Numbered from the stretch's first letter, positions 1 to 64,000 are shown. The stretch: 64,000 nucleotides of DNA from Verrucomicrobiota bacterium (GCA_026398275.1 JAPLTF010000032.1:62001-126000), one strand, 5' to 3'. Made by a program: numbers and translations. The notes: a model not told the origin generated them from the letters alone.

Positions 1-1074
1 GAAGCCGTAGCGCAGCAGTGCATGGAAGACGAACCAGTTTAGCGGTATCCAGACAGGACCCTGCCAGTTTGAATTGGTAAGTCTCCGGCGATCGCCTGAA
101 CGGCTCGGATTTCCCCACCTGGCCTGGTTGTAAAATTCGCTGGCCTTGGAAAGGCTGCGGATGCCGAAAGGGCTGCGAAAGTGCTCGGGAGACAGCACAT
201 AACTCCGGATCATCCGCTCCGCCCGGTCGCTGGGAGCGATGCCGGCATAGAGGGGCATCAAGGCTGGGGAGCTCAGGTAGGCAAAGCGTCCGACATCAGA
301 CGACAGGGAACCGACATCTCCGTCCAGCGTGGAGCTGTGGGAAATTTGACACTGTCCGGTTTGCAGGTTGTGGGCTCCGTAGCTTTCGAGTTCGTCGTCC
401 CACAACCATTGGTTGATAGCGTCTTTGAGCACGTCGGCACGCTGAAGAAACTCTCGCTGCTTTTCCGTCTCGCCGATGGCCCCGGCCAGGAAACTCATGG
501 AGCGGAGTTCGAGATACAGCGACGAGTTCAGTTCAGGAGAAAGGATGGAGTCCGGATCGGAACAAGTGGAGAGAACGATCTCGTTGTCGTAGGTATGGTA
601 GGCCTCTCTCCACCGAAAAAGTCCGTGCGGAGCTGCGTGCCTTGCGGTCCAGTGCTCCAGATACAGTTCCAGTTTGGAAAATACTTCGGCGGTCCATGCC
701 TTGTCCCCGGTGAGATCCAGGTGGGTGGCTGCGTTCTGCGCAAGCCAGGGCCCGGCGTGCCATGGACCGACCTGACCAATGCCTCCGGTTGAGATATTGA
801 TAATTGAAGGGATGAATCCCGTCGGAGTCTGGCAGGTGAGCATGTTGCCAAGGAACCACTTCATCTGGTCCGGTTCGCCACCCGCCGCGAAGCGCAGGCT
901 CATGTGGTGGTTGTCCCAGCAATAAATGTAGCCCGCGTAATGTTGCCCATAGCCCACGCCCAGCGTGGGGTAGGGGAGTTTTCCCTGCTGGGGGTGAACG
1001 AGTTTCGGAAGAATCGACCGGATATGGTCGCTTACCATCGCATGGTTCGAGTTATTTTTTGCTGAGGGATTCAT
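1..1074 (-). CDS. Glycosidase, GH63/GH37-like (alpha/alpha)6 barrel, 3' end cut by window
   Basis: The reading frame is open from an ATG at 1074 to the window edge (358 codons) and its stop lies outside. The protein is a close paralogue of the next gene upstream (1127-2407): both share the start HIRSILPKLVHP, then GYIYCWDNHHMS, NEIVLSTC, PDSIL and SLYLELRS-type helices, and the GPVWIPL..W near the C-terminus. This Trp- and helix-rich plan is that of (alpha/alpha)6 inverting glycosidases such as trehalase and mannosyl-oligosaccharide glucosidase. The substrate cannot be read from the sequence. No signal peptide is seen, so it is probably cytoplasmic. It is the last visible gene of the ten-gene leftward run. 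Confidence 0.72.
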   Translation of the reverse strand, partial: MNPSAKNNSNHAMVSDHIRSILPKLVHPQQGKLPYPTLGVGYGQHYAGYIYCWDNHHMSLRFAAGGEPDQMKWFLGNMLTCQTPTGFIPSIINISTGGIGQVGPWHAGPWLAQNAATHLDLTGDKAWTAEVFSKLELYLEHWTARHAAPHGLFRWREAYHTYDNEIVLSTCSDPDSILSPELNSSLYLELRSMSFLAGAIGETEKQREFLQRADVLKDAINQWLWDDELESYGAHNLQTGQCQISHSSTLDGDVGSLSSDVGRFAYLSSPALMPLYAGIAPSDRAERMIRSYVLSPEHFRSPFGIRSLSKASEFYNQARWGNPSRSGDRRRLTNSNWQGPVWIPLNWFVFHALLRYGF

Positions 1075-1126
1075 GGATATCGTGGATGAATGATCATTGC
1101 TTGTGATAGGCGAAACCGGAGAGCCT

Positions 1127-2407
1127 TCAAAAAATCAGGCGGAAGGGAGCTTTTCTGCCGGGGAGAAAGTCGTGCATGATGTCTGCCAGAATGTTCCAAG
1201 AGGCAAAGTGATCGGCGTAAAGCCCCTCACCGGTTTCGGCATGAAAATTTTCCCGCATATAGCCGAATTGCCCGATGCAGCCTGCAAGCACTTTTTGAGT
1301 GTCATCTGCCAGCGACTCGGCCTCACTCTTGAATCCATAGTGCAGCAGCGCGTGGAAAACGAACCAGCTCAGTGGTATCCAGACCGGACCTTGACAGCTT
1401 GAATTGGTGAGCCTCCGGCGATCCCCTGAACGGGCCGGATTTCCCCACCGGGCCTGGTTATAAAACTCGCTGGCCTTGGAAAGGCTGCGGATGCCAAAGG
1501 GGCTGCGAAAGTGCTCGGGAGACAATACATAATTCTGGATCATCCGCTCCGCACGGTCGCTGGGAGCGATGCCGGCATAGAGAGGCATGAAGGCCGGGGA
1601 GCTCAGGTAAGCAAAGCGCCCGACATCGGACGACAGGGAACCGGCATCTCCGTCCAGCGTGGAGCTGTAGGAAATTTGACACCGTCCGGTCAGCAAGTTG
1701 TGGGCGCCGTAGCTTCCGATGGTTTCGTCCCACAACCAGTGGTTGATGGCAGCTTTGAGCGCGTCGGCGCGCTCGAGATAGACTCGCTGCTTATCCGTCT
1801 CGCCGATTGCCCCGGCCAGGAATCCGATGGAGCGGAGTTCGAGAAATAGCAACGAGTTCAGGTCGGGGGGAAGGATGGAGTCCGGATCGTGGCAGGTGGA
1901 AAGGACAATCTCGTTGTCGAAGGGATGATGTGCTTCTCTCCAGCGGAAGAGGCCGTAAGGAGCGGCGTGCTTCGCGGTCCAATGCTCCAGATAAAGCTCC
2001 AGTTTGGGAAACACTTCAGCGGCCCAGTCCTTGTTCCCAGTGAGATCCAGATCGATCGCCGCGTTTTGCGCAAGCCAGGGCTGGGCGTGGAAAGGGCCCG
2101 CTGCACCGATTCCACCGCTCGCGATGTTGATGATCGACGGAATAAACCCCGAGGGGGTCTGGCAGGCGAGCATGTTGCCAAGAAAATTTTTCATCTGCTC
2201 GGACTGGCCTTCTGCGGCGAAGCGCAGGCTCATGTGATGATTGTCCCAGCAATAAATATAACCGGCGTAATGTTGCCCATAGCCCACGCCCAAGGCGGGA
2301 TAGGGAAGTTTGCCTTTTGGCGGGTGAACGAGCTTCGGAAGAATCGAACGGATGTGACGGCCAACCACCTCCCGATTTGGTCCTGGTGCAGTTTCCTGAT
2401 GGTTCAT
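1127..2407 (-). CDS. Glycosidase, GH63/GH37-like (alpha/alpha)6 barrel
   Basis: A 426-residue protein without signal peptide, full-length paralogue of the gene at 1-1074. It shows the helical-barrel signatures of GH37/GH63/GH15-type inverting glycosidases: YCWDNHHM near residue 55, GPFHAQPWLAQN near 105, LFRWREAHHPFDNEI near 155 with acidic residues suited to catalysis, and the C-terminal SSCQGPVWIPLSWF block. It starts 12 bases after the PIG-L deacetylase stop, so the genes are probably co-transcribed. A cytoplasmic glycosidase next to GH4 and esterases suggests intracellular trimming of an imported, acylated oligosaccharide. The family assignment is moderate and the substrate is unknown. 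Confidence 0.75.
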   Translation of the reverse strand: MNHQETAPGPNREVVGRHIRSILPKLVHPPKGKLPYPALGVGYGQHYAGYIYCWDNHHMSLRFAAEGQSEQMKNFLGNMLACQTPSGFIPSIINIASGGIGAAGPFHAQPWLAQNAAIDLDLTGNKDWAAEVFPKLELYLEHWTAKHAAPYGLFRWREAHHPFDNEIVLSTCHDPDSILPPDLNSLLFLELRSIGFLAGAIGETDKQRVYLERADALKAAINHWLWDETIGSYGAHNLLTGRCQISYSSTLDGDAGSLSSDVGRFAYLSSPAFMPLYAGIAPSDRAERMIQNYVLSPEHFRSPFGIRSLSKASEFYNQARWGNPARSGDRRRLTNSSCQGPVWIPLSWFVFHALLHYGFKSEAESLADDTQKVLAGCIGQFGYMRENFHAETGEGLYADHFASWNILADIMHDFLPGRKAPFRLIF

Positions 2408-2419
2408 AATGCAGGCTGG

Positions 2420-3283
2420 CTACCGTTCGTTTTGATACAACTCCAAAGTAAGGCTTCCGTATTCTGGAGGCCTTCCTTCTTCGGTGTGTACGGGGCGGTT
2501 GCACCAGATGAAAGGCTCCGCAGCAAGGCAGCCGCAAACCTTGCCCCATTCCAAAGCAACGATCCGGTGCCCGAAAGCCGGGTTCTGCCACTGAGGCATT
2601 TGACATTCATGTTTGCCGATAAGTTCCATCTTGCGATTCAGCACCGGTGAATAGTCCACCCAAGTCTCAAAGCGTCGAAATGCGGGGCCGAAATTGGTGT
2701 CATCGTCCACCCAATAAAGGAGCCCGCCCCGATAGCCGCGCTCCCAAGCTTTCCAATAGGCGTTTGTAACGAGCAACGCAGTGCCAAAGTGCTCTGGATT
2801 GTGCGTCGCAACGGTATGGGTGAAGATACATTCGGGCTGCGATTTCAAGATAAGAGCAACCAACCCCTCCACGGCGGTGGGATCCTCGCCTGCGGTGATG
2901 ATGCTTGGAGTGTCCGCAGTGGTGGTGGGAGGGACGGGTGCTCCATACCGGAGTTCCACCATTTCGAGTTTCTCGTTGCGGTAGTGGCGCTGCGGATAAT
3001 CGAGGTGGATTGCCTCAGTGTTCCACTCCCTCGCAGCATTCGCACACTCCCGCTTCCTGCGGGCCATCATCTCCGTCGTTGGCTCTTCCCGCGCCACGAC
3101 ATTGCCGTCAGCATCCAGACTGGCGACGCTGCCGGACATGTTGTTTGTGGACATGACATAGACAATTTCATATCCATGACGGAAGTACTTTTCGAGGGTT
3201 CCGCCGACCTGATTTTCAATATCGTCAGCGTGTGCGCCGACAGCCATTATGGACGGGGGGTTCTTATGGGGTGTTGATCTCAT
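2420..3283 (-). CDS. PIG-L/LmbE family deacetylase
   Basis: Family enzymes are Zn-dependent hydrolases that remove N-acetyl groups from glucosaminyl compounds (GlcNAc-PI, mycothiol precursor, chitooligosaccharides). The motif GAHADDIE lies about 15 residues from the start; its His-Asp-Asp supplies metal ligands and the general base. A second conserved block, FTHTVATHNPEH near residue 165, supplies the third His. The frame is open further upstream, but that part overlaps the preceding esterase gene. The ATG at 3283 gives a 287-residue protein whose first strand runs directly into the motif, so it was chosen. It lies 16 bases after the esterase stop in the leftward operon. Confidence 0.87.
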   Translation of the reverse strand: MRSTPHKNPPSIMAVGAHADDIENQVGGTLEKYFRHGYEIVYVMSTNNMSGSVASLDADGNVVAREEPTTEMMARRKRECANAAREWNTEAIHLDYPQRHYRNEKLEMVELRYGAPVPPTTTADTPSIITAGEDPTAVEGLVALILKSQPECIFTHTVATHNPEHFGTALLVTNAYWKAWERGYRGGLLYWVDDDTNFGPAFRRFETWVDYSPVLNRKMELIGKHECQMPQWQNPAFGHRIVALEWGKVCGCLAAEPFIWCNRPVHTEEGRPPEYGSLTLELYQNER

Positions 3284-3299
3284 TGTTTGTGTTTTGGGA

Positions 3300-4073
3300 T
3301 TAATATTGGATGAGGCTTTGGGCGAATTCCAGCATGTCATCGAATGCCTCGCATTGCTGCCACCGCTCCAGAGAATAGAGGAAGCCGTGCTCCGCCCTGG
3401 CGTATTGCTTGATGGATACTCGCCCGCCGACGGCTTCGGCCCGGCGCTGAAATTCCTCTGTGATGTCCAGCGGGAACATTTCCTCATATTGGGCGTTCAT
3501 AATAAAAATCGGCGGCATCGCAGGATGGATATGGCGCATGGGGGATGCGCGGAAAAACAGCTCCGGCGCTTGCTCGTATGTCTTGCCGACAGCTTTTTCC
3601 ATGATCCGCGATACATGCGGAGGAATGTCCAGCCAGGGCTCGAATGTTAGGGCTGGAGCCTGCACAGCCACTCCAGCAATGTCTTTCCGCAGGTCCTCCG
3701 ATGCATCCCCGGAGGATAGTGCGACCATAAGCGCAAGATGTGCACCGGCTGAACTGCCATGAAGAAGTATCCTGCGGCTTTTTCCTCTGGAGGAGAGGTC
3801 ATCGAGAAAAAATTGCAGCCCGGTGCGGACATCTTCGATTTGGTTGAACAGGCCGCCCGGGGCCAACCTGTAATCTGTGCTGGCGGATTCGTAGCCGCGC
3901 CGGCCGCATTCACGCATGAGGCAATGCATGCCGGAGCGCGTGCCTGCCTCCCATCCCCCGCCATGCACAAAAAATACGGCGATTTCCTGCTCCGGACCAT
4001 CAGCCGGGAAGAAGTCCACAACCCGCCCGGCTTCGGGAGGATCGTCGAAATAGGAAGATCGAAAGGCAAACAT
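3300..4073 (-). CDS. Alpha/beta hydrolase (esterase, HSL/BD-FAE-like)
   Basis: A 257-residue esterase with the oxyanion-hole motif HGGGW (residues 37-41), the nucleophile elbow GSSAGAH (about 105-111) and a C-terminal AEHGF supplying the catalytic His. The acid is probably the Asp in the FPLDITEEF segment. This plan fits the hormone-sensitive-lipase/BD-FAE type carboxylesterases that remove acetyl or acyl groups from carbohydrates. No signal peptide is seen. It lies 4 bases after the stop of the 643-residue hydrolase and 16 bases before the PIG-L gene. A degenerate copy of an internal segment (FNQIEDVRTGL) occurs at about 39750-39830. Confidence 0.87.
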   Translation of the reverse strand: MFAFRSSYFDDPPEAGRVVDFFPADGPEQEIAVFFVHGGGWEAGTRSGMHCLMRECGRRGYESASTDYRLAPGGLFNQIEDVRTGLQFFLDDLSSRGKSRRILLHGSSAGAHLALMVALSSGDASEDLRKDIAGVAVQAPALTFEPWLDIPPHVSRIMEKAVGKTYEQAPELFFRASPMRHIHPAMPPIFIMNAQYEEMFPLDITEEFQRRAEAVGGRVSIKQYARAEHGFLYSLERWQQCEAFDDMLEFAQSLIQY

Positions 4074-4077
4074 CCGG

Positions 4078-6009
4078 TCAGCTCATTAAAAACTTGATAG
4101 ACTCGGCACGATCCTCGGACATCACGAAGTTTCCGCTGCAACCCAACCGCTCGAAGACGCGCTGCGGCCAGGTCCAATTGTTGTGTCCGGCAAAAAGCAG
4201 CACAGTATGCCTTGGTGCCATGAGGCCGACGGCATGGGGCATCTCCAGATGGCGCAGAATCCCCGGAATCGGCACCCCTTCGGCATGGGTCGCGGGCAAA
4301 TCCTCCAGAAGCACACCGGCGACGCGCTCATCGAGCAACGCCGCATAAAGGGCGGCGACGGCGGTTTCTCCTTTCCCGTGCAGGTAGAGGGCAACGCCCT
4401 GCAATTGTTCAAGTCCGAGCAAATGCTCCACGGCGAGCCGGATATCCTCGATACACATTGTCACCGGGGTCTGCCCGGTAAGGATCATCGCGCGCATCAG
4501 CGAAACTCTGGCATCGGGGATATGGGCGCCGGCGGGCCGTTGGGAACCGGGGTGGCCCGGGCAATGCAAGCCGGACAGTCGCGGCTCGAATCCTCCGAAC
4601 GAGCCGATCTCGGCCGCGAGCCCCACCCTGGTCCATCCATTCAGGAGACTTTCCCCGGCGCCGGCCACACTCAGGAGAAGCTTCGTGGCGTTTTTCCGGT
4701 GTCTCGTTTCAAGGGCGATCCGCACTCCCCCGACTGCGCCGCAGTGGCGGGTGTGGAGCCATTCTTCCTGATTCCAGGATTTCTCCAGTTCGAGGAACGC
4801 TTCCTCCCGGCCCCTTGGAAGCGGAAGGGATTCCAGTGCCGAACGTCGGATCTCCGGCCACTCGCCGGGGGTTCTGGGAAGTGGGATTGTCGAACGGACG
4901 CAAAGGAGCTCGGGCAAAATATCCACGCGGTTCGGTCGCGGTGGGGTTCCGTGGAAAACGCAGATGTCTGTTTCCGGAATCTCGATTTCGCCCTTGGGGA
5001 TCACGGGGTGCGGCTCGCCCGCAACGTGGAGGTCGAACCATTCCTGCGTGGCCTTCACGAACTCCGGGTGGTCCTCATGTCCGCAGGCGTGGGTGACCAG
5101 CCGACAGTTTTCCTCCGCCCCATACAGCCGGTAGATCCGGCGTGTCCGCTCGACGAAAGCGGTGGTTTCTTCCGGATAAAAAAGCGAGTCGTGGTCACCG
5201 AAACAGAACAGTGCCGGACGCGGAGCAAGCAGCGCCGCATATTCGGCAAGATCCCGGCCGAACAAATTGTGCGGATACATGCAGTCGCAGTGGGTGGATA
5301 ATCGCCGGTTCACTATGGCGTCTTTCGGTGTGCTGAGGCCACACAGCGTGGACAACGCCCGGATGTTTCCGTCGAGGACCGCAGTGAAAAAGCTGCATGC
5401 TCCCCCACCGGAGATGCCCGTGATGCCGATGCGCCCGGCATCCACGGAGGGATCGCTCCGCAGGACTTCGAGCGCGCTCAGCGCGTTCCACGCCTCCGCG
5501 CCTGCAGGCGTGTATCCCCTGGCCAACCAAGCGTCCAATCTTCCCATGAATGACCCGTGATGTTCACCCGGGTTGTCGTGCTGCTCGATCGTGTCAAGAA
5601 TGAGGCACACATACCCGCGCCGAGCCCACATGATTGGGCTGGCCTGATATTGCCTGAGCGCGGTCTTGGCGTGGCCGGAAACGTAAAGCACACCGGGCGA
5701 GGGCGTTTCGGGCAGAGGGTCGGGGTAGTAAACTGCCGCCGAGCTCCAGCAATCGGGCAGCATTTGAAAGCCGATGTTCCGGGCGCGGAACCCCTGCCCG
5801 GAAAACCCGTTGTATTCCCGCGTGGCGGGATCGCAGGGCTCCGGACGCGGATCCAGCCCAAGGCAGCGCCAGAATTCCCGCTGCCGTTCCTCGCGTACCG
5901 CCTTCCAGTCATCGAGGGTCGCGATTCCTTCAAAGGCATTGGCGGTGAATCGCTCGACCCTCCGGCGGAGACTCTCTTCCATGGTGATCCCGATCGTTGG
6001 ACTGCTCAT
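4078..6009 (-). CDS. Large alpha/beta hydrolase with degenerate second domain
   Basis: A 643-residue protein. The N-terminal half is an alpha/beta hydrolase like acetyl-xylan-esterase or Abhydrolase_7 proteins: nucleophile elbow GISGGG, acidic turn FGDHD, and THACGHED with the catalytic His. The C-terminal half repeats the fold's topology (LLLSVAGAG, VALYLHGKGETAVAALYAALL, VLLFAGHNNW), but its elbow has Lys where Ser would stand, so that domain is probably inactive or structural. The start at 6009 was chosen because the frame upstream overlaps the GH4 gene; an ATG nine codons downstream is also possible. It lies 68 bases after GH4 and 4 before the next esterase. Confidence 0.82.
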   Translation of the reverse strand: MSSPTIGITMEESLRRRVERFTANAFEGIATLDDWKAVREERQREFWRCLGLDPRPEPCDPATREYNGFSGQGFRARNIGFQMLPDCWSSAAVYYPDPLPETPSPGVLYVSGHAKTALRQYQASPIMWARRGYVCLILDTIEQHDNPGEHHGSFMGRLDAWLARGYTPAGAEAWNALSALEVLRSDPSVDAGRIGITGISGGGACSFFTAVLDGNIRALSTLCGLSTPKDAIVNRRLSTHCDCMYPHNLFGRDLAEYAALLAPRPALFCFGDHDSLFYPEETTAFVERTRRIYRLYGAEENCRLVTHACGHEDHPEFVKATQEWFDLHVAGEPHPVIPKGEIEIPETDICVFHGTPPRPNRVDILPELLCVRSTIPLPRTPGEWPEIRRSALESLPLPRGREEAFLELEKSWNQEEWLHTRHCGAVGGVRIALETRHRKNATKLLLSVAGAGESLLNGWTRVGLAAEIGSFGGFEPRLSGLHCPGHPGSQRPAGAHIPDARVSLMRAMILTGQTPVTMCIEDIRLAVEHLLGLEQLQGVALYLHGKGETAVAALYAALLDERVAGVLLEDLPATHAEGVPIPGILRHLEMPHAVGLMAPRHTVLLFAGHNNWTWPQRVFERLGCSGNFVMSEDRAESIKFLMS

Positions 6010-6077
6010 GGAAGCAACCGATTGGGGCTGTTTTTCATTTTGCGGTTTGGCTCGGGAGCTGGGCGGAATGGTATTGC

Positions 6078-7388
6078 TCAGCGCTCCGCTTTTCTGAAGG
6101 GATCGAGACGTCCCTGCTGGGCAACGACCAACGCGTCGAGCACCTGCTGCGCCTCGCGGAAGTCCCGGATCATCGGGTCGCTCGCCAAGGCTTGGAGGGC
6201 TTTCTTGCGACTTCCTTCCGCCGCGGCCTCGATGAGCAGCTCGTTGGCGTAGATTTGGGCAAGCGTCCAGCGCGCCGCCTGCGGCGGCATTTCTCCCACG
6301 CTCACCGCCCGCGCCCCGTGCATCCCCACCACCGCTTTTAATTCCACCACAGCCCAGGGCGGCAGGTTGCTTACCGCACCATCGTTGCGCGTGTTGACCA
6401 CATGCAGCAGGTCGGGACCGAATTTCAACGCCCGGATTTGCCGGCCCATCGCCTCGGGGGTCTGGCCTTCGGGAAGCAGCAAGGGCACGGAACCCTCGGC
6501 CCGCGCCCGCAACTCGGAGGCCTCCTTGGTCAGTTCCTCCGTAAGCTTGCCTTCCGCGATCATGTGGGAGCGCCATTTCAATCCGTAGGGGATGGTTTCC
6601 ACGCTGTCTGCCACGCGGGCGTGCGGGAAAAACTCGATGATGTGGCGGTCTCCGCCGATCATGTACAGATCCGTCAACTCGAGCAGTTCTCTGGTGAAGT
6701 GGCGGCCGTGTTCCATCTCGCGCTCCATCATCCGCTGCCTGAGCAGGGGATACACGTCGGCCCCCCGGTGGCGCAGGGAGAGAAGCCAGACCATGTGGTT
6801 GATTCCGGCCACCGTGAAATCCAGATCCGAAGCGGGAACCTCCAGCATTTTGGAAAAGGTCAACATCGCCCCTGCCACGTTGTGGCAGTATCCCACACAC
6901 GTGATTTTTGAGTATTTCCCCACCGCCCGGCAGATGGCACCCATCGGGTTCGAGTGATTGAGGAGCACACAATCGGGGCAACGTTTCTCCATCTCTGCGG
7001 CGATCTCCAAATAGATCGGGATGATGCGCAGACCCTGGGAAATGCCGGAGGGCCCGACCGTGTCGCCCGTCGTTTGCATAATGCCAAGCTGCGCCACGGC
7101 CTCGACATCCAGCCGGTGCCACGCGAACCCCGGCCCGTGAACCCCGATGGAGGAAACCGCCGCATCGGCCCCATCCAGCGCGTCGGCCAGTTCCGAGGCG
7201 ACGCGCAAACGCAGACCGGCTTTGAAGTGATCGGAGATGCGCCCGCCCAGCGCGCGGATCACTTCCATGCGCTCGCGGTTGATGTCGTACAAACAAATTT
7301 CCGAACCGTGGAGCGTTTCTGTCTGTGAGATCTCCAGCAGGACGGATTCAAAAAAGTGGCTGCCAGCGCCAAGGAATACGATTTTCAT
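6078..7388 (-). CDS. NAD-dependent glycosidase, family GH4
   Basis: A 436-residue member of GH4, whose enzymes need NAD+ and a divalent metal and cleave by an oxidation-elimination mechanism. Visible family marks are the Rossmann start KIVFLGAGSHFFESV, the Asp of CLYDIN binding the ribose, TTGDTVGPSGI, NHSNPM, GYCHN (the metal-binding Cys), GINHM (metal-binding His) and the late GDRHIIEFFPH. The pattern is closest to the alpha-galactosidase/alpha-glucuronidase branch (MelA-like), but substrate cannot be settled. The protein is cytoplasmic. It follows the TPP enzyme in the operon after a 64-base gap. Confidence 0.9.
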   Translation of the reverse strand: MKIVFLGAGSHFFESVLLEISQTETLHGSEICLYDINRERMEVIRALGGRISDHFKAGLRLRVASELADALDGADAAVSSIGVHGPGFAWHRLDVEAVAQLGIMQTTGDTVGPSGISQGLRIIPIYLEIAAEMEKRCPDCVLLNHSNPMGAICRAVGKYSKITCVGYCHNVAGAMLTFSKMLEVPASDLDFTVAGINHMVWLLSLRHRGADVYPLLRQRMMEREMEHGRHFTRELLELTDLYMIGGDRHIIEFFPHARVADSVETIPYGLKWRSHMIAEGKLTEELTKEASELRARAEGSVPLLLPEGQTPEAMGRQIRALKFGPDLLHVVNTRNDGAVSNLPPWAVVELKAVVGMHGARAVSVGEMPPQAARWTLAQIYANELLIEAAAEGSRKKALQALASDPMIRDFREAQQVLDALVVAQQGRLDPFRKAER

Positions 7389-7452
7389 GAAAAGGTCGGG
7401 GGGTGGTGTGTGTTGTTATTCGTCTGCATGATGGTTTTTGTCCTCTTCAAAA

Positions 7453-9117
7453 TCAGCCCGCCCGCCATATCGACGGCGGATGGCAATGAGGGTCCGTGAC
7501 CACGTCGATCACCACCGGCTTGTCCGCCTTCCATGCCGATCGCAGAGCCGGAGCAATCTCCGCAGGATCCTCCACACGGATGCCCAAGCAGCCGAATTCT
7601 TCGGCAATTTTCGCGTAATTCGTTTCCACGAACCGTACGATCTGGTCGGGGTTGCCCGGAGTCGTCCCATACGCCTTCTCCATGCCGGGAATGCTCTGAC
7701 CGAAGTAACTGTTGTTGTTGACGACCGTCACTGTATTGATGCCCCATCGCCTTGCGGTTTCGAGCTCGCTCAGTTGATACAGGAAAGCCCCGTCTCCGCA
7801 AAAACAGAGGACCGGGCGGTCCGGTGCGGCACACTTGGCACCCAACGCGGCAGGAAACGCCCAGCCGAGCGATCCGGCAGCGCGGAGGAAGCGTTGGGTG
7901 GGCCGGGTGATCGAAATCATCGTGCCGGCCCACACACAGGAATACCCGGTGTCGGAAACCAAAATCGCGTTGCCCGGCAGCCCGATCCCGATCTCATGGC
8001 ACAACCGCTCGGGTCGAATCGGTGCCGCGTCGGACGCAATCTCGACCGCGATTAACTCGCGCCATTCGCGCACATATTCCCGAACCTGCCTGTTCCATGC
8101 ACTGCGGTCCCGGTCCGGAGTCAGGCCAACCAGCATTTGCCGCAGGACGGTTCTGGCATCGCCCAAAATCCCCAGGGCACCGGGATAATTTCGTCCAAGT
8201 TCCGAAGGGTTGATATCAATTTGAATGATCTCCGTGCCGATCGCCGGGATGCTCCAGTCCAGCGTGACCTGGTCGCCGGTCGCACTGCCGATGAACAGCA
8301 CCAGGTCCGCCTCGCTCACGCTGCGGTTGGCGCATTGCTGCGAATAAGATCCGACAACGCCCACCGAAAGCGGGTGCGATTCCGAAATGATGCCTTTTCC
8401 ATCCATTGAGGTCGCGACGGGAATGCCGAGGGTCTCTGCCAAGCGGAGCACTTCGTCGTGCGCCCCCGACACAACCGCTCCTCCGCCGGCTACAATGATC
8501 GGGCGGTCGCTTCTCGCAATCCGCAGGAGGGTTTCATGAATCAAGGCGGGGTCGGCTTCCGGCCGCCAGGCCGGGATGGCAACATGCCTTCCATGTCCCA
8601 AAACGGGGCAAGTCACTTCCCCCTGCTCGATGATTTCCCCGGAAAGCCCCCTCAGGTCGGCATGAACGGGGCCGGGCGTTCCGGTGGTGGCTTCGCGGAA
8701 CAACTGGTGAAGAATGAAGGGAAGCTGGCCGGCCTCGTCGATGCAGGCATTGTATTTGGTGACCGGGTCGAACATCGGCCCGTGCAGGATTTCCTGATAA
8801 GCATTGCGATGTTGGAACAAGGGGGGCTTCCTTCCCGTCAGGGCAATGACCGGAGAGTGTCCCAGAAAAGCATCCTGCAGGCCTGCGGCAAGGTTTGCTG
8901 CCCCGACGGATTGCGCCATCGCCACCGCCGGTCTGCCTCCGGCACGGGCGAATCCGTCCGCCATGTAGGCCGCCCCGTGCTCGGTGTGGGTCGTAATCCG
9001 GTTGATTCCCACCCGTTCCATTTCCACCAAGCTCCGGCGCAAAATCGCCGGAACAAGGAAGACATGGCTTATTCCCTGGGCCGCCAGCGTTTGAGCGATG
9101 TATTGATCTCCGTTCAT
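7453..9117 (-). CDS. Thiamine-diphosphate-dependent enzyme, acetolactate synthase-like
   Basis: A 554-residue protein with all three parts of the POX/AHAS superfamily. The N-terminal PYR domain has the activating Glu in THTEHGAAYMADG; a central Rossmann-type domain follows (VVGSYSQQCANRS, LVLFIGSATGD); the C-terminal PP domain carries the ThDP motif GDGAFLYQ..NNNSYF. Such enzymes act on 2-keto acids or 1,2-diketones (synthases, decarboxylases, IolD-type ring hydrolases). It is shorter than typical IolD, so acetolactate-synthase-like is the safer name. The gene lies 9 bases after the phosphotriesterase-like gene. The adjacent MmsA-like dehydrogenase would suit a semialdehyde product. Confidence 0.88.
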   Translation of the reverse strand: MNGDQYIAQTLAAQGISHVFLVPAILRRSLVEMERVGINRITTHTEHGAAYMADGFARAGGRPAVAMAQSVGAANLAAGLQDAFLGHSPVIALTGRKPPLFQHRNAYQEILHGPMFDPVTKYNACIDEAGQLPFILHQLFREATTGTPGPVHADLRGLSGEIIEQGEVTCPVLGHGRHVAIPAWRPEADPALIHETLLRIARSDRPIIVAGGGAVVSGAHDEVLRLAETLGIPVATSMDGKGIISESHPLSVGVVGSYSQQCANRSVSEADLVLFIGSATGDQVTLDWSIPAIGTEIIQIDINPSELGRNYPGALGILGDARTVLRQMLVGLTPDRDRSAWNRQVREYVREWRELIAVEIASDAAPIRPERLCHEIGIGLPGNAILVSDTGYSCVWAGTMISITRPTQRFLRAAGSLGWAFPAALGAKCAAPDRPVLCFCGDGAFLYQLSELETARRWGINTVTVVNNNSYFGQSIPGMEKAYGTTPGNPDQIVRFVETNYAKIAEEFGCLGIRVEDPAEIAPALRSAWKADKPVVIDVVTDPHCHPPSIWRAG

Positions 9118-9126
9118 GTATCGTTC

Positions 9127-10227
9127 CTAAATAAAGCAAAGCAACCGGCGCGGGCTTTCCACCATCATCGCATGGATGTGCGCTTGGGTGATTCCCCGGG
9201 CCAGCATTTGTGGCAGGATATTGCACAAGATGTGCGCGTATCCCGTTCCCCCATACCGCACCAGCTTGGTTTTGAGGCAGATATCCTGCGAGATGAGAAT
9301 CTGGTTCAGATAGCCCTCATCAATGAGTTCCTTGATCTGCTCGATCCGTTCCCTGTCGCAGGGTCTTCTGAAAACCCCGAAGCGCAGGGGATAAAATGGA
9401 TTGCTGCCGAAAAGATCATACTCCAGATAGCAGCCCGTTGCAGCCACCTCGCGAATCGTTGCAGGAAGGAATCCCGTGCGGTCGATGTGCCCCAGGATCA
9501 CCCGGCTGATGTCGGCTCCCGCCGATTCGAGGACTTTAATGGTTTCCATCAGGGAATGCTCATGACGTCCGGGGTGAATGGTGATGGCCGCGCCCGTGGT
9601 CTGCTGCGCACGGGCCGCAGCCCGTAGGGACTTCTTTTCCCGTTCCTGGAAAGGCGAAGAACACCCGATTTCACCGATGATCCCCGCGCGGATTCCTGTG
9701 TCTTCAAAGCCGACGAGAATGTCAGAGACCATTTCCTCCGCGATCTCCTCCTCTGACTTTTTGTCGAACGCTTCGGCGTCCTCTCCCCGCAATACATAAT
9801 AGCCCGATCCCGCAATAATATTAAGGCCGGTGGCCCGGGCGATCCGTTTAAGCGCGGGAAGATCCCGGCTCAGGCCAATGGTTGTAACGTCAACAATTGT
9901 GCTGCCGCCCTGCTGTTTGAAAAGCATCGCCTCCTCCGCTGCGACGCTCTCATCCCGCAAGAGCATGTTGTCATAATTGTTGTATTGGTTGAAGAGCAGC
10001 CAGCCGAGCTTTTCAATAGTTACGGGCCGGGCGGCGAGCTTTTTCGCGGTGGCATCCTCCGGCTCTTCGTACCACACCGACACATCAATCAGCAGATGCT
10101 CATGAGGCAAAGTGATTCCAAGGTCATCAGGATGAACCAACCCCATTACACTTTGCGCTTTCTTTACCTCGTCCTGCTTTGATGCGGCAGACTGTCCTGC
10201 CTCATCATCAAGTTTGCGATTATCCAT
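9127..10227 (-). CDS. Phosphotriesterase-family hydrolase (probable lactonase)
   Basis: A binuclear-metal TIM-barrel hydrolase of 366 residues. Visible metal and catalytic positions are HEH in LPHEHLLID (HxH), the Glu of GEIGCS (the bridging position, normally Lys or Glu), the His of ITIHPGRH, the His of GHIDRT and the Asp of ISQDICLK. Members include phosphotriesterases but mostly sugar or acyl lactonases. The ATG at 10227 overlaps the aminotransferase stop by 8 bases, which suggests translational coupling and excludes the longer upstream frame. A lactonase would fit between a dehydrogenase-type and a ring-opening step in this operon; that is inference. Confidence 0.88.
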   Translation of the reverse strand: MDNRKLDDEAGQSAASKQDEVKKAQSVMGLVHPDDLGITLPHEHLLIDVSVWYEEPEDATAKKLAARPVTIEKLGWLLFNQYNNYDNMLLRDESVAAEEAMLFKQQGGSTIVDVTTIGLSRDLPALKRIARATGLNIIAGSGYYVLRGEDAEAFDKKSEEEIAEEMVSDILVGFEDTGIRAGIIGEIGCSSPFQEREKKSLRAAARAQQTTGAAITIHPGRHEHSLMETIKVLESAGADISRVILGHIDRTGFLPATIREVAATGCYLEYDLFGSNPFYPLRFGVFRRPCDRERIEQIKELIDEGYLNQILISQDICLKTKLVRYGGTGYAHILCNILPQMLARGITQAHIHAMMVESPRRLLCFI

Positions 10228-11110
10228 GATAGATCGGCGTTCCCTCCCTGGCTGCAAATTCGAGAAATGCCCCCGCAAGACGCATCGTAATCGGGCCGGG
10301 TTCTCCCGTGCCGATCGGTCTTCCGTCAACACAGACGATCGGAACGATTTCCGAGCGGGTCGCAGTGGAGAAACATTCATCACCCGTGTACAGGTCATGC
10401 AGGGTCAACGGTTCTTCCACGGCATCAAGACCGGCTTCCCGGGCGAGGCGCAGCACCGTACGCCTTGTCACGCCGTCCAGGGCACCGCTCCAGATCGGCG
10501 GCGTGAGGACCCGTGATTTCCTGACGGCGAAGAGATTGTTGCCGGTCAGTTCACAGACAAAGCCTTGCCCGTTCAGCAGAATGGCATCCTGGACACCGGC
10601 TGCGGCAGCCTGAAGCTTCGCCAGAATGTTGTTCAGGTAATTGGTTGATTTGACACGCGGACTCAGGATGTCCGGGCCATTGCGGCGCAAGGCCGAGGTG
10701 ATCACCTTGATGCCTTTTCCAACCATGAATTTCCCGCCTGCGTCTTCGGGATGTCGGGTGTCCGCTCCAACAATGATCACCACGGTTGCCATCGGGCAGC
10801 TTCTGGGATCCAGCCCGAGGGCACCTTTTCCACGGCTTGCCACCGGCCTTATGTAGGCATCCCTCAGATGATTTCGCCGTACGGTTTCGATGATTGCTTC
10901 TTTCATCTCGTCGCGGTTCAGCGGCAGCTCAAGCTGAATGGATTGTGCGGATTCAAAAAAACGGTCCACATGCTCCTCCAACGCGAAGATGCGGCCGTCG
11001 TAAGCCTTGATTCCCTCAAAGATTCCGTCTCCATAAAGAAACCCGTGATCGAATACGGAGACACAGGCCTCTTCCTCGCTTACATATTTGCCGTTCAGAT
11101 AAACAATCAT
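10220..11110 (-). CDS. Class IV PLP aminotransferase (IlvE/D-amino-acid type)
   Basis: The sequence shows the class IV signatures: VFDHGFLYGDGIFEGI near the N-terminus, the internalised-aldimine Lys in SPRVKSTNYLNN, the E..GNN segment ELTGNNLFAV, and the phosphate-binding GVTRRTV. Family members transfer amino groups of branched-chain amino acids or D-amino acids, or cleave aminodeoxychorismate; the substrate is not determined here. The ATG at 11110 gives MIVYLNGKYV, the usual family start. It lies 17 bases after the aldehyde dehydrogenase stop and overlaps the next gene by 8 bases. With that dehydrogenase it could convert a beta- or omega-amino acid to a semialdehyde and then to an acyl-CoA. 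Confidence 0.88.
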   Translation of the reverse strand: MIVYLNGKYVSEEEACVSVFDHGFLYGDGIFEGIKAYDGRIFALEEHVDRFFESAQSIQLELPLNRDEMKEAIIETVRRNHLRDAYIRPVASRGKGALGLDPRSCPMATVVIIVGADTRHPEDAGGKFMVGKGIKVITSALRRNGPDILSPRVKSTNYLNNILAKLQAAAAGVQDAILLNGQGFVCELTGNNLFAVRKSRVLTPPIWSGALDGVTRRTVLRLAREAGLDAVEEPLTLHDLYTGDECFSTATRSEIVPIVCVDGRPIGTGEPGPITMRLAGAFLEFAAREGTPIYHG

Positions 11111-11127
11111 AAACAATCAGAGCAGGT

Positions 11128-12660
11128 TTATTTGTGCCAGATATCCCCTTCGCCTTCGGCGAACCATCGGGAGGTGGTAACCTTGGGTTGCGTGTAGAAA
11201 AGGACTCCGGCACGACCCTGCATGTGCAGGTCACCAAAGAACGATTCGTTCCATCCGCTGAAGGGAAACATTGCCATCGGCGCGGGCACCCCGACGTTGA
11301 TCCCGATCATGCCGGCGCGAACTCGCTGTTTGAATTCGCGGGCGGCACCTCCGCTGCGGGTGAAAATAGCCGCACCGTTCCCGTAGCAGCCCGCGTTGGC
11401 CTGTGCGATGGCGCTTTCGAGTCCGTCGACGTGAAACACGTTGAGCACCGGACCGAAAACCTCCTCCTGCACGAGCTTCATGTCGGCATGAACATCCTCG
11501 ATAATGGTGGCACCGAAATAGAAGCCCCCGGGAGCATCCGCCACCGTGACATCACGCCCGTCGGCGATGACTTTTGCCCCTTCCCGTTCGCCCTCGTCAA
11601 CCAGTCCGCACACGCGATCGCGGTGGGCGGCGGAGATGACAGGACCCATGGCAGGCTGCTCGTCGATGTCCGTTCGTCCGACAGTGAAAGAACGAGCCGC
11701 CTTCACGAGCTCAGGAATCACGGCGCGCCCGCGGTCGCCGACAGTGATCACGCTGGATCCCGCCATGCAGCGCTCTCCGGCGCAACCGAAAGCCGCATTC
11801 ATCACAGCCTCGACCGTCTTCTCCACGCTGGCATCGGGCATGACAACCGCATAGTTCTTTGCGCCGCCGTTGGCCTGCACGCGCTTGCCGTGGGCTGAAG
11901 CCGTCTGATGGATGTATTTTGCCACCGGTGTGGATCCAACAAAGGACACGGCCTTCACCAACGGATGCTTGAGCAGGGCATCCACCGCCGACTTGTCGCC
12001 ATGAACCAGATTGAAGACTCCTTTGGGCACGCCGGCCTCGGCCAGAACCTCCGCAAGCCGGATTGCGGTGAGCGGTACGCGCTCGCTGGGCTTGAGCACG
12101 AAGGTGTTGCCACATACCAATGCGAGAGGAAACATCCACAACGGAATCATCGCCGGAAAATTGAAAGGGGTGATGCCGACGCAAACCCCGAGCGGATGGC
12201 GGGCCAACTCGCCGTCAACGCCCCGCGCGATGTTGGGCAGCAGTTCCCCGGTCAGCAACGTCGGTGCCCCGCACGCCATTTCCACAACCTCAAAACCTCG
12301 AAACAGGTCTCCGCGGGATTCGGCCAGAGTCTTGCCGTGTTCCAAGGAGATAAGACGCGCTATCGCATCAAAATCCCGCTCCAACAGCGTGCGGTATTTG
12401 AACATCACGCGGGCACGTTCGCTCGGCGGCGTTTCGGCCCAGGCGGGAAAGGCTTCATCGGCAGCTCGCACGGCAGCGTCCACTTCGGCGGCCCCGCCCA
12501 GCGGAGTTCCGGCAATCACCTCACCGGTCGATGGATTGAAGACGGGAGACGTCGGCAGAGTGCCGATGGACGACCATTCGCCTCCAATGAAGAACGGACA
12601 TCCGTCTGTCGACCCGGCGGTCATGAACTGTGGGGCCATTGAAGGTTGCGTAACGGACAT
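11128..12660 (-). CDS. mmsA: Methylmalonate/malonate-semialdehyde dehydrogenase (CoA-acylating)
   Basis: Converts (methyl)malonate semialdehyde with NAD+ and CoA to propionyl- or acetyl-CoA plus CO2. The sequence has GITPFNFPAMIPLWMFP, FVGSTPVAKYIH, the family's NGGAKNY motif, the catalytic Cys in CAGERCMA, QEEVFGPVL and the C-terminal FGDLHMQGR..FYTQ that separates MmsA/IolA from other aldehyde dehydrogenases. Starting at the ATG at 12660 gives about 510 residues, the family's length; an in-frame start at 12687 is possible. It is the first gene of the leftward operon, with the LacI-type operator about 125 bases upstream. In inositol pathways the same enzyme is IolA. Confidence 0.92.
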   Translation of the reverse strand: MSVTQPSMAPQFMTAGSTDGCPFFIGGEWSSIGTLPTSPVFNPSTGEVIAGTPLGGAAEVDAAVRAADEAFPAWAETPPSERARVMFKYRTLLERDFDAIARLISLEHGKTLAESRGDLFRGFEVVEMACGAPTLLTGELLPNIARGVDGELARHPLGVCVGITPFNFPAMIPLWMFPLALVCGNTFVLKPSERVPLTAIRLAEVLAEAGVPKGVFNLVHGDKSAVDALLKHPLVKAVSFVGSTPVAKYIHQTASAHGKRVQANGGAKNYAVVMPDASVEKTVEAVMNAAFGCAGERCMAGSSVITVGDRGRAVIPELVKAARSFTVGRTDIDEQPAMGPVISAAHRDRVCGLVDEGEREGAKVIADGRDVTVADAPGGFYFGATIIEDVHADMKLVQEEVFGPVLNVFHVDGLESAIAQANAGCYGNGAAIFTRSGGAAREFKQRVRAGMIGINVGVPAPMAMFPFSGWNESFFGDLHMQGRAGVLFYTQPKVTTSRWFAEGEGDIWHK

Positions 12661-12785
12661 GAGGAAGCTGTCAGGCAGCGCAACCAATATGCACTGCTTT
12701 TCCAGTCACTCACGGGGAACAAGGACCCGCAAGCTCTTGTAAAGCGGTTTACGATGATGGGATCCATAGAGAAATTTCAAATAAC

Positions 12786-12797
12786 ATAAACGTTTAT
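12786..12797. promoter_or_regulatory. LacI-type operator (perfect 12-bp palindrome)
   Basis: ATAAACGTTTAT is a perfect palindrome in the AT-rich gap upstream of the mmsA-led operon. Near-identical sites occur at 34473-34484 and 23644-23655, each just upstream of carbohydrate genes. A central CG within an AT-rich palindrome is typical of LacI-family operators. Two LacI-family genes lie in the window. Confidence 0.7.
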
Positions 12798-12867
12798 TAT
12801 ATCTTGTGCGGAAAGCTGTAAATAAAAAAATGACCCGAACCCGCAGAAGCTCGGCGCGGGAGGTTTC

Positions 12868-13701
12868 TTACTGGGGGATGGTGTAGATTTTTGCCGCTCG
12901 TTCACGCTTTTTCAAGACATCGTGGAGTGCCTTGGAAAAAATCTCGGGAAGCTGAGGAGGGGTCGAAAGCACGGAAAAGTCGTAGACACGCATGCCGACG
13001 TCATCCTCCAGGGCCACGGGAAGTCGGGTGAGCTTGTTGATATAGGCCGTGCGGAAAACCTGCTTCTTGAGGCGTCGGGCGATTTCTTCGGGATACGGCG
13101 CAGTGGACGCAGGGCTATCGCCTCGCAGGGTGACACCCTCGGGCAGGTCAAACATCCCGCGCGGCGCGTCGTAGAGAGTCTGCTGATAGACATCGCAAAG
13201 CACTCCCCGATAGCTGCGTTCCCCCACAAAGTTGGACTTGTTGATCCAATGAAACTCCTCGAAGCTGCTCGAGTTGTAGGGCAACCCTTGAATGAAGGCA
13301 TCTTCCGGGCTCATGACCTCAGGTTCCCCGCTCTTCGGGTGCAGGGAAAAAACGCAATTCTTGGCCAAATAGAAGGTCTCCGTCTTTCCATCGCGATGCT
13401 GGAAAACAACTTTCCGCACACCATTGGCATATTCGTTCGTCACACGGCGAAGTTCAGCAGCCGAAACCGAATCATCTTCTCCGATACGTGGCTCGTTCGG
13501 TGATCCCGTTGGACCCCTTGAGCGCGATCGATGAGGGAGGATTCGGATCGTCCATGAGGAGCCTTCGGGGACCGCACGGATCAGAGGCACCTCGGCATCC
13601 ACGCTCTGTGCCAAACCGGTCAGCAAGGAAGTCAAAAGCACGAGAAAAGCCACATGCGGGTGGAGCCGGGAAATGCGGAAATCCAATGCGGGCTTATTCA
13701 T
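12868..13701 (-). CDS. Exported protein of unknown function, coupled to Verru_Chthon protein A
   Basis: A 277-residue protein. After MNKPALDFRISRLH it has a hydrophobic stretch (VAFLVLLTSLLTGLAQSV) ending in DAEVP, which fits a signal peptide. No family is recognised in the rest; it holds mixed alpha/beta sequence with a GVRKVVFQHRDGKTETFYL strand pair, which might suggest a lipoprotein-localisation-like beta sheet (weak). Its ATG overlaps the stop of the upstream giant gene by 8 bases, so the two are probably co-translated and their products may act together at the cell envelope. A weak hairpin followed by a T-run lies downstream at 12825-12862. Confidence 0.7.
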   Translation of the reverse strand: MNKPALDFRISRLHPHVAFLVLLTSLLTGLAQSVDAEVPLIRAVPEGSSWTIRILPHRSRSRGPTGSPNEPRIGEDDSVSAAELRRVTNEYANGVRKVVFQHRDGKTETFYLAKNCVFSLHPKSGEPEVMSPEDAFIQGLPYNSSSFEEFHWINKSNFVGERSYRGVLCDVYQQTLYDAPRGMFDLPEGVTLRGDSPASTAPYPEEIARRLKKQVFRTAYINKLTRLPVALEDDVGMRVYDFSVLSTPPQLPEIFSKALHDVLKKRERAAKIYTIPQ

Positions 13702-16700
13702 AGACCGTCTCCTTTTGCAGTTCGAGGATCTCGCCCGTTATACGGTCTATGGCGACATGGATCCACAAGTGGCGCTCCGCACGCACCACAAATTTGTCGG
13801 GAGAGGCAACCGAGGCGGGGAGTTTTCCACTTTGCAACACCAGATCAATCAGAAAATTCCATGTGCGCGTGGAGGTCAGGGCTCCCAGCGTCCGGACTCC
13901 AGCCTCGCGGGCTTCCTTGCTCGTCTGAGCTGCGAGGGCCCCCCCTCCCCCCTGCGGGTTGAAAACCCTCGGGATGATATCCGAAACATACATAAAAGGA
14001 CCTTCTGCATCCCGGTTGTCAACGATTGCCTTGGCAAGGGCCGCCGCCTCCTGGTCGGTCATGAGACTGGATTCCTCCTTCTCCCGAAGAAGCGAGTTCT
14101 TCAGCAATGCCTCAAGGGTTTCCCTGGTGGCGGAATTCAGGTTGACGCTTCCCGCCACCACGGGGGACTTCCCAATGCTCTCATCAAGACTGAAAACATC
14201 GAGCAACCCCAGATCGGCAGAGAAGCGGCTGGCGAAGTCCATCGTCTTCCATGGCAAATCCCGGAAGGCGTAGCCCAGCTCTCCAACGGAACGGAAGGGA
14301 CGGTTTAGAATCACAGAGCGCTGAGCGATCCTGCCGCGCACAGTCGGGCGGGCGCCCCAGTAACCGTCAGCGGGCCGAATGACTCCATCGCGGTCGCGGT
14401 AGCGCAGGGGGTGTTCGCTGTTGGGCCAATCCAAATCCGGGTTGTTGGTTGCGGCCCCGCCCCATGCGGTGAAAAGAGGGGGATTACCCGAATTCCCCGG
14501 GCGCCGCATGAACTCGAACTTATAGTCCCCGAAGGTTTCCTGCGGCCCCGGGAAGGCCAGGCCGGTTTTTGGTTGCGACCTCGTCACCACCCAGCGGGTG
14601 ACATCCTCCGTGTAATCGTATGGAACATCCGTCGAGTGGGTCGAGTGCCCCAGTGCATCCCGTAAGACGCCCGATGCCCCCCACCTCCTGCTGCGCGGAT
14701 CAAACTTGATCCAGGAATCCACTGTGCCGCCGCCGTTGTCGATGACTCCCTGTCCCCTCCAAGGGTAAAAGCATTCCGTCAGATTCGGCGATGGGGCGAT
14801 GTGGTAGGTGCTTTCGAGCAGGCGATTGAGGATGTCTTGCGGGGAGGTGCCAATCAACTTATCCGCTCTATTCAGGAAATAGGGGGAATGAAAATTGAAG
14901 TCCTCGAAACGTTGATACGTTCTCCAGATGCCGTTGACCCGCGCCTGCAGTTCAAAAGTCAGAGGGTTGTCCGGGTCAGGATACAGAAAGGTTTGATTTG
15001 CGGTCTTGATCCCATAATTTGCGTAAACGCGTGTCTGGTTCACCGCGACCTGTGCGGTCCCCCCGCCAAGCGGGGGAGGGAGTGGAGGAACCGCAGTCCA
15101 GGCCGCGGGATGAAATCCGGTGAAAGAAGTTCCCGCCGGGTAGATGCGGTCGCCCGTTGCCGGATCGTCGAGATAGCCGGGAGGATTGGGCACGTCGTAC
15201 GGCATGACCAGATCAATAACCCCGTTGAGGATCCGCTGCATTGCCGCGGTTCGGTTGGGTTTTGCTGGAATGATCGGGTCGCGCCCCGCCGCAACCACAT
15301 CTTCCTCCACCAAGAGCAGCCCGGGAAAATCTCCGGCCTGGGCCGGCTGGGCTCCCCCCCGGATCGTGGTTGGCTCCTCGTAGGTCTGCGATGCCGAAAA
15401 CGTGAACTCCCGGCCCGGCAATGAATTCAAATCCTTGATGGCGGCGTAAGGTATGTAGTCCCGCCCTCCGTTGGGGGGGCTGGCGACATACATCGGCTGG
15501 TAATAACTGGAGTAATCCTGATAAAGTGTGTACCAAAAACCCGCGAGAGCCCTTCCGGAAACCGGGACGACCCGAAATTCCGTGATGTCCCCGGGCAACT
15601 CTGTTGCATTTTGGTGCGGATTCCAAACGTCAAAAAGCCCCCAGATCTGAAAGAGATTCCGGTTGTATTCGGGCCGGTGCGGAACGACCCCCATCTGGCT
15701 GATGTAGGGAAGATTCTCCGTTCCGTAAACTTCAACCAACTCGCCGGCAACGCCGGAGGGATACCGGATGATCGTTGGAATATTGTCGGCATCCCACTGA
15801 TCAATAATATTCGCTCCGATACGCAGCACCTGCAGGTTGCGCAGGCCGTCTTTCTGCTGGTCTTTGGACTGACTGTCGCCTCCCGCTTTGCCAAGGGAAT
15901 CCGTCGCGATCACCGCCTGTAAAATTTCAAAAAAATTGGGTTCGCGGCCCAGTTTTGCCACCTCATCGAGTCTGGCAATGCGGGTACCTTGATAGGAACC
16001 GTCGTTGGGATCGGTGACGTCGGTTCCCGCCACGTATTCCCAAGTCTGATCACCATTGCGCTCCAGCCCGAAATAATAGCGCAACGTGTCCGCATCGGGG
16101 GCGGCCCCTGCAAGCATGCTCAGTTTGTTTAAAGGAAAGCGCCGTGGCATCACCGGGGTGCCTGCCGGGACGGTCACGTCGGGATCGGTGCCCCGATGCA
16201 GCGTGGTCTCCGAGGCGAACCTTGTGGAGAGCAGTCCGGGGTTGATCGCGTCGGCGAAATCTTCGTCTTCTTTCGGCCTCCACGGGCTGGGTTCCCAATG
16301 CGGGGCATTAAGGGACCGGCTGAAATGTGTCAGGCGGTGGAGGTTATTGACTGCAATCGGGCTTCCCGACCGCTCCGCAAAGCGAATCAGGTCCTGCCTG
16401 CCAACAAATGCCTGGTCTCCGGGGATGACACTTAAAAAGTCTCTTCGATTGTCAAAAAGCTCATTGGTGTCGTTGCCACTGACTGGCCAGCGCCAACCGC
16501 CTACAAAAGCTGCAGCGGACGACGCATCCATGCCAGGAAGGGCATTGGCAAGATTGACTTGATGGATTCTTCCCTTCCTCAGATTCATCGACTGATCGAG
16601 TGTGTTGCCGACGACATTCGCGTTGAGCAATCCGCCAACCTCATAGATAAGATAGGCAAACCGCCCAATCACGTAATTGGCGTTGCCGGGCCGGGGATCC

Positions 16701-17521
16701 GATGACTCGCGGAGGGTCTCCGGGGAGAAGTTGGTTGGGCTGGCTCCCTTTCGATCCATGTAAATCCACCGGGGCACGTAATCGGAGCCGGAGAGAAAAA
16801 GGGCTTCCTCCGAAGCACTCATCAATTTCGGACGAAGCCACTGTTCCGGCATCAGAAAACGCCCGGAAAGCGAGGCTGAAGAAGTCAAAACGTCTGAAAC
16901 GCGAAGGGGTCCGCCTGCAAAGAACGCTTGCCCCGGGTAGCTTCCCTTGAAGAGACCTGCAATCTTTCCGGGCGCCATCCTTCCTGGCAGCATGGAGTCG
17001 GCTATTGGCGTGGCCGAGGTCGCTGGATTATTTGATAAATCTCCGGCATTGCTCACCTTCGGGCGGAAGATCCTGGTGGCATTTCCTCCCAAACCGGCAT
17101 TGGAAAGCTCGTCCGACCCTGCGGCAATTTCGCCTTGGAAGTCGCTTAGGATCAGCTCTGCCGCAGCGTCAGCCAAATATTCGGCTTGGGTTGCCGCCGT
17201 GCTGCTCTGCACAATTTTTCGGTTGATTTCAGACCGTGAAAAAAATGCAAGAACCAAGCCGGACATCAAAACCAGAAAAAGCAGAATAAGAACAAGGGCC
17301 ATCCCGTCGGCACTTTGATCATTGGGAATCTTCCGCAGGCAGCCGGAAGATGAGCTTCGGGGAAACGTATGGCCTGTGACAAATCTCACCGATTCCCGAT
17401 TGGGAGCAATGGTCAAATGATTCCCTGGCAACCCGCCGCGTGGCACGTCGCGCAAGGCTCCCATTCCAGCTCCGGGACAATGGAATCGGGCGGCCAAAAA
17501 AGTTCCACAATCAGGAGGCAT
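13694..17521 (-). CDS. Verru_Chthon cassette protein A-like giant pseudopilin
   Basis: The frame encodes up to 1275 residues. About 75 residues in, a prepilin-like segment reads SADGMALVLILLFLVLMSGLVLAFF and continues into a charged helix (SRSEINRKIVQSSTAATQAEYLADAAAELI), as in type II/IV minor pseudopilins. Behind it lies a very long periplasmic or surface domain. This arrangement and length match the Verru_Chthon cassette protein A family known from Verrucomicrobiota, where A is usually followed by pilin-like B, C and D genes; here only one small exported protein follows. The true start is uncertain. Residues 1-60 look non-coding, and a start nearer 17350 with a short prepilin leader is plausible. 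Confidence 0.72.
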   Translation of the reverse strand: MPPDCGTFLAARFHCPGAGMGALRDVPRGGLPGNHLTIAPNRESVRFVTGHTFPRSSSSGCLRKIPNDQSADGMALVLILLFLVLMSGLVLAFFSRSEINRKIVQSSTAATQAEYLADAAAELILSDFQGEIAAGSDELSNAGLGGNATRIFRPKVSNAGDLSNNPATSATPIADSMLPGRMAPGKIAGLFKGSYPGQAFFAGGPLRVSDVLTSSASLSGRFLMPEQWLRPKLMSASEEALFLSGSDYVPRWIYMDRKGASPTNFSPETLRESSDPRPGNANYVIGRFAYLIYEVGGLLNANVVGNTLDQSMNLRKGRIHQVNLANALPGMDASSAAAFVGGWRWPVSGNDTNELFDNRRDFLSVIPGDQAFVGRQDLIRFAERSGSPIAVNNLHRLTHFSRSLNAPHWEPSPWRPKEDEDFADAINPGLLSTRFASETTLHRGTDPDVTVPAGTPVMPRRFPLNKLSMLAGAAPDADTLRYYFGLERNGDQTWEYVAGTDVTDPNDGSYQGTRIARLDEVAKLGREPNFFEILQAVIATDSLGKAGGDSQSKDQQKDGLRNLQVLRIGANIIDQWDADNIPTIIRYPSGVAGELVEVYGTENLPYISQMGVVPHRPEYNRNLFQIWGLFDVWNPHQNATELPGDITEFRVVPVSGRALAGFWYTLYQDYSSYYQPMYVASPPNGGRDYIPYAAIKDLNSLPGREFTFSASQTYEEPTTIRGGAQPAQAGDFPGLLLVEEDVVAAGRDPIIPAKPNRTAAMQRILNGVIDLVMPYDVPNPPGYLDDPATGDRIYPAGTSFTGFHPAAWTAVPPLPPPLGGGTAQVAVNQTRVYANYGIKTANQTFLYPDPDNPLTFELQARVNGIWRTYQRFEDFNFHSPYFLNRADKLIGTSPQDILNRLLESTYHIAPSPNLTECFYPWRGQGVIDNGGGTVDSWIKFDPRSRRWGASGVLRDALGHSTHSTDVPYDYTEDVTRWVVTRSQPKTGLAFPGPQETFGDYKFEFMRRPGNSGNPPLFTAWGGAATNNPDLDWPNSEHPLRYRDRDGVIRPADGYWGARPTVRGRIAQRSVILNRPFRSVGELGYAFRDLPWKTMDFASRFSADLGLLDVFSLDESIGKSPVVAGSVNLNSATRETLEALLKNSLLREKEESSLMTDQEAAALAKAIVDNRDAEGPFMYVSDIIPRVFNPQGGGGALAAQTSKEAREAGVRTLGALTSTRTWNFLIDLVLQSGKLPASVASPDKFVVRAERHLWIHVAIDRITGEILELQKETVYE

Positions 17522-17968
17522 TTTAGAGTTTCATTGGCGGGAACATACGCGCGTCGATGGCGCTGCGCAACAAAAATGTATTATCGTTTATATTTTTCTC
17601 CGGAGCCCGGAGATGGTTCGACCTTACCGGAAGTGCATCGTTGACTGGAAGCCTCGGTCCCCGCTCACCGGGCTCGTCAGTGATGGTTACGTGGGGACAG
17701 TAAACCAAAGCGGAAACGATCTTCTTCTGGATGTACCGGCGATCTCAGGGCCATCAACAGAATGGCTGGCGATGTTCGGCCTCTGGACGACCCTGTTTCT
17801 TCGCCATCGGCAGCAATAGGGGCAGGCATCGACCCCGGCAGACGAAGCGCTTCCCCCCCTCCCTCCGCTTTTTCCCAATGGGCGGCCAGCCTCCCGGCAC
17901 GGTGACTTTTCCTCGTGGAATCCAAAGGATCGGGAGAAAATCTCTGGACCGTGTCACGGACGGTGGGA
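17522..17968. other. Intergenic stretch without a recognisable gene
   Basis: 447 bases between the CBM9 gene and the giant pseudopilin gene. Short frames on both strands lack recognisable motifs. The right part (17700-17900) has normal GC, and no hairpin or repeat stands out, so it may be gene debris or leader sequence. Confidence 0.5.
17580..17591. promoter_or_regulatory. Possible degenerate LacI-type site
   Basis: ATTATCGTTTAT keeps the TCGTTTAT half of the 12-bp operator found elsewhere in the window but loses symmetry in the other half. It lies about 60 bases upstream of the outermost start of the protein A gene in an AT-rich pocket. It may be a promoter element or chance. Confidence 0.25.
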
Positions 17969-18676
17969 TTACTTCCCGAAGACCAGCGGAAGCCACTCGC
18001 TGGATTCGCAAAATGGCCCGGTCAAGGGAGCTGTGGAACTCAGTTCCAGTCCGGCGCCCGGCAGGTAAACGGAATAGTCGTAGCGAGCCAGATGAAACAT
18101 CCAGACATCCCCCTCCCGGGGTCCACCACCACTCAAGGTCGGAAGAGAGCGGAACGGGATGGCCACTTCGAGGTCCCAGCCGTCGTCCACGTCGGAGGGA
18201 TCGTTGAGGGATCCGCGGATGTTCACCCCTACGAGCAATCCTTCGCAATCCCATTTTTTCCAGCGGTGGTATCCTCCGGCAAAATCCGGTCCGGGGCTGA
18301 AGGCGTCAAAGACTGTTCCCAGCGGGTTGATTTCGAAGTTATAATACGGGGAGCGGTCCGGGTCGGTTTTGAAGAACACCTCCAGGCAATCTTCAAGGCA
18401 GGTCGGATCGTCACGCTCGGTCAAATATCCCCAGACATCCTTGTCGTCCGCGCGGAAGGCCACGTAAAGGTATTCGTCATCCCAGAGCATCCGGGCATCG
18501 GTTTTACTGACGGGTTCTTCATGGGTTTGATGAACCTGAAATTTCAATGGCCGGGCGGTTTCCCATGCCCGGTCGTTGAGAACGCCGTCAATGGTGATTC
18601 GTTCTTCGGTCCGCAGGACTCGATATGGAAGTTCCGGCTCCGGCTGCCCTGCGACCAAGGGATGTTGAGTTGTCAT
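17969..18676 (-). CDS. CBM9-like carbohydrate-binding protein
   Basis: A 235-residue single-domain protein. The start of the domain, ITIDGVLNDRAWETARP, is the classic CBM9-like opening, followed by DARMLWDDEYLYVAFRADD and, near the end, GWDLEVAIPFRSL. This jelly-roll domain binds xylan or other glycans. No signal peptide is visible from the ATG at 18676, which is odd for a glycan-binding module, so it may act in the cytoplasm or use an unrecognised export route. It is the last gene of the leftward 18-23.6 kb cluster, 186 bases after the large glycosidase-like gene; that gap shows nothing recognisable. Confidence 0.8.
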   Translation of the reverse strand: MTTQHPLVAGQPEPELPYRVLRTEERITIDGVLNDRAWETARPLKFQVHQTHEEPVSKTDARMLWDDEYLYVAFRADDKDVWGYLTERDDPTCLEDCLEVFFKTDPDRSPYYNFEINPLGTVFDAFSPGPDFAGGYHRWKKWDCEGLLVGVNIRGSLNDPSDVDDGWDLEVAIPFRSLPTLSGGGPREGDVWMFHLARYDYSVYLPGAGLELSSTAPLTGPFCESSEWLPLVFGK

Positions 18677-18862
18677 GGCATGTGTCGTAATGAGGGACCG
18701 CGGGAGGGAAGATTCCGCGCAAGGATCGCCAACTCCGCCAAAGTCTTAGAATTTGTTCTCTTCATTTTGCCAAGCAATTTTCTCTAATCCGGCGGCGAAG
18801 GAATCCGTTTCTCACCGGGTCTCCTTGCCCACACGCCACCCTTGACACCGGCTCCCGCCAGA

Positions 18863-21133
18863 TTAGGGATATTGGCTCCAGACATGGAACCGGATGACCG
18901 ATCCGCTCCGGGGCAATTCTTTGTTTCGCACGAATTCACATTGCCGGATTTTTTGTTCGACCATCACGGAGTCGTAAACCTCTCCGTAGGTGAACCCGAA
19001 ACCGATTCGCGGGTCGCTTTGCAGAATGGGCAGCGCACGGCGGGCGTTTTCGATCTCGCACCCCAGAATGCCGTCCAGATCACGGAGACAGGACTCAAAC
19101 TCCTGGGAGGACATGGGACGGCTTCCGAGGCTGTCACGGCGTTCCAAAAACCTGACGGTATTGACCAGCGAGTGCAGGTGAATGGAGATGGCCCGGCAAA
19201 TATTCAGCTCCTGGGACCTCCGAAGAGCGCCGTTTTGTCCGGCCAGAATGTCTTCCATTTCCGCGAGCCCCCGATCCCATTGGTCCCGGCAGTCGCATGC
19301 ATGGCGGAGGTAGGACTCGACTCCGAACGGGAGGCACAGCAGCAGATCGCAGACATAGCGCGGCTTGCCGGGCAGTCGGGCAAGTTTTTCATCCTTCAAC
19401 ATCTCCGCGAGATCTCCCCGGCGCAGGAAGAACTTCGGGCCAAGCTCGTAGCTGCTTTGGCTGTTGAATATGAGCGGGTGGGCGGGGCCGAGGTACCATG
19501 GCCCCCTCATGTAGGCTTCCCGTTCGCCGGCAGTCATGGCGGAATAGGGAAAGGAATCCCAGGCCTTGCTTAATGTCCGCCAGGCATCGACCAATCGGTC
19601 CGCAGCGGCGTCGGTCAATCCGAAGTCGCGCCGCGCCACAGTGCGAAGCAATTCTTCGGCGCCGCGCTCCGGATTCCAGACGGAATGGTATTGTAACTCC
19701 TCCGAAATCGAGCCGTTCATGCCGTAAAAGCGCCATTGCCCCATGAAGCCCGCGCAGCCTGCTTCCCGAATGGCCTGAAAGCGTGCGTGCCAGCGAAAAT
19801 ACACCGGCAGGCAGGGAAGAAAAAACGTATCCGGTGTGGTGTTGGTTTCCGTCTTGGCGAGGATGGGGATATTGCGGTTGCGGCACAGTTCGGCTTGCGC
19901 TGCGAAGCACGAGCTCGGGCCGGGAATCTTGATGTTGTAATCAAAGAGAACCGCCCCCGCCCCCGTGGTCGGATCGGCGTCGCCGCAGTCAAAGTTGCTT
20001 TGCACCTCGGCTCCGCCTTCCAACTCCCCGATCCAGCGGGACTCGGTGGGGTCATCTTTTGACCAGATGAATGCGCCATACGGCCACGCGATGAGCCGTT
20101 TTTCGGAACCGGCGCGCTTGACCGCAGTGGCAATGGTGCTTGCCAGTTTCGCCACATGGGAGTGGGGGTCCCTGCCCCGGCACCGCGGACAGTTGGTTCC
20201 GGATTTGTCCGGATTGGCCGGACGCATGAAGCAGTGGTGAAACCCCTCTCCACCCACCAGCATGATGCCACCGGCCAATTCGGGCACACGGCGGAAAAGA
20301 TTCTCGACCGCCTCGCCATAGGCTTTGAGAGTCAGAGGATGGCTGGCGCAGAGTACGCAGCGGTCGGCACCCGAAAGTTCCTCGAGAAAAATTTCCTCGC
20401 GCGCGCCGAGAATTTCCGGGTGATTCAAAAACACCGCATGGGTGGAGGGCAGCGCCTTGGCATTGAGAATCAGGAAGAGGTCCATGCCATGAGCCATCAG
20501 ATGATCGGCATGGCGCCGGAGATGAACCAGGGACCGGTCGAGATCCGGCGTGTTGAGCTCGGACAGGGTCTCGGAGAACCAGAGGTCGTTCAGACTCACG
20601 TTCATCTTGAGCGCGTTCGCACCGAAGTGGCGCATCAAACCGAGGTATTCGGGTGAAAAATCTCCGGGATTCTCGACGGTTTGATGTCCCGGAACAAACA
20701 CGCCTTCTGTGAAGCGGGTGACCAGGGACGGGAATTTTTCCATCAGGCCTGGAGGCAGCCACGGCCCTCCCTGATCGGCCATCCCTCGTTCCAGATAGTG
20801 CATGGCATCGGTCAAATCCCGCTCGGTTCGGCCACGAATGTGGATCCGCTCCGACCCGATGTCGGCAAGAAAACCCGACCTGCAAAGGGAGGCATCCAGC
20901 GAAAATTGCCACTCAGTCGGCGCTTCGGACCGGGAAATTCCAACGCAGGATTCCAGGAAATTTGTGAATTGTTCGCTGCCAATGGCAAAGATCCGCCCCG
21001 GCTCGAAGTCCGTGGAAATTCGGGAACCGTTTACGCGGATCCAGTCGGAAGCAGGGGCTTCAGAATCAAGCCCGGCATGGTAGCGGTAGTGATCAATCTC
21101 CAACTCTTCTCTGATCAATCCGGATCGGTTCAT
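18863..21133 (-). CDS. Putative TIM-barrel glycosidase (GH20/GH67-like architecture)
   Basis: A 756-residue protein. The N-terminal part (to about residue 130) has an IHIRGRTERDLTDAMHYLE segment typical of the small alpha/beta domain that precedes the barrel in GH20 and GH67 enzymes. It is followed by barrel-like strands (GANALKMNVSLNDLWF, DLFLILNAK, GGIMLVGGEGFHH), a CPRCRG pair of cysteines, LIAWPYGAF and a long helical C-terminus. The exact family and catalytic residues could not be fixed. No signal peptide is seen at the chosen ATG (21133), which lies 14 bases after the deacetylase stop; the frame upstream overlaps that gene. Its neighbours suggest action on an acetylated glycan. Confidence 0.68.
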   Translation of the reverse strand: MNRSGLIREELEIDHYRYHAGLDSEAPASDWIRVNGSRISTDFEPGRIFAIGSEQFTNFLESCVGISRSEAPTEWQFSLDASLCRSGFLADIGSERIHIRGRTERDLTDAMHYLERGMADQGGPWLPPGLMEKFPSLVTRFTEGVFVPGHQTVENPGDFSPEYLGLMRHFGANALKMNVSLNDLWFSETLSELNTPDLDRSLVHLRRHADHLMAHGMDLFLILNAKALPSTHAVFLNHPEILGAREEIFLEELSGADRCVLCASHPLTLKAYGEAVENLFRRVPELAGGIMLVGGEGFHHCFMRPANPDKSGTNCPRCRGRDPHSHVAKLASTIATAVKRAGSEKRLIAWPYGAFIWSKDDPTESRWIGELEGGAEVQSNFDCGDADPTTGAGAVLFDYNIKIPGPSSCFAAQAELCRNRNIPILAKTETNTTPDTFFLPCLPVYFRWHARFQAIREAGCAGFMGQWRFYGMNGSISEELQYHSVWNPERGAEELLRTVARRDFGLTDAAADRLVDAWRTLSKAWDSFPYSAMTAGEREAYMRGPWYLGPAHPLIFNSQSSYELGPKFFLRRGDLAEMLKDEKLARLPGKPRYVCDLLLCLPFGVESYLRHACDCRDQWDRGLAEMEDILAGQNGALRRSQELNICRAISIHLHSLVNTVRFLERRDSLGSRPMSSQEFESCLRDLDGILGCEIENARRALPILQSDPRIGFGFTYGEVYDSVMVEQKIRQCEFVRNKELPRSGSVIRFHVWSQYP

Positions 21134-21146
21134 TTGTGGCGGCGCT

Positions 21147-22034
21147 TCAGGTGGCGAGCGCGATTTCCGACGCGGTACAGAAGGTCGCACCGCGCTCACG
21201 CAGACCAGCCAGCAACAGATCAAATTGCTCCAGTGCGTATTGCCCGCAGTTTTTCACGATGAACGGATTCGGCAGAACCGATCCTTCTCCGAAATGGATC
21301 AGTCCCTCCGGCATCGGATGGAACTCCCACGGGTGAAAATAAAAAGAAAGGACTCTGCGACGAACTCCTCGGACCTTGAGAAAGCCCAGATACTCATCAA
21401 TATGGCGCAGCAACGCGACGGCTGATTCCGTGCGGAATTTCGGCCACTGGTCCCGGTCGCGTCCGAACTCATCGGAACTTTCCATGGCGAGATTTGCGAA
21501 ATTGGGAATCTGAACCAGGCGCATGGTTCCCGGCTTTGTCCAATCCTCCGGCGACGGATGGTAGGGCTCCAGCCGGTTACGGTAATAATACATCGGGTAG
21601 GATGCATCGCTAAGGTAATTCAGTTCCTCCAGCGCGAGGCACACGGCTGTGGAACCGAACAAACGGGGACTGCGGAAACTTACAGGACGCACCCCGCAGA
21701 TTTCTTCGATCCATCGTGTGTTCTGTTCCAACCTGGGAAAAACTTCCGAGGGCAACAGGGGGTGGATGCCCGGAATGGGAAAGAGAGGGTCGCCGATGGT
21801 CTCGTGATAAAGACTGTGGGTGCCGACTTCGTGCCCGGCGTCCCGCACGCTGAGCACACTCTCAGGAACTTCCCGGGCGGAGTGTCCGACGAAGTAAAAT
21901 GTGCCCTTCGCACTGTGCTTGGCGAAGACCTCCAGAATTCCGGGGGTGGCATGGCGCAGCCCTTCATGGAAAGGCGTCCAAGAACCGACATCGGTTTCCA
22001 TGTCGAAACCAAGCAAAACTTCGAGCGAGGCCAT
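21147..22034 (-). CDS. Polysaccharide deacetylase (NodB-like)
   Basis: A 295-residue NodB-homology enzyme. The catalytic Asp lies in GFDMETD, the metal-binding pair in HEVGTHSLYHE (HxxxH), and the conserved FRSPRLFG follows. Near the C-terminus SFYFHPWEF supplies the last conserved His. Family enzymes remove N- or O-acetyl groups from chitooligosaccharides, peptidoglycan or xylan, or act as allantoinase-like amidases. No signal peptide is seen, so a soluble intracellular substrate is likely. The gene lies 10 bases after the ASRT-family gene and 14 before the large glycosidase-like gene. Confidence 0.86.
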   Translation of the reverse strand: MASLEVLLGFDMETDVGSWTPFHEGLRHATPGILEVFAKHSAKGTFYFVGHSAREVPESVLSVRDAGHEVGTHSLYHETIGDPLFPIPGIHPLLPSEVFPRLEQNTRWIEEICGVRPVSFRSPRLFGSTAVCLALEELNYLSDASYPMYYYRNRLEPYHPSPEDWTKPGTMRLVQIPNFANLAMESSDEFGRDRDQWPKFRTESAVALLRHIDEYLGFLKVRGVRRRVLSFYFHPWEFHPMPEGLIHFGEGSVLPNPFIVKNCGQYALEQFDLLLAGLRERGATFCTASEIALAT

Positions 22035-22044
22035 GATCGTATGT

Positions 22045-22428
22045 TCAGGCAGGATGCCCCATCACAGTGTAATAAGCGAGATTCGGCTGGCGGATGTCCA
22101 TGCGCCCGAGTTGGGCCACCACCGGATGGCTGCTTTCCAGCACGAGGGAGTATTGCACTTGAGGTATCTGGCGATTCTCCGCTCCGAGCGGTTCGTTCGT
22201 GCGATGGCATACGACCCTCCGCGCACCAAGTTCCGGCAGCTCGATCTGCCATGGCTCCTGGTCGGTGAAGAAAACAGACAACCTGAGCCTGGCCGGTTCG
22301 TCTCCGGTGTTCAGGATGACCAGCGATTCATGGCCGTGCGTTCCTTCGTTTTTAAGCGAGAGGTCGTAAGGATCCCGGGGCGGGATGTCCCCATCGGGAA
22401 AAATCCAGACTTTGGAACCGGTTTTCAC
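22045..22428 (-). CDS. ASRT-superfamily small-molecule-binding protein
   Basis: A 127-residue protein matching the Anabaena sensory rhodopsin transducer (ASRT) superfamily: KVWIFPDGDIPP at the start, then HESLVILNTGDEPARLRLSVFF, RVVCHRTNEPLG and a late SLVLESSHPVVAQLGRMD. The family folds as a beta sandwich and has been proposed to bind small molecules, probably sugars, mostly outside rhodopsin contexts. The start codon is GTG and overlaps the upstream M24-like stop by 4 bases (GTGA), so translation is coupled. Its place between a dead M24-like protein and a polysaccharide deacetylase supports a carbohydrate-related role. Confidence 0.8.
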   Translation of the reverse strand: MKTGSKVWIFPDGDIPPRDPYDLSLKNEGTHGHESLVILNTGDEPARLRLSVFFTDQEPWQIELPELGARRVVCHRTNEPLGAENRQIPQVQYSLVLESSHPVVAQLGRMDIRQPNLAYYTVMGHPA

Positions 22429-23636
22429 AGCCCCGCCTCCACCACCCGATCAAGTTCCGGACTGAGCCACTCGGCAGGGCCGTTTTCGGAAATTCGCACA
22501 CCATTTTCCCAGCGCAGGCCAAAGACCGAACCGTTTTTCCTGGCCAGCTCGCTGCCTTCCGGCGCATAGAAATAGGTGTCGACCTGGAAGGTCATTCCCG
22601 GTTGTAACGCATAGGTGCTGGTCGACTCGATCCACGGCCGCTCGACCTCGATCATGCCCAACCCATGGCAGGGACCGTAAAGCTGATAGCCGGCGTAGCC
22701 CTCGGCCCGCACAAATTCATCATACCGCCGGGCAACCTCGCCCGCCGAGACTCCCGCGACCAATAAAGTGCGTGTAAAATGGTGGGCTTTCAATCCGAAC
22801 TCAAGCAACTCGCGCTGCGCCTCCGAAGCCCGTCCCAAAACCACCGGCACCCCGATGCTTGGCGAATACCCGTGGACGCGGGCGCTGAGATTGAGTTGCA
22901 CGATATCTCCGCTTTGGATCTGCCGGTATCCGGCCCGACCGATGGCGTGCGCGCTGGACTCTCCCGAGAGAACATATTGCGGCAGCCCCTCGTATTCGGC
23001 CCCCTCCGCGTAGATCACATTCTGCGCGATTCCAGCAATCTGCAACTCCGTCAATCCGGGCCGCATTTTGGAAATCACCTCATCAGTCGCCTTTCTTGTA
23101 ATGCCAAAAGCAGCTTTCAAACAGGCAATCTCCGCCTCCGACTTGATCATTCGCTGCGAAAATAGCGCGTCGTCGGCCTTGACCAATTCAGCGGACGGGA
23201 ACGCCTCCCGAAGAGCATGATAAACGGGCAGCGGAAACACCGCCCATCCGGCCAGCCCGATGGTCTTCGGGGATTTCACGCCGAAGGACTCAAACAAAGA
23301 AACGAAGGTTTCCACCGCGATTCCCGGATAATCCGGCTCGGCGGATTCGCGGTATTCCACCATTTTGCGAACATCGGGAAGTTTCGTTCGGTTGCGGGCA
23401 AAGGTCTCGCTCTCCGGGCCGATGAGCAACGCGGCGCGCCCGTCCGGCAATACCAAAACTCCCGCAGATTCAAACAGCGGCCAGTAATCGGACAAGTATC
23501 GTACATTGGCGAAGTCGGCTTCGTTGGAGTGCACGATCAGGGCGTCAAGACCCATGGCTCGGGCCTTCCCGGCCGTGGCCTCGAGACGCTGTGAAAACTC
23601 GGAATCAGGGATGTGTGTTGGAGATTTGGAAATCAT
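22425..23636 (-). CDS. M24 (creatinase/aminopeptidase) fold protein lacking metal ligands
   Basis: About 403 residues with the two-part plan of creatinase/Xaa-Pro dipeptidases: N-terminal creatinase domain and C-terminal pita-bread domain (HAIGRAGYRQIQSGDIVQLNLS, CHGLGMIEVERP, LQPGMTFQVDTYF). In metallopeptidases the strand after GD carries Asp, and a second Asp follows GY.x; here they read Asn (QLN) and Ser (GYSPS). It is thus unlikely to bind two metals and may instead resemble metal-free creatinase-type hydrolases; the CHG His is retained. The ATG at 23636 was chosen. An operator lies 8 bases upstream. First gene of the leftward cluster. Confidence 0.82.
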   Translation of the reverse strand: MISKSPTHIPDSEFSQRLEATAGKARAMGLDALIVHSNEADFANVRYLSDYWPLFESAGVLVLPDGRAALLIGPESETFARNRTKLPDVRKMVEYRESAEPDYPGIAVETFVSLFESFGVKSPKTIGLAGWAVFPLPVYHALREAFPSAELVKADDALFSQRMIKSEAEIACLKAAFGITRKATDEVISKMRPGLTELQIAGIAQNVIYAEGAEYEGLPQYVLSGESSAHAIGRAGYRQIQSGDIVQLNLSARVHGYSPSIGVPVVLGRASEAQRELLEFGLKAHHFTRTLLVAGVSAGEVARRYDEFVRAEGYAGYQLYGPCHGLGMIEVERPWIESTSTYALQPGMTFQVDTYFYAPEGSELARKNGSVFGLRWENGVRISENGPAEWLSPELDRVVEAGL

Positions 23637-23643
23637 AAACGAT

Positions 23644-23655
23644 ATAAACATTTAT
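23644..23655. promoter_or_regulatory. LacI-type operator (one central mismatch)
   Basis: ATAAACATTTAT differs from the 12786-12797 palindrome at a single central base. A further ATAAACGATAT half-site begins at about 23635, so the pair overlaps the ribosome-binding region of the M24-like gene. The LacI regulator at 23829-24842 lies directly upstream in the same direction and is the natural candidate ligand. Confidence 0.62.
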
Positions 23656-23700
23656 ACTTTTCCTTGGTGCGGCTGATCGGTCAAGAATTAAATAAGAAAA

Positions 23701-23747
23701 TGTCGGCGACGGTTCAAAACTGGATTTCTTGCCGGTTCAAAACTGGA
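23701..23747. mobile_element. Solo IS end (IS21-type multiple terminal repeats), remnant
   Basis: A 15-base unit, CGGTTCAAAACTGGA, is repeated directly at 23710-23724 and 23733-23747, and TGTCGGCGACGG precedes the first copy. Paired copies of a short motif starting with TG are typical of the multiple terminal binding sites of IS21-family elements. No transposase (IstA/IstB) lies nearby, so this looks like one end left after deletion. Confidence 0.5.
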
Positions 23748-23828
23748 CAGCAAGTTTAGAGGGCGACTCGGCCTCGCTGCCTTTGGTCCCACGGGTTCGG
23801 TGTTTCCCGAAAAAATGGGTGGCGGCTC

Positions 23829-24842
23829 TCAGCTTTTGGAGCAGGACGGAAGCGCGGAATCGCCTCTTACAAGGCACCCTGCTATTCGGATTTCGAGCGG
23901 CTGGGGAGCCTTGGGATCGCGAATTTTATCAAGAAGGAGGCGGACACCCTCGCGGGCAAGCGCCTCAATATCCTGCTCGACGCGGCAGAGCGAGGGATGC
24001 CAAATTTCGCAGAGGGGAAGGCTGTCAAAGCATGCGAAACCGACCTCGAGGCCGGGTCTCAGCGCCAAATCCCTCATGGCCTGAAGAGCCCCCATGGCAA
24101 GCGGCTGCGTCAGGCAAAGAAGAGAGCGCCCCTCCAGCCGGGGCAGAAGTTTGGCAGCGACCAGTTTTGCGGCTCCGATTTCATTGGATGACACATGGCG
24201 CTTGACTCGCGATTTGAAAACCTGGGCTACTCCCGCCTCCCGTTCACCGATACTCCGGTCGCCACAGTCCGAAGTCAGCACGGCAACTTCCCGCACCCCC
24301 ATCGAGGCAAGTTCCACCGCAAGTTCGCGGCTTGCGGCACGGTTGTCAGTGATCACAGCGGGGAAACGGTTGCTGCAGCCCGGACGATCTAAGATAACGA
24401 GGGGAAAATCCCCGCCAACGCCGAAATCTTCGGGGCTGAGTTTGTCCGAATAAGGAATCCAAAGCAGACCGTCCACACCTCTTCCCAAGACATTTTTCAG
24501 GAGATGCATCTCCTTGTCCGGATCCGTGGTGGAATGCCCGACAAGGGTCTCGAAGCCGTTTTCACGAAGCGTGCCGACAATACATTCGACCAGAGTTCCC
24601 GTGAAAAAGGGGATTCCGCTTGGTACAACCAACCCAGCGGTCATGCTGCGCTTGGTGCGGAGGGAACGGGCGTGAGTGTTCGGGATGTAACCTCTTTTTT
24701 TCGCAAGCGCTTCCACTCTCCGAACCGTCGCCGGCGCATAGGAAAAACCGTCGAAGGATTTGTTCAGGACCTTCGAAACTGTACAGATCGAAAGACCCAA
24801 TTCCTCGGCCAAGCTGGTAAGCGTTACTTTTGGTTTTTGCAC
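23829..24842 (-). CDS. LacI-family transcriptional regulator
   Basis: A 337-residue regulator. The N-terminal HTH reads VTLTSLAEELGLSICTVSKVLN, followed by the hinge-type GYIPNTHARSLRTKRS and then a periplasmic-binding-protein-like ligand domain (GLVVPSGIPFF, GVDGLLWIPYS, PLVILDRPG, DNRAASRELA). It most likely controls the downstream cluster through the operator pair at 23635-23655, and perhaps the other two operator copies in the window. The effector is presumably a sugar released by that cluster. Between it and the cluster lies an IS-end remnant. Confidence 0.92.
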   Translation of the reverse strand: MQKPKVTLTSLAEELGLSICTVSKVLNKSFDGFSYAPATVRRVEALAKKRGYIPNTHARSLRTKRSMTAGLVVPSGIPFFTGTLVECIVGTLRENGFETLVGHSTTDPDKEMHLLKNVLGRGVDGLLWIPYSDKLSPEDFGVGGDFPLVILDRPGCSNRFPAVITDNRAASRELAVELASMGVREVAVLTSDCGDRSIGEREAGVAQVFKSRVKRHVSSNEIGAAKLVAAKLLPRLEGRSLLCLTQPLAMGALQAMRDLALRPGLEVGFACFDSLPLCEIWHPSLCRVEQDIEALAREGVRLLLDKIRDPKAPQPLEIRIAGCLVRGDSALPSCSKS

Positions 24843-24898
24843 AGACTTTCATTCCAGCATTCATTCTTCGGGCTTGAAAAGCAAGCTTGTGCGGGAAA

Positions 24899-25870
24899 TC
24901 AGTGACTTCGCTTGACGCTCTTCCACTTTTCGAACTCCGCCAGCAGTTCCTCGCGCGAACAGCGAGGGCGCAGGACAGTGCGGACGCGAAAACTGTATTC
25001 CTTCATCACCTCCGGCTTCTCGATCAGGAACTGGAAATCCCACGCCGGATTCGTCGTTTGCAACGCTGAGATCGCTCCGCCGCCGCTGGGCGAGTGGGTG
25101 AAGCGGATGCCTTCCGCGCGGTCAAACATCACCAGCCACACCAAATCGTCGAAGTTGCCGTAGTAGAATGGCTGGTCAAAGCGGAAGCGGGACAGGCTCT
25201 TGAACAGTGTGTCACGGCCGCCTGGTGCAAACGTCATCTCGAACGTGTCATCACGATGGCGCACGGTGCTCTGGTCGTTGTGCCATTGCGTACAGAATTG
25301 CGTCCAGTGGTTCTTCTGCCCATCGAGGCCACCAAGGAAATACATGCTCTTGTCCGCCGGCGCGTTGATGTAGCTGGCCCAGAACAGCGCTAGGTAGCCC
25401 CGAGTGAACAAGTGCTCGTGCGCCACGCAGCGGAAGCTCATGTCTAGGTAATGCGGCGCGGCCAACCGGAAGCGCGTCCAACTCTCGATGTGAAAGGTCG
25501 GCGTCGGTGGTTGGCAAAGTTCCACCTCGCTTTCACTGAGTTGCTTAAAGCTCATCGGCGCGTTGCGCGGCTCGAAGAACAGCTTGCTGTCGCCGTCGAG
25601 GTGCTCGCCCGTGACGATGTGTTCCAGGTTCAGCCCTGCCAGGGCCGGCACGAACACACTGCGCGTCCCCGCCGCATGATGCAGGCTCCATACGCCGTTG
25701 TAGCCGGCGCAATGTTCGCCCTCGGCCGAGTTGTCGCCGACGACGGCGGTAAGGTCGCCGGCCCTGAGTGTTGCGTGGCCCGGTGTGCTGTCAGGCGTTG
25801 CAGCGCGCAGGCTGGCGGGCAATACGCCTGCCATAGCCGCCGGAGCGCTGAGAAATGTTCTTCGGTTCAT
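24899..25870 (-). CDS. Tat-exported protein of unknown function
   Basis: A 323-residue protein starting MNRRTFLSAPAAMAGVLPASLRAA. The twin-arginine RRTFL plus a hydrophobic, Ala-rich h-region and an AxA-like cleavage site indicate Tat export. The mature part is beta-rich and Trp/His-rich (HNDQSTVRHRDDTFEM, YGNFDDLVWLVMFDRAEG, IRFTHSPSGGGAIS), without a family I recognise. Similar stand-alone proteins occur in Planctomycetota and Verrucomicrobiota. It lies 56 bases upstream of the LacI gene and 87 bases beyond the IS91-like transposase, so its original neighbours may have been displaced. Confidence 0.7.
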   Translation of the reverse strand: MNRRTFLSAPAAMAGVLPASLRAATPDSTPGHATLRAGDLTAVVGDNSAEGEHCAGYNGVWSLHHAAGTRSVFVPALAGLNLEHIVTGEHLDGDSKLFFEPRNAPMSFKQLSESEVELCQPPTPTFHIESWTRFRLAAPHYLDMSFRCVAHEHLFTRGYLALFWASYINAPADKSMYFLGGLDGQKNHWTQFCTQWHNDQSTVRHRDDTFEMTFAPGGRDTLFKSLSRFRFDQPFYYGNFDDLVWLVMFDRAEGIRFTHSPSGGGAISALQTTNPAWDFQFLIEKPEVMKEYSFRVRTVLRPRCSREELLAEFEKWKSVKRSH

Positions 25871-25957
25871 GGTGATCGCCTCATGGTAGCCGTCGCTGAT
25901 AGGAAAACGCTTTCCGGCCCTCCGGGGCGTTGGCCCGGGATTTGAAGCTGAAAGCGG

Positions 25958-26992
25958 TTATTTTAACGCCCAGACGCTGACGGATCGGGCCTTGAGAGTC
26001 AATCGCCAGGCTTTCTTGATGAGTTCGCGCCACTTCTTGGACGGGATCCGCCGGGAATTGGACTCGGAGACCTCGCCCTCGGGCACGTCCACAGGTTCGG
26101 CATCCGCCCGTTTGAGACGCTGGCCCCTCATCTTGTTGGAATACCATCCGTAGTAGCGGACGAGTTGGAAGCTCTTGTCCGGGATGTGCTGGGTGATGCG
26201 GGCGATAAAGTCGCACGGGCTGAACACTTCGAAGTTGCGCGAGATCTTCGGGTTCATCCCCGAGCGGTAAATGATCGAGTCCCCGGAGCTGTTGGGCTGC
26301 ATTTTTTCGACCGAGAACGGGTTGCGGATGATGTATTGGGCGAGACGCTCCATGTCCTCGCGGTTACGGGGCGGCACGCGCTCGCTGCGGTGGATGTTGA
26401 ACCCGGAGTGCATCCATCCGCGCAGCATCCGGGCACGCTCGGGCGGCAGGAGCCCCTTTTTGACCAGAAATGTGATGACCCGTGCGCGGAAGAGTTCCTC
26501 CAGCGGAGCGAGGCTGGCCTCGGGCATCACATGGAAGAGCCCGTCGGCCGCGAGCGCGTGAAGCTGCGGGTGGAAGTCGAGGTATTCACCGAAGGTGTGG
26601 ATGGCCATGACGAGGCCGGTCGTGCCCTCGGGCAGACCGAGCGCAGTGCGCTGGAACTCGGCCAGGCAGCGGTGGGCGATGCGGCAGAGTTCCTTGATGA
26701 GCCCGCGATGAAATCGGAAATACGGGCGCAGCATCTTGGGGATATTCAACGTCAAGTGCCGGTGCGGCACGGGCGCCAGGACGGCATCCGTCAGCAACGC
26801 ACCGAAGAGCTGCACCTTTTTCTGGTGGCAAGACGGGCAGAACCAGCGGCCCTTGCAAGAGAACGCCAGCAAGTACTCGTGCTTGCAGTGGTCGCAGCGC
26901 ACCCGCGCGAAACCGTTGGCGAAATCCCCGCAACCCATGAACTTGCCGACCACCTCCGGGATGATCGGGCGCAGGAACCCGAAATCCTCCAT
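25958..26992 (-). mobile_element. IS91-family transposase, 5'-truncated
   Basis: The frame encodes 344 residues of a Y2/HUH-type IS91-family transposase. The zinc-binding domain is visible (RVRCDHCKHEYLLAFSCKGR.FCPSCHQKK), followed by VPHRHLTLNIPKMLR, the HPQLHALAADGLF metal-binding His pair, and RYYGWYSN near the C-terminus with the catalytic Tyr region. Complete members have about 45 more residues before FGFLRP; here the frame instead hits the MFS stop codon, in the same frame, 10 codons upstream of the first Met. The element therefore lost its 5' end at the junction with the transporter gene and is probably inactive. Confidence 0.85.
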
Positions 26993-27019
26993 GCCCGCGA
27001 TGATAGAAAATGGGGGGGC

Positions 27020-28978
27020 CTACGGTATTGCCATTGGTTCTGCGTCGACTTGCACGGAGAACCCGCGTTCAATCCGGCATATCAACTGCACACTGGCGAT
27101 CAGGATGACATCCGTTATCACATTGGCTGCCGTAAAGACGATCGCTCCCGATTCCATGTTCAGGTTGACGGCAACCACCACCTGACAGATCCATATGCCC
27201 GAGGCCAGCAGGAACTTGATCGCGGTAATAATCAACACGCCATGATGAGGAATCCCGTTGTGCAGCGGTTCGTTGTTGCGCGCCCTGGCGATGTCCCGGC
27301 GAATTCCCTTCTCGACAATCATCCAGTAGACCCATGCGATCAGGGACAGCGGCAGCAGCAGGCAGGCATGCCACGTCAGTGCGACCATGGCGTGCTTATG
27401 GTACATCCAGCACATCAGGAAAGGGATGCCGAATACCGACAGGTACATGATCGCGTTGAACAGCTTCAGCGTTACATCCAGCCAGCGCGACTGCGGACCG
27501 ACCGTCGGCACGATGGGCATCTCCTCGATTCCTTTCGGATCCCACGGCGCGGGAGGATGGAAATGTGCATCTCCTCCAAGCCGATACCATTCGCGGTATG
27601 CCATGATGATCAAGATTGTGTATATGACGGCTCCCACGCTGAACCACAGGAAGATGAAACGATAGGCAAAGTCGGAACCGTGGCAGAGGTACTTCATGAG
27701 GTCGATGAAAAGACCTGCAAGCATGCCGGCTCCTATGGCCACAAATGTGCTGAGCATCGACATGGCAGAACAGAACTGTCCAAACCTGGACTGGGGGAAA
27801 ACCCTCATGTAGAAGGGCATGAAGCACCCCCCCAGCAATGCCGCCTGGAATACCGAGATCAACCCGCCGCCAAGACTTAGCCAGAAGAAGAAATTGGCAG
27901 GGACCGTCACAAAAAGCCAGACAAGCGACATGGAATACCCGAGGAATGCAAACACGCAGGAGTATGCCAATACCCGCAGAGGATGCCAGCGGTCTATGAA
28001 GATCGCGGCAAGATACATCGCCAGCAACCCTGCAATACCACCAATGGCGCCAAGCTTGCCGATTTGTGCAAGGGACAACCCCATATCTTTGAAGAAGAAG
28101 ACCGTGAACGTCCCCATGGAACTGGTCCCGGCATTCTGAAAGATCGTGAACAGGAAGATAATCCAGTAGAACTTGTTGGTGAAACACTCCTTGAAGAAGA
28201 CTCTCAATCCTCCTATCTGTTTGTTGTCCTCCCCGGTTTCGGCTTTGAACGGCGGATATTCCCCCTCTCTCACCATAAAGCACATGATCCCGAAGCCGAG
28301 GAAATAGAGCATTGCCGCGCCGGTGAAGATCTCCCGCATATTGGTTTCCGCATACTGGAAGGCGAAATAGCTGTACAAGGCGCCGGCTCCTGTGCCGACA
28401 ATCCGGAAAACTCCCAGGAAGCGGGCAATGAACTGCGGCGGAACGACATCGTTGAACAGATACCAGAAGACGGAATTGACGAACGCGTTGAAAAACTGGA
28501 ACACGGCAAGGAAAAGCGCAATCACCGCAATCGTTAGAGTGGTGGGGGCGAATTGCCTTAGGAAAGTCGAATGCGCATGCAAGAAGCCGGAGATGCTGTC
28601 ACTCCAGCCCAACAACGCCAAACTCACGCAGAGGAACGGCAATGTCCAGATGATGAAGGGAATGCGCCTTCCCCATTTGCTGCGGTGACGGTCGCTCTTG
28701 AAACTGACCCAGGGCCCCACGACAATGCCCAGAATCCCGGGGATGGTGGTCATGATCATCCCCATAAGCCAGTTGGGACACCCCAGCGCGTTCAGCTTTA
28801 GAGGGACAAGGCTCGGCACCACCGCTTGCATCATCGTGTAGCAGAAGTCGCCCCAGAGCAGCCATGCGAAGAGCGCGGCAAGTCCAGCCTTAGTATAGGT
28901 CAACGTTCCGCAACGATAGGTGGTGCCGCCGGGGCCAACGGGTGTCTTATCCGATGCAATAGGCTGGTTTGTATTCAT
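27020..28978 (-). CDS. MFS sugar transporter (GPH/SLC45-like)
   Basis: About 652 residues with at least twelve hydrophobic segments. The segment between TM2 and TM3 reads SFKSDRHRSKWGRRIPFI, the family's D..SK.GRR/K pattern, and TM1 is LAALFAWLLWGDFCYTMM. Length exceeds a standard MFS protein because of an extra C-terminal membrane region (about residues 500-640). Such proteins import sugars or oligosaccharides by cation symport. The ATG at 28978 starts a hydrophilic N-terminus; an upstream in-frame start at 29002 is possible. It heads away from the sugar isomerase gene (286-base gap). Its 3' end abuts the truncated IS91 transposase. Confidence 0.87.
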   Translation of the reverse strand: MNTNQPIASDKTPVGPGGTTYRCGTLTYTKAGLAALFAWLLWGDFCYTMMQAVVPSLVPLKLNALGCPNWLMGMIMTTIPGILGIVVGPWVSFKSDRHRSKWGRRIPFIIWTLPFLCVSLALLGWSDSISGFLHAHSTFLRQFAPTTLTIAVIALFLAVFQFFNAFVNSVFWYLFNDVVPPQFIARFLGVFRIVGTGAGALYSYFAFQYAETNMREIFTGAAMLYFLGFGIMCFMVREGEYPPFKAETGEDNKQIGGLRVFFKECFTNKFYWIIFLFTIFQNAGTSSMGTFTVFFFKDMGLSLAQIGKLGAIGGIAGLLAMYLAAIFIDRWHPLRVLAYSCVFAFLGYSMSLVWLFVTVPANFFFWLSLGGGLISVFQAALLGGCFMPFYMRVFPQSRFGQFCSAMSMLSTFVAIGAGMLAGLFIDLMKYLCHGSDFAYRFIFLWFSVGAVIYTILIIMAYREWYRLGGDAHFHPPAPWDPKGIEEMPIVPTVGPQSRWLDVTLKLFNAIMYLSVFGIPFLMCWMYHKHAMVALTWHACLLLPLSLIAWVYWMIVEKGIRRDIARARNNEPLHNGIPHHGVLIITAIKFLLASGIWICQVVVAVNLNMESGAIVFTAANVITDVILIASVQLICRIERGFSVQVDAEPMAIP

Positions 28979-29264
28979 TAATGAGAATGGCTGTCGCGTC
29001 ATTGTTGACCATGATCGCGAAAGCAGGTGCAGTGGAGCGCGGGTCAGTCGTCCAACGGTGTTGGCCTCCCGCAGAGGACGATGTCACGGGGTTAACCTCT
29101 ACAATCACACTCATGGCCATATTTTATCGGCCTCCCTGCCATTAAACACCCGCGTTTCAACTGCGACCCAAAGATTATTTGTCCCCTGAGCATTCCGGAT
29201 CTGAGACTCCAAAAATCTGCAGCGTCCGTTGCTTCTTTTTCGCACTATGTGAACAGCATTGCGC

Positions 29265-30038
29265 TCAGTCTCGGAAAAATTTCGTGCGGAGGTAGTCGAA
29301 GCTGGCCTTGAGGCTGTCAATGGGGTTGCCGGGGCAGATGTCCTGTTCGACGATGTACCATTTGCAGCCCGAGCGTTCGGCCGCGCTGAGGATCTGAGGC
29401 CACTCCAGGTTCCCGTTGCCGACCTCTGTCATGGTGGGAAGGCGCTCAGTCGAGACGATGTAGTCTTTGCAATGCAGGATGGGAAGCCGTCCCTGGAGTC
29501 GCTCGCACCAAGTGACGGGGTTGCATCCGCCATGTTGTGCCCAGTAGGTATCGAGTTCGAACTCGACAAGGCCGGGACTGATGGAGTCGATGAGAATGTC
29601 CAGCCCGGTCCGATCACCATAGCGGATGAATTCACGCGAGTGGTTGTGATAGCAGAAAGTGATTCCGGCATTCCGATAGACCTCCCCGGCTTGGGCGAGC
29701 TTCTTTGCCAACCCATCCATCGCTTCCTGCTTTGAGAAGTCGAGATCGGCTGGGTTGGAAGTCACGACATACCCGCACCCCATCTCGTTCGCCTGGTCCA
29801 CGACGCGCTGGGGTTGATCGATGACGTGTTCAACGGTGCCGTGGATCGAGAGAATCATGACGCCGGCGTCCGAGGTCATCTTGCGGAGTTCGGGCGCGGG
29901 AATTTCGCAGATTCCCGCGATTTCCACTGCGGCGTAACCGATTTTTCCGATGGCTGCTATGACGTCTGCGGTTTCGGCGGGAGTCGTGCAGAGGTCGCGG
30001 GCGGTGTAGAGTTGGGCTCCGAGTTGTTTGGGATTCAT
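29265..30038 (-). CDS. Sugar phosphate isomerase/epimerase (xylose isomerase-like TIM barrel)
   Basis: A 257-residue protein of the AP-endonuclease/xylose-isomerase-like barrel family: GAQLYTARD at the start, GYAAVEIAG, GITFCYHNHSREF with the metal-ligand His/Glu, FELDTYWAQHGG with the acidic ligand, ILHCKDY and YIVEQDICPG near the C-terminus. Family members isomerise or epimerise sugars and inositols; IolE/IolI-like roles are possible. No signal peptide. It lies 12 bases after the broken GH95 gene, in the same direction. Confidence 0.88.
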   Translation of the reverse strand: MNPKQLGAQLYTARDLCTTPAETADVIAAIGKIGYAAVEIAGICEIPAPELRKMTSDAGVMILSIHGTVEHVIDQPQRVVDQANEMGCGYVVTSNPADLDFSKQEAMDGLAKKLAQAGEVYRNAGITFCYHNHSREFIRYGDRTGLDILIDSISPGLVEFELDTYWAQHGGCNPVTWCERLQGRLPILHCKDYIVSTERLPTMTEVGNGNLEWPQILSAAERSGCKWYIVEQDICPGNPIDSLKASFDYLRTKFFRD

Positions 30039-30050
30039 AGTTGGATTTTT

Positions 30051-30608
30051 TTAGGAATTTCGGCGTGTGCGGGTTTTGTTTGGCCGGTTGCTACTTGTTT
30101 CGGCCGATGCAGTTGGTGGTGAAGAGTGCCTTGCCCGCAGGCTTGGCACGGAAGAAATTGAACACTTCAGATACGATGGGATAGCCCGTCCGGGCCAGCC
30201 AGTCCCGGTCCATACTGTGCCGCCAGCGCAGCCAAGGCAGCAATCGTACGCGGTGGCAGGCCCGGTGCAGATGGCCATGCGTCCAAAGCTGATCTTGGTG
30301 GGGGTGATTGCATTGGAAGGCGTGCCGAAAATGATCTCCGCCTCATCGTAGCGCTCTGCTGCGATCAACTCGCGCAGATGAGCATAGGTGTAGGCGAGGT
30401 TGCCCTTCCAGCAGCTGTCGTCGGTCCGCGAGTCCCACAGGTCGGCACAGTCGAGGGTCAGGTTCAGCGGATCGCCATCCCCCCAGAGCATGGCGCCAAG
30501 GAAGCCGTTGCCCAGAGGAAAACCGTCCTGCCAGATGCGCGGAGGGGATTGATGACGGACCCCATGAATGACGGGATCGCGATTCGATGACCATGAACTG
30601 TTTGCCAT
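30051..30608 (-). pseudogene. GH95-type alpha-L-fucosidase remnant
   Basis: The first ~105 residues match the N-terminal domain start of GH95 enzymes (RIWQDGFPLGNGFLGAMLWG, NLTLDCADLWDSR, YDEAEIIFG). Complete members have about 700-800 residues, but here only 185 codons remain. Shortly after KISFGRMAI the plausible coding sequence moves to another frame, which reads MDRDWLARTGYPIVSEVFNFF, a pattern of the helical-barrel core in such glycosidases. This indicates a large internal deletion plus loss of frame. It lies 30 bases from the SGNH gene and 12 from the isomerase, as if once an operon member. Confidence 0.78.
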
Positions 30609-30638
30609 AGATTTGATTCTGTTTGATTCCGGACCGCC

Positions 30639-31943
30639 TTACTGACCAGAGTTGGTTTCGTTGGCGTTGCCAACACTGCCCGTGGGGCCCAGCAGGGAAC
30701 CCGCCGCCCCGGTCGTCGACTCCCCGGATTTCCCGTCGATTCCCAAGGCCCCGCAAATCGTCGAGGCCACCAGTGCGGTCAGCTCCTCGTCATATTGGGG
30801 GCCTGTCTTGAGGGCGGAATAAAGGTCACGCTGCGGGATGGAGTTCTCCTTCATCACCCGGGCCGCGGCCTCTTGAAGAGCCTTCACTCCCGCAGGCCGG
30901 TTCGTATCGTTCCATGAATCGCTGGCCGCCCAGACAATTTTCGGGCCGTCATCTTCATCGCGAATAAGCTGAATCACCCTGCGCAGACCCGCCTCCCATC
31001 CCGGAATGTCTGAGAAAACCGTCTTCCAAATGGGATTGGCGTTGTTGCAGTGCAGCCCATTGTTGAAAACTACAACATCGGATTTGTATTCATCCAAAAT
31101 GTATTTCAGCTCTTTGACATACAAGGGGTCTGCGAAGCTTCTGCTTGTGCTGTAGGTTGAAAGGAAAGCTGTGCCGACAAGTGCTTCATTGACGGGACGT
31201 TGGTAATCGTCATGGATCGAATCCCCTATCACCAGCACTCGGGGGAGGTTGTTTTTCTCGGCATCGTACCAGTAAATCTTTGTCCAATCCATTTTCTCCT
31301 CGCTTTTGCCCCCGGCGGCGTCGGCCAAGCCGGGCTGGGAAGCCGTATTAGTTTGAAGATTGTCGCGAATACCCGCGGCAACTTTTTTGGCCGCGATTTT
31401 CTTCCCCTCCACGGTGTGATGGAAGTTGTCGGTCCAGTATTGTTTGCGGTCCATGGGATCCATCAACGCAAAAAGGTCGTTGGTCGGGATATTGTTCTCA
31501 TTCATCACCTTGGCCGCTATTGCATTGAACTCCTTCACCAGCCTGGTATTGTCGGGACTCACCGTCGGAGTCGTGGAGGCCCATACGATTTTCGCCCCTT
31601 TTCCCTCCTCTCGCAGCAGTTTCAGGGCCTCACCCATGGCAGATCCCATATCTTGAAGATCGCTGCCCCAGCTGTGAAGCCCGTTGTTGAAATGAATCAG
31701 GGCATATTCGTTATCGGAAAGCATAAGCTTCAGTTCCTTGAGAAAAGAACGATCAGTAACACACTTGGATGATGTATAAGTGCTGACGTATGCCGTGCCT
31801 GACAGCTCCTCGCTGACATATTCCTGATAATTGTTGGTGATGGAATCACCGATCAACAGAACTCGAGGGAGATTGGTGGCTCCGGGCTCATGGCAAACCG
31901 TATGGATCCACTCAATGTTTTCGCGTTTTCGCTCTGCATTCAT
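30639..31943 (-). CDS. Double SGNH/GDSL hydrolase
   Basis: A 434-residue protein made of two similar SGNH units (about 1-200 and 220-415). Unit one has LPRVLLIGDSIT (Ser block), FNNGLHSW (Asn block) and TDNFHHT (the Asp-x-x-His end). Unit two has LPRVLVIGDSIH and VFNNGLHCN but no D..H pair near its end (QYDEELTA), so it is probably inactive. SGNH enzymes are esterases for acetyl or other acyl groups on carbohydrates. No signal peptide is seen. The C-terminal tail is Gly/Ser/Asn-rich. It lies upstream of the GH95 remnant and isomerase, all leftward. Confidence 0.85.
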   Translation of the reverse strand: MNAERKRENIEWIHTVCHEPGATNLPRVLLIGDSITNNYQEYVSEELSGTAYVSTYTSSKCVTDRSFLKELKLMLSDNEYALIHFNNGLHSWGSDLQDMGSAMGEALKLLREEGKGAKIVWASTTPTVSPDNTRLVKEFNAIAAKVMNENNIPTNDLFALMDPMDRKQYWTDNFHHTVEGKKIAAKKVAAGIRDNLQTNTASQPGLADAAGGKSEEKMDWTKIYWYDAEKNNLPRVLVIGDSIHDDYQRPVNEALVGTAFLSTYSTSRSFADPLYVKELKYILDEYKSDVVVFNNGLHCNNANPIWKTVFSDIPGWEAGLRRVIQLIRDEDDGPKIVWAASDSWNDTNRPAGVKALQEAAARVMKENSIPQRDLYSALKTGPQYDEELTALVASTICGALGIDGKSGESTTGAAGSLLGPTGSVGNANETNSGQ

Positions 31944-32230
31944 AATTGATTTGATGTTGTAAAAGTAAAAGCCGTGGCAAAAAGGATTGTGCTGGCAATA
32001 GGTATTCTGATTTCAATGGTCTGATTTTAATTTCCGGCGTTTGGCAAATTTCGCGTCGCGCACAAGGTCGCGCCATGAATGGCTGCAATGATGCCCTTGT
32101 CGCTTAGGCTGAGGGGAGGCTTCGCGTGCGCTTGATTTTTCATTCTGCCGGTTTTCTGGAGAAGTTGCTTTCTGCTGTCGATTTCATCTGGCATTCATCG
32201 ATAGAAATTGTCGGAAATGAGGCATCCGAT

Positions 32231-33229
32231 TCAATCCCGCCTTTCGTTGCCGCTCACCCAGCGGGGAGGCACCAGAAGCGTTTGAGGAATTTCAGGAACG
32301 CCATATTCGTGATTGAGCAGCTTGTCCGACAACAAATCAAGCACCCATTCTCCGCCAAGTTCATTGCGCGTATCAATCCATCCAAAGGCATCTGCAGAAT
32401 CCGGTTCCCTTAGCCAGATCATATTTTTATCAGGGACCAACCCCCGGAGCCACGACGGCAATTTCAGACTGGCTTCCGCGATGACGCAATGAACCTTGTA
32501 GCGCTGAAACAGCGATCGGATTCTTTCCGCATCGAGGCGGTCGAAATCGAGGAAAAGCTTCTGGGCAAGTGCGGACCCGCCCGGATGATGAAGCAGGAAT
32601 GCGGTGCGCACCGCATGCTGGGCACGACGATCAGTCTTAAAGTTCCATATGGCGGCAATTCCCGCCCGGAATTTATGACGAGCAAAATGCAGTGCCTCAC
32701 GGATGGCGTTGTTATAGTCCAGCCGGACATTGTGCAACCGGGGAAGTGCCAGGCCACATCCAAATGACACACAGGCAAAATCCTTCAGGTTGAAATTAAA
32801 ATATGACTTTCCGGCAGAATGCGATGCGGCGACGACGACGATGCCTCGAATACCCCGGCTCCAGAGAATTTTGCGCAATGCCGCAGGTGATTGGGCGGAG
32901 TTGTCGAATTCACTCAAAATGTAGCCGTGTTCTTCGGCCCACTTTACCATGCCACGCTGCATCTGGAGAAGCCGCACATCCGATTCCTTGGCAGGCCTCC
33001 CGCCCAGCCACACAATGGCAAGATTTCCCTTGAAGGCACCTCCGCTGCGTCTTCGCAGTGCGGACATCAACTGGCCGACGTAGGGATTGGCCTCGTAGCC
33101 CAGGGACTTCGCCTTGAGCAGGATCTTGATTCGTGTCTCCTCTTTGACGGTGGGACTGTTGCTGAGGGCCCTGGACACTGTAGCCCTCGAATATCCGCTG
33201 GCGTTTGCAAGATCGCGGATGTTTAACAT
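32231..33229 (-). CDS. LacI-family transcriptional regulator (divergent ligand domain)
   Basis: The N-terminal HTH (MLNIRDLANASGYSRATVSRALSN) and the following YEANPYVGQLMSALRRRSG are typical of LacI regulators of the verrucomicrobial AraC/LacI-hybrid sort. The ligand domain (GNLAIVWLGG, IRGIVVVAASHS, HNVRLDYNNAIREAL) is less canonical. The start at 33229 puts the HTH at residue 1-25; the frame runs 12 codons further upstream. It lies close behind the amidohydrolase and is a candidate for the operator at 34473-34484, upstream of the divergent dehydrogenase and lactonase genes. Confidence 0.87.
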   Translation of the reverse strand: MLNIRDLANASGYSRATVSRALSNSPTVKEETRIKILLKAKSLGYEANPYVGQLMSALRRRSGGAFKGNLAIVWLGGRPAKESDVRLLQMQRGMVKWAEEHGYILSEFDNSAQSPAALRKILWSRGIRGIVVVAASHSAGKSYFNFNLKDFACVSFGCGLALPRLHNVRLDYNNAIREALHFARHKFRAGIAAIWNFKTDRRAQHAVRTAFLLHHPGGSALAQKLFLDFDRLDAERIRSLFQRYKVHCVIAEASLKLPSWLRGLVPDKNMIWLREPDSADAFGWIDTRNELGGEWVLDLLSDKLLNHEYGVPEIPQTLLVPPRWVSGNERRD

Positions 33230-33528
33230 ACGGTACAGGAAAATCCCCTCGCAAAATGCCTGCAATCGAAATGTGGGCTATGAAGTTTGCCCTTCCGACT
33301 CAGGGGATCGGAGTAGTTGAAGCCACATTTCAGGCCATCGACTGCCATCGCAATCCGGCGGGATGGATCATGGGTTGAATTCTTTGCACCTAAATCGAGC
33401 GGATAAACCGGACGAGCCATTTGCCGGACCGGCGGATATATCGACTTCCTCAGCATTTGGAATGCCCGCTCGCACTGTTCGGCGGTTCGAATCAGTCGGG
33501 GGCTTTTGGCTTTTTTCCCGTTTGCCAT
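33223..33528 (-). CDS. Possible small hypothetical protein
   Basis: A 101-codon frame starting MANGKKAKSPRL fills the gap between the amidohydrolase stop and the LacI start, in the same direction, overlapping the LacI start by 7 bases. It shows no recognisable domain; the second half is Cys/His-rich (CGFNY, HFDCRHFARGFSC). The tight fit favours a real gene, the unusual composition is against it. Confidence 0.3.
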   Translation of the reverse strand: MANGKKAKSPRLIRTAEQCERAFQMLRKSIYPPVRQMARPVYPLDLGAKNSTHDPSRRIAMAVDGLKCGFNYSDPLSRKGKLHSPHFDCRHFARGFSCTVC

Positions 33529-33530
33529 GA

Positions 33531-34421
33531 TCAATTGCCTCGAAAGTTTGAACTCTCCGTGGAGGAGGATAGGGCCGGAAGATGCAGTCGATAAACCCGC
33601 TCTGCATTTCGAAGAAACAGGGATTCACGCTGCTGGGCAGTGGCCGATTGGGTCAAAGCCAGAGTGAGTTCCATCCAACGCAGGAGCGGGCATCCGAGGG
33701 TGCAGACAGGCCAGTCGCTGCCCCAGAGGACGCGATTCCACCCGAAGCAGTCGATGGCGTGGTCGACGAATGGCTGCAAATCGCCGACCGACCACCGGTC
33801 GGAGCCGGTATAAGCAACGATTCCGCTAATTTTGCAAACGACATTGGCTTCGGCCGCCATGGCTTGAATATGCTGTTTCCAGGGATGAAGTGCCTGTTGG
33901 CGGATGTCCGGAGTGCCACAATGATCAAGGATGAAGGACGTCTCGGGAAATTGCTTCACGAGCTCAAGAGCCAGCGGCAACTGACGGGACTGCACGCACA
34001 GATCGAAGGACAGGCCGTATTGTGAAAGCCGGGCGAGATTTGACAAAAATTGTCGCGAAAGGAATATCTCATCGCTTTGCGTGTGCAGAACACGTCTGAT
34101 ACCCTTGAGTATTGGATGATTCCAGAATTTATCCAGGTGCGCAAAAGCGTTTTCCCGTTCCAATTTTGCCCCTGCAACAATGCCCAGAATTCGATTCTCC
34201 GGGTTTTCCGCCAAAGAAAAAATCATGCCTGTTTCCCCGGCCAAATCCTCTCCATCAACATCCGTGTCAACATAGACCGAGCCAAGAATATCGAGCCCGT
34301 GCGCGGCTTTCCGATATTCCTCCAACATGAATGGAACATTCAACAGCGGCTCCCCGCTCATCCAGGAATAGGAAAAGCGGGAGGGATCCCAAAGATGCTG
34401 GTGTGTGTCGATGGCTGGCAT
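33531..34421 (-). CDS. Amidohydrolase-family lactonase (L-fuconolactonase-like)
   Basis: A 296-residue member of the Amidohydro_2 family (COG3618-like). The sequence opens with PAIDTHQHLWDP (HxH metal site), then FILDHCGTPDI with the third His, and RVLWGSDWPVC with the catalytic Asp. Relatives hydrolyse L-fuconolactone, L-rhamnonolactone or related sugar lactones. An ATG five codons upstream (34436) is also available. The gene is divergent from the Ldh_2 and SDR genes and shares their operator at 34473-34484. With the GH95 relic and two dehydrogenases this suggests a non-phosphorylative L-fucose or rhamnose pathway. Confidence 0.87.
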   Translation of the reverse strand: MPAIDTHQHLWDPSRFSYSWMSGEPLLNVPFMLEEYRKAAHGLDILGSVYVDTDVDGEDLAGETGMIFSLAENPENRILGIVAGAKLERENAFAHLDKFWNHPILKGIRRVLHTQSDEIFLSRQFLSNLARLSQYGLSFDLCVQSRQLPLALELVKQFPETSFILDHCGTPDIRQQALHPWKQHIQAMAAEANVVCKISGIVAYTGSDRWSVGDLQPFVDHAIDCFGWNRVLWGSDWPVCTLGCPLLRWMELTLALTQSATAQQRESLFLRNAERVYRLHLPALSSSTESSNFRGN

Positions 34422-34472
34422 GCTGGAAATTCTCACCTCTCAATATAGATCTTGATCTCGCATCGGAAAAGT

Positions 34473-34484
34473 GTAAACGTTTAT
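34473..34484. promoter_or_regulatory. LacI-type operator in divergent promoter region
   Basis: GTAAACGTTTAT contains the perfect core palindrome TAAACGTTTA shared with 12786-12797. It lies between the divergent lactonase (start 34421 or 34436) and Ldh_2 dehydrogenase (start near 34514) and could repress both. Confidence 0.68.
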
Positions 34485-34513
34485 TTTATGAAATCCACTC
34501 TCCTCGCGCTGCT

Positions 34514-35578
34514 GTGGCGAAAATAGATCACGCAACAGTCCGCGTGAATGCAGTCGAGCTTCTGCGTTTCTGCCAGATCATTCTCGGAGCCCAGGGCGTT
34601 CCCGAGGAACAGGCGTGTTATGTCGCATGGCATCTGGTTGAGACGAATCTCCGGGGAACCGACTCCCACGGCGTGGCGAGGCTGCCCCATTACGTGCGCC
34701 GCTTAAAAGGTGAAAGCATCAAGGCACAACCGGCGATCACCTATGAGCAGCGGGCTCCCTCGCTGGGACTGGTCGACGGGGACAATGGTCTGGGTCATCT
34801 TGTTATGCGCGATGCCACGGAGAAGGCCGGCGATCTTGCTTCGCAGACGGGCGCAGGGTGGGTTGCGGTGAAGAATTCGAGCCACTGTGGTGCCCTGGCT
34901 CCCTATGGCCTGCAATTGGCAGAGCGCGGCATGATTGCCTTTGTATTTTCGCATGTTGATCCAATGGTGCTGCCGCACGGCAGCCGCGTTCCTTTTTGCG
35001 GGACAAATCCGATCTGTATCACGGCGCCGAGCCTCAATGGCTGCGCGATGTGCCTTGACATGGCCACCAGTGTTGTTCCATGGAACCTGATTGCCAATGC
35101 CGCGACGGAGGGTGTGCCGATTCCCTCCGGATGGGCAGTGGACAGGCAGGGAGTCGATACGAAGAAGCCATGCGAGGTTCACGCCCTGTATCCCTTCGCC
35201 CAGCACAAAGGTTCCGGTCTCGGAATCCTTATCGACATTCTCTGCTCTTTGCTCTCCGGCGGCCCCTACGGACCGGACATTCCCAAAATGTACGGCGACA
35301 TGACCGAACCCCGCCAGTTGGGCGGGCTGGTCGGAGCGATCCATGCGGAACCCTTCATGGAATCAAGCATTTTTCGGGCGAGAGTATCCGAAATCATGCG
35401 GCGTCTTTCCGGTCTGCCACCTTCCCAGGGCACGGATCGCGTTCGTTTCCCTGGAGAGCCGGAGATCGAGACCAAGAGAATCCGGAGTCGAGATGGGATT
35501 CCCATGGGCATCAATGTTCTCGCAGAACTCAACGAACTTGCGTCCCAGTGCGGCTCCCAGCTTCTCCAACCCCTTTAA
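34514..35578 (+). CDS. Malate/L-lactate dehydrogenase-family (Ldh_2) oxidoreductase
   Basis: A 354-residue NAD(P)-dependent oxidoreductase of the unusual Ldh_2 fold. Visible marks are NLRGTDSHGVARLPHYV (catalytic His), SSHCGALAPYG, GTNPICITAPS, DMATSVVPWN and QHKGSGLGILIDIL. Relatives act on malate, ureidoglycolate, 2,3-diketogulonate or sugar acids. No in-frame ATG precedes the conserved N-terminus; a GTG at 34514 gives the family's length. Just upstream an out-of-frame ATG opens a 12-codon frame (34488-34526) overlapping this start. It is followed 2 bases later by the SDR gene. Confidence 0.84.
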   Translation: MAKIDHATVRVNAVELLRFCQIILGAQGVPEEQACYVAWHLVETNLRGTDSHGVARLPHYVRRLKGESIKAQPAITYEQRAPSLGLVDGDNGLGHLVMRDATEKAGDLASQTGAGWVAVKNSSHCGALAPYGLQLAERGMIAFVFSHVDPMVLPHGSRVPFCGTNPICITAPSLNGCAMCLDMATSVVPWNLIANAATEGVPIPSGWAVDRQGVDTKKPCEVHALYPFAQHKGSGLGILIDILCSLLSGGPYGPDIPKMYGDMTEPRQLGGLVGAIHAEPFMESSIFRARVSEIMRRLSGLPPSQGTDRVRFPGEPEIETKRIRSRDGIPMGINVLAELNELASQCGSQLLQPL

Positions 35579-35580
35579 CC

Positions 35581-36357
35581 ATGAAAAAGCTACAAAACAA
35601 AGTGATTCTTGTGACAGGCGCATCAAAAGGCATCGGCCTGGGTTGTGCCTTAACATGCATTCGGCACGGAGCCAAGGTTGGCATCCTCGCCCGTGCCTCT
35701 GCGCTGGCAGGGCCTGCGATTGAAAGCGCCGGATTTTCACTCGAAACCGATGTGTATATGGTCGATTGCGATGTCAGGCTGGCAGACAGCATGGAATCGG
35801 CCATTCGTGATGTGGTCCACCATTTTGGACGGCTTGACGGCATCATTAACAACGCGGGCTGGCACCCTCCGGCCATGACGATCGAAGAGACGTCCCTTGA
35901 AGATTTTGAAGATTTGCTTCGCCTCAATCTTACGAGCACATTTCTTGGCTGCAAACTGGCTGTCCCGCATCTTCGGAAGACCCGCGGCGCGATCGTAAAC
36001 ATGTCGAGCGAAGTGGGATTGATCGGACAAGCTGCCGCTCCCTCCTACGTGACGACAAAGGCGGGTCAAATCGGATTGACTCATGCCCTCGCCCTTGATC
36101 TTGCGCCGGCGGGAGTGCGAGTGAATGCCGTATGCCCTGCGGGGGTGATGACGCCACTGATGGAGGATTGGGCAGCCTCCCAATATGATCCTGCCGCCGC
36201 CCTTCAGATGGTGGATTCGTGGCATCCTTTGGGCCGCATGGCGACATCAGAGGAAATTGGCGAGGTTTGTGCCTTTTTGCTCTCCGCGGAAGCCTCCTTC
36301 ATCACAGGCCAAGCAATTTGTCCCGATGGAGGGGCGGCTCTTGGCTACCGCAGATAA
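35581..36357 (+). CDS. Short-chain dehydrogenase/reductase
   Basis: A 258-residue classical SDR. The Rossmann motif is TGASKGIG, then NNAG, the catalytic Ser in NMSSEVG, and the YVTTK version of YxxxK, followed by VRVNAVCPAGVMTP and a C-terminal ITGQAICPDGGAALG. It could oxidise the sugar (for example L-fucose to its lactone), the step before the divergent lactonase; this is inferred from context only. It starts 2 bases after the Ldh_2 stop. Confidence 0.92.
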   Translation: MKKLQNKVILVTGASKGIGLGCALTCIRHGAKVGILARASALAGPAIESAGFSLETDVYMVDCDVRLADSMESAIRDVVHHFGRLDGIINNAGWHPPAMTIEETSLEDFEDLLRLNLTSTFLGCKLAVPHLRKTRGAIVNMSSEVGLIGQAAAPSYVTTKAGQIGLTHALALDLAPAGVRVNAVCPAGVMTPLMEDWAASQYDPAAALQMVDSWHPLGRMATSEEIGEVCAFLLSAEASFITGQAICPDGGAALGYRR

Positions 36358-36566
36358 GCTCCCAACGGGTGCAGCATTTCTTCGACCTCCTTCATGGCAA
36401 AGCAGTAACTTTGAACATTTGAGGCTTTGATCATTTTCAGAACTCCCATCCAAGCGGGCGGGGGCTCGAATTCACCAAGGCTGGATCACAATGAGCCACC
36501 CCGGCATGGTAAGGAATCTGATTTGTGATAGATAATAAAATATTAGGGTGACCTCTTCGGCTTGTG

Positions 36567-37443
36567 TTATTTCTCTTGGTGCGCTCCCTGCCGCCGCGAA
36601 AGATACTCTGCATATTTGCTGGGAGGGATTCCTTCGAGTTTTTTGAACAGACGTGAAAAGTGAAATTCGGAAGAAAACCCCAACCGTACGGCACATTCCT
36701 TGACGCTGGTTCCTTCCGCAAGCAGCAAGCTTTTTGCAACCTGCAGCTTCATTCTTCGGATCGTCCGACTCGGGGTCTCTCCTGCAATGCGTGGATACGA
36801 GCGCGCGAATGTCGGGAGACTCATCTTCATATGAGAGGCAAGATCCTCCACGCCCAAAGGCTCGGTAATGTGCTCTTTCACGAAAGCTTCGACCTGTTGC
36901 ACAAGATCACGCTTGCCTGCCCGATTCACCGCGCGGACCTCGCGCGTTGTTGGACCGACTCGAGGGGCCGCAAGCAGCATTCCCAGCAGTTCCAGCATTA
37001 CCGCATGCCCGAAGAGCTCGAAGCTGGGGCTGCGACGGAAGACGAGATCTCCGAGACGCTGAAGGCGGGTGCCGATCTGGCCATCCGGGTCGAGGAAGTG
37101 GCACCACCCGCGCGCGCCCACAAGCCGATGGAGCTTTGCCTCAAGATCCTCCCATGCGGAAAAGACCATGAACGACTCATGGATCGAATCTCCGGCGCTC
37201 TGCAGTTCATGGTAGCGGCACGTCGGCGCATACAAGGCCACGATTCCACTGAGACGGGTGAAAATTTTGCCTTTTCCTATGCGTTTGCTGTTGCCTGCCT
37301 TGGTTGATCTGGTCGACGACCCAACAGGAGCTGTGCGGATGCACCCATCTGGACGTCTTAAAATGCGCCACCCCGGTGTGAGCCAGTTCCAGAACGGCCT
37401 TGGGAAGTTTATCAGTCCGGGAAACACCAGCCGCAATTGCCAT
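36567..37443 (-). pseudogene. AraC-family regulator with probable frameshift
   Basis: The C-terminal two thirds are a good AraC regulator (VEDLASHMKMSLPTFARSYPRIAGETPSRTIRR and GFSSEFHFSRLFKKLEGIPPSKY). The plausible N-terminus lies in another frame: an ATG at 37443 opens MAIAAGVSRTDKLPKAVL..HPHSSCWVVDQINQGRQQQTH, the usual start of such cupin-type sensor domains. The frame then changes near 37275-37290 to IGKGKIFTRLSGIVALYAP, which continues into the DNA-binding domain. A one-base indel explains both parts. Either the regulator is broken, or the assembly has an error. It is divergent from the DegT gene. Confidence 0.7.
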
Positions 37444-37568
37444 GACGTGTGATAGAAAATGATATGGGAATGATGCTTTTCGCCATTCTTCCGGCCTGTG
37501 TCAACACAGATGATGCACACAGATGATGCGGATGTCGAATCACCGCAACCCAACTCAACATACGAAAA

Positions 37569-38894
37569 ATGACAGCGACTCTGAATCCAAATAAAGTCAA
37601 ACTGCCGGGAATCGCCGGTGGCGAAATCCCAAGGACTTTCTCCCCTGCGCTGCGTGACGCCCGCCCAAAAGTGGGAGTTGAGGAATTTCTCTCGATCGCT
37701 GAAAGGTTCGGCTTCAACCCGCAGGCGATGGAGCGGCTTGCAGCTGCGGTCTCTGACAGCGACCTGCCAGAGGGAGGCCCTCATCTCGGACGATACTACG
37801 GGAGTCCCAAACCGATCAAAGGCGAGCAGTTCGAAGAACTGGCCCTTAAGACATTCGGTGTCAAATATGCCTTCGCCGTGAGTTCCGGCACGGCGGCGTT
37901 GCACTGCGCAATGGTCGGGGCCGGCGCTGCTCCGGGTACGGAAGTCATTTGTGCGGCGACCGGCTTCATCGCCACCGCACTGGCGGCTGGCATGGCGGGG
38001 GCGACGCCCGTGTTTTGCGATGTGGACGAATCGCTTCAAATGAACCCTTTGCTTCTCGAAAACCTTATCACACCCAAGACGGTTGCAATCGCACCAACCC
38101 ACCACTGGGGAAGTGTTTGCGATATGGATCCCATCCTCGATATTGCCAGGAAGCACGGTCTGAAAGTGATCGAAGATTGCGCCCAATCTCCCGGGGCAAC
38201 TTACAAGGGACGCCTCGTGGGGTCGCTAGGGGATTTCGGCTGCTTCAGCATTTCGTGCTACAAAATCATCGGAGGCGGCGAGGGCGGCATGGTCGTCACA
38301 AATAATGAGTGATCATTCGACAGGGTGCGCCAAATGGCCGAGGGAGGAGGGCTCTGGCGTCCCGATCGCTGCGCGCCAGAGCGCTATGAGGGGGAACTCT
38401 TTGTCGGCGGGAACTTCCGTCTTTCGGAGCTCGAATCTGCAGTCAATGTGGTCCAACTTCGAAAACTCCCGGAAATCGTAGCCCGGCATCGTGCCGTTTG
38501 GCGGAATATTCGTGCCCGTTTGGGCTCCTACAAGGAAATAACCTGGCAGAAAAGCAACGACCCTGAGGGCGACATCGGCTACATGTTTCGATTTTTTCCG
38601 GCCAGCGATGAACTTGGATGCCAGCTTTGCGAAGCCCTCGTTGCCATGGGACTTTCTGCGGGGTATCGCGGACAAAATGCCCGCCCCGACTGGCATGTTC
38701 AACGTGATATGTTCCCGCTCTTCCGCGCTTTCCCGGAACTCAACCGGGACGATATCTGCCCGGTTGGATCGGACCTCTTTGACCGCCGCGTTACCATCGA
38801 CCTCAACCAGTGGTGGACGCCCGAAGATTGCGAGCTGTTCGCATTCTGCATCAATGACGTGCTTTCCACATACTGCACCCGCATGGACACATGA
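37569..38894 (+). pseudogene. DegT/DnrJ/EryC1-family aminotransferase interrupted by in-frame TGA
   Basis: PLP-dependent sugar aminotransferase or dehydratase. Part one (37569-38309) has AVSSGTAALHC, DCAQSPGATYKG and the Lys loop GCFSISCYKIIGGGEGG. It ends in NNE-TGA at 38310-38312. The same frame then continues SFDRVRQMAEGGGLWR and GGNFRLSELESAV through to the natural C-terminus at 38894. Total length (about 441 codons) fits the family. A single nonsense change (for example from TGG or CGA) is the simplest reading. A second start (GTG at 38325) could yield the C-terminal half alone. Upstream is the divergent AraC gene. Confidence 0.85.
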
Positions 38895-38956
38895 CCGCTT
38901 TCATTCCACCCCATAACACCGACGGCCACGCTGCCCGGATGCTTGCCGCAATATGA
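38891..38956 (+). pseudogene. 21-codon relic between two ATGA overlaps
   Basis: An ATG inside the DegT stop (ATGA at 38891) opens MTAFIPPHNTDGHAARMLAAI, and its own TGA overlaps the ATG of the following isomerase (ATGA at 38953). Perfect overlaps on both sides suggest a coupled gene stood here and lost its middle by deletion. It may still be translated as a coupling peptide. Confidence 0.4.
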
Positions 38957-39738
38957 TCCAAACTGATATTCTAATTGATACGCTTTTCCTTGATATCCCT
39001 ATACAGAAGCGTGTGGCCCATGTTGCGGGGTGCGGGTTCAAGTGCATCGAGACTTGGGCAGGAAATGATGATGCTGCCCTTAACATAATCGCCTCGGAGT
39101 GCAGACAGTCCGGCGTCGAGCTCGTAAGCGTCGTCCTGGTCTCGGGCAATCAGGAGGATCTTGTGCCAATCCGTGGTGAAAACCTTCAACGCTTTGTTGA
39201 CTTGGTCGATCGACGAACGGATTTTGCTTTGGCCGCAGGTTGCACCCAAGGGATTATCACGACCGGGCAGTCTGTCGTTAGGCGGAGCTATCAGGAGCAG
39301 CGTTCAGCCTTGGTGGATGCGCTGTGCGCCGCAGGTGCCATCGCCGCATCAAAGAGCTTCCGTCTCAACTTGGAGCCATTGAATACCGAAGTTGATCACC
39401 CCGGCTATTTCCTCGATGACCCGTTCGAGAGTGCGGCGATCATAAAAGAAGTCGGCCTCGCGAGCGTGCGGCTTCTATATGACATTTATCATATGGGAAT
39501 CATGAGCGGGAACCAAACTTCCTTTATTGAGAATAATATCAGCCTGATCGGCCATTTCCATGCGGCCGGACTTCCGGGCAGACATGAACTTTTTGAAAGT
39601 GAGACGGACTACAGGTTCTTGCTCAAGCGGATCCAGGCAGCGGGGTACAATGGATATTTTGGCCTCGAATACCTGCCTCTGATGGATAGCAAAGCGAGCC
39701 TTGAAAAAACTGCGATTTATCTGTGCGAATTCAAATGA
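38953..39738 (+). CDS. Xylose isomerase-like TIM barrel (hydroxypyruvate isomerase-like)
   Basis: A 261-residue barrel with KRVAHVAGCGFKCIETWAG, SFRLNLEPLNTEVDHPGYFLD (Glu and His ligands), SVRLLYDIYHMGIMSG (Asp ligand) and YNGYFGLEYLP near the C-terminus. The LNTEVDHPGY..LYDIYH pattern is that of hydroxypyruvate isomerase (Hyi-like) proteins. It is cytoplasmic and translationally coupled to the DegT region through ATGA overlaps. Confidence 0.87.
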   Translation: MIQTDILIDTLFLDIPIQKRVAHVAGCGFKCIETWAGNDDAALNIIASECRQSGVELVSVVLVSGNQEDLVPIRGENLQRFVDLVDRRTDFALAAGCTQGIITTGQSVVRRSYQEQRSALVDALCAAGAIAASKSFRLNLEPLNTEVDHPGYFLDDPFESAAIIKEVGLASVRLLYDIYHMGIMSGNQTSFIENNISLIGHFHAAGLPGRHELFESETDYRFLLKRIQAAGYNGYFGLEYLPLMDSKASLEKTAIYLCEFK

Positions 39739-39749
39739 AGCCCGTGTCG

Positions 39750-39830
39750 TCCATGAAAAGCCGCAGCCCGGTGCGGACGTCTTCGATCTGATTGAACAGA
39801 CTGCCGGGCATGGAAAGCATAAACATGTAT
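39750..39830 (-). pseudogene. Fragment of an esterase gene related to the one at 3300-4073
   Basis: Read on the minus strand, this stretch encodes LFNQIEDVRTGLRLFMDD, almost identical to LFNQIEDVRTGLQFFLDD of the 3300-4073 esterase; the DNA is also clearly alike. Flanking sequence shows only traces of similarity and no complete gene, so this is a degraded partial copy. Confidence 0.7.
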
Positions 39831-39931
39831 CCGTCACGCGTGCCATCCATGCGGCTGCAATGCTCTTTGTGAATTCTGGCCGCCGACCCAATACGCAATG
39901 GAATGGGAAGACCGCACCCCCTGCCACAGCC

Positions 39932-41662
39932 TCAAGGCTCCCTTCGGATTCGCAATAGCACGCTGCCACGCTCTCCGCGCACGGCAACCTCCACACCTTC
40001 GGCGGGCACCTCCCCGCCGATTTGGATCTCAATCGAGTCCGATTGCTCGATGACCTCGAACTTCTTTCCACACAACTCTCTGGGAAAAGGCAGGACGGTT
40101 TTTTCCACAGGACGGTGAAAATCGGCGTAAAGGATGTAGTCCCCATCCTGCATGTGTCCGTAAAGGCAAGTGGCCTCGGGATGAGAACGGGGGTCAAAAT
40201 ACTGGCGGTAGGCAAGGCACTCGAAATCGTCGCCCGCCGTGACAGTCCCCGCCTTCCCGTCAACTGCCGCAGGGTAGGTTTTTCGGGTGGTATGAATAAA
40301 GAGCGGGGAGCCGGTTTTTGCCGCCCGCACGGCCGGTTTCGTGGTGCCGCGAAAGAGCGAATATCCCATTGCAAAGCCCACTTGTTTTTCACCTTCCTGC
40401 AGAATCTGAATGAAGCGGTCCGGAAGGTCCGCCACATCCGCTATGTTGCCGCGTTCAAAAGAAAATATCAGAGGTTCCGCCGGCCGCTCGGACAGGTTCT
40501 GCAGCCCCCGGAAATCGTAATCCCTGCCGCCCGCGGCGAAGGGAAGCGTTTTTGGAATGTAGCTCAGAAGGCGGCTTGCCTCCCCGGCATGAAGTGGTGT
40601 GGCCTGGATGAACCCCATGTATCCAAGATCGACATCGCGCAGGGCGGTGGCACGGTGCAAAATCTCACAGGCCCCACCGGGCTGAAAACGATAGACAATG
40701 CGGTTGTTCAGCACCGCGTCCAGTTCACCGGCCACGAAGTTAATTTTCCGCCCCGGTGCTGCTTTGACTGCCTCAAGAACGGAATCCGGGGCAATGATAT
40801 CATATTCCTCCACAACTTCGAAGTTTCTGCACGGTGTGGAAACACCATCTTCGAGCGGCCTGCCGTCTGCCAAAAACTGCTGCGATCGAATCCGGCAGGC
40901 GGGAGTCAGTTGAACCAAATCCCCGGCCTGCACTGGCAAAATCCGCCCGGTCGTTTCATCGGTTAATACCTTCCCGGCGATGGACCTTGTGAATTTCCAT
41001 CTTGGAAAGGTGCCGGAATTTTCGGAAAGCAGATGCACGATGTTCCCGTCCTTGATCTCCAGGAGATAGAAGGAAATCCCGGCGTCATCCTTCCAGACAG
41101 AACCCAGATCACCCTCCCTCAAGCCGTGCGCGGGACTGGTTGCCTGGATGAGGTCGCTGGCCCCGTGATTGGCCCCGATGTAGGTGCCGTTAAGGTTCCA
41201 GGGCGTCGCATCGTCGAACGCCGCGTGGAAGGCCCACTTTCCCTCAGCCATCCGGGAAACATCCATGGGGGTCTCTGCGGACACGAGGAAGGTCTCGCCG
41301 AATATGACCTGTCCGTTTGCCGGGCCGATATGGAGCGGAATTACTACATCTTCGAGGCGGGACAACGTGCTCCGAACGTAAACAACCGCCCCCTCCCTGC
41401 TCACCGCAAGCCCGCCGCGATCCGGAAAAACGGAATCTGTTGCGCTGGCGATACAAATGCCGGGGACCATCGTCAAGACATAGCCCGCGATACCCAAAAA
41501 GCAAGACACCTGCCGGTTGCGGGGATCGAGTGCACTGTGGAAGCTGAAGGAGCAGATCGATTCACTGAATTTCACGGGCCGAATCCTGAACCAGCCATGA
41601 GGATCAGTAAATTGCCACGCGCATCTATAGCCGCGGACGAATCCACCGAAAATCTTCCGCAC
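39932..41662 (-). CDS. Unknown protein, possibly exported
   Basis: Up to 576 residues, no family recognised. The body is beta-rich with repeated strand-turn units (GKWAFHAAFDDATPWNLNGTYIGANHGASD, YDFRGLQNLSERPAEPLIFSFERG, YGHMQDGDYILYADFHRP). The true start is unclear. A GTG at 41509 would place a hydrophobic stretch (CFLGIAGYVLTMVPGICIASA) directly at the N-terminus as a signal peptide, whereas the longer form has a charged region before it. It lies on the opposite strand to its left and right neighbours, apparently monocistronic. Confidence 0.65.
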   Translation of the reverse strand: MRKIFGGFVRGYRCAWQFTDPHGWFRIRPVKFSESICSFSFHSALDPRNRQVSCFLGIAGYVLTMVPGICIASATDSVFPDRGGLAVSREGAVVYVRSTLSRLEDVVIPLHIGPANGQVIFGETFLVSAETPMDVSRMAEGKWAFHAAFDDATPWNLNGTYIGANHGASDLIQATSPAHGLREGDLGSVWKDDAGISFYLLEIKDGNIVHLLSENSGTFPRWKFTRSIAGKVLTDETTGRILPVQAGDLVQLTPACRIRSQQFLADGRPLEDGVSTPCRNFEVVEEYDIIAPDSVLEAVKAAPGRKINFVAGELDAVLNNRIVYRFQPGGACEILHRATALRDVDLGYMGFIQATPLHAGEASRLLSYIPKTLPFAAGGRDYDFRGLQNLSERPAEPLIFSFERGNIADVADLPDRFIQILQEGEKQVGFAMGYSLFRGTTKPAVRAAKTGSPLFIHTTRKTYPAAVDGKAGTVTAGDDFECLAYRQYFDPRSHPEATCLYGHMQDGDYILYADFHRPVEKTVLPFPRELCGKKFEVIEQSDSIEIQIGGEVPAEGVEVAVRGERGSVLLRIRREP

Positions 41663-41770
41663 TCAGCGTATAGCTGGTGAAGGGATCGCCCCAATTCGCC
41701 GGTAGCCCGTTGGAGGATGGCCTCCGGCGATTGGCCCGACGCCCGCTGCACAGTCATCATCAAACCTTGA

Positions 41771-41998
41771 AACCCCGTCCAAGACTCGTTTTATTGGAAG
41801 GCCCGCTATGGCAGCCACCCGGATGTGCGGGAACCCATCACCCTTCTCCCCAACGTCGAAGACAGATTCCAGGCCGACCTCTCGGCCTGCCCGGACAACT
41901 TTGTCTATCTGGCCAACTGCCAGCCCCGCCTGCAGGCCGCTTGCCCTTGGGGGTTGCCGGTGCCGCCGAGCCCGATGGGGCTCTTGTCCATTGGTTTA
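41771..41998 (+). pseudogene. Possible gene fragment of unknown origin
   Basis: A forward frame between two leftward genes reads SFYWKARYGSHPDVREPI then LPNVEDRFQADLSACPDNF and YLANCQPRLQ, which looks more protein-like than the competing frames. It begins after an in-frame stop and runs into antisense sequence of the NagB-like gene, so it has neither proper start nor end. Confidence 0.3.
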
Positions 41999-42952
41999 AT
42001 AACCGGCGTACCAATGTGGCTCGATATTGGCTGCGGCAGACTCGGAGATGTAAAAATCCGTGGGCACGGTCTGAAGAATCGAAGCGGGGACATCCGGGGT
42101 GACCGGCCCGTGGGCGATCAGTCGTGTCATGAGGCGTTGCCAGGAGGAGAAGGTTCCCATGGTGCACAGCGAGTTGATGTCCATCCGGTATTTCGCGCCA
42201 AGGACGTCGGCAGGTCCGATGGTGGCGGCCTTGGGCGGCACGGCCGCCACATCACCGCTGAAACCAAAGCACCCGTGCAGCGAGTTCTGGGCAATGGTCA
42301 GAGGATGCAGATCCACAACTCTGGCTCCCTGATGCTTGAATTCCTCAAGATCCCGGGACCACTGCGGGGCATGCGGATCGATAAACGCGATGTGCCCGGC
42401 CCAGCCCGAGCCGCTGTGGCAGGCATCAGCACCGCCACGATCGGCGAGCATTTTGCTGTAGTCTCCGATGTTCTTGTTGCTGGGAGAAACAAACTGCCCC
42501 AACGGTGGCCGCAACTTCTCTTCAATTTCGTAGTAGAAATATTTGAGCATGGCCGAACGAAAACTCAGGTCGTAAGACTCGGTCGCAATGTTGCCCGCCT
42601 CATCCGCCCATTCATCCATTGCAAATACCCACAACCCGGAGCAGTTGAGCTGGAAGCGGTTGATCATGCGCGCGAGATTCACGTAGCCGGGGTTGGGGTT
42701 GCCCAGAATGAAAGAAACCTCCCTCCCCTCATCCATCGCCGTTTTCAGCCGGTAGAACCGATCGATCAACGGGATCATCCCGATTTCATAGTCGCGGACG
42801 ACGCGGATGCGGAACTCGGGGTTCGGGTGCCGATCGATGTCCTCCCGCCTGATTCGGCGGACGCGATCGAGGACCTCGCGGTCGCGGAAGGGGACAACTT
42901 CGTGCGGCTCAAATTGAAATTTGTTCATCTCGGGCTTTTGGGATGGCTTCAT
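41996..42952 (-). CDS. Glucosamine-6-phosphate deaminase-like protein (NagB family)
   Basis: A 318-residue protein of the NagB/RpiA-like sugar isomerase fold. Characteristic segments are FVFAMDEWAD-type WVFAMDEWADEAG, and GSGWAGHIAFIDPH, which corresponds to G..G.GHIAFNEP of NagB. The usual Asn is Ile and Glu is Asp there, so the substrate may differ. The family converts glucosamine-6-phosphate to fructose-6-phosphate plus ammonia, or isomerises related amino sugars. Several Met codons near the start allow 42928 or 42952. It is divergent from the ceramidase-like gene. Confidence 0.83.
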   Translation of the reverse strand: MKPSQKPEMNKFQFEPHEVVPFRDREVLDRVRRIRREDIDRHPNPEFRIRVVRDYEIGMIPLIDRFYRLKTAMDEGREVSFILGNPNPGYVNLARMINRFQLNCSGLWVFAMDEWADEAGNIATESYDLSFRSAMLKYFYYEIEEKLRPPLGQFVSPSNKNIGDYSKMLADRGGADACHSGSGWAGHIAFIDPHAPQWSRDLEEFKHQGARVVDLHPLTIAQNSLHGCFGFSGDVAAVPPKAATIGPADVLGAKYRMDINSLCTMGTFSSWQRLMTRLIAHGPVTPDVPASILQTVPTDFYISESAAANIEPHWYAGY

Positions 42953-43232
42953 TGTGATAGAAAACTCGTTCGAAACTATTCTGGTCGTGCCGGTAAACGG
43001 TGATCAGACGACAGGCACCGCCTGCCGCGACGAAAACAAGTCGCGCTCCACAAGAACCGGTGTCAGCTTTTCGCCGGATTTGATGGCTCCAGAGCGAATC
43101 TGCCCGGCCAAGCCAGCCGCCAGGCGAAGGTAGGCGACAACGGCCAACGGCACGGATTTAATGACTTGCCCCACAGTTTGCAATTGTTACAACATATTGG
43201 GAACCGACGTCAATTCATTCCTCGCTGCCACC

Positions 43233-44558
43233 ATGAAGATCCAAGCCGGGGCCAGTGCCTCTGTCATTACTCCGAGAACTGTTCAATTCCTTGATGGGTA
43301 TCCGCATGCGGAGCGCTTCTCCGACGGGGTTGACACCGACTTGTTCACCTCCGCCCTGTTTCTGACTGATGGGAGCAGCCGATGGTTGATTATCGGGAAT
43401 GATCTTCTTTTTTTGGATAAAGGGCAGATCCGGTTTCTTCGAGAACGGATTGCGGCCGGCACGGGCATTCCAGCCGACAACATCATGGTCAGCAGCACTC
43501 ATACCCACTCGGCTCCGCTGTGCCGGACGAAATATCCGATATTTGCGGGGGATGCCGCGCCTCCTGCCGATCAGGAGTTCATCGAATGGATGCTTGGGCG
43601 GATCGTGGACAATGCAGTCGCGGCGACCAAGAACCCGCAGGATGCGGAAATCGGGCGCGGATTTGGCGACAGTTCCGAGGTGGGAGGAAACCGGCGCGAT
43701 CCGTCGGGCCCAAGCCACCCATGCGTCCCTGTCCTCTTGATCCGACACGCGGGGAACTGCAAACCGATTGCGCTAATGCTCGTCGTGAGCGTCCATCCGA
43801 CCGTCCTTCATGAAGATTCCAGATTGTTCAGCGGAGATTTTCCGGGGCATGCCCGACTGCGCCTCCAGGAAGCGCTCGGTGATATCCCTGTCATTTTCCA
43901 CAATGGCGCCAGCGGCGACCAATCGCCACGCCACATCGCGCGTTCAAACACTCCGGACGAGGCGCGCCGCCTGGGGTTCCTGCTGGCTGGCAGCGTTCTT
44001 CAGGGAATCCCCGCGATGGAATATGAATCCTCGATCAATCTGAATGGCACCAGCCGCTCGGTTGACCTGCCAATCAGAAAATTTGCCAATGTGGCCGACG
44101 CAGAGCGGCGCGAGCGCGAGGTCTTTCGACGCTTTGAGAAAATGCGTGCGGGCAACGCAGACCGCGCCGCGACCCGCACGGCAGAATGCGACTGGTTCGG
44201 TGCCGAGCGTCACTTCCAGTTTGCGAAGCTGCAGGCCTCAGGTGAACTGGAGAAGAGGTCCCGTGAAGTGGCACTTCCGGCAGAGATCCAAATCCTTCGA
44301 ATCGGCGAATGGATCTTTGTTGCGTGGCCCGGCGAGGTTTTTGTCGAGTTTGCATTGAAGCTAAGGGAAGAAAGGCCCGACGTTTTTGTCATCACCTGTG
44401 CCAACGGGACAACCCAGGGTTACTTGGTGACAAAGGAGGCTGCCGAAGAGGGCGGCTACGAAGCCAGCGGCTCCACATTCCAATCACCGGAAAGCCCCCG
44501 GATCCTCCTGGAAACCACTCTGGAGATGCTTAAAGATCCCGCAATGTGCGCTCGTTGA
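43233..44558 (+). CDS. Neutral/alkaline ceramidase-like hydrolase
   Basis: A 441-residue protein resembling the N-terminal catalytic domain of neutral ceramidases, without signal peptide. Segments include AGASASVITPR at the start, NIMVSSTHTHSAP (metal-binding His pair), VVSVHPTVLHEDSRLFSGDFPG, FHNGASGDQSPR (nucleophile Ser region), WPGEVFVEFALKLR and the late CANGTTQGYLVT. In Verrucomicrobiota and Planctomycetota such shorter forms are common in carbohydrate clusters, so amide or ester cleavage of another substrate is possible. The ATG at 43233 was chosen over an upstream frame extension. Confidence 0.85.
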   Translation: MKIQAGASASVITPRTVQFLDGYPHAERFSDGVDTDLFTSALFLTDGSSRWLIIGNDLLFLDKGQIRFLRERIAAGTGIPADNIMVSSTHTHSAPLCRTKYPIFAGDAAPPADQEFIEWMLGRIVDNAVAATKNPQDAEIGRGFGDSSEVGGNRRDPSGPSHPCVPVLLIRHAGNCKPIALMLVVSVHPTVLHEDSRLFSGDFPGHARLRLQEALGDIPVIFHNGASGDQSPRHIARSNTPDEARRLGFLLAGSVLQGIPAMEYESSINLNGTSRSVDLPIRKFANVADAERREREVFRRFEKMRAGNADRAATRTAECDWFGAERHFQFAKLQASGELEKRSREVALPAEIQILRIGEWIFVAWPGEVFVEFALKLREERPDVFVITCANGTTQGYLVTKEAAEEGGYEASGSTFQSPESPRILLETTLEMLKDPAMCAR

Positions 44559-44681
44559 GCACTTGAGGACTTATCTGATCTCCCTCAGGGAATGCTCGTG
44601 GGAAATTTCGAACTTCCTACCCAGGCTAGCCTGAAGTTCCCAAAGCAAAAACGCCTCATTTTTCGGCCTCAAAACCCCCTT

Positions 44682-44716
44682 TTCGATGTAAAGTTGGGCC
44701 TCTGCTTTACATCGAA
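44682..44716. repeat. 12-bp perfect inverted repeat, 11-base loop
   Basis: TTCGATGTAAAG at 44682-44693 pairs perfectly with CTTTACATCGAA at 44705-44716. There is no T-run on either side, so it is not a standard intrinsic terminator. Confidence 0.7.
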
Positions 44717-44794
44717 TCGGTGGAAAGTGGCGTGACGAAAGCCGGAATTTCACTCCGCCAGGCAAACAAGAAAATCCTTGTGCCGCGACTGTGC

Positions 44795-44835
44795 CCACAT
44801 CGGCGTGGTGGCGACACGTCACCATGCCGATGTGG
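44795..44835. repeat. 16-bp inverted repeat with one G-T pair, 9-base loop
   Basis: CCACATCGGCGTGGTG at 44795-44810 pairs with CACCATGCCGATGTGG at 44820-44835 (one G-T pair). A stable hairpin in either strand; no adjoining T-run. Confidence 0.7.
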
Positions 44836-44963
44836 CAATGAGACAGGCGAAGAAGGACCGCGAATCTCATGTCAGCCGGACCCTGTTTTTCGGGCCTCAT
44901 ACCGATATGCCCACAATGCCACTGACACGATATGAGCCTGTGCCGTATCGGCGTAAGGGGATG

Positions 44964-45179
44964 CTACGATTGGGATCCGTGAAAGTGGATGCGCCACGCT
45001 TCCAGCTCATCATCCGTCATTGCGATGAGCGTTGCACGGCCTACCACGCCGATTGGGCAGATGATGCCCTCACGGATGGCGCGGAGCATTCGAGATTCAG
45101 GAACGTTCAGCAGACGACTCAGTTCGCTCGTGCTCACGAGTGTCCGTTCATAGCGGGAGCTTGGAAATTTGATAGCCAT
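44964..45179 (-). CDS. Small excisionase/MerR-like HTH protein
   Basis: A 71-residue protein. Residues 15-55 (LVSTSELSRLLNVPESRMLRAIREGIICPIGVVGRATLIAMTDDEL) have the helix-turn-helix then wing pattern of excisionase-type or MerR-like DNA-binding domains. Such proteins accompany integrative elements or regulate island genes. It lies beyond the terminator of the leftward AAA ATPase operon, so it has its own promoter or is read by readthrough. No integrase gene is seen nearby. Confidence 0.68.
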   Translation of the reverse strand: MAIKFPSSRYERTLVSTSELSRLLNVPESRMLRAIREGIICPIGVVGRATLIAMTDDELEAWRIHFHGSQS

Positions 45180-45217
45180 GCCCTCATGCCCATGTCAACG
45201 AGCACGGCCAGAGGGAA

Positions 45218-45257
45218 TAAAAAAATCCCCGGCAGCCCATTGCGAGCCACCGGGGAT
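45218..45257 (-). terminator. Intrinsic terminator for the leftward island operon
   Basis: On the minus strand ATCCCCGG (45257-45250) pairs with CCGGGGAT (45232-45225), followed directly by a run of seven T. It lies 15 bases after the stop of the 43-codon gene. Confidence 0.8.
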
Positions 45258-45272
45258 GAATTTTGAGAATCG

Positions 45273-45404
45273 TTATTTGACGTGCTTGGAGACGAGCTTT
45301 GTCATCTCAAACATGCTGACCTGCTTCTTGCCGCCGAAGACCGCTTTGCGGGCGGATTTTGTGAACCCGAGGTCCACGAGATTGAGTGTTGTCCAGTAGC
45401 CCAT
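45273..45404 (-). CDS. 43-residue basic small protein
   Basis: An ATG at 45404 opens MGYWTTLNLVDLGFTKSA and continues with a Lys-rich part (RKAVFGGKKQVSMFEMTKLVSKHVK) to a TAA at 45273. It sits between the AAA ATPase gene and a clear terminator, with no other frame competing, which supports a real gene. It is too short for family assignment; the net positive charge would allow nucleic-acid binding. Confidence 0.62.
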   Translation of the reverse strand: MGYWTTLNLVDLGFTKSARKAVFGGKKQVSMFEMTKLVSKHVK

Positions 45405-45450
45405 TTTATTGAAGTTGGAAGTTGATGATTGGAAAAAGAGCGGTCGGCGG

Positions 45451-46524
45451 TCAGGCAGAGAAACCGATCTGAGGTCGGGAGACGGGTTCGGGTTCGTCTT
45501 CGGCGAAGACCTCGGCTAGCGAGTAGTCAGATGCAGGGAGCAGGGTCTTTCCGAGGGAGGAAGCAAGGCGGGATGCCTGTGCGATGTCGAGTCGACGGAA
45601 TACGCGGTGGCTCACGAGGCGGCCGGGGCGCAGGAGAGCCTGGTCGATGTCGGCGGCGGTGCAGTTGATCGTGCAGATGACGTGGAGTTGCAGGAAGTCG
45701 GAGAGCATCCCGTCGGAAAGGTTCAGGATCGCACTGACCTTGTCCCGGTTGTCGGTTTCGCGGGTCATCAGGGCATCGTCAGCATCTTCGAGGATGACGA
45801 CGAGTTTCCGATCCGAATACGTTTCACGTTGGCTGGACCAGAAGCCGATAAATTCGGGTTCTTCGAGCATTTTCAGGCTGGTTGGCGGAATGAAATAGAA
45901 CCGGTGGGTGTCCTTGAGGTGGCCCATGAGGTGCCTCAGATAAAATGTTTTTCCAGTTCCGGGGGTACCTTCGAGGATCGAGAGCCCGTTTTTCCGCCCG
46001 TTGAGCTTTTCGACAAAGCTGCGGTGCCAGTCGCCGGTGCCAGCCGGGTAGTGCAGGGCGAATGCCTCATCGCTCAACACAGTCTCTGGGCATAGGTTGA
46101 CGATCTCGCATACGATTTCGTCATACCGTTCCTTCCGGATTAGTTGGAAGCTCCCGCCGACCGGGATTTTCTTGTTGCCGAAAGATTCAGTGAAATCCCG
46201 GACGATTTTCTCCGCGTCGGCGAAGGTGGATGCGTATCCAGTGATTTGCGATGCCGACCCGTAAAGGAACGAGCGTTCGCCGAATTGCAGAAGAACATCC
46301 TCCCATTTGTTGTGCTTGCCCGCCGTTCCCAGCATCCGGACAGACCGGTGCAGATTCTGGGGATTCTCAGTGATGGCCCGCTCGAAATCCCACGAACCGC
46401 GCAGCCGGCATTCGCTCAGGCGCTCAATCCCGAAAGCTGCAAGCACCGGAGCCGGTGGTCCACTGTGCGATGGGAAGTGGGAATACCCTCGCATGAGGTC
46501 GAACGTGATGTGGGGGCTGGTCAT
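45451..46524 (-). CDS. AAA-type ATPase
   Basis: A 357-residue ATPase. The C-terminal half has Walker A GTPGTGKT, Walker B LVVILEDADDAL, sensor-1-like VICTINCTAADID and the arginine-finger-type LLRPGRL, as in FtsH/BCS1-like AAA proteins. The N-terminal half (ITFDLMRGYSHFPSH..) is not recognised and may be a substrate or partner domain. The ATG at 46524 was chosen because the frame upstream lacks protein character. It lies downstream of DUF1016, DUF932 and YbjN-like genes on the same strand, a set often found on plasmids and islands. Confidence 0.85.
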   Translation of the reverse strand: MTSPHITFDLMRGYSHFPSHSGPPAPVLAAFGIERLSECRLRGSWDFERAITENPQNLHRSVRMLGTAGKHNKWEDVLLQFGERSFLYGSASQITGYASTFADAEKIVRDFTESFGNKKIPVGGSFQLIRKERYDEIVCEIVNLCPETVLSDEAFALHYPAGTGDWHRSFVEKLNGRKNGLSILEGTPGTGKTFYLRHLMGHLKDTHRFYFIPPTSLKMLEEPEFIGFWSSQRETYSDRKLVVILEDADDALMTRETDNRDKVSAILNLSDGMLSDFLQLHVICTINCTAADIDQALLRPGRLVSHRVFRRLDIAQASRLASSLGKTLLPASDYSLAEVFAEDEPEPVSRPQIGFSA

Positions 46525-46802
46525 TAAATATATACGGAATTCGAAGACGTGCCAGCGGGGGCTGACCGGGCCCCTCCGGAGCACGTTCTGAGCGGTTTTG
46601 GCTGGGTGAGAGTTTTCATGACGCCCGTAAGATTCCCACCGCCACCCGGTCAACGAGTGTCCTACCCAGGAAGAAAAAGCGAAAAACCAGCGCGGGAGCG
46701 CTGTGTTGATTGGGATGAGACGAATGTTTGGCCAGGGTGGCAACCGGAGCGTCAGCGGAGTGAACCTGAAAGCTGAAACCGGAGAACGAGGCGGACGGTC
46801 GG
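46525..46802. other. Gap between AAA ATPase and DUF1016 genes
   Basis: 278 bases with no gene. A stretch at 46657-46700 begins TCCTACCCAGGAAGAAAAAGC and resembles sequence just before RNA element A (49980-50000). A hairpin AGCGC-GGGA-GCGCT follows at 46699-46712. It may be a degenerate relative of the structured elements described at 50-51 kb. Confidence 0.35.
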
Positions 46803-48059
46803 CTACAATGCGCGGGTTTGCTGCGCACTGTCCTTCTCATGGCTTCGTGTCCCTTTTGAGCGTGGCCGTTTTTTGAGCAATTTTTTTTCCTCGCTGGCGA
46901 GTCGTCCTTCGACCTTTTTCACGTCTTCGGCGGGCGGGAGGTCGCGTCCCAGCTCGGCCTCGATTTCCTCGATGGTGGGCAGGCTGCCGCGCAGTTCATC
47001 CGGGAGCGATTCGGTGAGTTGGGTCTGCCATGCGGCGACGGCGATGGATTGGTCGAGGCCGCGGAGGGCATACTCGGCGACAAGCTTGTTCTTTTTCCGG
47101 CATAGCAGGAGGCCGATGGTGGGCTGGTCTTCGGGGTGACGAAGGAGGTCGTCCACGGCGGAGAGGTAGAGATTGAGCTGGCCGACATCGCCGGGGGTGA
47201 AGCTGCGGGCTTTCAGTTCGATGACGACAAACCGGCGGAGCTTGAGGTGGTAAAACAGGAGATCCAGCGGGTAGTCCCGGCCGCCCACTTCAAGCGGAAC
47301 CTGCCGTCCGACGAAGGCGAAGCCGGTGCCAAGCTCCAGGAGGAATTTTTGGAGGTGATCCATGAGAGCCTGTTCCACCTCGGCCTCGCGACGGGGATCG
47401 GCGGTGCCGAGAAAATCGAAAAGGTAAGGGTCTTTAAAAAGCTGGGCGGCCATGTCGGACTCCGCCGGGGGCATGGTGAGGGCGAAGTTGTTCTGGGCCT
47501 TGCCCGCTCGGAGGTGGAGCTGGTTTTGAATTTGGATTTCCAGAATGCTGCGGCTCCAACCGTGAGTGAGGGTCTCGCGGATGTAGAAGTCGCGGACGGC
47601 GGGGTCTTTAACCATCTGGAGTAGCCGGATGATCTGGCCCCAGGGCAATTGCGAAACAGGCTGTTTCGCAATTGATCCTTCGGGATAAGCCTCGGCAAAA
47701 AGCCGCATCGAGAGAAGATTGCGGGAAGAGAGGCCGCTCATGTCAGGGAAGGCTTCTTTCAAATCGGCGGCGAGCCGGTCGATAACTCTGGCTCCCCAAG
47801 CGGCTTCCTTTTGGCGGGCGAGGATGATTTTCCCGGTGTGCCAGTAGGCTTCGATGACGATCGGGTTGGCAGAGAGGACGGCCCGGATGCGGGCGTTGCG
47901 GAGGTGGGTCTTTATCTCCTGCAACGTGGCGGCGTAGCTCTCCGGCAATGACGATGCGGACGGAGGCACGGGAAAGAGCGCGCCGGGCCTGGCACGACCG
48001 CGGGAGAGGCGTGGCGCTTCCGTTTTTTTCGTGCCGGGCTTGTGTGATTTAGCAGGCAT
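46803..48059 (-). CDS. DUF1016/YhcG-like PD-(D/E)XK nuclease-family protein
   Basis: A 418-residue protein. The N-terminal helical domain (VLSANPIVIEAYWHTGKIIL, GARVIDRLAADLKEAFPDMSGLSSRNL) and C-terminal nuclease domain (GRQVPLEVGGRDYPLDLLFYHLKLRRFVVIELKAR, with D..ExK catalytic spacing) define the YhcG family, which is frequent in defence islands and beside restriction systems. A Lys/Arg-rich tail ends the protein. The ATG at 48059 overlaps the preceding small gene by 11 bases, so they are probably translated together. Confidence 0.88.
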   Translation of the reverse strand: MPAKSHKPGTKKTEAPRLSRGRARPGALFPVPPSASSLPESYAATLQEIKTHLRNARIRAVLSANPIVIEAYWHTGKIILARQKEAAWGARVIDRLAADLKEAFPDMSGLSSRNLLSMRLFAEAYPEGSIAKQPVSQLPWGQIIRLLQMVKDPAVRDFYIRETLTHGWSRSILEIQIQNQLHLRAGKAQNNFALTMPPAESDMAAQLFKDPYLFDFLGTADPRREAEVEQALMDHLQKFLLELGTGFAFVGRQVPLEVGGRDYPLDLLFYHLKLRRFVVIELKARSFTPGDVGQLNLYLSAVDDLLRHPEDQPTIGLLLCRKKNKLVAEYALRGLDQSIAVAAWQTQLTESLPDELRGSLPTIEEIEAELGRDLPPAEDVKKVEGRLASEEKKLLKKRPRSKGTRSHEKDSAQQTRAL

Positions 48060-48219
48060 ACCGGGCGGGCATGATGTCGTCGATCTGGCGCTGGGAGCCG
48101 ATGCCGATTTCGACCATTTTTCTGATGTCAGCAAAATGTTCTGCTGGAAAGGTGACAGTGATCCGGGTGCCCGTCTGTTGGCGTTTGGCGGATTCGGAGA
48201 ACATGGCGCCAGCGTGCAT
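48049..48219 (-). CDS. Small RHH-like protein coupled to DUF1016
   Basis: A 56-codon gene from an ATG at 48219 (or 48204) to a TAA at 48049. After SESAKRQQ comes TGTRITVTFPAEHFADIRKMVEIG, a beta-strand followed by a helix as in ribbon-helix-helix DNA-binding proteins. It overlaps the DUF1016 start by 11 bases. An antitoxin-like or autoregulatory role for the YhcG-type nuclease is plausible but unproven. Confidence 0.6.
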   Translation of the reverse strand: MHAGAMFSESAKRQQTGTRITVTFPAEHFADIRKMVEIGIGSQRQIDDIMPARYAC

Positions 48220-48313
48220 CACCTTGGTGCCATGTCAACCTCTGAGGAGAGCTGCCGGGTTCGGGTGATTGGTCGTTTTTGAATAATTTGGAATGTGGAG
48301 TTGATGGCGGATT

Positions 48314-49339
48314 TCAATTCGCTGAAAAAAGAACCGACGCCTGCTCAAGAGCGCGGTGTTTGAGTCTTTCTCCTTCGCCGAAACAGATGCTGTTCATCCG
48401 TTGCCAGGGTGTCGTGAAACGGGAATGGTGGTCGACCAGTTCGGTGACTCCGTTGTAGGCCGCCCAGAGCGTGCCGCGGATTCCCGGTTCCGCATTGCCT
48501 TTGCCCTCTTCAAACAGGCGGATGGCATCATGGCGGGTCGTGGACACCTTCGCTTTTGCCTCCTCAAAGCTACGGTCGCTTTGGCCCTTTTTGCGGGTGG
48601 GAGTGGGAAAAACGCCGATGACATAGCGGGCGATCCGGTTGCCCGTCATTTCGAAAGCAGCGAAGTCTTGGAACCGCTTTTCGATGTCATCGTAGTATCC
48701 CAGAATCTCCTTGACCCTGTCCTGTGCGTGCTCCAATCGCAGGTGCATTTGCGGGGCGTGGTAGATTTTGAACAGGTCGCGATCCTCGCCAAGGGCGATA
48801 GAAAGGGTGTTCTGGCAAACCACCCGGACAGGAGTGAACCGCACCTGCACCGCCGTCCGGCCGTCGTGGCCGTTGGACAACAACAGGTATTTCTGAACGA
48901 CATCTTTCCCCTTGATGGCAAACTCGCCATTGGATCCCTTGACCCTGGCGAGAACCCAGACCCGTTCGCCCTTTCCGAGCGATCCGGCGGTTTCGTAGCT
49001 GACGGCCCCTGATCCGACAACAGGATCGAAGAACGTGAAGGCATCCCGGTTCTGAAGCGGGACGTAGCCTGGGCCGACGAGCCCGTAAACCGGACAGTCT
49101 TCCTGCCCCCATTTATCCGCGCGGACGACAGCCTGCCGGCTTGGAACGTTATAAAACATTCCCTTTTCACCGGCGTAGATTGGCTTCAATTCCACCTCCC
49201 AATCGAGGTGCGCGGCGGTGATCGCCTCCTGAGCCGTTCCGGGTGCGGCTTCGAGGCGGGTTCCCAAGCCGTGCCAAGGGACATCGCCGACATACATCAG
49301 CGAAGCCTCGCCGTTTTCAAAGTTCAGTTCGTGGGCCAT
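48314..49339 (-). CDS. DUF932 (phage/plasmid-like) protein
   Basis: A 341-residue protein of the DUF932/TIGR03299 type: MAHELNFENGEASLMYVGDVPWHGLGTRL is the near-invariant family start, with LVGPGYVPLQNRDAFTFFDPV, FTPVRVVCQNTLSIALG and TLWAAYNGVTELVDHH later. The family is carried by phages, plasmids and islands and its function is unknown. It lies between the YbjN-like gene and the small RHH/DUF1016 pair, all leftward. Confidence 0.9.
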   Translation of the reverse strand: MAHELNFENGEASLMYVGDVPWHGLGTRLEAAPGTAQEAITAAHLDWEVELKPIYAGEKGMFYNVPSRQAVVRADKWGQEDCPVYGLVGPGYVPLQNRDAFTFFDPVVGSGAVSYETAGSLGKGERVWVLARVKGSNGEFAIKGKDVVQKYLLLSNGHDGRTAVQVRFTPVRVVCQNTLSIALGEDRDLFKIYHAPQMHLRLEHAQDRVKEILGYYDDIEKRFQDFAAFEMTGNRIARYVIGVFPTPTRKKGQSDRSFEEAKAKVSTTRHDAIRLFEEGKGNAEPGIRGTLWAAYNGVTELVDHHSRFTTPWQRMNSICFGEGERLKHRALEQASVLFSAN

Positions 49340-49394
49340 GGTTTTTGATTAATTTGGAGTGTGGAATGAGAAATGGAGAATGGGGTGAGGAACG

Positions 49395-49943
49395 TCAGTT
49401 TTCAGGCGGCGGATCTTCCTCTGGGGAGTCGATTTTTTCGCCCTTATCCCAGAAGGCTTCGATGGCTGCCTCTGCCTGATCGGCGGCAAACTCCGGGGTC
49501 ATCCGACCCGACAGGACGCTGGTCAGGTAGGGGAACGTCACGTCCGCAGTGCTCGTCACCGCGTGGAAGATGGATCGGAAGAGGCCCTCGGTCAGCGGGC
49601 CGGTGATGGTGTCGGTGTAGGCGACGAGCCGGATCTCCCCGTCGTTGTAGTCCATCTCCCAGAACTTGCGCTTCGCCGCGTAGTTGAGCCGGTGGAGGAA
49701 CTCGCCGGTCTTGGCGCGGAATTCCTCGGTCGCGCGGATCGGGAGCCGGACGATGATGCTCGCGACATCGCCGGCATGTCCCCAGGAGAGGACGGTGACG
49801 TCCAGGTTCTTGAGCCCGAGGCGCAGGGTCAGAGTTCCCTCGTCTTCCTCGAAATGGAACTCCGCGTTCTCATATGCCTTCCTCATCACATCGAGCGGTT
49901 CGGGCGCTTCGGCCGTCGGCTGCGGGTCTTGTTCGTCTTTCAT
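49395..49943 (-). CDS. YbjN-like (type III secretion chaperone fold) protein
   Basis: A 182-residue protein with the YbjN-type pattern: an acidic N-terminus, NAEFHFEEDEGTLTLRLGL, a long helix in EEFRAKTGEFLHRLNYAAKRKFWEMDY, then GEIRLVAYTDTITGPLTEGLFRSIFHAV. Such domains act as small chaperones or adaptors. The acidic C-terminal tail (SPEEDPPPEN) is notable. It is the first gene of the leftward DUF932-DUF1016-AAA series; RNA element A lies upstream. Confidence 0.72.
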   Translation of the reverse strand: MKDEQDPQPTAEAPEPLDVMRKAYENAEFHFEEDEGTLTLRLGLKNLDVTVLSWGHAGDVASIIVRLPIRATEEFRAKTGEFLHRLNYAAKRKFWEMDYNDGEIRLVAYTDTITGPLTEGLFRSIFHAVTSTADVTFPYLTSVLSGRMTPEFAADQAEAAIEAFWDKGEKIDSPEEDPPPEN

Positions 49944-50022
49944 GCCCAACCTATATCACAGCAAAATAGACAAAGACTGTCCTACCCCCGAAGAAAAATG
50001 CGGAAAGCTGAAATCGGAAACC

Positions 50023-50170
50023 GGAACACCCGCGCGATAGCGCTCTGTCAGGTTAAAAGGGATGGTCGAACGTGTAGCTGGGGAAGCAAAGAGGAAGCCG
50101 CAGACGGATCGGATAGACTGGTCAAAGGTCAGCCCGAAGGGTGACATGAGCGGGCGCGATGGAATGAACG
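50023..50170 (+). ncRNA. Structured RNA-like element, copy A (short form)
   Basis: No gene fits here, but the stretch is repeated at 50925-51243. Shared blocks are GGAACACCxGCGxGATAGCG, GGTCGAAxGTGTAGCTG, and a 3' block AGCCCGAAGGGTGACATGAG followed by CGGGxGCGATGGAAT. Differences fall in loops and between blocks, as expected for a conserved RNA. Copy A lacks the 170-base hairpin-rich middle of copy B. It resembles solo HEARO-type (IsrB-associated) RNAs, but this is unverified. Confidence 0.5.
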
Positions 50171-50260
50171 ATGCAGGGGATAGAAAAGCCGAGCGTCCAG
50201 AGCCGAGAGCCGAGGACGGAGGAGGAGGCGAGAGGCATCCTGAGCTTGGAGCCGAACCTT

Positions 50261-50623
50261 CTACGAGAGGGGTGGAATGGCAATCCACGAGGTATCGCGC
50301 AATTGGAAAACCCGGTTGCGAAAACTCAGCGGAGGCAGTTTTTCCAAAAGCCATGCAAGTTTCAAAAGAATGGCGGCCCGGTTGGGCTGTTTGAGGGCAA
50401 TGACGATGACGCCGTGGTGCTCGGCAAACAGCCAGGGAATAGTGTGAAAGAAATCGCGGTCCGTTGTCAGCAAGATGGCCTGCTCTTGCTGTGCCAACTC
50501 AAAGACGGCATGGTCGTCGGTCCCTTGCTCTGCCAATTCGAGCACCCTGCACGCCGAGTGGCCAGCCTCCTTCAGGAAATCCGCGGCCGATTTCGGGAAA
50601 TTTTCGTCGAGGAGAAAATTCAT
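50261..50623 (-). CDS. DUF5615 PIN-like toxin
   Basis: A 120-residue protein opening NFLLDENFPKSAADFL, with acidic residues at the first strand (D/E), GTDDHAVFELAQQEQAILLTTDRDFF in the middle (the second acidic centre TTDRDF) and a C-terminal helical part. This is the Mut7-C/DUF5615 PIN-like RNase type, normally the toxin partner of a DUF433 protein. Its ATG overlaps the antitoxin stop by 4 bases. The pair lies between two copies of a repeated RNA-like element. Confidence 0.88.
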   Translation of the reverse strand: MNFLLDENFPKSAADFLKEAGHSACRVLELAEQGTDDHAVFELAQQEQAILLTTDRDFFHTIPWLFAEHHGVIVIALKQPNRAAILLKLAWLLEKLPPLSFRNRVFQLRDTSWIAIPPLS

Positions 50624-50847
50624 GCTGCCGCATGATAGGCGAGTTCCTGATAGCCCGTCATTTGGCTGGCGAACTCAAGAGCTGCGGCAAGATCGGCTTT
50701 CGTGAGTCCGGGGTAATCCTCCACAATCATTTCCTGGGAATCGCCTGCGGCAAGCGCCCCCAAAATAACGGAGACGAGAACGCGGGTTCCCCGGATCACG
50801 GGTTTGCCATGGCAAATTTCCGGATGGATTTGGATTCGCTCGTTCAT
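50620..50847 (-). CDS. DUF433 antitoxin
   Basis: A 75-residue protein of the DUF433 family: IHPEICHGKPVIRGTRVLVSVILGALAAG followed by DYPGLTKADLAAALEFA. The family has an HTH-like fold and occurs directly upstream of DUF5615 toxins, as here. It is probably the antitoxin and the repressor of its own promoter. Confidence 0.9.
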   Translation of the reverse strand: MNERIQIHPEICHGKPVIRGTRVLVSVILGALAAGDSQEMIVEDYPGLTKADLAAALEFASQMTGYQELAYHAAA

Positions 50848-50924
50848 CACCCGGAATCATGCGTCACGAATGGCTCCGCTGCAAGTGAAAGCAACAACCT
50901 CCGCGACGCGCAGGAACGGAAGGC

Positions 50925-51243
50925 GGAACACCGGCGTGATAGCGGTTCGGGGCGAGATGAGAGAGGTCGAATGTGTAGCTGCGACCCAGGCGGCTAGGGG
51001 AGCCGCACGGGAATCGAAAGCCATGGGTTGGCCTGAGAAAGACATGCCGCAGGACATGTCCCGGAACGGGGTGAAGGTTTCGGGAGAAACCTCATCAAAA
51101 CCGCGAACGCGAGACCCGCAGGGCGCGACGCACGGGAGAGCGCAAGTCAACGCAAACTTGAATACGTAGCCGTGGGAACGATCGGACAGACTGGCCAAAG
51201 GACAGCCCGAAGGGTGACATGAGCGGGAGCGATGGAATCAACG
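50925..51243 (+). ncRNA. Structured RNA-like element, copy B (long form)
   Basis: 319 bases with no convincing gene but many perfect hairpins: GCGGCT/AGCCGC (50990-51006), GACATG/CATGTC (51041-51060), CCCG/CGGG (51060-51070) and AGGTTTC/GAAACCT closed by a GGGA tetraloop of the GNRA class (51075-51092). Both ends match copy A (50023-50170). High density of short stems, GNRA loop and conserved terminal blocks indicate a large structured RNA. HEARO/omega-RNA type is my best guess; no IscB or IsrB gene is present in the window. Confidence 0.55.
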
Positions 51244-51280
51244 CGGCGGCGAGAGCGATGTCCTCATCGATCGAGCCCTC

Positions 51281-52273
51281 TTACCATGGGATCGCCTCCA
51301 TGAGTCGTTCGAGCTGCTGTTGGACGCGCTCATCAGCGTCATGGCGCAGGCTGAGATAGAGCGAGAGCGGATCGACGATTTCGTTGTCGCCGAGAAGTTT
51401 TGGCTCGTAGGCCCAGACCTCGATCTTGACGTTTGCCTGCTCCGCATCCGGACAGCCGCTCATTGTGCCTTGTTCCAGCCACGCTTCGAGCATTCTGGGT
51501 CCCAGCGCGTAAGTGGGAAGCCGGTCGGCGGCGAGCATGGTTCGACGGCTGAGGGCACTGATCCCAGAAAGGAGCGCGGGATATCCCGGCTCCCTCATCC
51601 ACCGAACCCAGCGCGTTTTTTTTACTGGAGAGGTCAACCGAGCCTGCGCGAGATCCCAGAGGGCTCGATTTTTTGCAGGAAACTTCAACGCCATCGAACG
51701 ACCGATGCGCTCCACTTTGCAGATTTCAGCTTCCTCCAATTCGTCCTTCACCTTGCTCAGCATCATTGCGGAGCAGTGCAGCTTTTCGGCAATACTTTTC
51801 AGTGGGAGTCCAGTCAGAGGCTCCCGTTCCAAATGGTAGAGCAGTGTGAGCTGGGCGGTCGGGCTGAGCGAGCCACGGCCCTTTCCGCTTGGTTTGAGAA
51901 AGCGCTCCCGGAGATCCACAAGGGCACCCGGAAGAAATGCCTGGTTGCCGGGCACGATGAATGGAATTCCTTTTTGGACCATCCTGTTTCTGGTGTTCGA
52001 TGGCAGCGCCGGAAGAACGAAGACGACCGGAGACTTCAAGCGTGGCAGGAGGGTTTGCGCCAGCTTTTCATACTCTCCGGCGGAGCCAGTGTCGCATGAC
52101 TCATTCTCCAATGCCAGACACCATGTCCGCCCGAACAATACGACGGAAAAGAACGAATACCGGTGTCGAAGATAAAGCGGGAGATCCGCGACCTCCAGCG
52201 GCCGCAATTCCGGGCTGATGCCGGAGATGGTCTCCAGATAGCTCTTGAGGTGCTGGCCTGTTGGGTTTTTCAT
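51281..52273 (-). CDS. Helix-turn-helix regulatory protein, MarR-like wing
   Basis: A 330-residue protein of unknown family. Residues about 135-200 form a winged HTH (SLSPTAQLTLLYHLEREPLTGLPLKSIAEKLHCSAMMLSKVKDELEEAEICKVE). The N-terminal part (VVFVLPALPSNTRNRMVQKGIPFIVPGNQAFLPG) resembles the nuclease-like or sensor domain seen in regulators paired with AbiEii-type nucleotidyltransferases, but no partner gene is visible. The start lies directly behind a long inverted repeat with a strong promoter, so autoregulation is likely. Confidence 0.7.
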   Translation of the reverse strand: MKNPTGQHLKSYLETISGISPELRPLEVADLPLYLRHRYSFFSVVLFGRTWCLALENESCDTGSAGEYEKLAQTLLPRLKSPVVFVLPALPSNTRNRMVQKGIPFIVPGNQAFLPGALVDLRERFLKPSGKGRGSLSPTAQLTLLYHLEREPLTGLPLKSIAEKLHCSAMMLSKVKDELEEAEICKVERIGRSMALKFPAKNRALWDLAQARLTSPVKKTRWVRWMREPGYPALLSGISALSRRTMLAADRLPTYALGPRMLEAWLEQGTMSGCPDAEQANVKIEVWAYEPKLLGDNEIVDPLSLYLSLRHDADERVQQQLERLMEAIPW

Positions 52274-52277
52274 TTAG

Positions 52278-52332
52278 ATAAACATATACCGGACGATCAA
52301 TATGTCAAGTTTATCGTCCGATGTTTGTTTAT
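52278..52332 (-). promoter_or_regulatory. Promoter inside a 20-bp inverted repeat (autoregulatory operator)
   Basis: Arms 52278-52297 and 52313-52332 pair at 17 of 20 positions (ATAAACAT..GGACGAT against ATCGTCCG..TGTTTAT). On the minus strand TTGACA (52308-52303) is a consensus -35 box, and the AT-rich TATATG/TATGTT lies about 16 bases further on. The ATG of the HTH gene is 5 bases beyond the left arm. Confidence 0.72.
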
Positions 52333-52527
52333 ATATTATTTTCAGGCCCTGATGAAGAAGGATGAAAAGTTGAACACGTGGCTGTATGGACGGACCGGGC
52401 AAATTGCCGGATGCCTGCTGATCGCTCGCTGGGGCCTTTGTGCCCAGTGGAGTATGATCAACTCGACAATTTCTACGGCTGTTTCATGATGCCTTTTCGG
52501 TTCCAGGAATACCCTCAGTAGAATCCC

Positions 52528-52716
52528 ATGACCACACTACCAATCACATACAAAGATGGACACCTGTTCCTTGAATTGGAAGACGGATTGTGGCTGTTTG
52601 ACACGGGGGCGCCCACGAGCTTTGGTGAATCAAAGGAAATTGCTCTTGATGGTCGCCGCTCGCCGATGAGCAATGGCTACATGGGCCTGTCGGCCTCCTC
52701 GCTCTCTTCGTCGTGA
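52528..52716 (+). pseudogene. Retropepsin-like aspartyl protease, N-terminal remnant
   Basis: Codes for 62 residues: ITYKDGHLFLELEDGLWLFDTGAPTSFG contains the DTGA active-site motif at the expected distance from the start. Complete relatives have about 150-250 residues, but this one stops soon after GYMGLSASSLSSS. A separate short frame follows immediately. The gene is therefore a truncated remnant. Confidence 0.6.
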
Positions 52717-52796
52717 ACAGCCATCTGGCCGACGTGCGGGCGGAGAAGATGATTTGCGCCGTGAAGCAGAAGACGATGCGGTTTATCAAGGGGTGA
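52713..52796 (+). pseudogene. C-terminal remnant of an unidentified gene
   Basis: A short frame reads VNSHLADVRAEKMICAVKQ and continues KTMRFIKG to a TGA at 52794. It overlaps the end of the protease remnant in another frame, as if two gene ends had been joined by deletion. No family assigned. The stretch from 52800 to 52946 holds nothing recognisable. Confidence 0.3.
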
Positions 52797-52946
52797 CCGC
52801 TATTTGGGCACGGCCTTGATGTCCACCGGTGCGGAAAGCGTCAAAACACCTGCCCTTGAGCCGAGGCGGCGCGGAAGTCAAAGCGGTTTGGGATGGCTGG
52901 CACGCCGCTCTTGTGACAGACACTCGGCAGAACATAAAGAAAATCA

Positions 52947-54002
52947 ATGCAACACATCCGCCGACGCTTGATGACAGCTTTTGACCGCTGCTACGGTCTT
53001 ATCTCACGCAAGAAGACGTGTTCCAAGCTCATGCCTATCGAGCTTTTTGATGGCCAGGAGTATACCATCGATGAGTTTTACGGGAAATTTTCTGCGTTCT
53101 TTGAGAAGCCTTGGGACTTCTACAGCGACTTTAAAGAAAACGGACCGCTTCGCTTACGGGATGGCGTCCATCCGCGTGACCGGGTTGCACCAAAAGTTCC
53201 CTGTCGTCGTATGATATTTGATTCTCCGGTGGCCACGGAATGGGAGGAGACCAATCTTGTTCCCTTCAAGTGGTTCTCGGATCCCGAACGACGCTCCAAA
53301 ACAATTCTTCTATTCGCGCCGGGATGGGGACGGTCGAACCAAACCGTCGAAGAGAATTGGTGTCATCAATTGCAAAAGCTCGGGGTGGATTGTGGGCTTC
53401 TTACCGTCCCGTTTCACCAGTCAAGAACTCCCGAGGGCTCTTTTTCGGGGGAATACTTCATCAGTGCAAATGTGCTGTGGACGGTTTCAAACTTCCGGCA
53501 CTTCACGGCAGAGATTCGCCGCCTGATACAGGAAATGCGCCAGGAATATGAATATATCGGTTTGATTGGAATGAGCAGTGGAGGATTTCAGGCGGCACTG
53601 GCCAGCAACTGCGAGCCGGTAGATTTCTTCTTTCCGCTTATCACCGGCGGCCAACTCGGAAGCATCACCTGGCACGGATCAATTACCCAGTTTGTCCGTC
53701 GAGATCTGGAAAAGAAGGGTATTGACGAGATCTCACTCGGTAAGGCGTGGAGCATAGCTGACGAAGTGGTGCTGGGCAAACACTGCAAAGCGAAAACCAT
53801 AAAGCAATACATCTCCCTGCATGATCGCGTGGTCCCGACCGTTTACCAACTGAAGCTATGGGAGGCGCTTGGCCGGCCACCTAGATTGGACCTCGCATGC
53901 GCCCATTACAGCAGTTTTTTTCATGGCAATACCGTGATGGGTGACATTGCAAATACTGTTATAGAGGGGGAAGCTCATGGGTATGGGACGGATTCACTTT
54001 GA
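52947..54002 (+). CDS. Alpha/beta hydrolase, ABHD18-like
   Basis: A 351-residue alpha/beta hydrolase. The oxyanion region is ILLFAPGWGRSN, the nucleophile elbow GMSSGG (about residue 212), the acidic residue in ISLHDRVVP, and the catalytic His in CAHYSSFFHG. The order and the QTVEENWCHQLQKLGVDCGLLTVPFHQSRTP segment resemble the ABHD18 group. There is no signal peptide. It is the rightmost intact gene before the tRNA-Arg fragment and thus probably island cargo. Function unknown. Confidence 0.78.
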   Translation: MQHIRRRLMTAFDRCYGLISRKKTCSKLMPIELFDGQEYTIDEFYGKFSAFFEKPWDFYSDFKENGPLRLRDGVHPRDRVAPKVPCRRMIFDSPVATEWEETNLVPFKWFSDPERRSKTILLFAPGWGRSNQTVEENWCHQLQKLGVDCGLLTVPFHQSRTPEGSFSGEYFISANVLWTVSNFRHFTAEIRRLIQEMRQEYEYIGLIGMSSGGFQAALASNCEPVDFFFPLITGGQLGSITWHGSITQFVRRDLEKKGIDEISLGKAWSIADEVVLGKHCKAKTIKQYISLHDRVVPTVYQLKLWEALGRPPRLDLACAHYSSFFHGNTVMGDIANTVIEGEAHGYGTDSL

Positions 54003-54131
54003 TCACCCTGATATCCTCCGGCGAGGAAACTGGACAAACCCGCTGCACTTCTCTACGACCACACAAGTGTTGCCTTCTGAGGAATTGCCTTTCAGGCGCA
54101 GGCAGAACCGATTTCCTATCAGTCAAACTGC

Positions 54132-54180
54132 TGGTGCAGCCGGAAAGACTCGAACTTTCAACCTTCTGATCCGTAGTCGA
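54132..54180 (-). repeat. 3' fragment of tRNA-Arg(ACG), probable attachment site relic
   Basis: On the minus strand the last ~49 bases of a tRNA can be read: anticodon loop CTACGGA, 3' half-stem TCAGA, variable AGGTT, a perfect T-arm (GAAAG-TTCGAGT-CTTTC), acceptor strand GGCTGCA and CCA. The 5' half is missing and the bases before GACTACGG do not pair with TCAGA. 3' tRNA pieces of this kind typically mark integration sites. Confidence 0.7.
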
Positions 54181-54235
54181 GAGCGCTCAGAGGTTATCCT
54201 GTCCAGTTGCCATGCAAAACATCACGGCTCTAATT

Positions 54236-54694
54236 TTACTCCGCTTCTGGAGGGGCGATCCGCTCCAGGACCCCTTTTTCAAGCAGGGCCAATATCCTCA
54301 GGTGCCTAGTGCGGAGGCCTCCACGCTCCCATTCATAATCTGAAATATCGGCATCGGGATTCAAATACTCGTTGAAGGTCTTCTTATCCCCCAAGACGAC
54401 ATCGAGCGAATCCCGATCGGGGTTGAGGATATGCTTTGCAAACCGCAGCCCGTTTTGCGCTTTCGCCGCACTCTCCATATAATCGAGAAGTGAGCGGCTG
54501 TTGATTAATTTGATCCCCCGGCTGGTGCCCGGCTGGGATTTGGTGAACGACTCCACCAACTTTTCTCCGGTCTCCGGATCGGTCTCAGTCAAAATCTGGT
54601 TGAGAGACGCGCGGCTCAATCCGGTCACCGAACACCGCTCCCCTTCCTTCGGAAGCCGGAGCCACTCACCGTTCTGATCTTCGTTAGCGGTCAT
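54236..54694 (-). CDS. Small hypothetical protein with possible DNA-binding start
   Basis: A 152-residue protein. The first part (GEWLRLPKEGERCSVTGLSRASLNQILTE) resembles island-type proteins that begin with a short LPKxGxRCPxTGLSRxxL motif seen before DNA-binding domains. The rest (SLLDYMESAAKAQNGL, DIYDYEWERGGL-like) is acidic and helical. Family not named. It lies between the tRNA-Arg fragment and tRNA-Val; the chosen start is the ATG at 54694. Confidence 0.62.
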   Translation of the reverse strand: MTANEDQNGEWLRLPKEGERCSVTGLSRASLNQILTETDPETGEKLVESFTKSQPGTSRGIKLINSRSLLDYMESAAKAQNGLRFAKHILNPDRDSLDVVLGDKKTFNEYLNPDADISDYEWERGGLRTRHLRILALLEKGVLERIAPPEAE

Positions 54695-54796
54695 AATAAA
54701 GTTCAAACCCGCCTGAGCAAATTGTTATTACTTTGTTATGACTTTCAGGCATATTTGAGAGGGTGTTTATTGTAAAGTGTTGACTATAAATTAGAT

Positions 54797-54868
54797 TGCG
54801 CGATGCAGGGTTCGAACCTGCGACTTCCTGCGTGTGAAGCAGGCGCTCTACCACTGAGCTAATCGCGC
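54797..54868 (-). tRNA. tRNA-Val(CAC)
   Basis: A complete cloverleaf of 72 bases: acceptor GCGCGAT/ATCGCGC, D-arm with AGCTCAGTGGTAGAGC, anticodon stem CCTGC/GCAGG with loop TTCACAC (anticodon CAC), and T-arm GCAGG-TTCGAAC-CTGC with discriminator A. CCA is not encoded. Confidence 0.95.
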
Positions 54869-55122
54869 GAAACTGTCTAAATTTGAAGGGTTGGACCCCC
54901 GTCGGAGTGGGAGGATGAATCGCGCCCATCCCATACCGATACAGCGGGAATATACTACGCACTACACAAAATCCAAGGCAAACAGATTCGCCGGGGTTTG
55001 GAGACGTCCAGCCAGCTCCCGGCATTGGCCGACTTGTGGCGGGGAGCGGGATTGGGACGCCGACGATCACGCGTGATTACGGTGCCTTGAGAAAGGGATT
55101 AACGTCCCTATACTCCCAAAGC

Positions 55123-55968
55123 ATGAACGTGCTCATTGCATCATTACTGAGGGTGACCCTGCTGCTCGCGCTGGGATACCTGCTCGTCTGCCTGTATGTG
55201 TTCTTCAGGCAACGCACGATGCTCTACCATCCGCAGGCGGTTTCCGAGGGGCAGATGCTGGAACTCGCCCGCGAAACCGGAATGTCCCGGTGGCTGGATC
55301 AAAGCGGAAAGCCGGTTGGCTGGGTCACCCGTGATGGCACGGATGGCAGCCCGGTCGTCATTTTTCACGGCAATGCCGGCAGTGCGCTCGGCCGACAACC
55401 ACTCATCGAGAAGCTTCGCGCAGCAGGTGCCACGGGCCGGATCCATGTGGCCGACTACCCCGGCTATGGCTCAGCGCCAGGCGGCCCGACCCAACAATCC
55501 CTGACCGATACGGCGGAACGCGCGCTGGACGCCCTGCCCGGGCGCGCGGTTGTGGTGGGGGAATCCCTGGGCACGGGGGTTGCCGCCCAGGTTGCAAAGC
55601 TGCGCCCCGATAAAATTCAGGGGATCATTCTGGTCACCCCGTTCGAGTCCATGGTCTCCGCCGCAGCCCACCATTATCCATGGTTGCCGGTCCGGCTGCT
55701 CCTGCTCGACCGCTTCGATTCCGCGACCGCGCTGAAGACCTTTCCCGGACCGGTCGCCATCATCCTCGCGGAAAACGATGCGACCACGCCCCCGGAGGGC
55801 GCCCGCCGGCTCTTCGCTGCGCTCGCCGGGCCAAAAAAATTGTGGGAGGTCAGGAACTCCGATCACAACGACGCCGTCGCAAATCTTTCCGCAGCCGACT
55901 GGCGGGAAGTTTGGAAGTTGGTCGAACCCCAGCGGAAGGATTCACAGCGTTCCTTGCCACTCCCATGA
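55123..55968 (+). CDS. Membrane-anchored alpha/beta hydrolase (BEM46/ABHD13-like)
   Basis: A 281-residue protein with an N-terminal membrane anchor (LIASLLRVTLLLALGYLLVCLYVFF) followed by RTMLYHPQAV. The hydrolase domain shows VVIFHGNAGS (oxyanion), DYPGYGSAPGGP, the nucleophile elbow VVGESLGTGVAA, AIILAENDATTPPEGA (acid) and NSDHND (His). This is the BEM46/ABHD13/YfhR type. The start at 55123 directly precedes the anchor. tgt starts 9 bases after the stop. Confidence 0.9.
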   Translation: MNVLIASLLRVTLLLALGYLLVCLYVFFRQRTMLYHPQAVSEGQMLELARETGMSRWLDQSGKPVGWVTRDGTDGSPVVIFHGNAGSALGRQPLIEKLRAAGATGRIHVADYPGYGSAPGGPTQQSLTDTAERALDALPGRAVVVGESLGTGVAAQVAKLRPDKIQGIILVTPFESMVSAAAHHYPWLPVRLLLLDRFDSATALKTFPGPVAIILAENDATTPPEGARRLFAALAGPKKLWEVRNSDHNDAVANLSAADWREVWKLVEPQRKDSQRSLPLP

Positions 55969-55974
55969 AGCTAA

Positions 55975-57123
<1,149 letters not shown>

Positions 57124-57129
57124 GGGAAG

Positions 57130-58891
<1,762 letters not shown>

Positions 58892-58899
<8 letters not shown>

Positions 58900-60538
58900 C
58901 GTCGTTCAATGCGTCCACTTTGTATCCCGGCGGGAGGCCCATGCGGGACCGGAGAAGGTTGACTTCGGATTTCATCTCCAGGATGCGGCTCTCCCGGCCG
59001 ATCATCGCCCGGTTGAACCGCTCGAGCTCCTCGATGCTCGCCTTGAGCTCCTGCTCCACGCGCTTCCGCTGGCTGATTTCCTCGAAGGTGACAACGAATC
59101 CATCCGACCAGGGTTCTGCGGAGATGTAGAGCCACCTGCGCATCTCCTCGTGCGAGTAGAATGTTTCAAAATGGTCGCCGGCCTTGGTTTCAACCACCTG
59201 CACATACCGGTCGAAGATCCCCTCGGTCATGGTGGCGGGAAACAGGCCCAGCAGGCATTTCCCGAGCATGTCCCCGGAGCTCCGGTTCAGCATCGCCTCG
59301 GCTGACTTGTTGGCGAGCACCAGGATGAAATCCGCGATCGCGCCCCTTTCATTTCTCAGGCTCCGGAATGCCATGACCCCCTCCGACGCGCTGTCCAGCA
59401 CGCTCAGGAGCAGGGTTTTCTGGCTCTCCGATTCCGTGCGCTGGCGCCGGAGGGAATCCAGAAGCCGGTTCGCCGAGCCCGCGAGCCTGCCGAATTCGTC
59501 GCGCGAGTTTTCCTGCAGGCGGGCCAGGGAATCCTTGTTGCCGACGAGCGTCTGGAACTCGCGGTCCATCTGGCTGATTTTTCTGATGAACAGGTGCTCG
59601 ATGGCGAGGCAGCAGAAGACCGTGAGCACGATGCCGCCGATGATCGAGTTCCATGCCAGCTTGTTTCGGAGGTCGCCGGCCGCGGAGTAGACGGCGGATG
59701 AGAATTTCAGCCGGAGCCCGGCCGACGGTGTGCCAGCGGCGTTTTCGAACTCAATGACCGCGGAGGTCTCGTCGGGGCTGCCGCCGGAAAATCCGCCCCG
59801 GTAGAGAAAGACCCGGCACGTTCCCAGAGCATCGGTGATCAGGGTTTTCCCTTCGCGCCGGTTGCCCCTCGTTTCGCGCTCGTCCGGCACGAACGGGGAG
59901 ACATTCACGCCGGTGAGCTCCTTCATTTCCTCGAACCATTTTGTGCCGAGATCCAGGCCGTAAACCAGCCATCCCGGCGACGGGCCGGACCCATCCGTGT
60001 GAATGACGGGATGGGCGGAGAGCATGAGCAGACCGTCGGGTGCCGTCAGGATCACCGATCCGGTTTTTCCCTCCTGCAGCAGCCTGCTGTGGCGTGCTTC
60101 ATCCGCATGAAGATAGGCAGGCAGCTCCTTCCCCTCCCGGGCGCGCTCCGGCAGAAAGAACCAGGCGAAGGGGTTTTTCTGCCGGTCGAAGAGCAGGACG
60201 ATATCCTGCCCGGCGAAGATTGACTGGAACAGGTCATTCTTTCCAAGATACCCCCGCTGCTTTCCCTTGAGCAGGGCAAAAATTTCGTCCCGGCCGGCGC
60301 TGTCGATGGCCTTGTTCCGCTGCTGGCGGGCGGCCTGGTTGAGCTGGTTGACCACGCTGTCGATCAACTCTTTGGTCAGCTCGGTCTGCATGCTGGTCAT
60401 GGACTCGAGGAAAACCGTGGAGACCAGGACCAGAAGAGCCGCGGTCAAGGTCAGGACCACACTTCCCACGAAGAGAAATGACTTCGTCCGCAGCGACAAT
60501 CCGCGTGGAAGAAATCGGCCCGGGGAGGTGCTCGGCAT
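58892..60538 (-). CDS. Membrane sensor protein with periplasmic domain, HAMP-like and PAS, no kinase
   Basis: A 548-residue protein. TM1 lies at about 20-42 (SFLFVGSVVLTLTAALLVLVSTVFL), an extracytoplasmic domain of about 230 residues resembles CHASE4 (DIVLLFDRQKNPFAWF, GLDLGTKWFEEM), TM2 is near 290 (IIGGIVLTVFCCLAIEHLF), then come a HAMP-like helix pair, a PAS domain (LLSVLDSASEGVMAFRSL, ANKSAEAMLNRSSGDMLG) and a coiled-coil end (EELERFNRAMIGRESRILEMKSEVN). No H-box or ATP-binding domain follows. The next gene supplies the kinase, with an 8-base overlap. Confidence 0.88.
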
Positions 60539-60549
60539 GGCAGCGGATT

Positions 60550-61443
60550 TTATTGCACCAGGAGGGCGAGAATGGCCTTCTGGGTATGCAGGCGGTTCTC
60601 CGCCTGGCGGAAGATGGTCCCCGCGTTCGCCTCGAAAGTCTCAGCGTCGATCTCCTTTCCGCGGTAGGCGGGAAGGCAGTGCATGACCAGGGCACCAGGT
60701 GCCAGCTTGCAGAGTTCCCCGTTGATCTGATAGCCCTGCAACTGCGAGATCCGGTGCGCGGATTCCTGCTCTTTTCCCATGCTGACCCAGACATCGGTGT
60801 AGAGGACGGTCGCGCTGGCGGCGGCCTCACGAAGATCGGAGGTGACGGAGACCCGGCCCCCGGCCCTGGCCAGCAATTCCGCAGGCGGCTGAAATTCCTC
60901 CGGGGCCGCGATGCGCAGCTCGAATCCCATGCGGGCGGCGGCCCAGATCCACGAGCGCGCGACATTGCATTCGCCGTCGCCGATGAAGGCGACGCGCTGC
61001 CCTTCGAGCGAGCCATGCGTCTCGATGATGGTGAACAAATCCGAAAGGATCTGGCACGGGTGCTCCTCGTCAGTGAGGGCATTGATCGTCGGAATCCGGC
61101 TGAAATCCGCGAAGTCCTCGACATCCTTTTGCGCGAACGTCCGGATCACCGCCCCGTGAAGCATCCGGCCCATGACCCTCGCGGTGTCGCAGATCGGCTC
61201 GCCGCGGCCGAGCTGGATGTCGTCCGCCGCGAGGAACATGACATCTCCGCCGAGCTCGCGGATTCCGGTCTCAAACGACACGCGGGTGCGGGTGGAGGAT
61301 TTGGAAAACATCAGCGCCCAGCACTGGTGGCTCAACGGATGCGAGGCATGGTTTCCGCGTGTGGATTTCATGGCCGCGGCGGATTCCAGAATGCCGGCAA
61401 TCGCCGCCGCATCGAGGGCCTCAACTGAGAGAAGATTTTTCAT
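60550..61443 (-). CDS. argF: Ornithine carbamoyltransferase
   Basis: Transfers carbamoyl from carbamoyl phosphate to ornithine, giving citrulline for arginine synthesis. The carbamoyl-phosphate site is SKSSTRTRVSFE, followed by TDEEHPCQILSDL and the late HCLPAYRGKEI that characterise the enzyme. The length of 297 is usual. The start lies directly after the argD stop, with no gap. Confidence 0.95.
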   Translation of the reverse strand: MKNLLSVEALDAAAIAGILESAAAMKSTRGNHASHPLSHQCWALMFSKSSTRTRVSFETGIRELGGDVMFLAADDIQLGRGEPICDTARVMGRMLHGAVIRTFAQKDVEDFADFSRIPTINALTDEEHPCQILSDLFTIIETHGSLEGQRVAFIGDGECNVARSWIWAAARMGFELRIAAPEEFQPPAELLARAGGRVSVTSDLREAAASATVLYTDVWVSMGKEQESAHRISQLQGYQINGELCKLAPGALVMHCLPAYRGKEIDAETFEANAGTIFRQAENRLHTQKAILALLVQ

Positions 61444-62703
61444 CTAGGAGTGGGGAATGGGAGCAGGTTTCGGTCCATTGTCCAATTTTCCTATCGCGCC
61501 CGCGAACTTTTTCACCGCCTCGTCGATTTCCTCCGCGGTGACGTTGAGCGGAGGAAGGAACCTCACGACGGTCTCGCCCGCGGGAATCGCGAGCAGGCCC
61601 TCGCCCATTGAGCGCACGACGACCTCCAGCGACGGGGGGCGCGGGCCCTCGGGAAACGACGATTTGTCGAGTTGGACGCCGACCATCAGCCCGATCGATC
61701 GCACTTCGGAAACATGAGGAATCCGGGCTGTGAGCAACGCCGAGACGAGGCGTTCCCCGAACCGGACCGCCGCCGCGCGGAGGTTGTCGCGCTCGATGAT
61801 CTCCAGAACCTTCAGGCCTGCCGCGCAGGCAACCGGGTTGCCGCCGTAGGTGGTCCCGTGGCTTCCGGGTCCGAGCAAATCACAGAGGGGCCCGCGGTCA
61901 TCCCGCTGCCCGTCGCCAATCCAGAACGCCCCGAGCGGAAAACCGTTCGCGATGCCCTTCGCCCACGAGACCCCGTCCGGCTGGACACCCGGGGCGAGGC
62001 TCCTCCATCCGCACCACTCGCCGGTCCGCCCGAGTCCGCACTGGATCTCATCAAAGAGCAGGAGCAGATTGTGCCGGTCACAAATCTCCCGGAGCCCAAC
62101 CAGAAATGCCTCCCGGGCGATATGGATCCCACCCTCCCCTTGGACCGGCTCGACCAGAATCGCGACCGTTGTGCGCCCGACGGCGGTCTCCACCGCAGCG
62201 AGATCGCCAAACGGCACGTGCCGGAATCCCTCCAGCAGCGGCCCAAAACCGGCTTTGACCTTCTGCTGACCGGTCGCCGAGATCCCGGCCATCGTCCGGC
62301 CGTGGAACGATCCTTCAAACGTTAAAATCTCATGCCGCCCCGTCACGCTTCCGAACCTTCTGGCAACCTTGATGAGTCCCTCATTGGCCTCGGCGCCGCT
62401 GTTGCAGAAAAAGACTTTCCCAGGCCCCGTGATCTTGACCAGACACTCGGCCAATGCCGCCTGCGGAGCCGTGCGGTAGAGGTTTGAACTGTGCACCAAC
62501 TTTCCGGCCTGCCCGGATATCGCCTCCGTGATTTCCGGGTGCGCGTGCCCGAGCGAGCAGACCGCGATGCCGGCCCCGAAATCCAGATATTCCCGCCCGT
62601 CGAAATCCCAAACCCGGCACCCCGATCCGCGTGCGATATCCAGATCGAACCGCCCGTAGGTCGGGATCACAAACTCCTGATATTTCGCTGCCAATGTGGA
62701 CAT
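61444..62703 (-). CDS. argD: Acetylornithine aminotransferase
   Basis: A class III PLP aminotransferase of 419 residues: GSGCRVWDFDGREYLDFGAGIAV, FFCNSGAEANEGLIKVAR, FEGSFHGRTMAGISATGQQK, LLLFDEIQCGLGRTGEWCG and the PLP Lys in VSWAKGIANGFPLGAF. The linkage to argF (adjacent, same strand) supports the arginine-synthesis role over ornithine or GABA transaminase. The ATG at 62703 fits the family start; ten codons upstream a further start exists. Confidence 0.94.
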   Translation of the reverse strand: MSTLAAKYQEFVIPTYGRFDLDIARGSGCRVWDFDGREYLDFGAGIAVCSLGHAHPEITEAISGQAGKLVHSSNLYRTAPQAALAECLVKITGPGKVFFCNSGAEANEGLIKVARRFGSVTGRHEILTFEGSFHGRTMAGISATGQQKVKAGFGPLLEGFRHVPFGDLAAVETAVGRTTVAILVEPVQGEGGIHIAREAFLVGLREICDRHNLLLLFDEIQCGLGRTGEWCGWRSLAPGVQPDGVSWAKGIANGFPLGAFWIGDGQRDDRGPLCDLLGPGSHGTTYGGNPVACAAGLKVLEIIERDNLRAAAVRFGERLVSALLTARIPHVSEVRSIGLMVGVQLDKSSFPEGPRPPSLEVVVRSMGEGLLAIPAGETVVRFLPPLNVTAEEIDEAVKKFAGAIGKLDNGPKPAPIPHS

Positions 62704-62861
62704 CCGGTCACAGCTAACCGATCCGGCGTACAATGGTGAGAAAAAAATGTGGCGGCGGCGGCCGCGATTCCTTCTTCAGCCCGCCACGACGCTATCGTCG
62801 CAGCCCGTTTTCTGCAGCTATTTTCATCTCCTTCAGCCTCTCTCTTGCTTGTGCCTGGAAA

Positions 62862-64000
62862 CTATAAATCCCGTGATCGGCTGGAAGAATCCCTGCTTAA
62901 TTTTATCGTAATCGTTGTGCTGCCGGTGACGTTGAGCGTTGCGCTGGATGCAAGGCGGGATTTCGCCGAGGCAACGTAGGCATGGCTTCCTAATGTGACG
63001 TCCCGCAGAACCACGGTGCCGGAATCGGATGCCTCAATGCTTTTTCCGTCGAAGGACAACATCGCATCCTCAATCTTCCTGCCCGTTCGGCTGTCCACGA
63101 TGACAAAGGTCAGGGTGGCTTTTTTTATGGGTGTCAGCTTGATGGTCAGGGTGGTGCTTTCCTGGACTTTGACTGGAGCGCTGACCGGAAGGTAGTTTGC
63201 TGCCGAGACAGCGTAGGTGTGGTTGCCCTGGGTGATGTCACGCAGAACCACGGTTCCATGATCGCTTGGCACACTGCTTTTTCCGTCGAATGACAGCGTA
63301 GCATTTTCAATCTTCCTGCCCGTTTGGCTGTCCAAGATGACAAAGGTCAGGGTGGCCTTCTGTGGAGCACGACTCAATTTTACAGTCAGGAGTGTGGCGC
63401 CACTCACATTGAATGAGGCATTTGCGGGGAGGTAGTTTTCTGCTGCGACAAGATAGTTGTGACCGCCAAACGCAACATTGCGGATGACCGCAGTTCCATG
63501 GTCTCCGGACACGATCTTACTGCCATCAATGGAGACGGTGGCATTTTCGACCTTCTTGCCTGAAGCGCTGTCGACGATGGTAAAGGTCACGTTGGCTGTT
63601 TTCCCAGGCGTGGGTGTCGGCGTTGGCGTCGGCGTGGGTGTCGGCGTGGGCGTCGGGGTGGGCGTCGGCGTTGGCGTCGGTGTGGGTGTCGGTGTGGGTG
63701 TCGGCGTGGGTGTCGGCGTGGGTGTCGGCGTGGGTGTCGGCGTTGGCGTCGGCGTTGGCGTCGGCGTTGGCGTTGGCGTTGGCGTTGGCGTTGGCGTCGG
63801 CGTCGGCGTCGGCGTCGGCGTTGGCGTCGGCGTTGGCGGCGGCGTCGGCGTTGGAGTCGGCGTTGGCGTTGGCGGCGGCGTGGGCGTCGGCGTGGGTGTC
63901 GGCGTGGGTGTCGGCGTGGGTGTCGGCGTGGGTGTCGGCGTGGGTGTCGGCGTGGGTGTCGGCGTGGGTGTCGGCGTGGGTGTCGGTGTCGGTGCTGCGA
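62862..64000 (-). CDS. Repetitive Pro-Thr-linker surface protein, 5' end outside window
   Basis: The frame is open from the window edge to a stop at 62862. The C-terminal 240 residues form three similar units of about 80 residues ([63 protein letters not shown]), each followed by [16 protein letters not shown]-like strands, as in carboxypeptidase-regulatory-like or PEGA-type beta sandwiches. Upstream about 130 codons encode an almost pure Pro-Thr linker. The whole suggests an exported, perhaps surface-exposed multidomain protein. Signal peptide and any catalytic domain would lie beyond position 64000. Confidence 0.82.
63600..63994. repeat. Long Pro-Thr-encoding tandem repeat (6-base unit)
   Basis: About 395 bases consist of GGCGTx hexamers (GGCGTC, GGCGTG, GGTGTC, GGCGTT), with higher-order twelve-base periods. 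Rare GGCGGC interruptions keep the frame. Read on the minus strand this is (Pro-Thr)n. Such tracts expand and contract by slippage. Confidence 0.95.

What the first reader, a model, noticed from the sequence alone, without database searches (positions are those of the whole stretch)
17969..23655. ASRT-family protein coupled to a metal-free M24 protein in a deacetylase/glycosidase operon
The gene order is M24-like, ASRT, polysaccharide deacetylase, TIM-barrel glycosidase, CBM9. The first two overlap by GTGA. The M24-like protein lacks the paired Asp metal ligands, and ASRT proteins are thought to bind small molecules. All members lack signal peptides, even CBM9. This looks like an uncharacterised intracellular system for one acetylated sugar derivative.
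Basis: partly seen in the sequence, partly recalled or inferred. Interest (0 to 1): 0.6.

Follow-up and report, generated by a model that had tools for sequence, protein, structure and literature searches.

The report
Metal-free M24 module with interchangeable hydrolases
In this operon and in about 90 related loci from several bacterial phyla, an uncharacterised metal-free cousin of peptidases usually sits next to one of three unrelated metal-dependent hydrolases, often with a small ligand-binding protein, which points to an undescribed intracellular pathway for breaking down a nitrogen-containing, probably sugar-derived, molecule.

Summary
An operon on the minus strand encodes an M24-like protein, ASRT, a NodB-type deacetylase, a GH84/GH20/GH67-like TIM-barrel protein and CBM9, behind a LacI gene and a LacI-type operator. 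The M24-like protein belongs to a discrete family found in Verrucomicrobiota, Armatimonadota, Omnitrophota, Oscillospiraceae and Spirochaetes. In 94 members the second metal-site Asp is never Asp, the first is Asp in only 3, and the catalytic His of prolidases is always Ile.

The slot next to M24 is filled by NodB (41 loci), a creatininase-family protein (21) or an Amidohydro_2 protein (9, plus two where it accompanies a creatininase). NodB and creatininase share a locus only twice. ASRT accompanies all three types. Partner type changed at least 8 times on the M24 tree. In 388 Verrucomicrobiota genomes M24 and "NodB or creatininase" occur together (55/62 against 6/326 genomes).

Best reading: a two-enzyme intracellular hydrolysis module for a sugar-associated C-N compound. 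It resembles creatininase→creatinase and the ectoine pair EutD (M24)→EutE (deacetylase). Substrate and reaction are inferred. ASRT's sugar-operon context is already known; I found no report of the module.

The parts
22425..23651 (-). M24-like (pita-bread) protein lacking the paired Asp metal ligands; the first ATG (23651) overlaps the operator, so translation probably starts at ATG 23636
   Evidence: Pfam PF00557/PF01321; family alignment; metal-site counts in 94 members; AlphaFold model pLDDT 92 with prolidase/creatinase/DoeA fold, Z 38-39
22045..22428 (-). ASRT (ASRAH-domain) protein; keeps His but has Val in place of the Cys of the proposed ligand site
   Evidence: PF07100 E=1e-25; TM1070 and Anabaena ASRT by sequence; all 25 M24-linked copies lack the Cys
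21147..22034 (-). NodB/CE4-fold hydrolase with metal triad residues kept (D11, H73, H77) and no obvious signal peptide; one of three alternative partner hydrolases
   Evidence: PF01522; alignment A3; PDB profile search
18863..21133 (-). apparently cytosolic TIM-barrel glycosidase-like protein; GH84/GH20/GH67-like fold; conserved Cys motif
   Evidence: PF02838 (GH20b) in 5 of 11 relatives, not in the window protein itself; fold search Z about 18-20 to Cwp19, GH84, GH20, GH67; model pLDDT 75
17969..18676 (-). CBM9-like protein without obvious signal peptide; loosely conserved partner
   Evidence: PF06452 E=3e-9; present in 10 of 94 loci
23829..24842 (-). LacI-family regulator upstream of the operon
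   Evidence: PF13377 and NCBIfam LacI-type models; LacI near M24 in 25 of 94 loci
23643..23656 (.). LacI-type operator TATAAATGTTTATA at the operon start
   Evidence: palindrome shared upstream of M24 in window, L018, L019 and, more weakly, L020; 5 matches to the motif in the window against 0.21 expected

Best explanation
The core is an intracellular hydrolysis module: a metal-free M24 (creatinase-fold) enzyme, one metal-dependent amide/lactam-type hydrolase and, in about a quarter of the loci, an ASRT ligand-binding protein, often inside a sugar-utilisation operon. Proposed mechanism: (1) a sugar-linked or sugar-derived compound is taken up and trimmed (LacI control, TIM-barrel glycosidase); (2) the metallohydrolase (NodB here, creatininase-family or Amidohydro_2 elsewhere) hydrolyses one C-N bond, perhaps in a cyclic amide; (3) the M24 protein hydrolyses a second C-N bond without a binuclear metal centre, or the two act in the opposite order as in EutD then EutE; (4) ASRT binds a substrate or intermediate and senses or buffers it. 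Shown: conserved module, loss of the metal pair, interchange of three unrelated hydrolase folds, genome-level co-occurrence. Inferred: the reactions, their order, the substrate and the ASRT ligand.
For: The M24 family is discrete: 32 loci at 45-78% identity, then a gap to 27%. In 94 loci the neighbour within 4.5 kb is NodB 41, creatininase 21, Amidohydro_2 11 (9 without another partner), NodB+creatininase 2 (Fisher 3e-4, not corrected for phylogeny). 53 of the 69 loci with a partner have it within 250 bases on the same strand. Partner type changes at least 8 times, including inside fully supported clades such as L141 against L149/L151 and L032 against L025/L028/L035. Genome profile: M24 with NodB or creatininase in 55/62 genomes against 6/326 without M24 (p=7e-52). 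All three partners keep their metal-ligand residues, while M24 has lost its pair. ASRT occurs with all three types and directly abuts M24 plus Amidohydro_2 in L183/L184. A ureidoglycolate-lyase homologue lies near the creatininase in 5 Oscillospiraceae loci. Precedents: EutD (M24) and EutE deacetylase work as a pair (PMC8739950); NodB-fold PuuE hydrolyses a small cyclic imide (PMC3084791); creatininase then creatinase (general knowledge).
Against: No substrate or activity is known. H192, kept in prolidase and in DoeA, is Ile in every member, so known M24 chemistry may not apply. NodB and creatininase co-occur at L132 and L134, and 6 genomes have both, so replacement is not strict. 25 loci have no partner within 4.5 kb; several are cut by contig ends and others encode the partner elsewhere. 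Amidohydro_2 also contains sugar lactonases, so the shared bond need not be C-N. The retained H324, D353 and E377 (numbering of alignment A1, from Met 23636) could hold one metal.
Confidence: 0.45

Rival explanations
1. Sugar lactone/ester pathway: the partner (NodB, creatininase-like or Amidohydro_2) is a lactonase or de-O-acylase in an oxidative sugar pathway, and M24 acts on a sugar acid or lactone.
For: Sugar dehydrogenases (ADH, Gfo/Idh), a FAH-type enzyme, FGGY kinases, DUF6786/DUF4432 and glycosidases occur near M24. The Amidohydro_2 family includes L-fucono-1,5-lactonase (NCBIfam name; a different Amidohydro_2 protein in the window resembles that model below its cut-off).
Against: Creatininase-family and NodB-fold enzymes with known function mostly cleave C-N bonds (general knowledge). 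A ureidoglycolate-lyase homologue in five loci points to ureido/amide chemistry.
Confidence: 0.2
2. One reading: an acetylated sugar derivative is deacetylated by NodB after glycosidase trimming, and M24 cleaves an amide or amidine of the same sugar.
For: NodB is the commonest partner (41/94 loci) and keeps the metal triad; the TIM protein resembles GH84/GH20 hexosaminidases.
Against: NodB is swapped for a creatininase-like or Amidohydro_2 protein in equivalent loci, neither of which is a typical deacetylase.
Confidence: 0.15
3. M24 is a pseudoenzyme: it and ASRT form a ligand-binding or regulatory pair for the adjacent metallohydrolase.
For: Metal pair and the H192 equivalent are lost in all or nearly all 94 members; Spt16, a non-peptidase pita-bread protein, also aligns (Z 31); ASRT is a predicted sensor (PMC2739507).
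Against: About 75 alignment columns are invariant across phyla, including segments at the active site (HAIxR, GYS, GPxHGxGxIEVExPW, MTFQVDT, RWE), more than a scaffold would seem to need; creatinase and DoeA show that metal-free M24s can be catalytic.
Confidence: 0.15
4. Incidental clustering in sugar islands or a widely transferred cassette without functional coupling.
For: Patchy distribution (5 of 213 genomes in the order) suggests horizontal transfer; an IS91-type transposase lies nearby.
Against: Same-strand placement in 68 of 69 loci with a partner, conservation across phyla, and genome-level co-occurrence p=7e-52.
Confidence: 0.05

Closest known systems
Creatininase plus creatinase (M24) creatinine degradation
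   Same: A creatininase-family metalloenzyme next to a metal-free M24 protein with creatinase fold (Z 39); Asn at the first lost metal Asp, as I recall for creatinase
   Different: M24 is about 20% identical to creatinase and has Ile at the prolidase-equivalent catalytic His; creatininase is replaceable by NodB or Amidohydro_2; ASRT and sugar genes are present
EutD/DoeA (M24 ectoine hydrolase) plus EutE/DoeB deacetylase
   Same: A metal-free M24 hydrolase paired with an adjacent deacetylase in one catabolic operon (PMC8739950); same fold (Z 37.9)
   Different: M24 scores 53 bits against the ectoine-hydrolase cut-off of 575; the deacetylase is NodB-fold; the regulator is LacI, not MocR/GabR-type EnuR
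ASRT/ASRAH family 1 (TM1070, Anabaena ASRT)
   Same: PF07100 over the full length, conserved HE...N motif, stand-alone intracellular form in sugar operons
   Different: All 25 M24-linked copies lack the Cys of the proposed ligand site, while the unlinked copies L014 and L015 keep it; I saw no mention of linkage to M24 in the parts of the 2009 paper that I read
NodB/CE4 deacetylases and PuuE allantoinase
   Same: NodB fold by sequence, Asp/His/His metal triad kept
   Different: No obvious signal peptide; aligns with solved deacetylases over the N-terminal half only; unlike PuuE it keeps the metal triad (PMC10967932)
GH84/GH20/GH67 glycosidases
   Same: TIM barrel plus GH20b-like N-domain and helical C-domain, Z about 18-20
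   Different: About 10% identity, no family HMM match for the window protein; conserved Cys cluster; apparently cytosolic

Membership tests
M24 (pita-bread) superfamily | M24 fold and profile match | tested here: met
   PF00557 111 bits against cut-off 23; prolidase/creatinase fold Z 39
M24 metallopeptidase (prolidase, aminopeptidase P) | Five ligands Asp-Asp-His-Glu-Glu for the binuclear metal centre | tested here: not met
   Second Asp absent in 94/94, first Asp present in only 3/94, first Glu is Asp in 94/94
M24 metallopeptidase (prolidase, aminopeptidase P) | Catalytic His equivalent to H192 of 1pv9 | tested here: not met
   Ile in 94/94
Ectoine hydrolase DoeA/EutD | NCBIfam score cut-off (575 / 613 bits) | tested here: not met
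   53 and 34 bits
Creatinase (creatine amidinohydrolase) | Overall fold | tested here: met
   1chm Z 39.2, rmsd 2.2, 21% identity over 368 residues; tied with prolidases
Creatinase (creatine amidinohydrolase) | Catalytic His232 | tested here: inconclusive
   The prolidase-equivalent position is Ile in 94/94; no residue alignment to a creatinase sequence was obtained
Creatinase (creatine amidinohydrolase) | Hydrolysis of creatine to sarcosine and urea | not testable with these tools
   needs an enzyme assay
ASRT / ASRAH family 1 | PF07100 match over the domain | tested here: met
   90 bits against cut-off 25, profile 2-119 of 119
ASRT / ASRAH family 1 | SHEshChhN signature with His and Cys lining the pocket ('nearly absolutely conserved' in PMC2739507) | tested here: not met
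   His and Asn kept, Cys replaced in all 25 linked copies; so filed as a PF07100 relative and not as a canonical family-1 member
NodB / carbohydrate esterase 4 | PF01522 match and Asp-His-His metal triad | tested here: met
   56 bits against 23; D11, H73, H77 invariant
PuuE allantoinase | Metal-independent NodB fold (Asp pair and second His lost) | tested here: not met
   Asp and both His invariant; PuuE features from PMC10967932
Creatininase family (partner in other loci) | PF02633 match and metal-ligand residues | tested here: met
   L025 protein 91 bits against 31; E/H/D and ETS motifs align with 1q3k
GH84/GH20/GH67 | Family-specific profile match | tested here: inconclusive
   GH20b domain in 5 of 11 relatives but not in the window protein; fold match only

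The most novel reading that the evidence does not exclude
An undescribed, widely transferred catabolic pathway for a sugar-linked cyclic amide, ureide or amidine. A third kind of metal-free M24 enzyme, with neither the prolidase metal pair nor the shared catalytic His, works with any of three unrelated metallohydrolase folds that do the same job, and a Cys-less ASRT protein is the dedicated sensor or carrier of the intermediate.
Probability: 0.35. Interest if true: 0.75.

Novelty: new variant of a known kind. Interest (0 to 1): 0.58.

Why it matters
ASRT proteins have had predicted but, as far as I know, unproven sugar-sensor roles since 2009, and metal-free M24 enzymes are known from very few pathways. 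This module ties both to a defined hydrolase slot. Because three unrelated folds fill that slot, the candidate chemistry is narrowed to what all three can do, which makes the ASRT ligand question directly testable. It also warns against annotating these proteins as peptidases, polysaccharide deacetylases or rhodopsin transducers.

Tried and rejected
Strict mutual exclusion of NodB and creatininase looked perfect in the first 34 loci but failed in the larger sample (L132, L134), so I claim strong but not absolute alternation.

An early idea that NodB equals PuuE-type allantoinase was dropped because the metal triad is intact. Canonical prolidase was rejected on ligands. Ectoine hydrolase was rejected on NCBIfam scores.

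The LacI operator was sought upstream of all M24 genes; it is clear only in the window's clade, so it is not a family-wide feature. A look for a fourth hydrolase in the loci without a partner found a protein with a signal-like N-terminus (c18), a sugar-isomerase-like protein and unrelated genes.

I could not obtain a residue alignment to a solved creatinase (it ranks too low to be printed), so creatinase residues are quoted from general knowledge. Three searches centred on other phyla failed because they needed a genome handle that I did not have, so genome-level statistics cover Verrucomicrobiota only. Literature searches for creatininase plus creatinase or deacetylase clusters and for ASRT operons found no description of this module; subscription journals are mostly not held.

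Full report
Observation. The window carries, on the minus strand, LacI (24842-23829), M24-like (23651 or 23636 to 22425), ASRT (22428-22045), NodB (22034-21147), a 756-aa TIM-barrel protein (21133-18863) and CBM9 (18676-17969). The M24/ASRT junction is a four-base GTGA overlap. A palindrome TATAAATGTTTATA lies across the first ATG of the M24 gene. It is shared with the nearest relatives L018, L019 and, more weakly, L020, and the motif is enriched in the window (5 matches, 0.21 expected). It looks like the operator of the LacI regulator, so M24 probably starts at the second ATG, 23636.

Metal site. Aligned with P. furiosus prolidase 1pv9, the two Asp ligands are Asn and Ser. Over 94 family members the first is Asn in most and Asp in only 3, the second is never Asp, His284 and Glu327 are invariant, Glu313 is always Asp and His192 is always Ile. 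The predicted structure (pLDDT 92) matches prolidases, creatinases and the ectoine hydrolase DoeA about equally well (Z 38-39). A mononuclear site built from the retained His, Asp and Glu is not excluded. The family therefore belongs to the M24 fold but fails the metallopeptidase test, and it scores far below the ectoine-hydrolase cut-offs.

A discrete, widespread family. A genome scan with the M24 protein returned 32 loci at 45-78% identity and then nothing above 27%. Record titles place them in Chthoniobacterales and other Verrucomicrobiota, Armatimonadota, Omnitrophota, WS1, Zipacnadia, Oscillospiraceae and Spirochaetes. A search of 388 Verrucomicrobiota genomes found one or two copies in 62 of them.

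Conserved neighbourhood and the interchange. Profiles of each operon member were run over the neighbourhoods. The first 34 loci with an M24 carried NodB or creatininase or neither, never both. The creatininase identity rests on Pfam PF02633 and on alignment with solved creatininase including metal-ligand motifs. In the extended set, a divergent M24 subgroup (L179-L187) carries an Amidohydro_2 protein instead. Tallies over 94 loci: NodB 41, creatininase 21, both 2 (9.2 expected, Fisher p=3e-4 without correction for relatedness), Amidohydro_2 11, of which 9 have no other partner. On the M24 tree the partner changes at least 8 times, including within fully supported clades. ASRT is linked in 25 loci, with all three partner types, and abuts M24 plus Amidohydro_2 in L183 and L184.

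Genome-level co-occurrence. Of 62 Verrucomicrobiota genomes with the M24, 46 encode this NodB and 26 this creatininase. Among 326 genomes without it the numbers are 5 and 1; M24 against either gives p=7e-52. Several genomes whose M24 locus lacks a partner encode one elsewhere, for example G247, G253, G280 and G399. Six genomes have both (at the stricter creatininase threshold), so alternation is strong but not absolute.

Partner enzymes look intact. NodB keeps Asp11, His73 and His77, creatininase-like proteins keep the E/H/D and ETS motifs, and Amidohydro_2 proteins keep the HxH, His, His and Asp motifs by eye. The metal chemistry thus sits in the partner, not in M24.

ASRT. The protein matches PF07100 over its full length and is closest in sequence to TM1070 among solved structures. 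De Souza, Iyer and Aravind (PMC2739507) proposed sugar sensing and named His and Cys of a SHEshChhN motif as pocket residues. All 25 M24-linked copies keep His but have Val, Ile, Leu or Met in place of Cys, while two unlinked copies from the same order (L014, L015) keep Cys. The linked copies thus look like a distinct subgroup, perhaps with a different ligand.

Sugar context. The TIM protein has a GH20b-type N-domain in 5 of 11 relatives. Its model (pLDDT 75) matches Cwp19, GH84, GH20 and GH67 enzymes at Z 18-20. Other neighbours include LacI (25 loci), DUF6786 (17), CBM9 (10), Gfo/Idh (11), FGGY kinases, alcohol dehydrogenases, GH29, GH130, a FAH-type protein and ABC or SSF transporters. In five Oscillospiraceae loci a ureidoglycolate-lyase homologue lies downstream of the creatininase gene.

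Interpretation. Two known pathways pair a metal-free M24 enzyme with a second hydrolase: creatininase then creatinase (general knowledge), and EutD then EutE deacetylase for ectoine (PMC8739950). NodB-fold enzymes can hydrolyse small cyclic imides (PuuE; PMC3084791). I therefore infer two successive hydrolyses of a small, probably sugar-linked C-N compound, with ASRT binding a substrate or intermediate. The module, the metal loss and the interchange are shown; reactions, order and substrate are inferred. The strongest alternatives are a lactone pathway and a non-catalytic M24.

Limits. Genes were called by a simple composition score and homology, not by a trained gene finder. Many loci are contig fragments of metagenome assemblies. 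Counts are not corrected for phylogeny except by the tree. The genome profile covers one phylum. Creatinase residues were not aligned here.

Noticed in passing
window 12785-12798 and 12687-6078: A second operator-like site (CATAAACGTTTATT) lies 98 bases upstream of a minus-strand operon encoding a methylmalonate-semialdehyde dehydrogenase-like protein, an IlvE-type aminotransferase, a phosphotriesterase-family protein, an acetolactate-synthase-like TPP enzyme and a GH4 glycosidase; it may share a LacI regulator with the M24 operon.
   Followed up: partly
window 34472-34485 and 34436-33531, LacI-like ORF at 33265-32231: An Amidohydro_2 protein resembling L-fucono-1,5-lactonase, with an apparent LacI-type regulator nearby and a similar operator-like site.
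   Followed up: partly
window 25958-26992: IS91-type (Y2_Tnp with zinc-binding domain) transposase gene between the LacI side of the operon and an MFS transporter gene at 27020-29002.
   Followed up: no
window 24899-25870: 323-aa protein with a twin-arginine-like N-terminus (MNRRTFLSAPAAMAG) and no Pfam match, directly upstream of the LacI gene.
   Followed up: no
L014 10521-10886 and L015 14168-14533: ASRT copies not linked to M24 keep the canonical Cys motif and share a different conserved neighbourhood (clusters c8, c24, c25, c26).
   Followed up: partly
94 M24 loci: DUF6786 (17 loci) and ASRT (25 loci) never occur in the same M24 locus (4.5 expected, p=0.005, uncorrected for phylogeny); they might be alternative sugar-binding modules.
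   Followed up: no
L039, L043, L044, L046, L048: Ureidoglycolate-lyase (PF04115) homologue downstream of the creatininase gene, followed in L043/L044 by a sodium:solute symporter (PF00474) and an Amidohydro_2 protein.
   Followed up: partly
TIM protein, window 18863-21133: Nearly invariant Cys residues (C262, C301, C315, C318) and His300 beside the conserved Glu296 suggest a metal site unusual for GH84/GH20-like enzymes.
   Followed up: no
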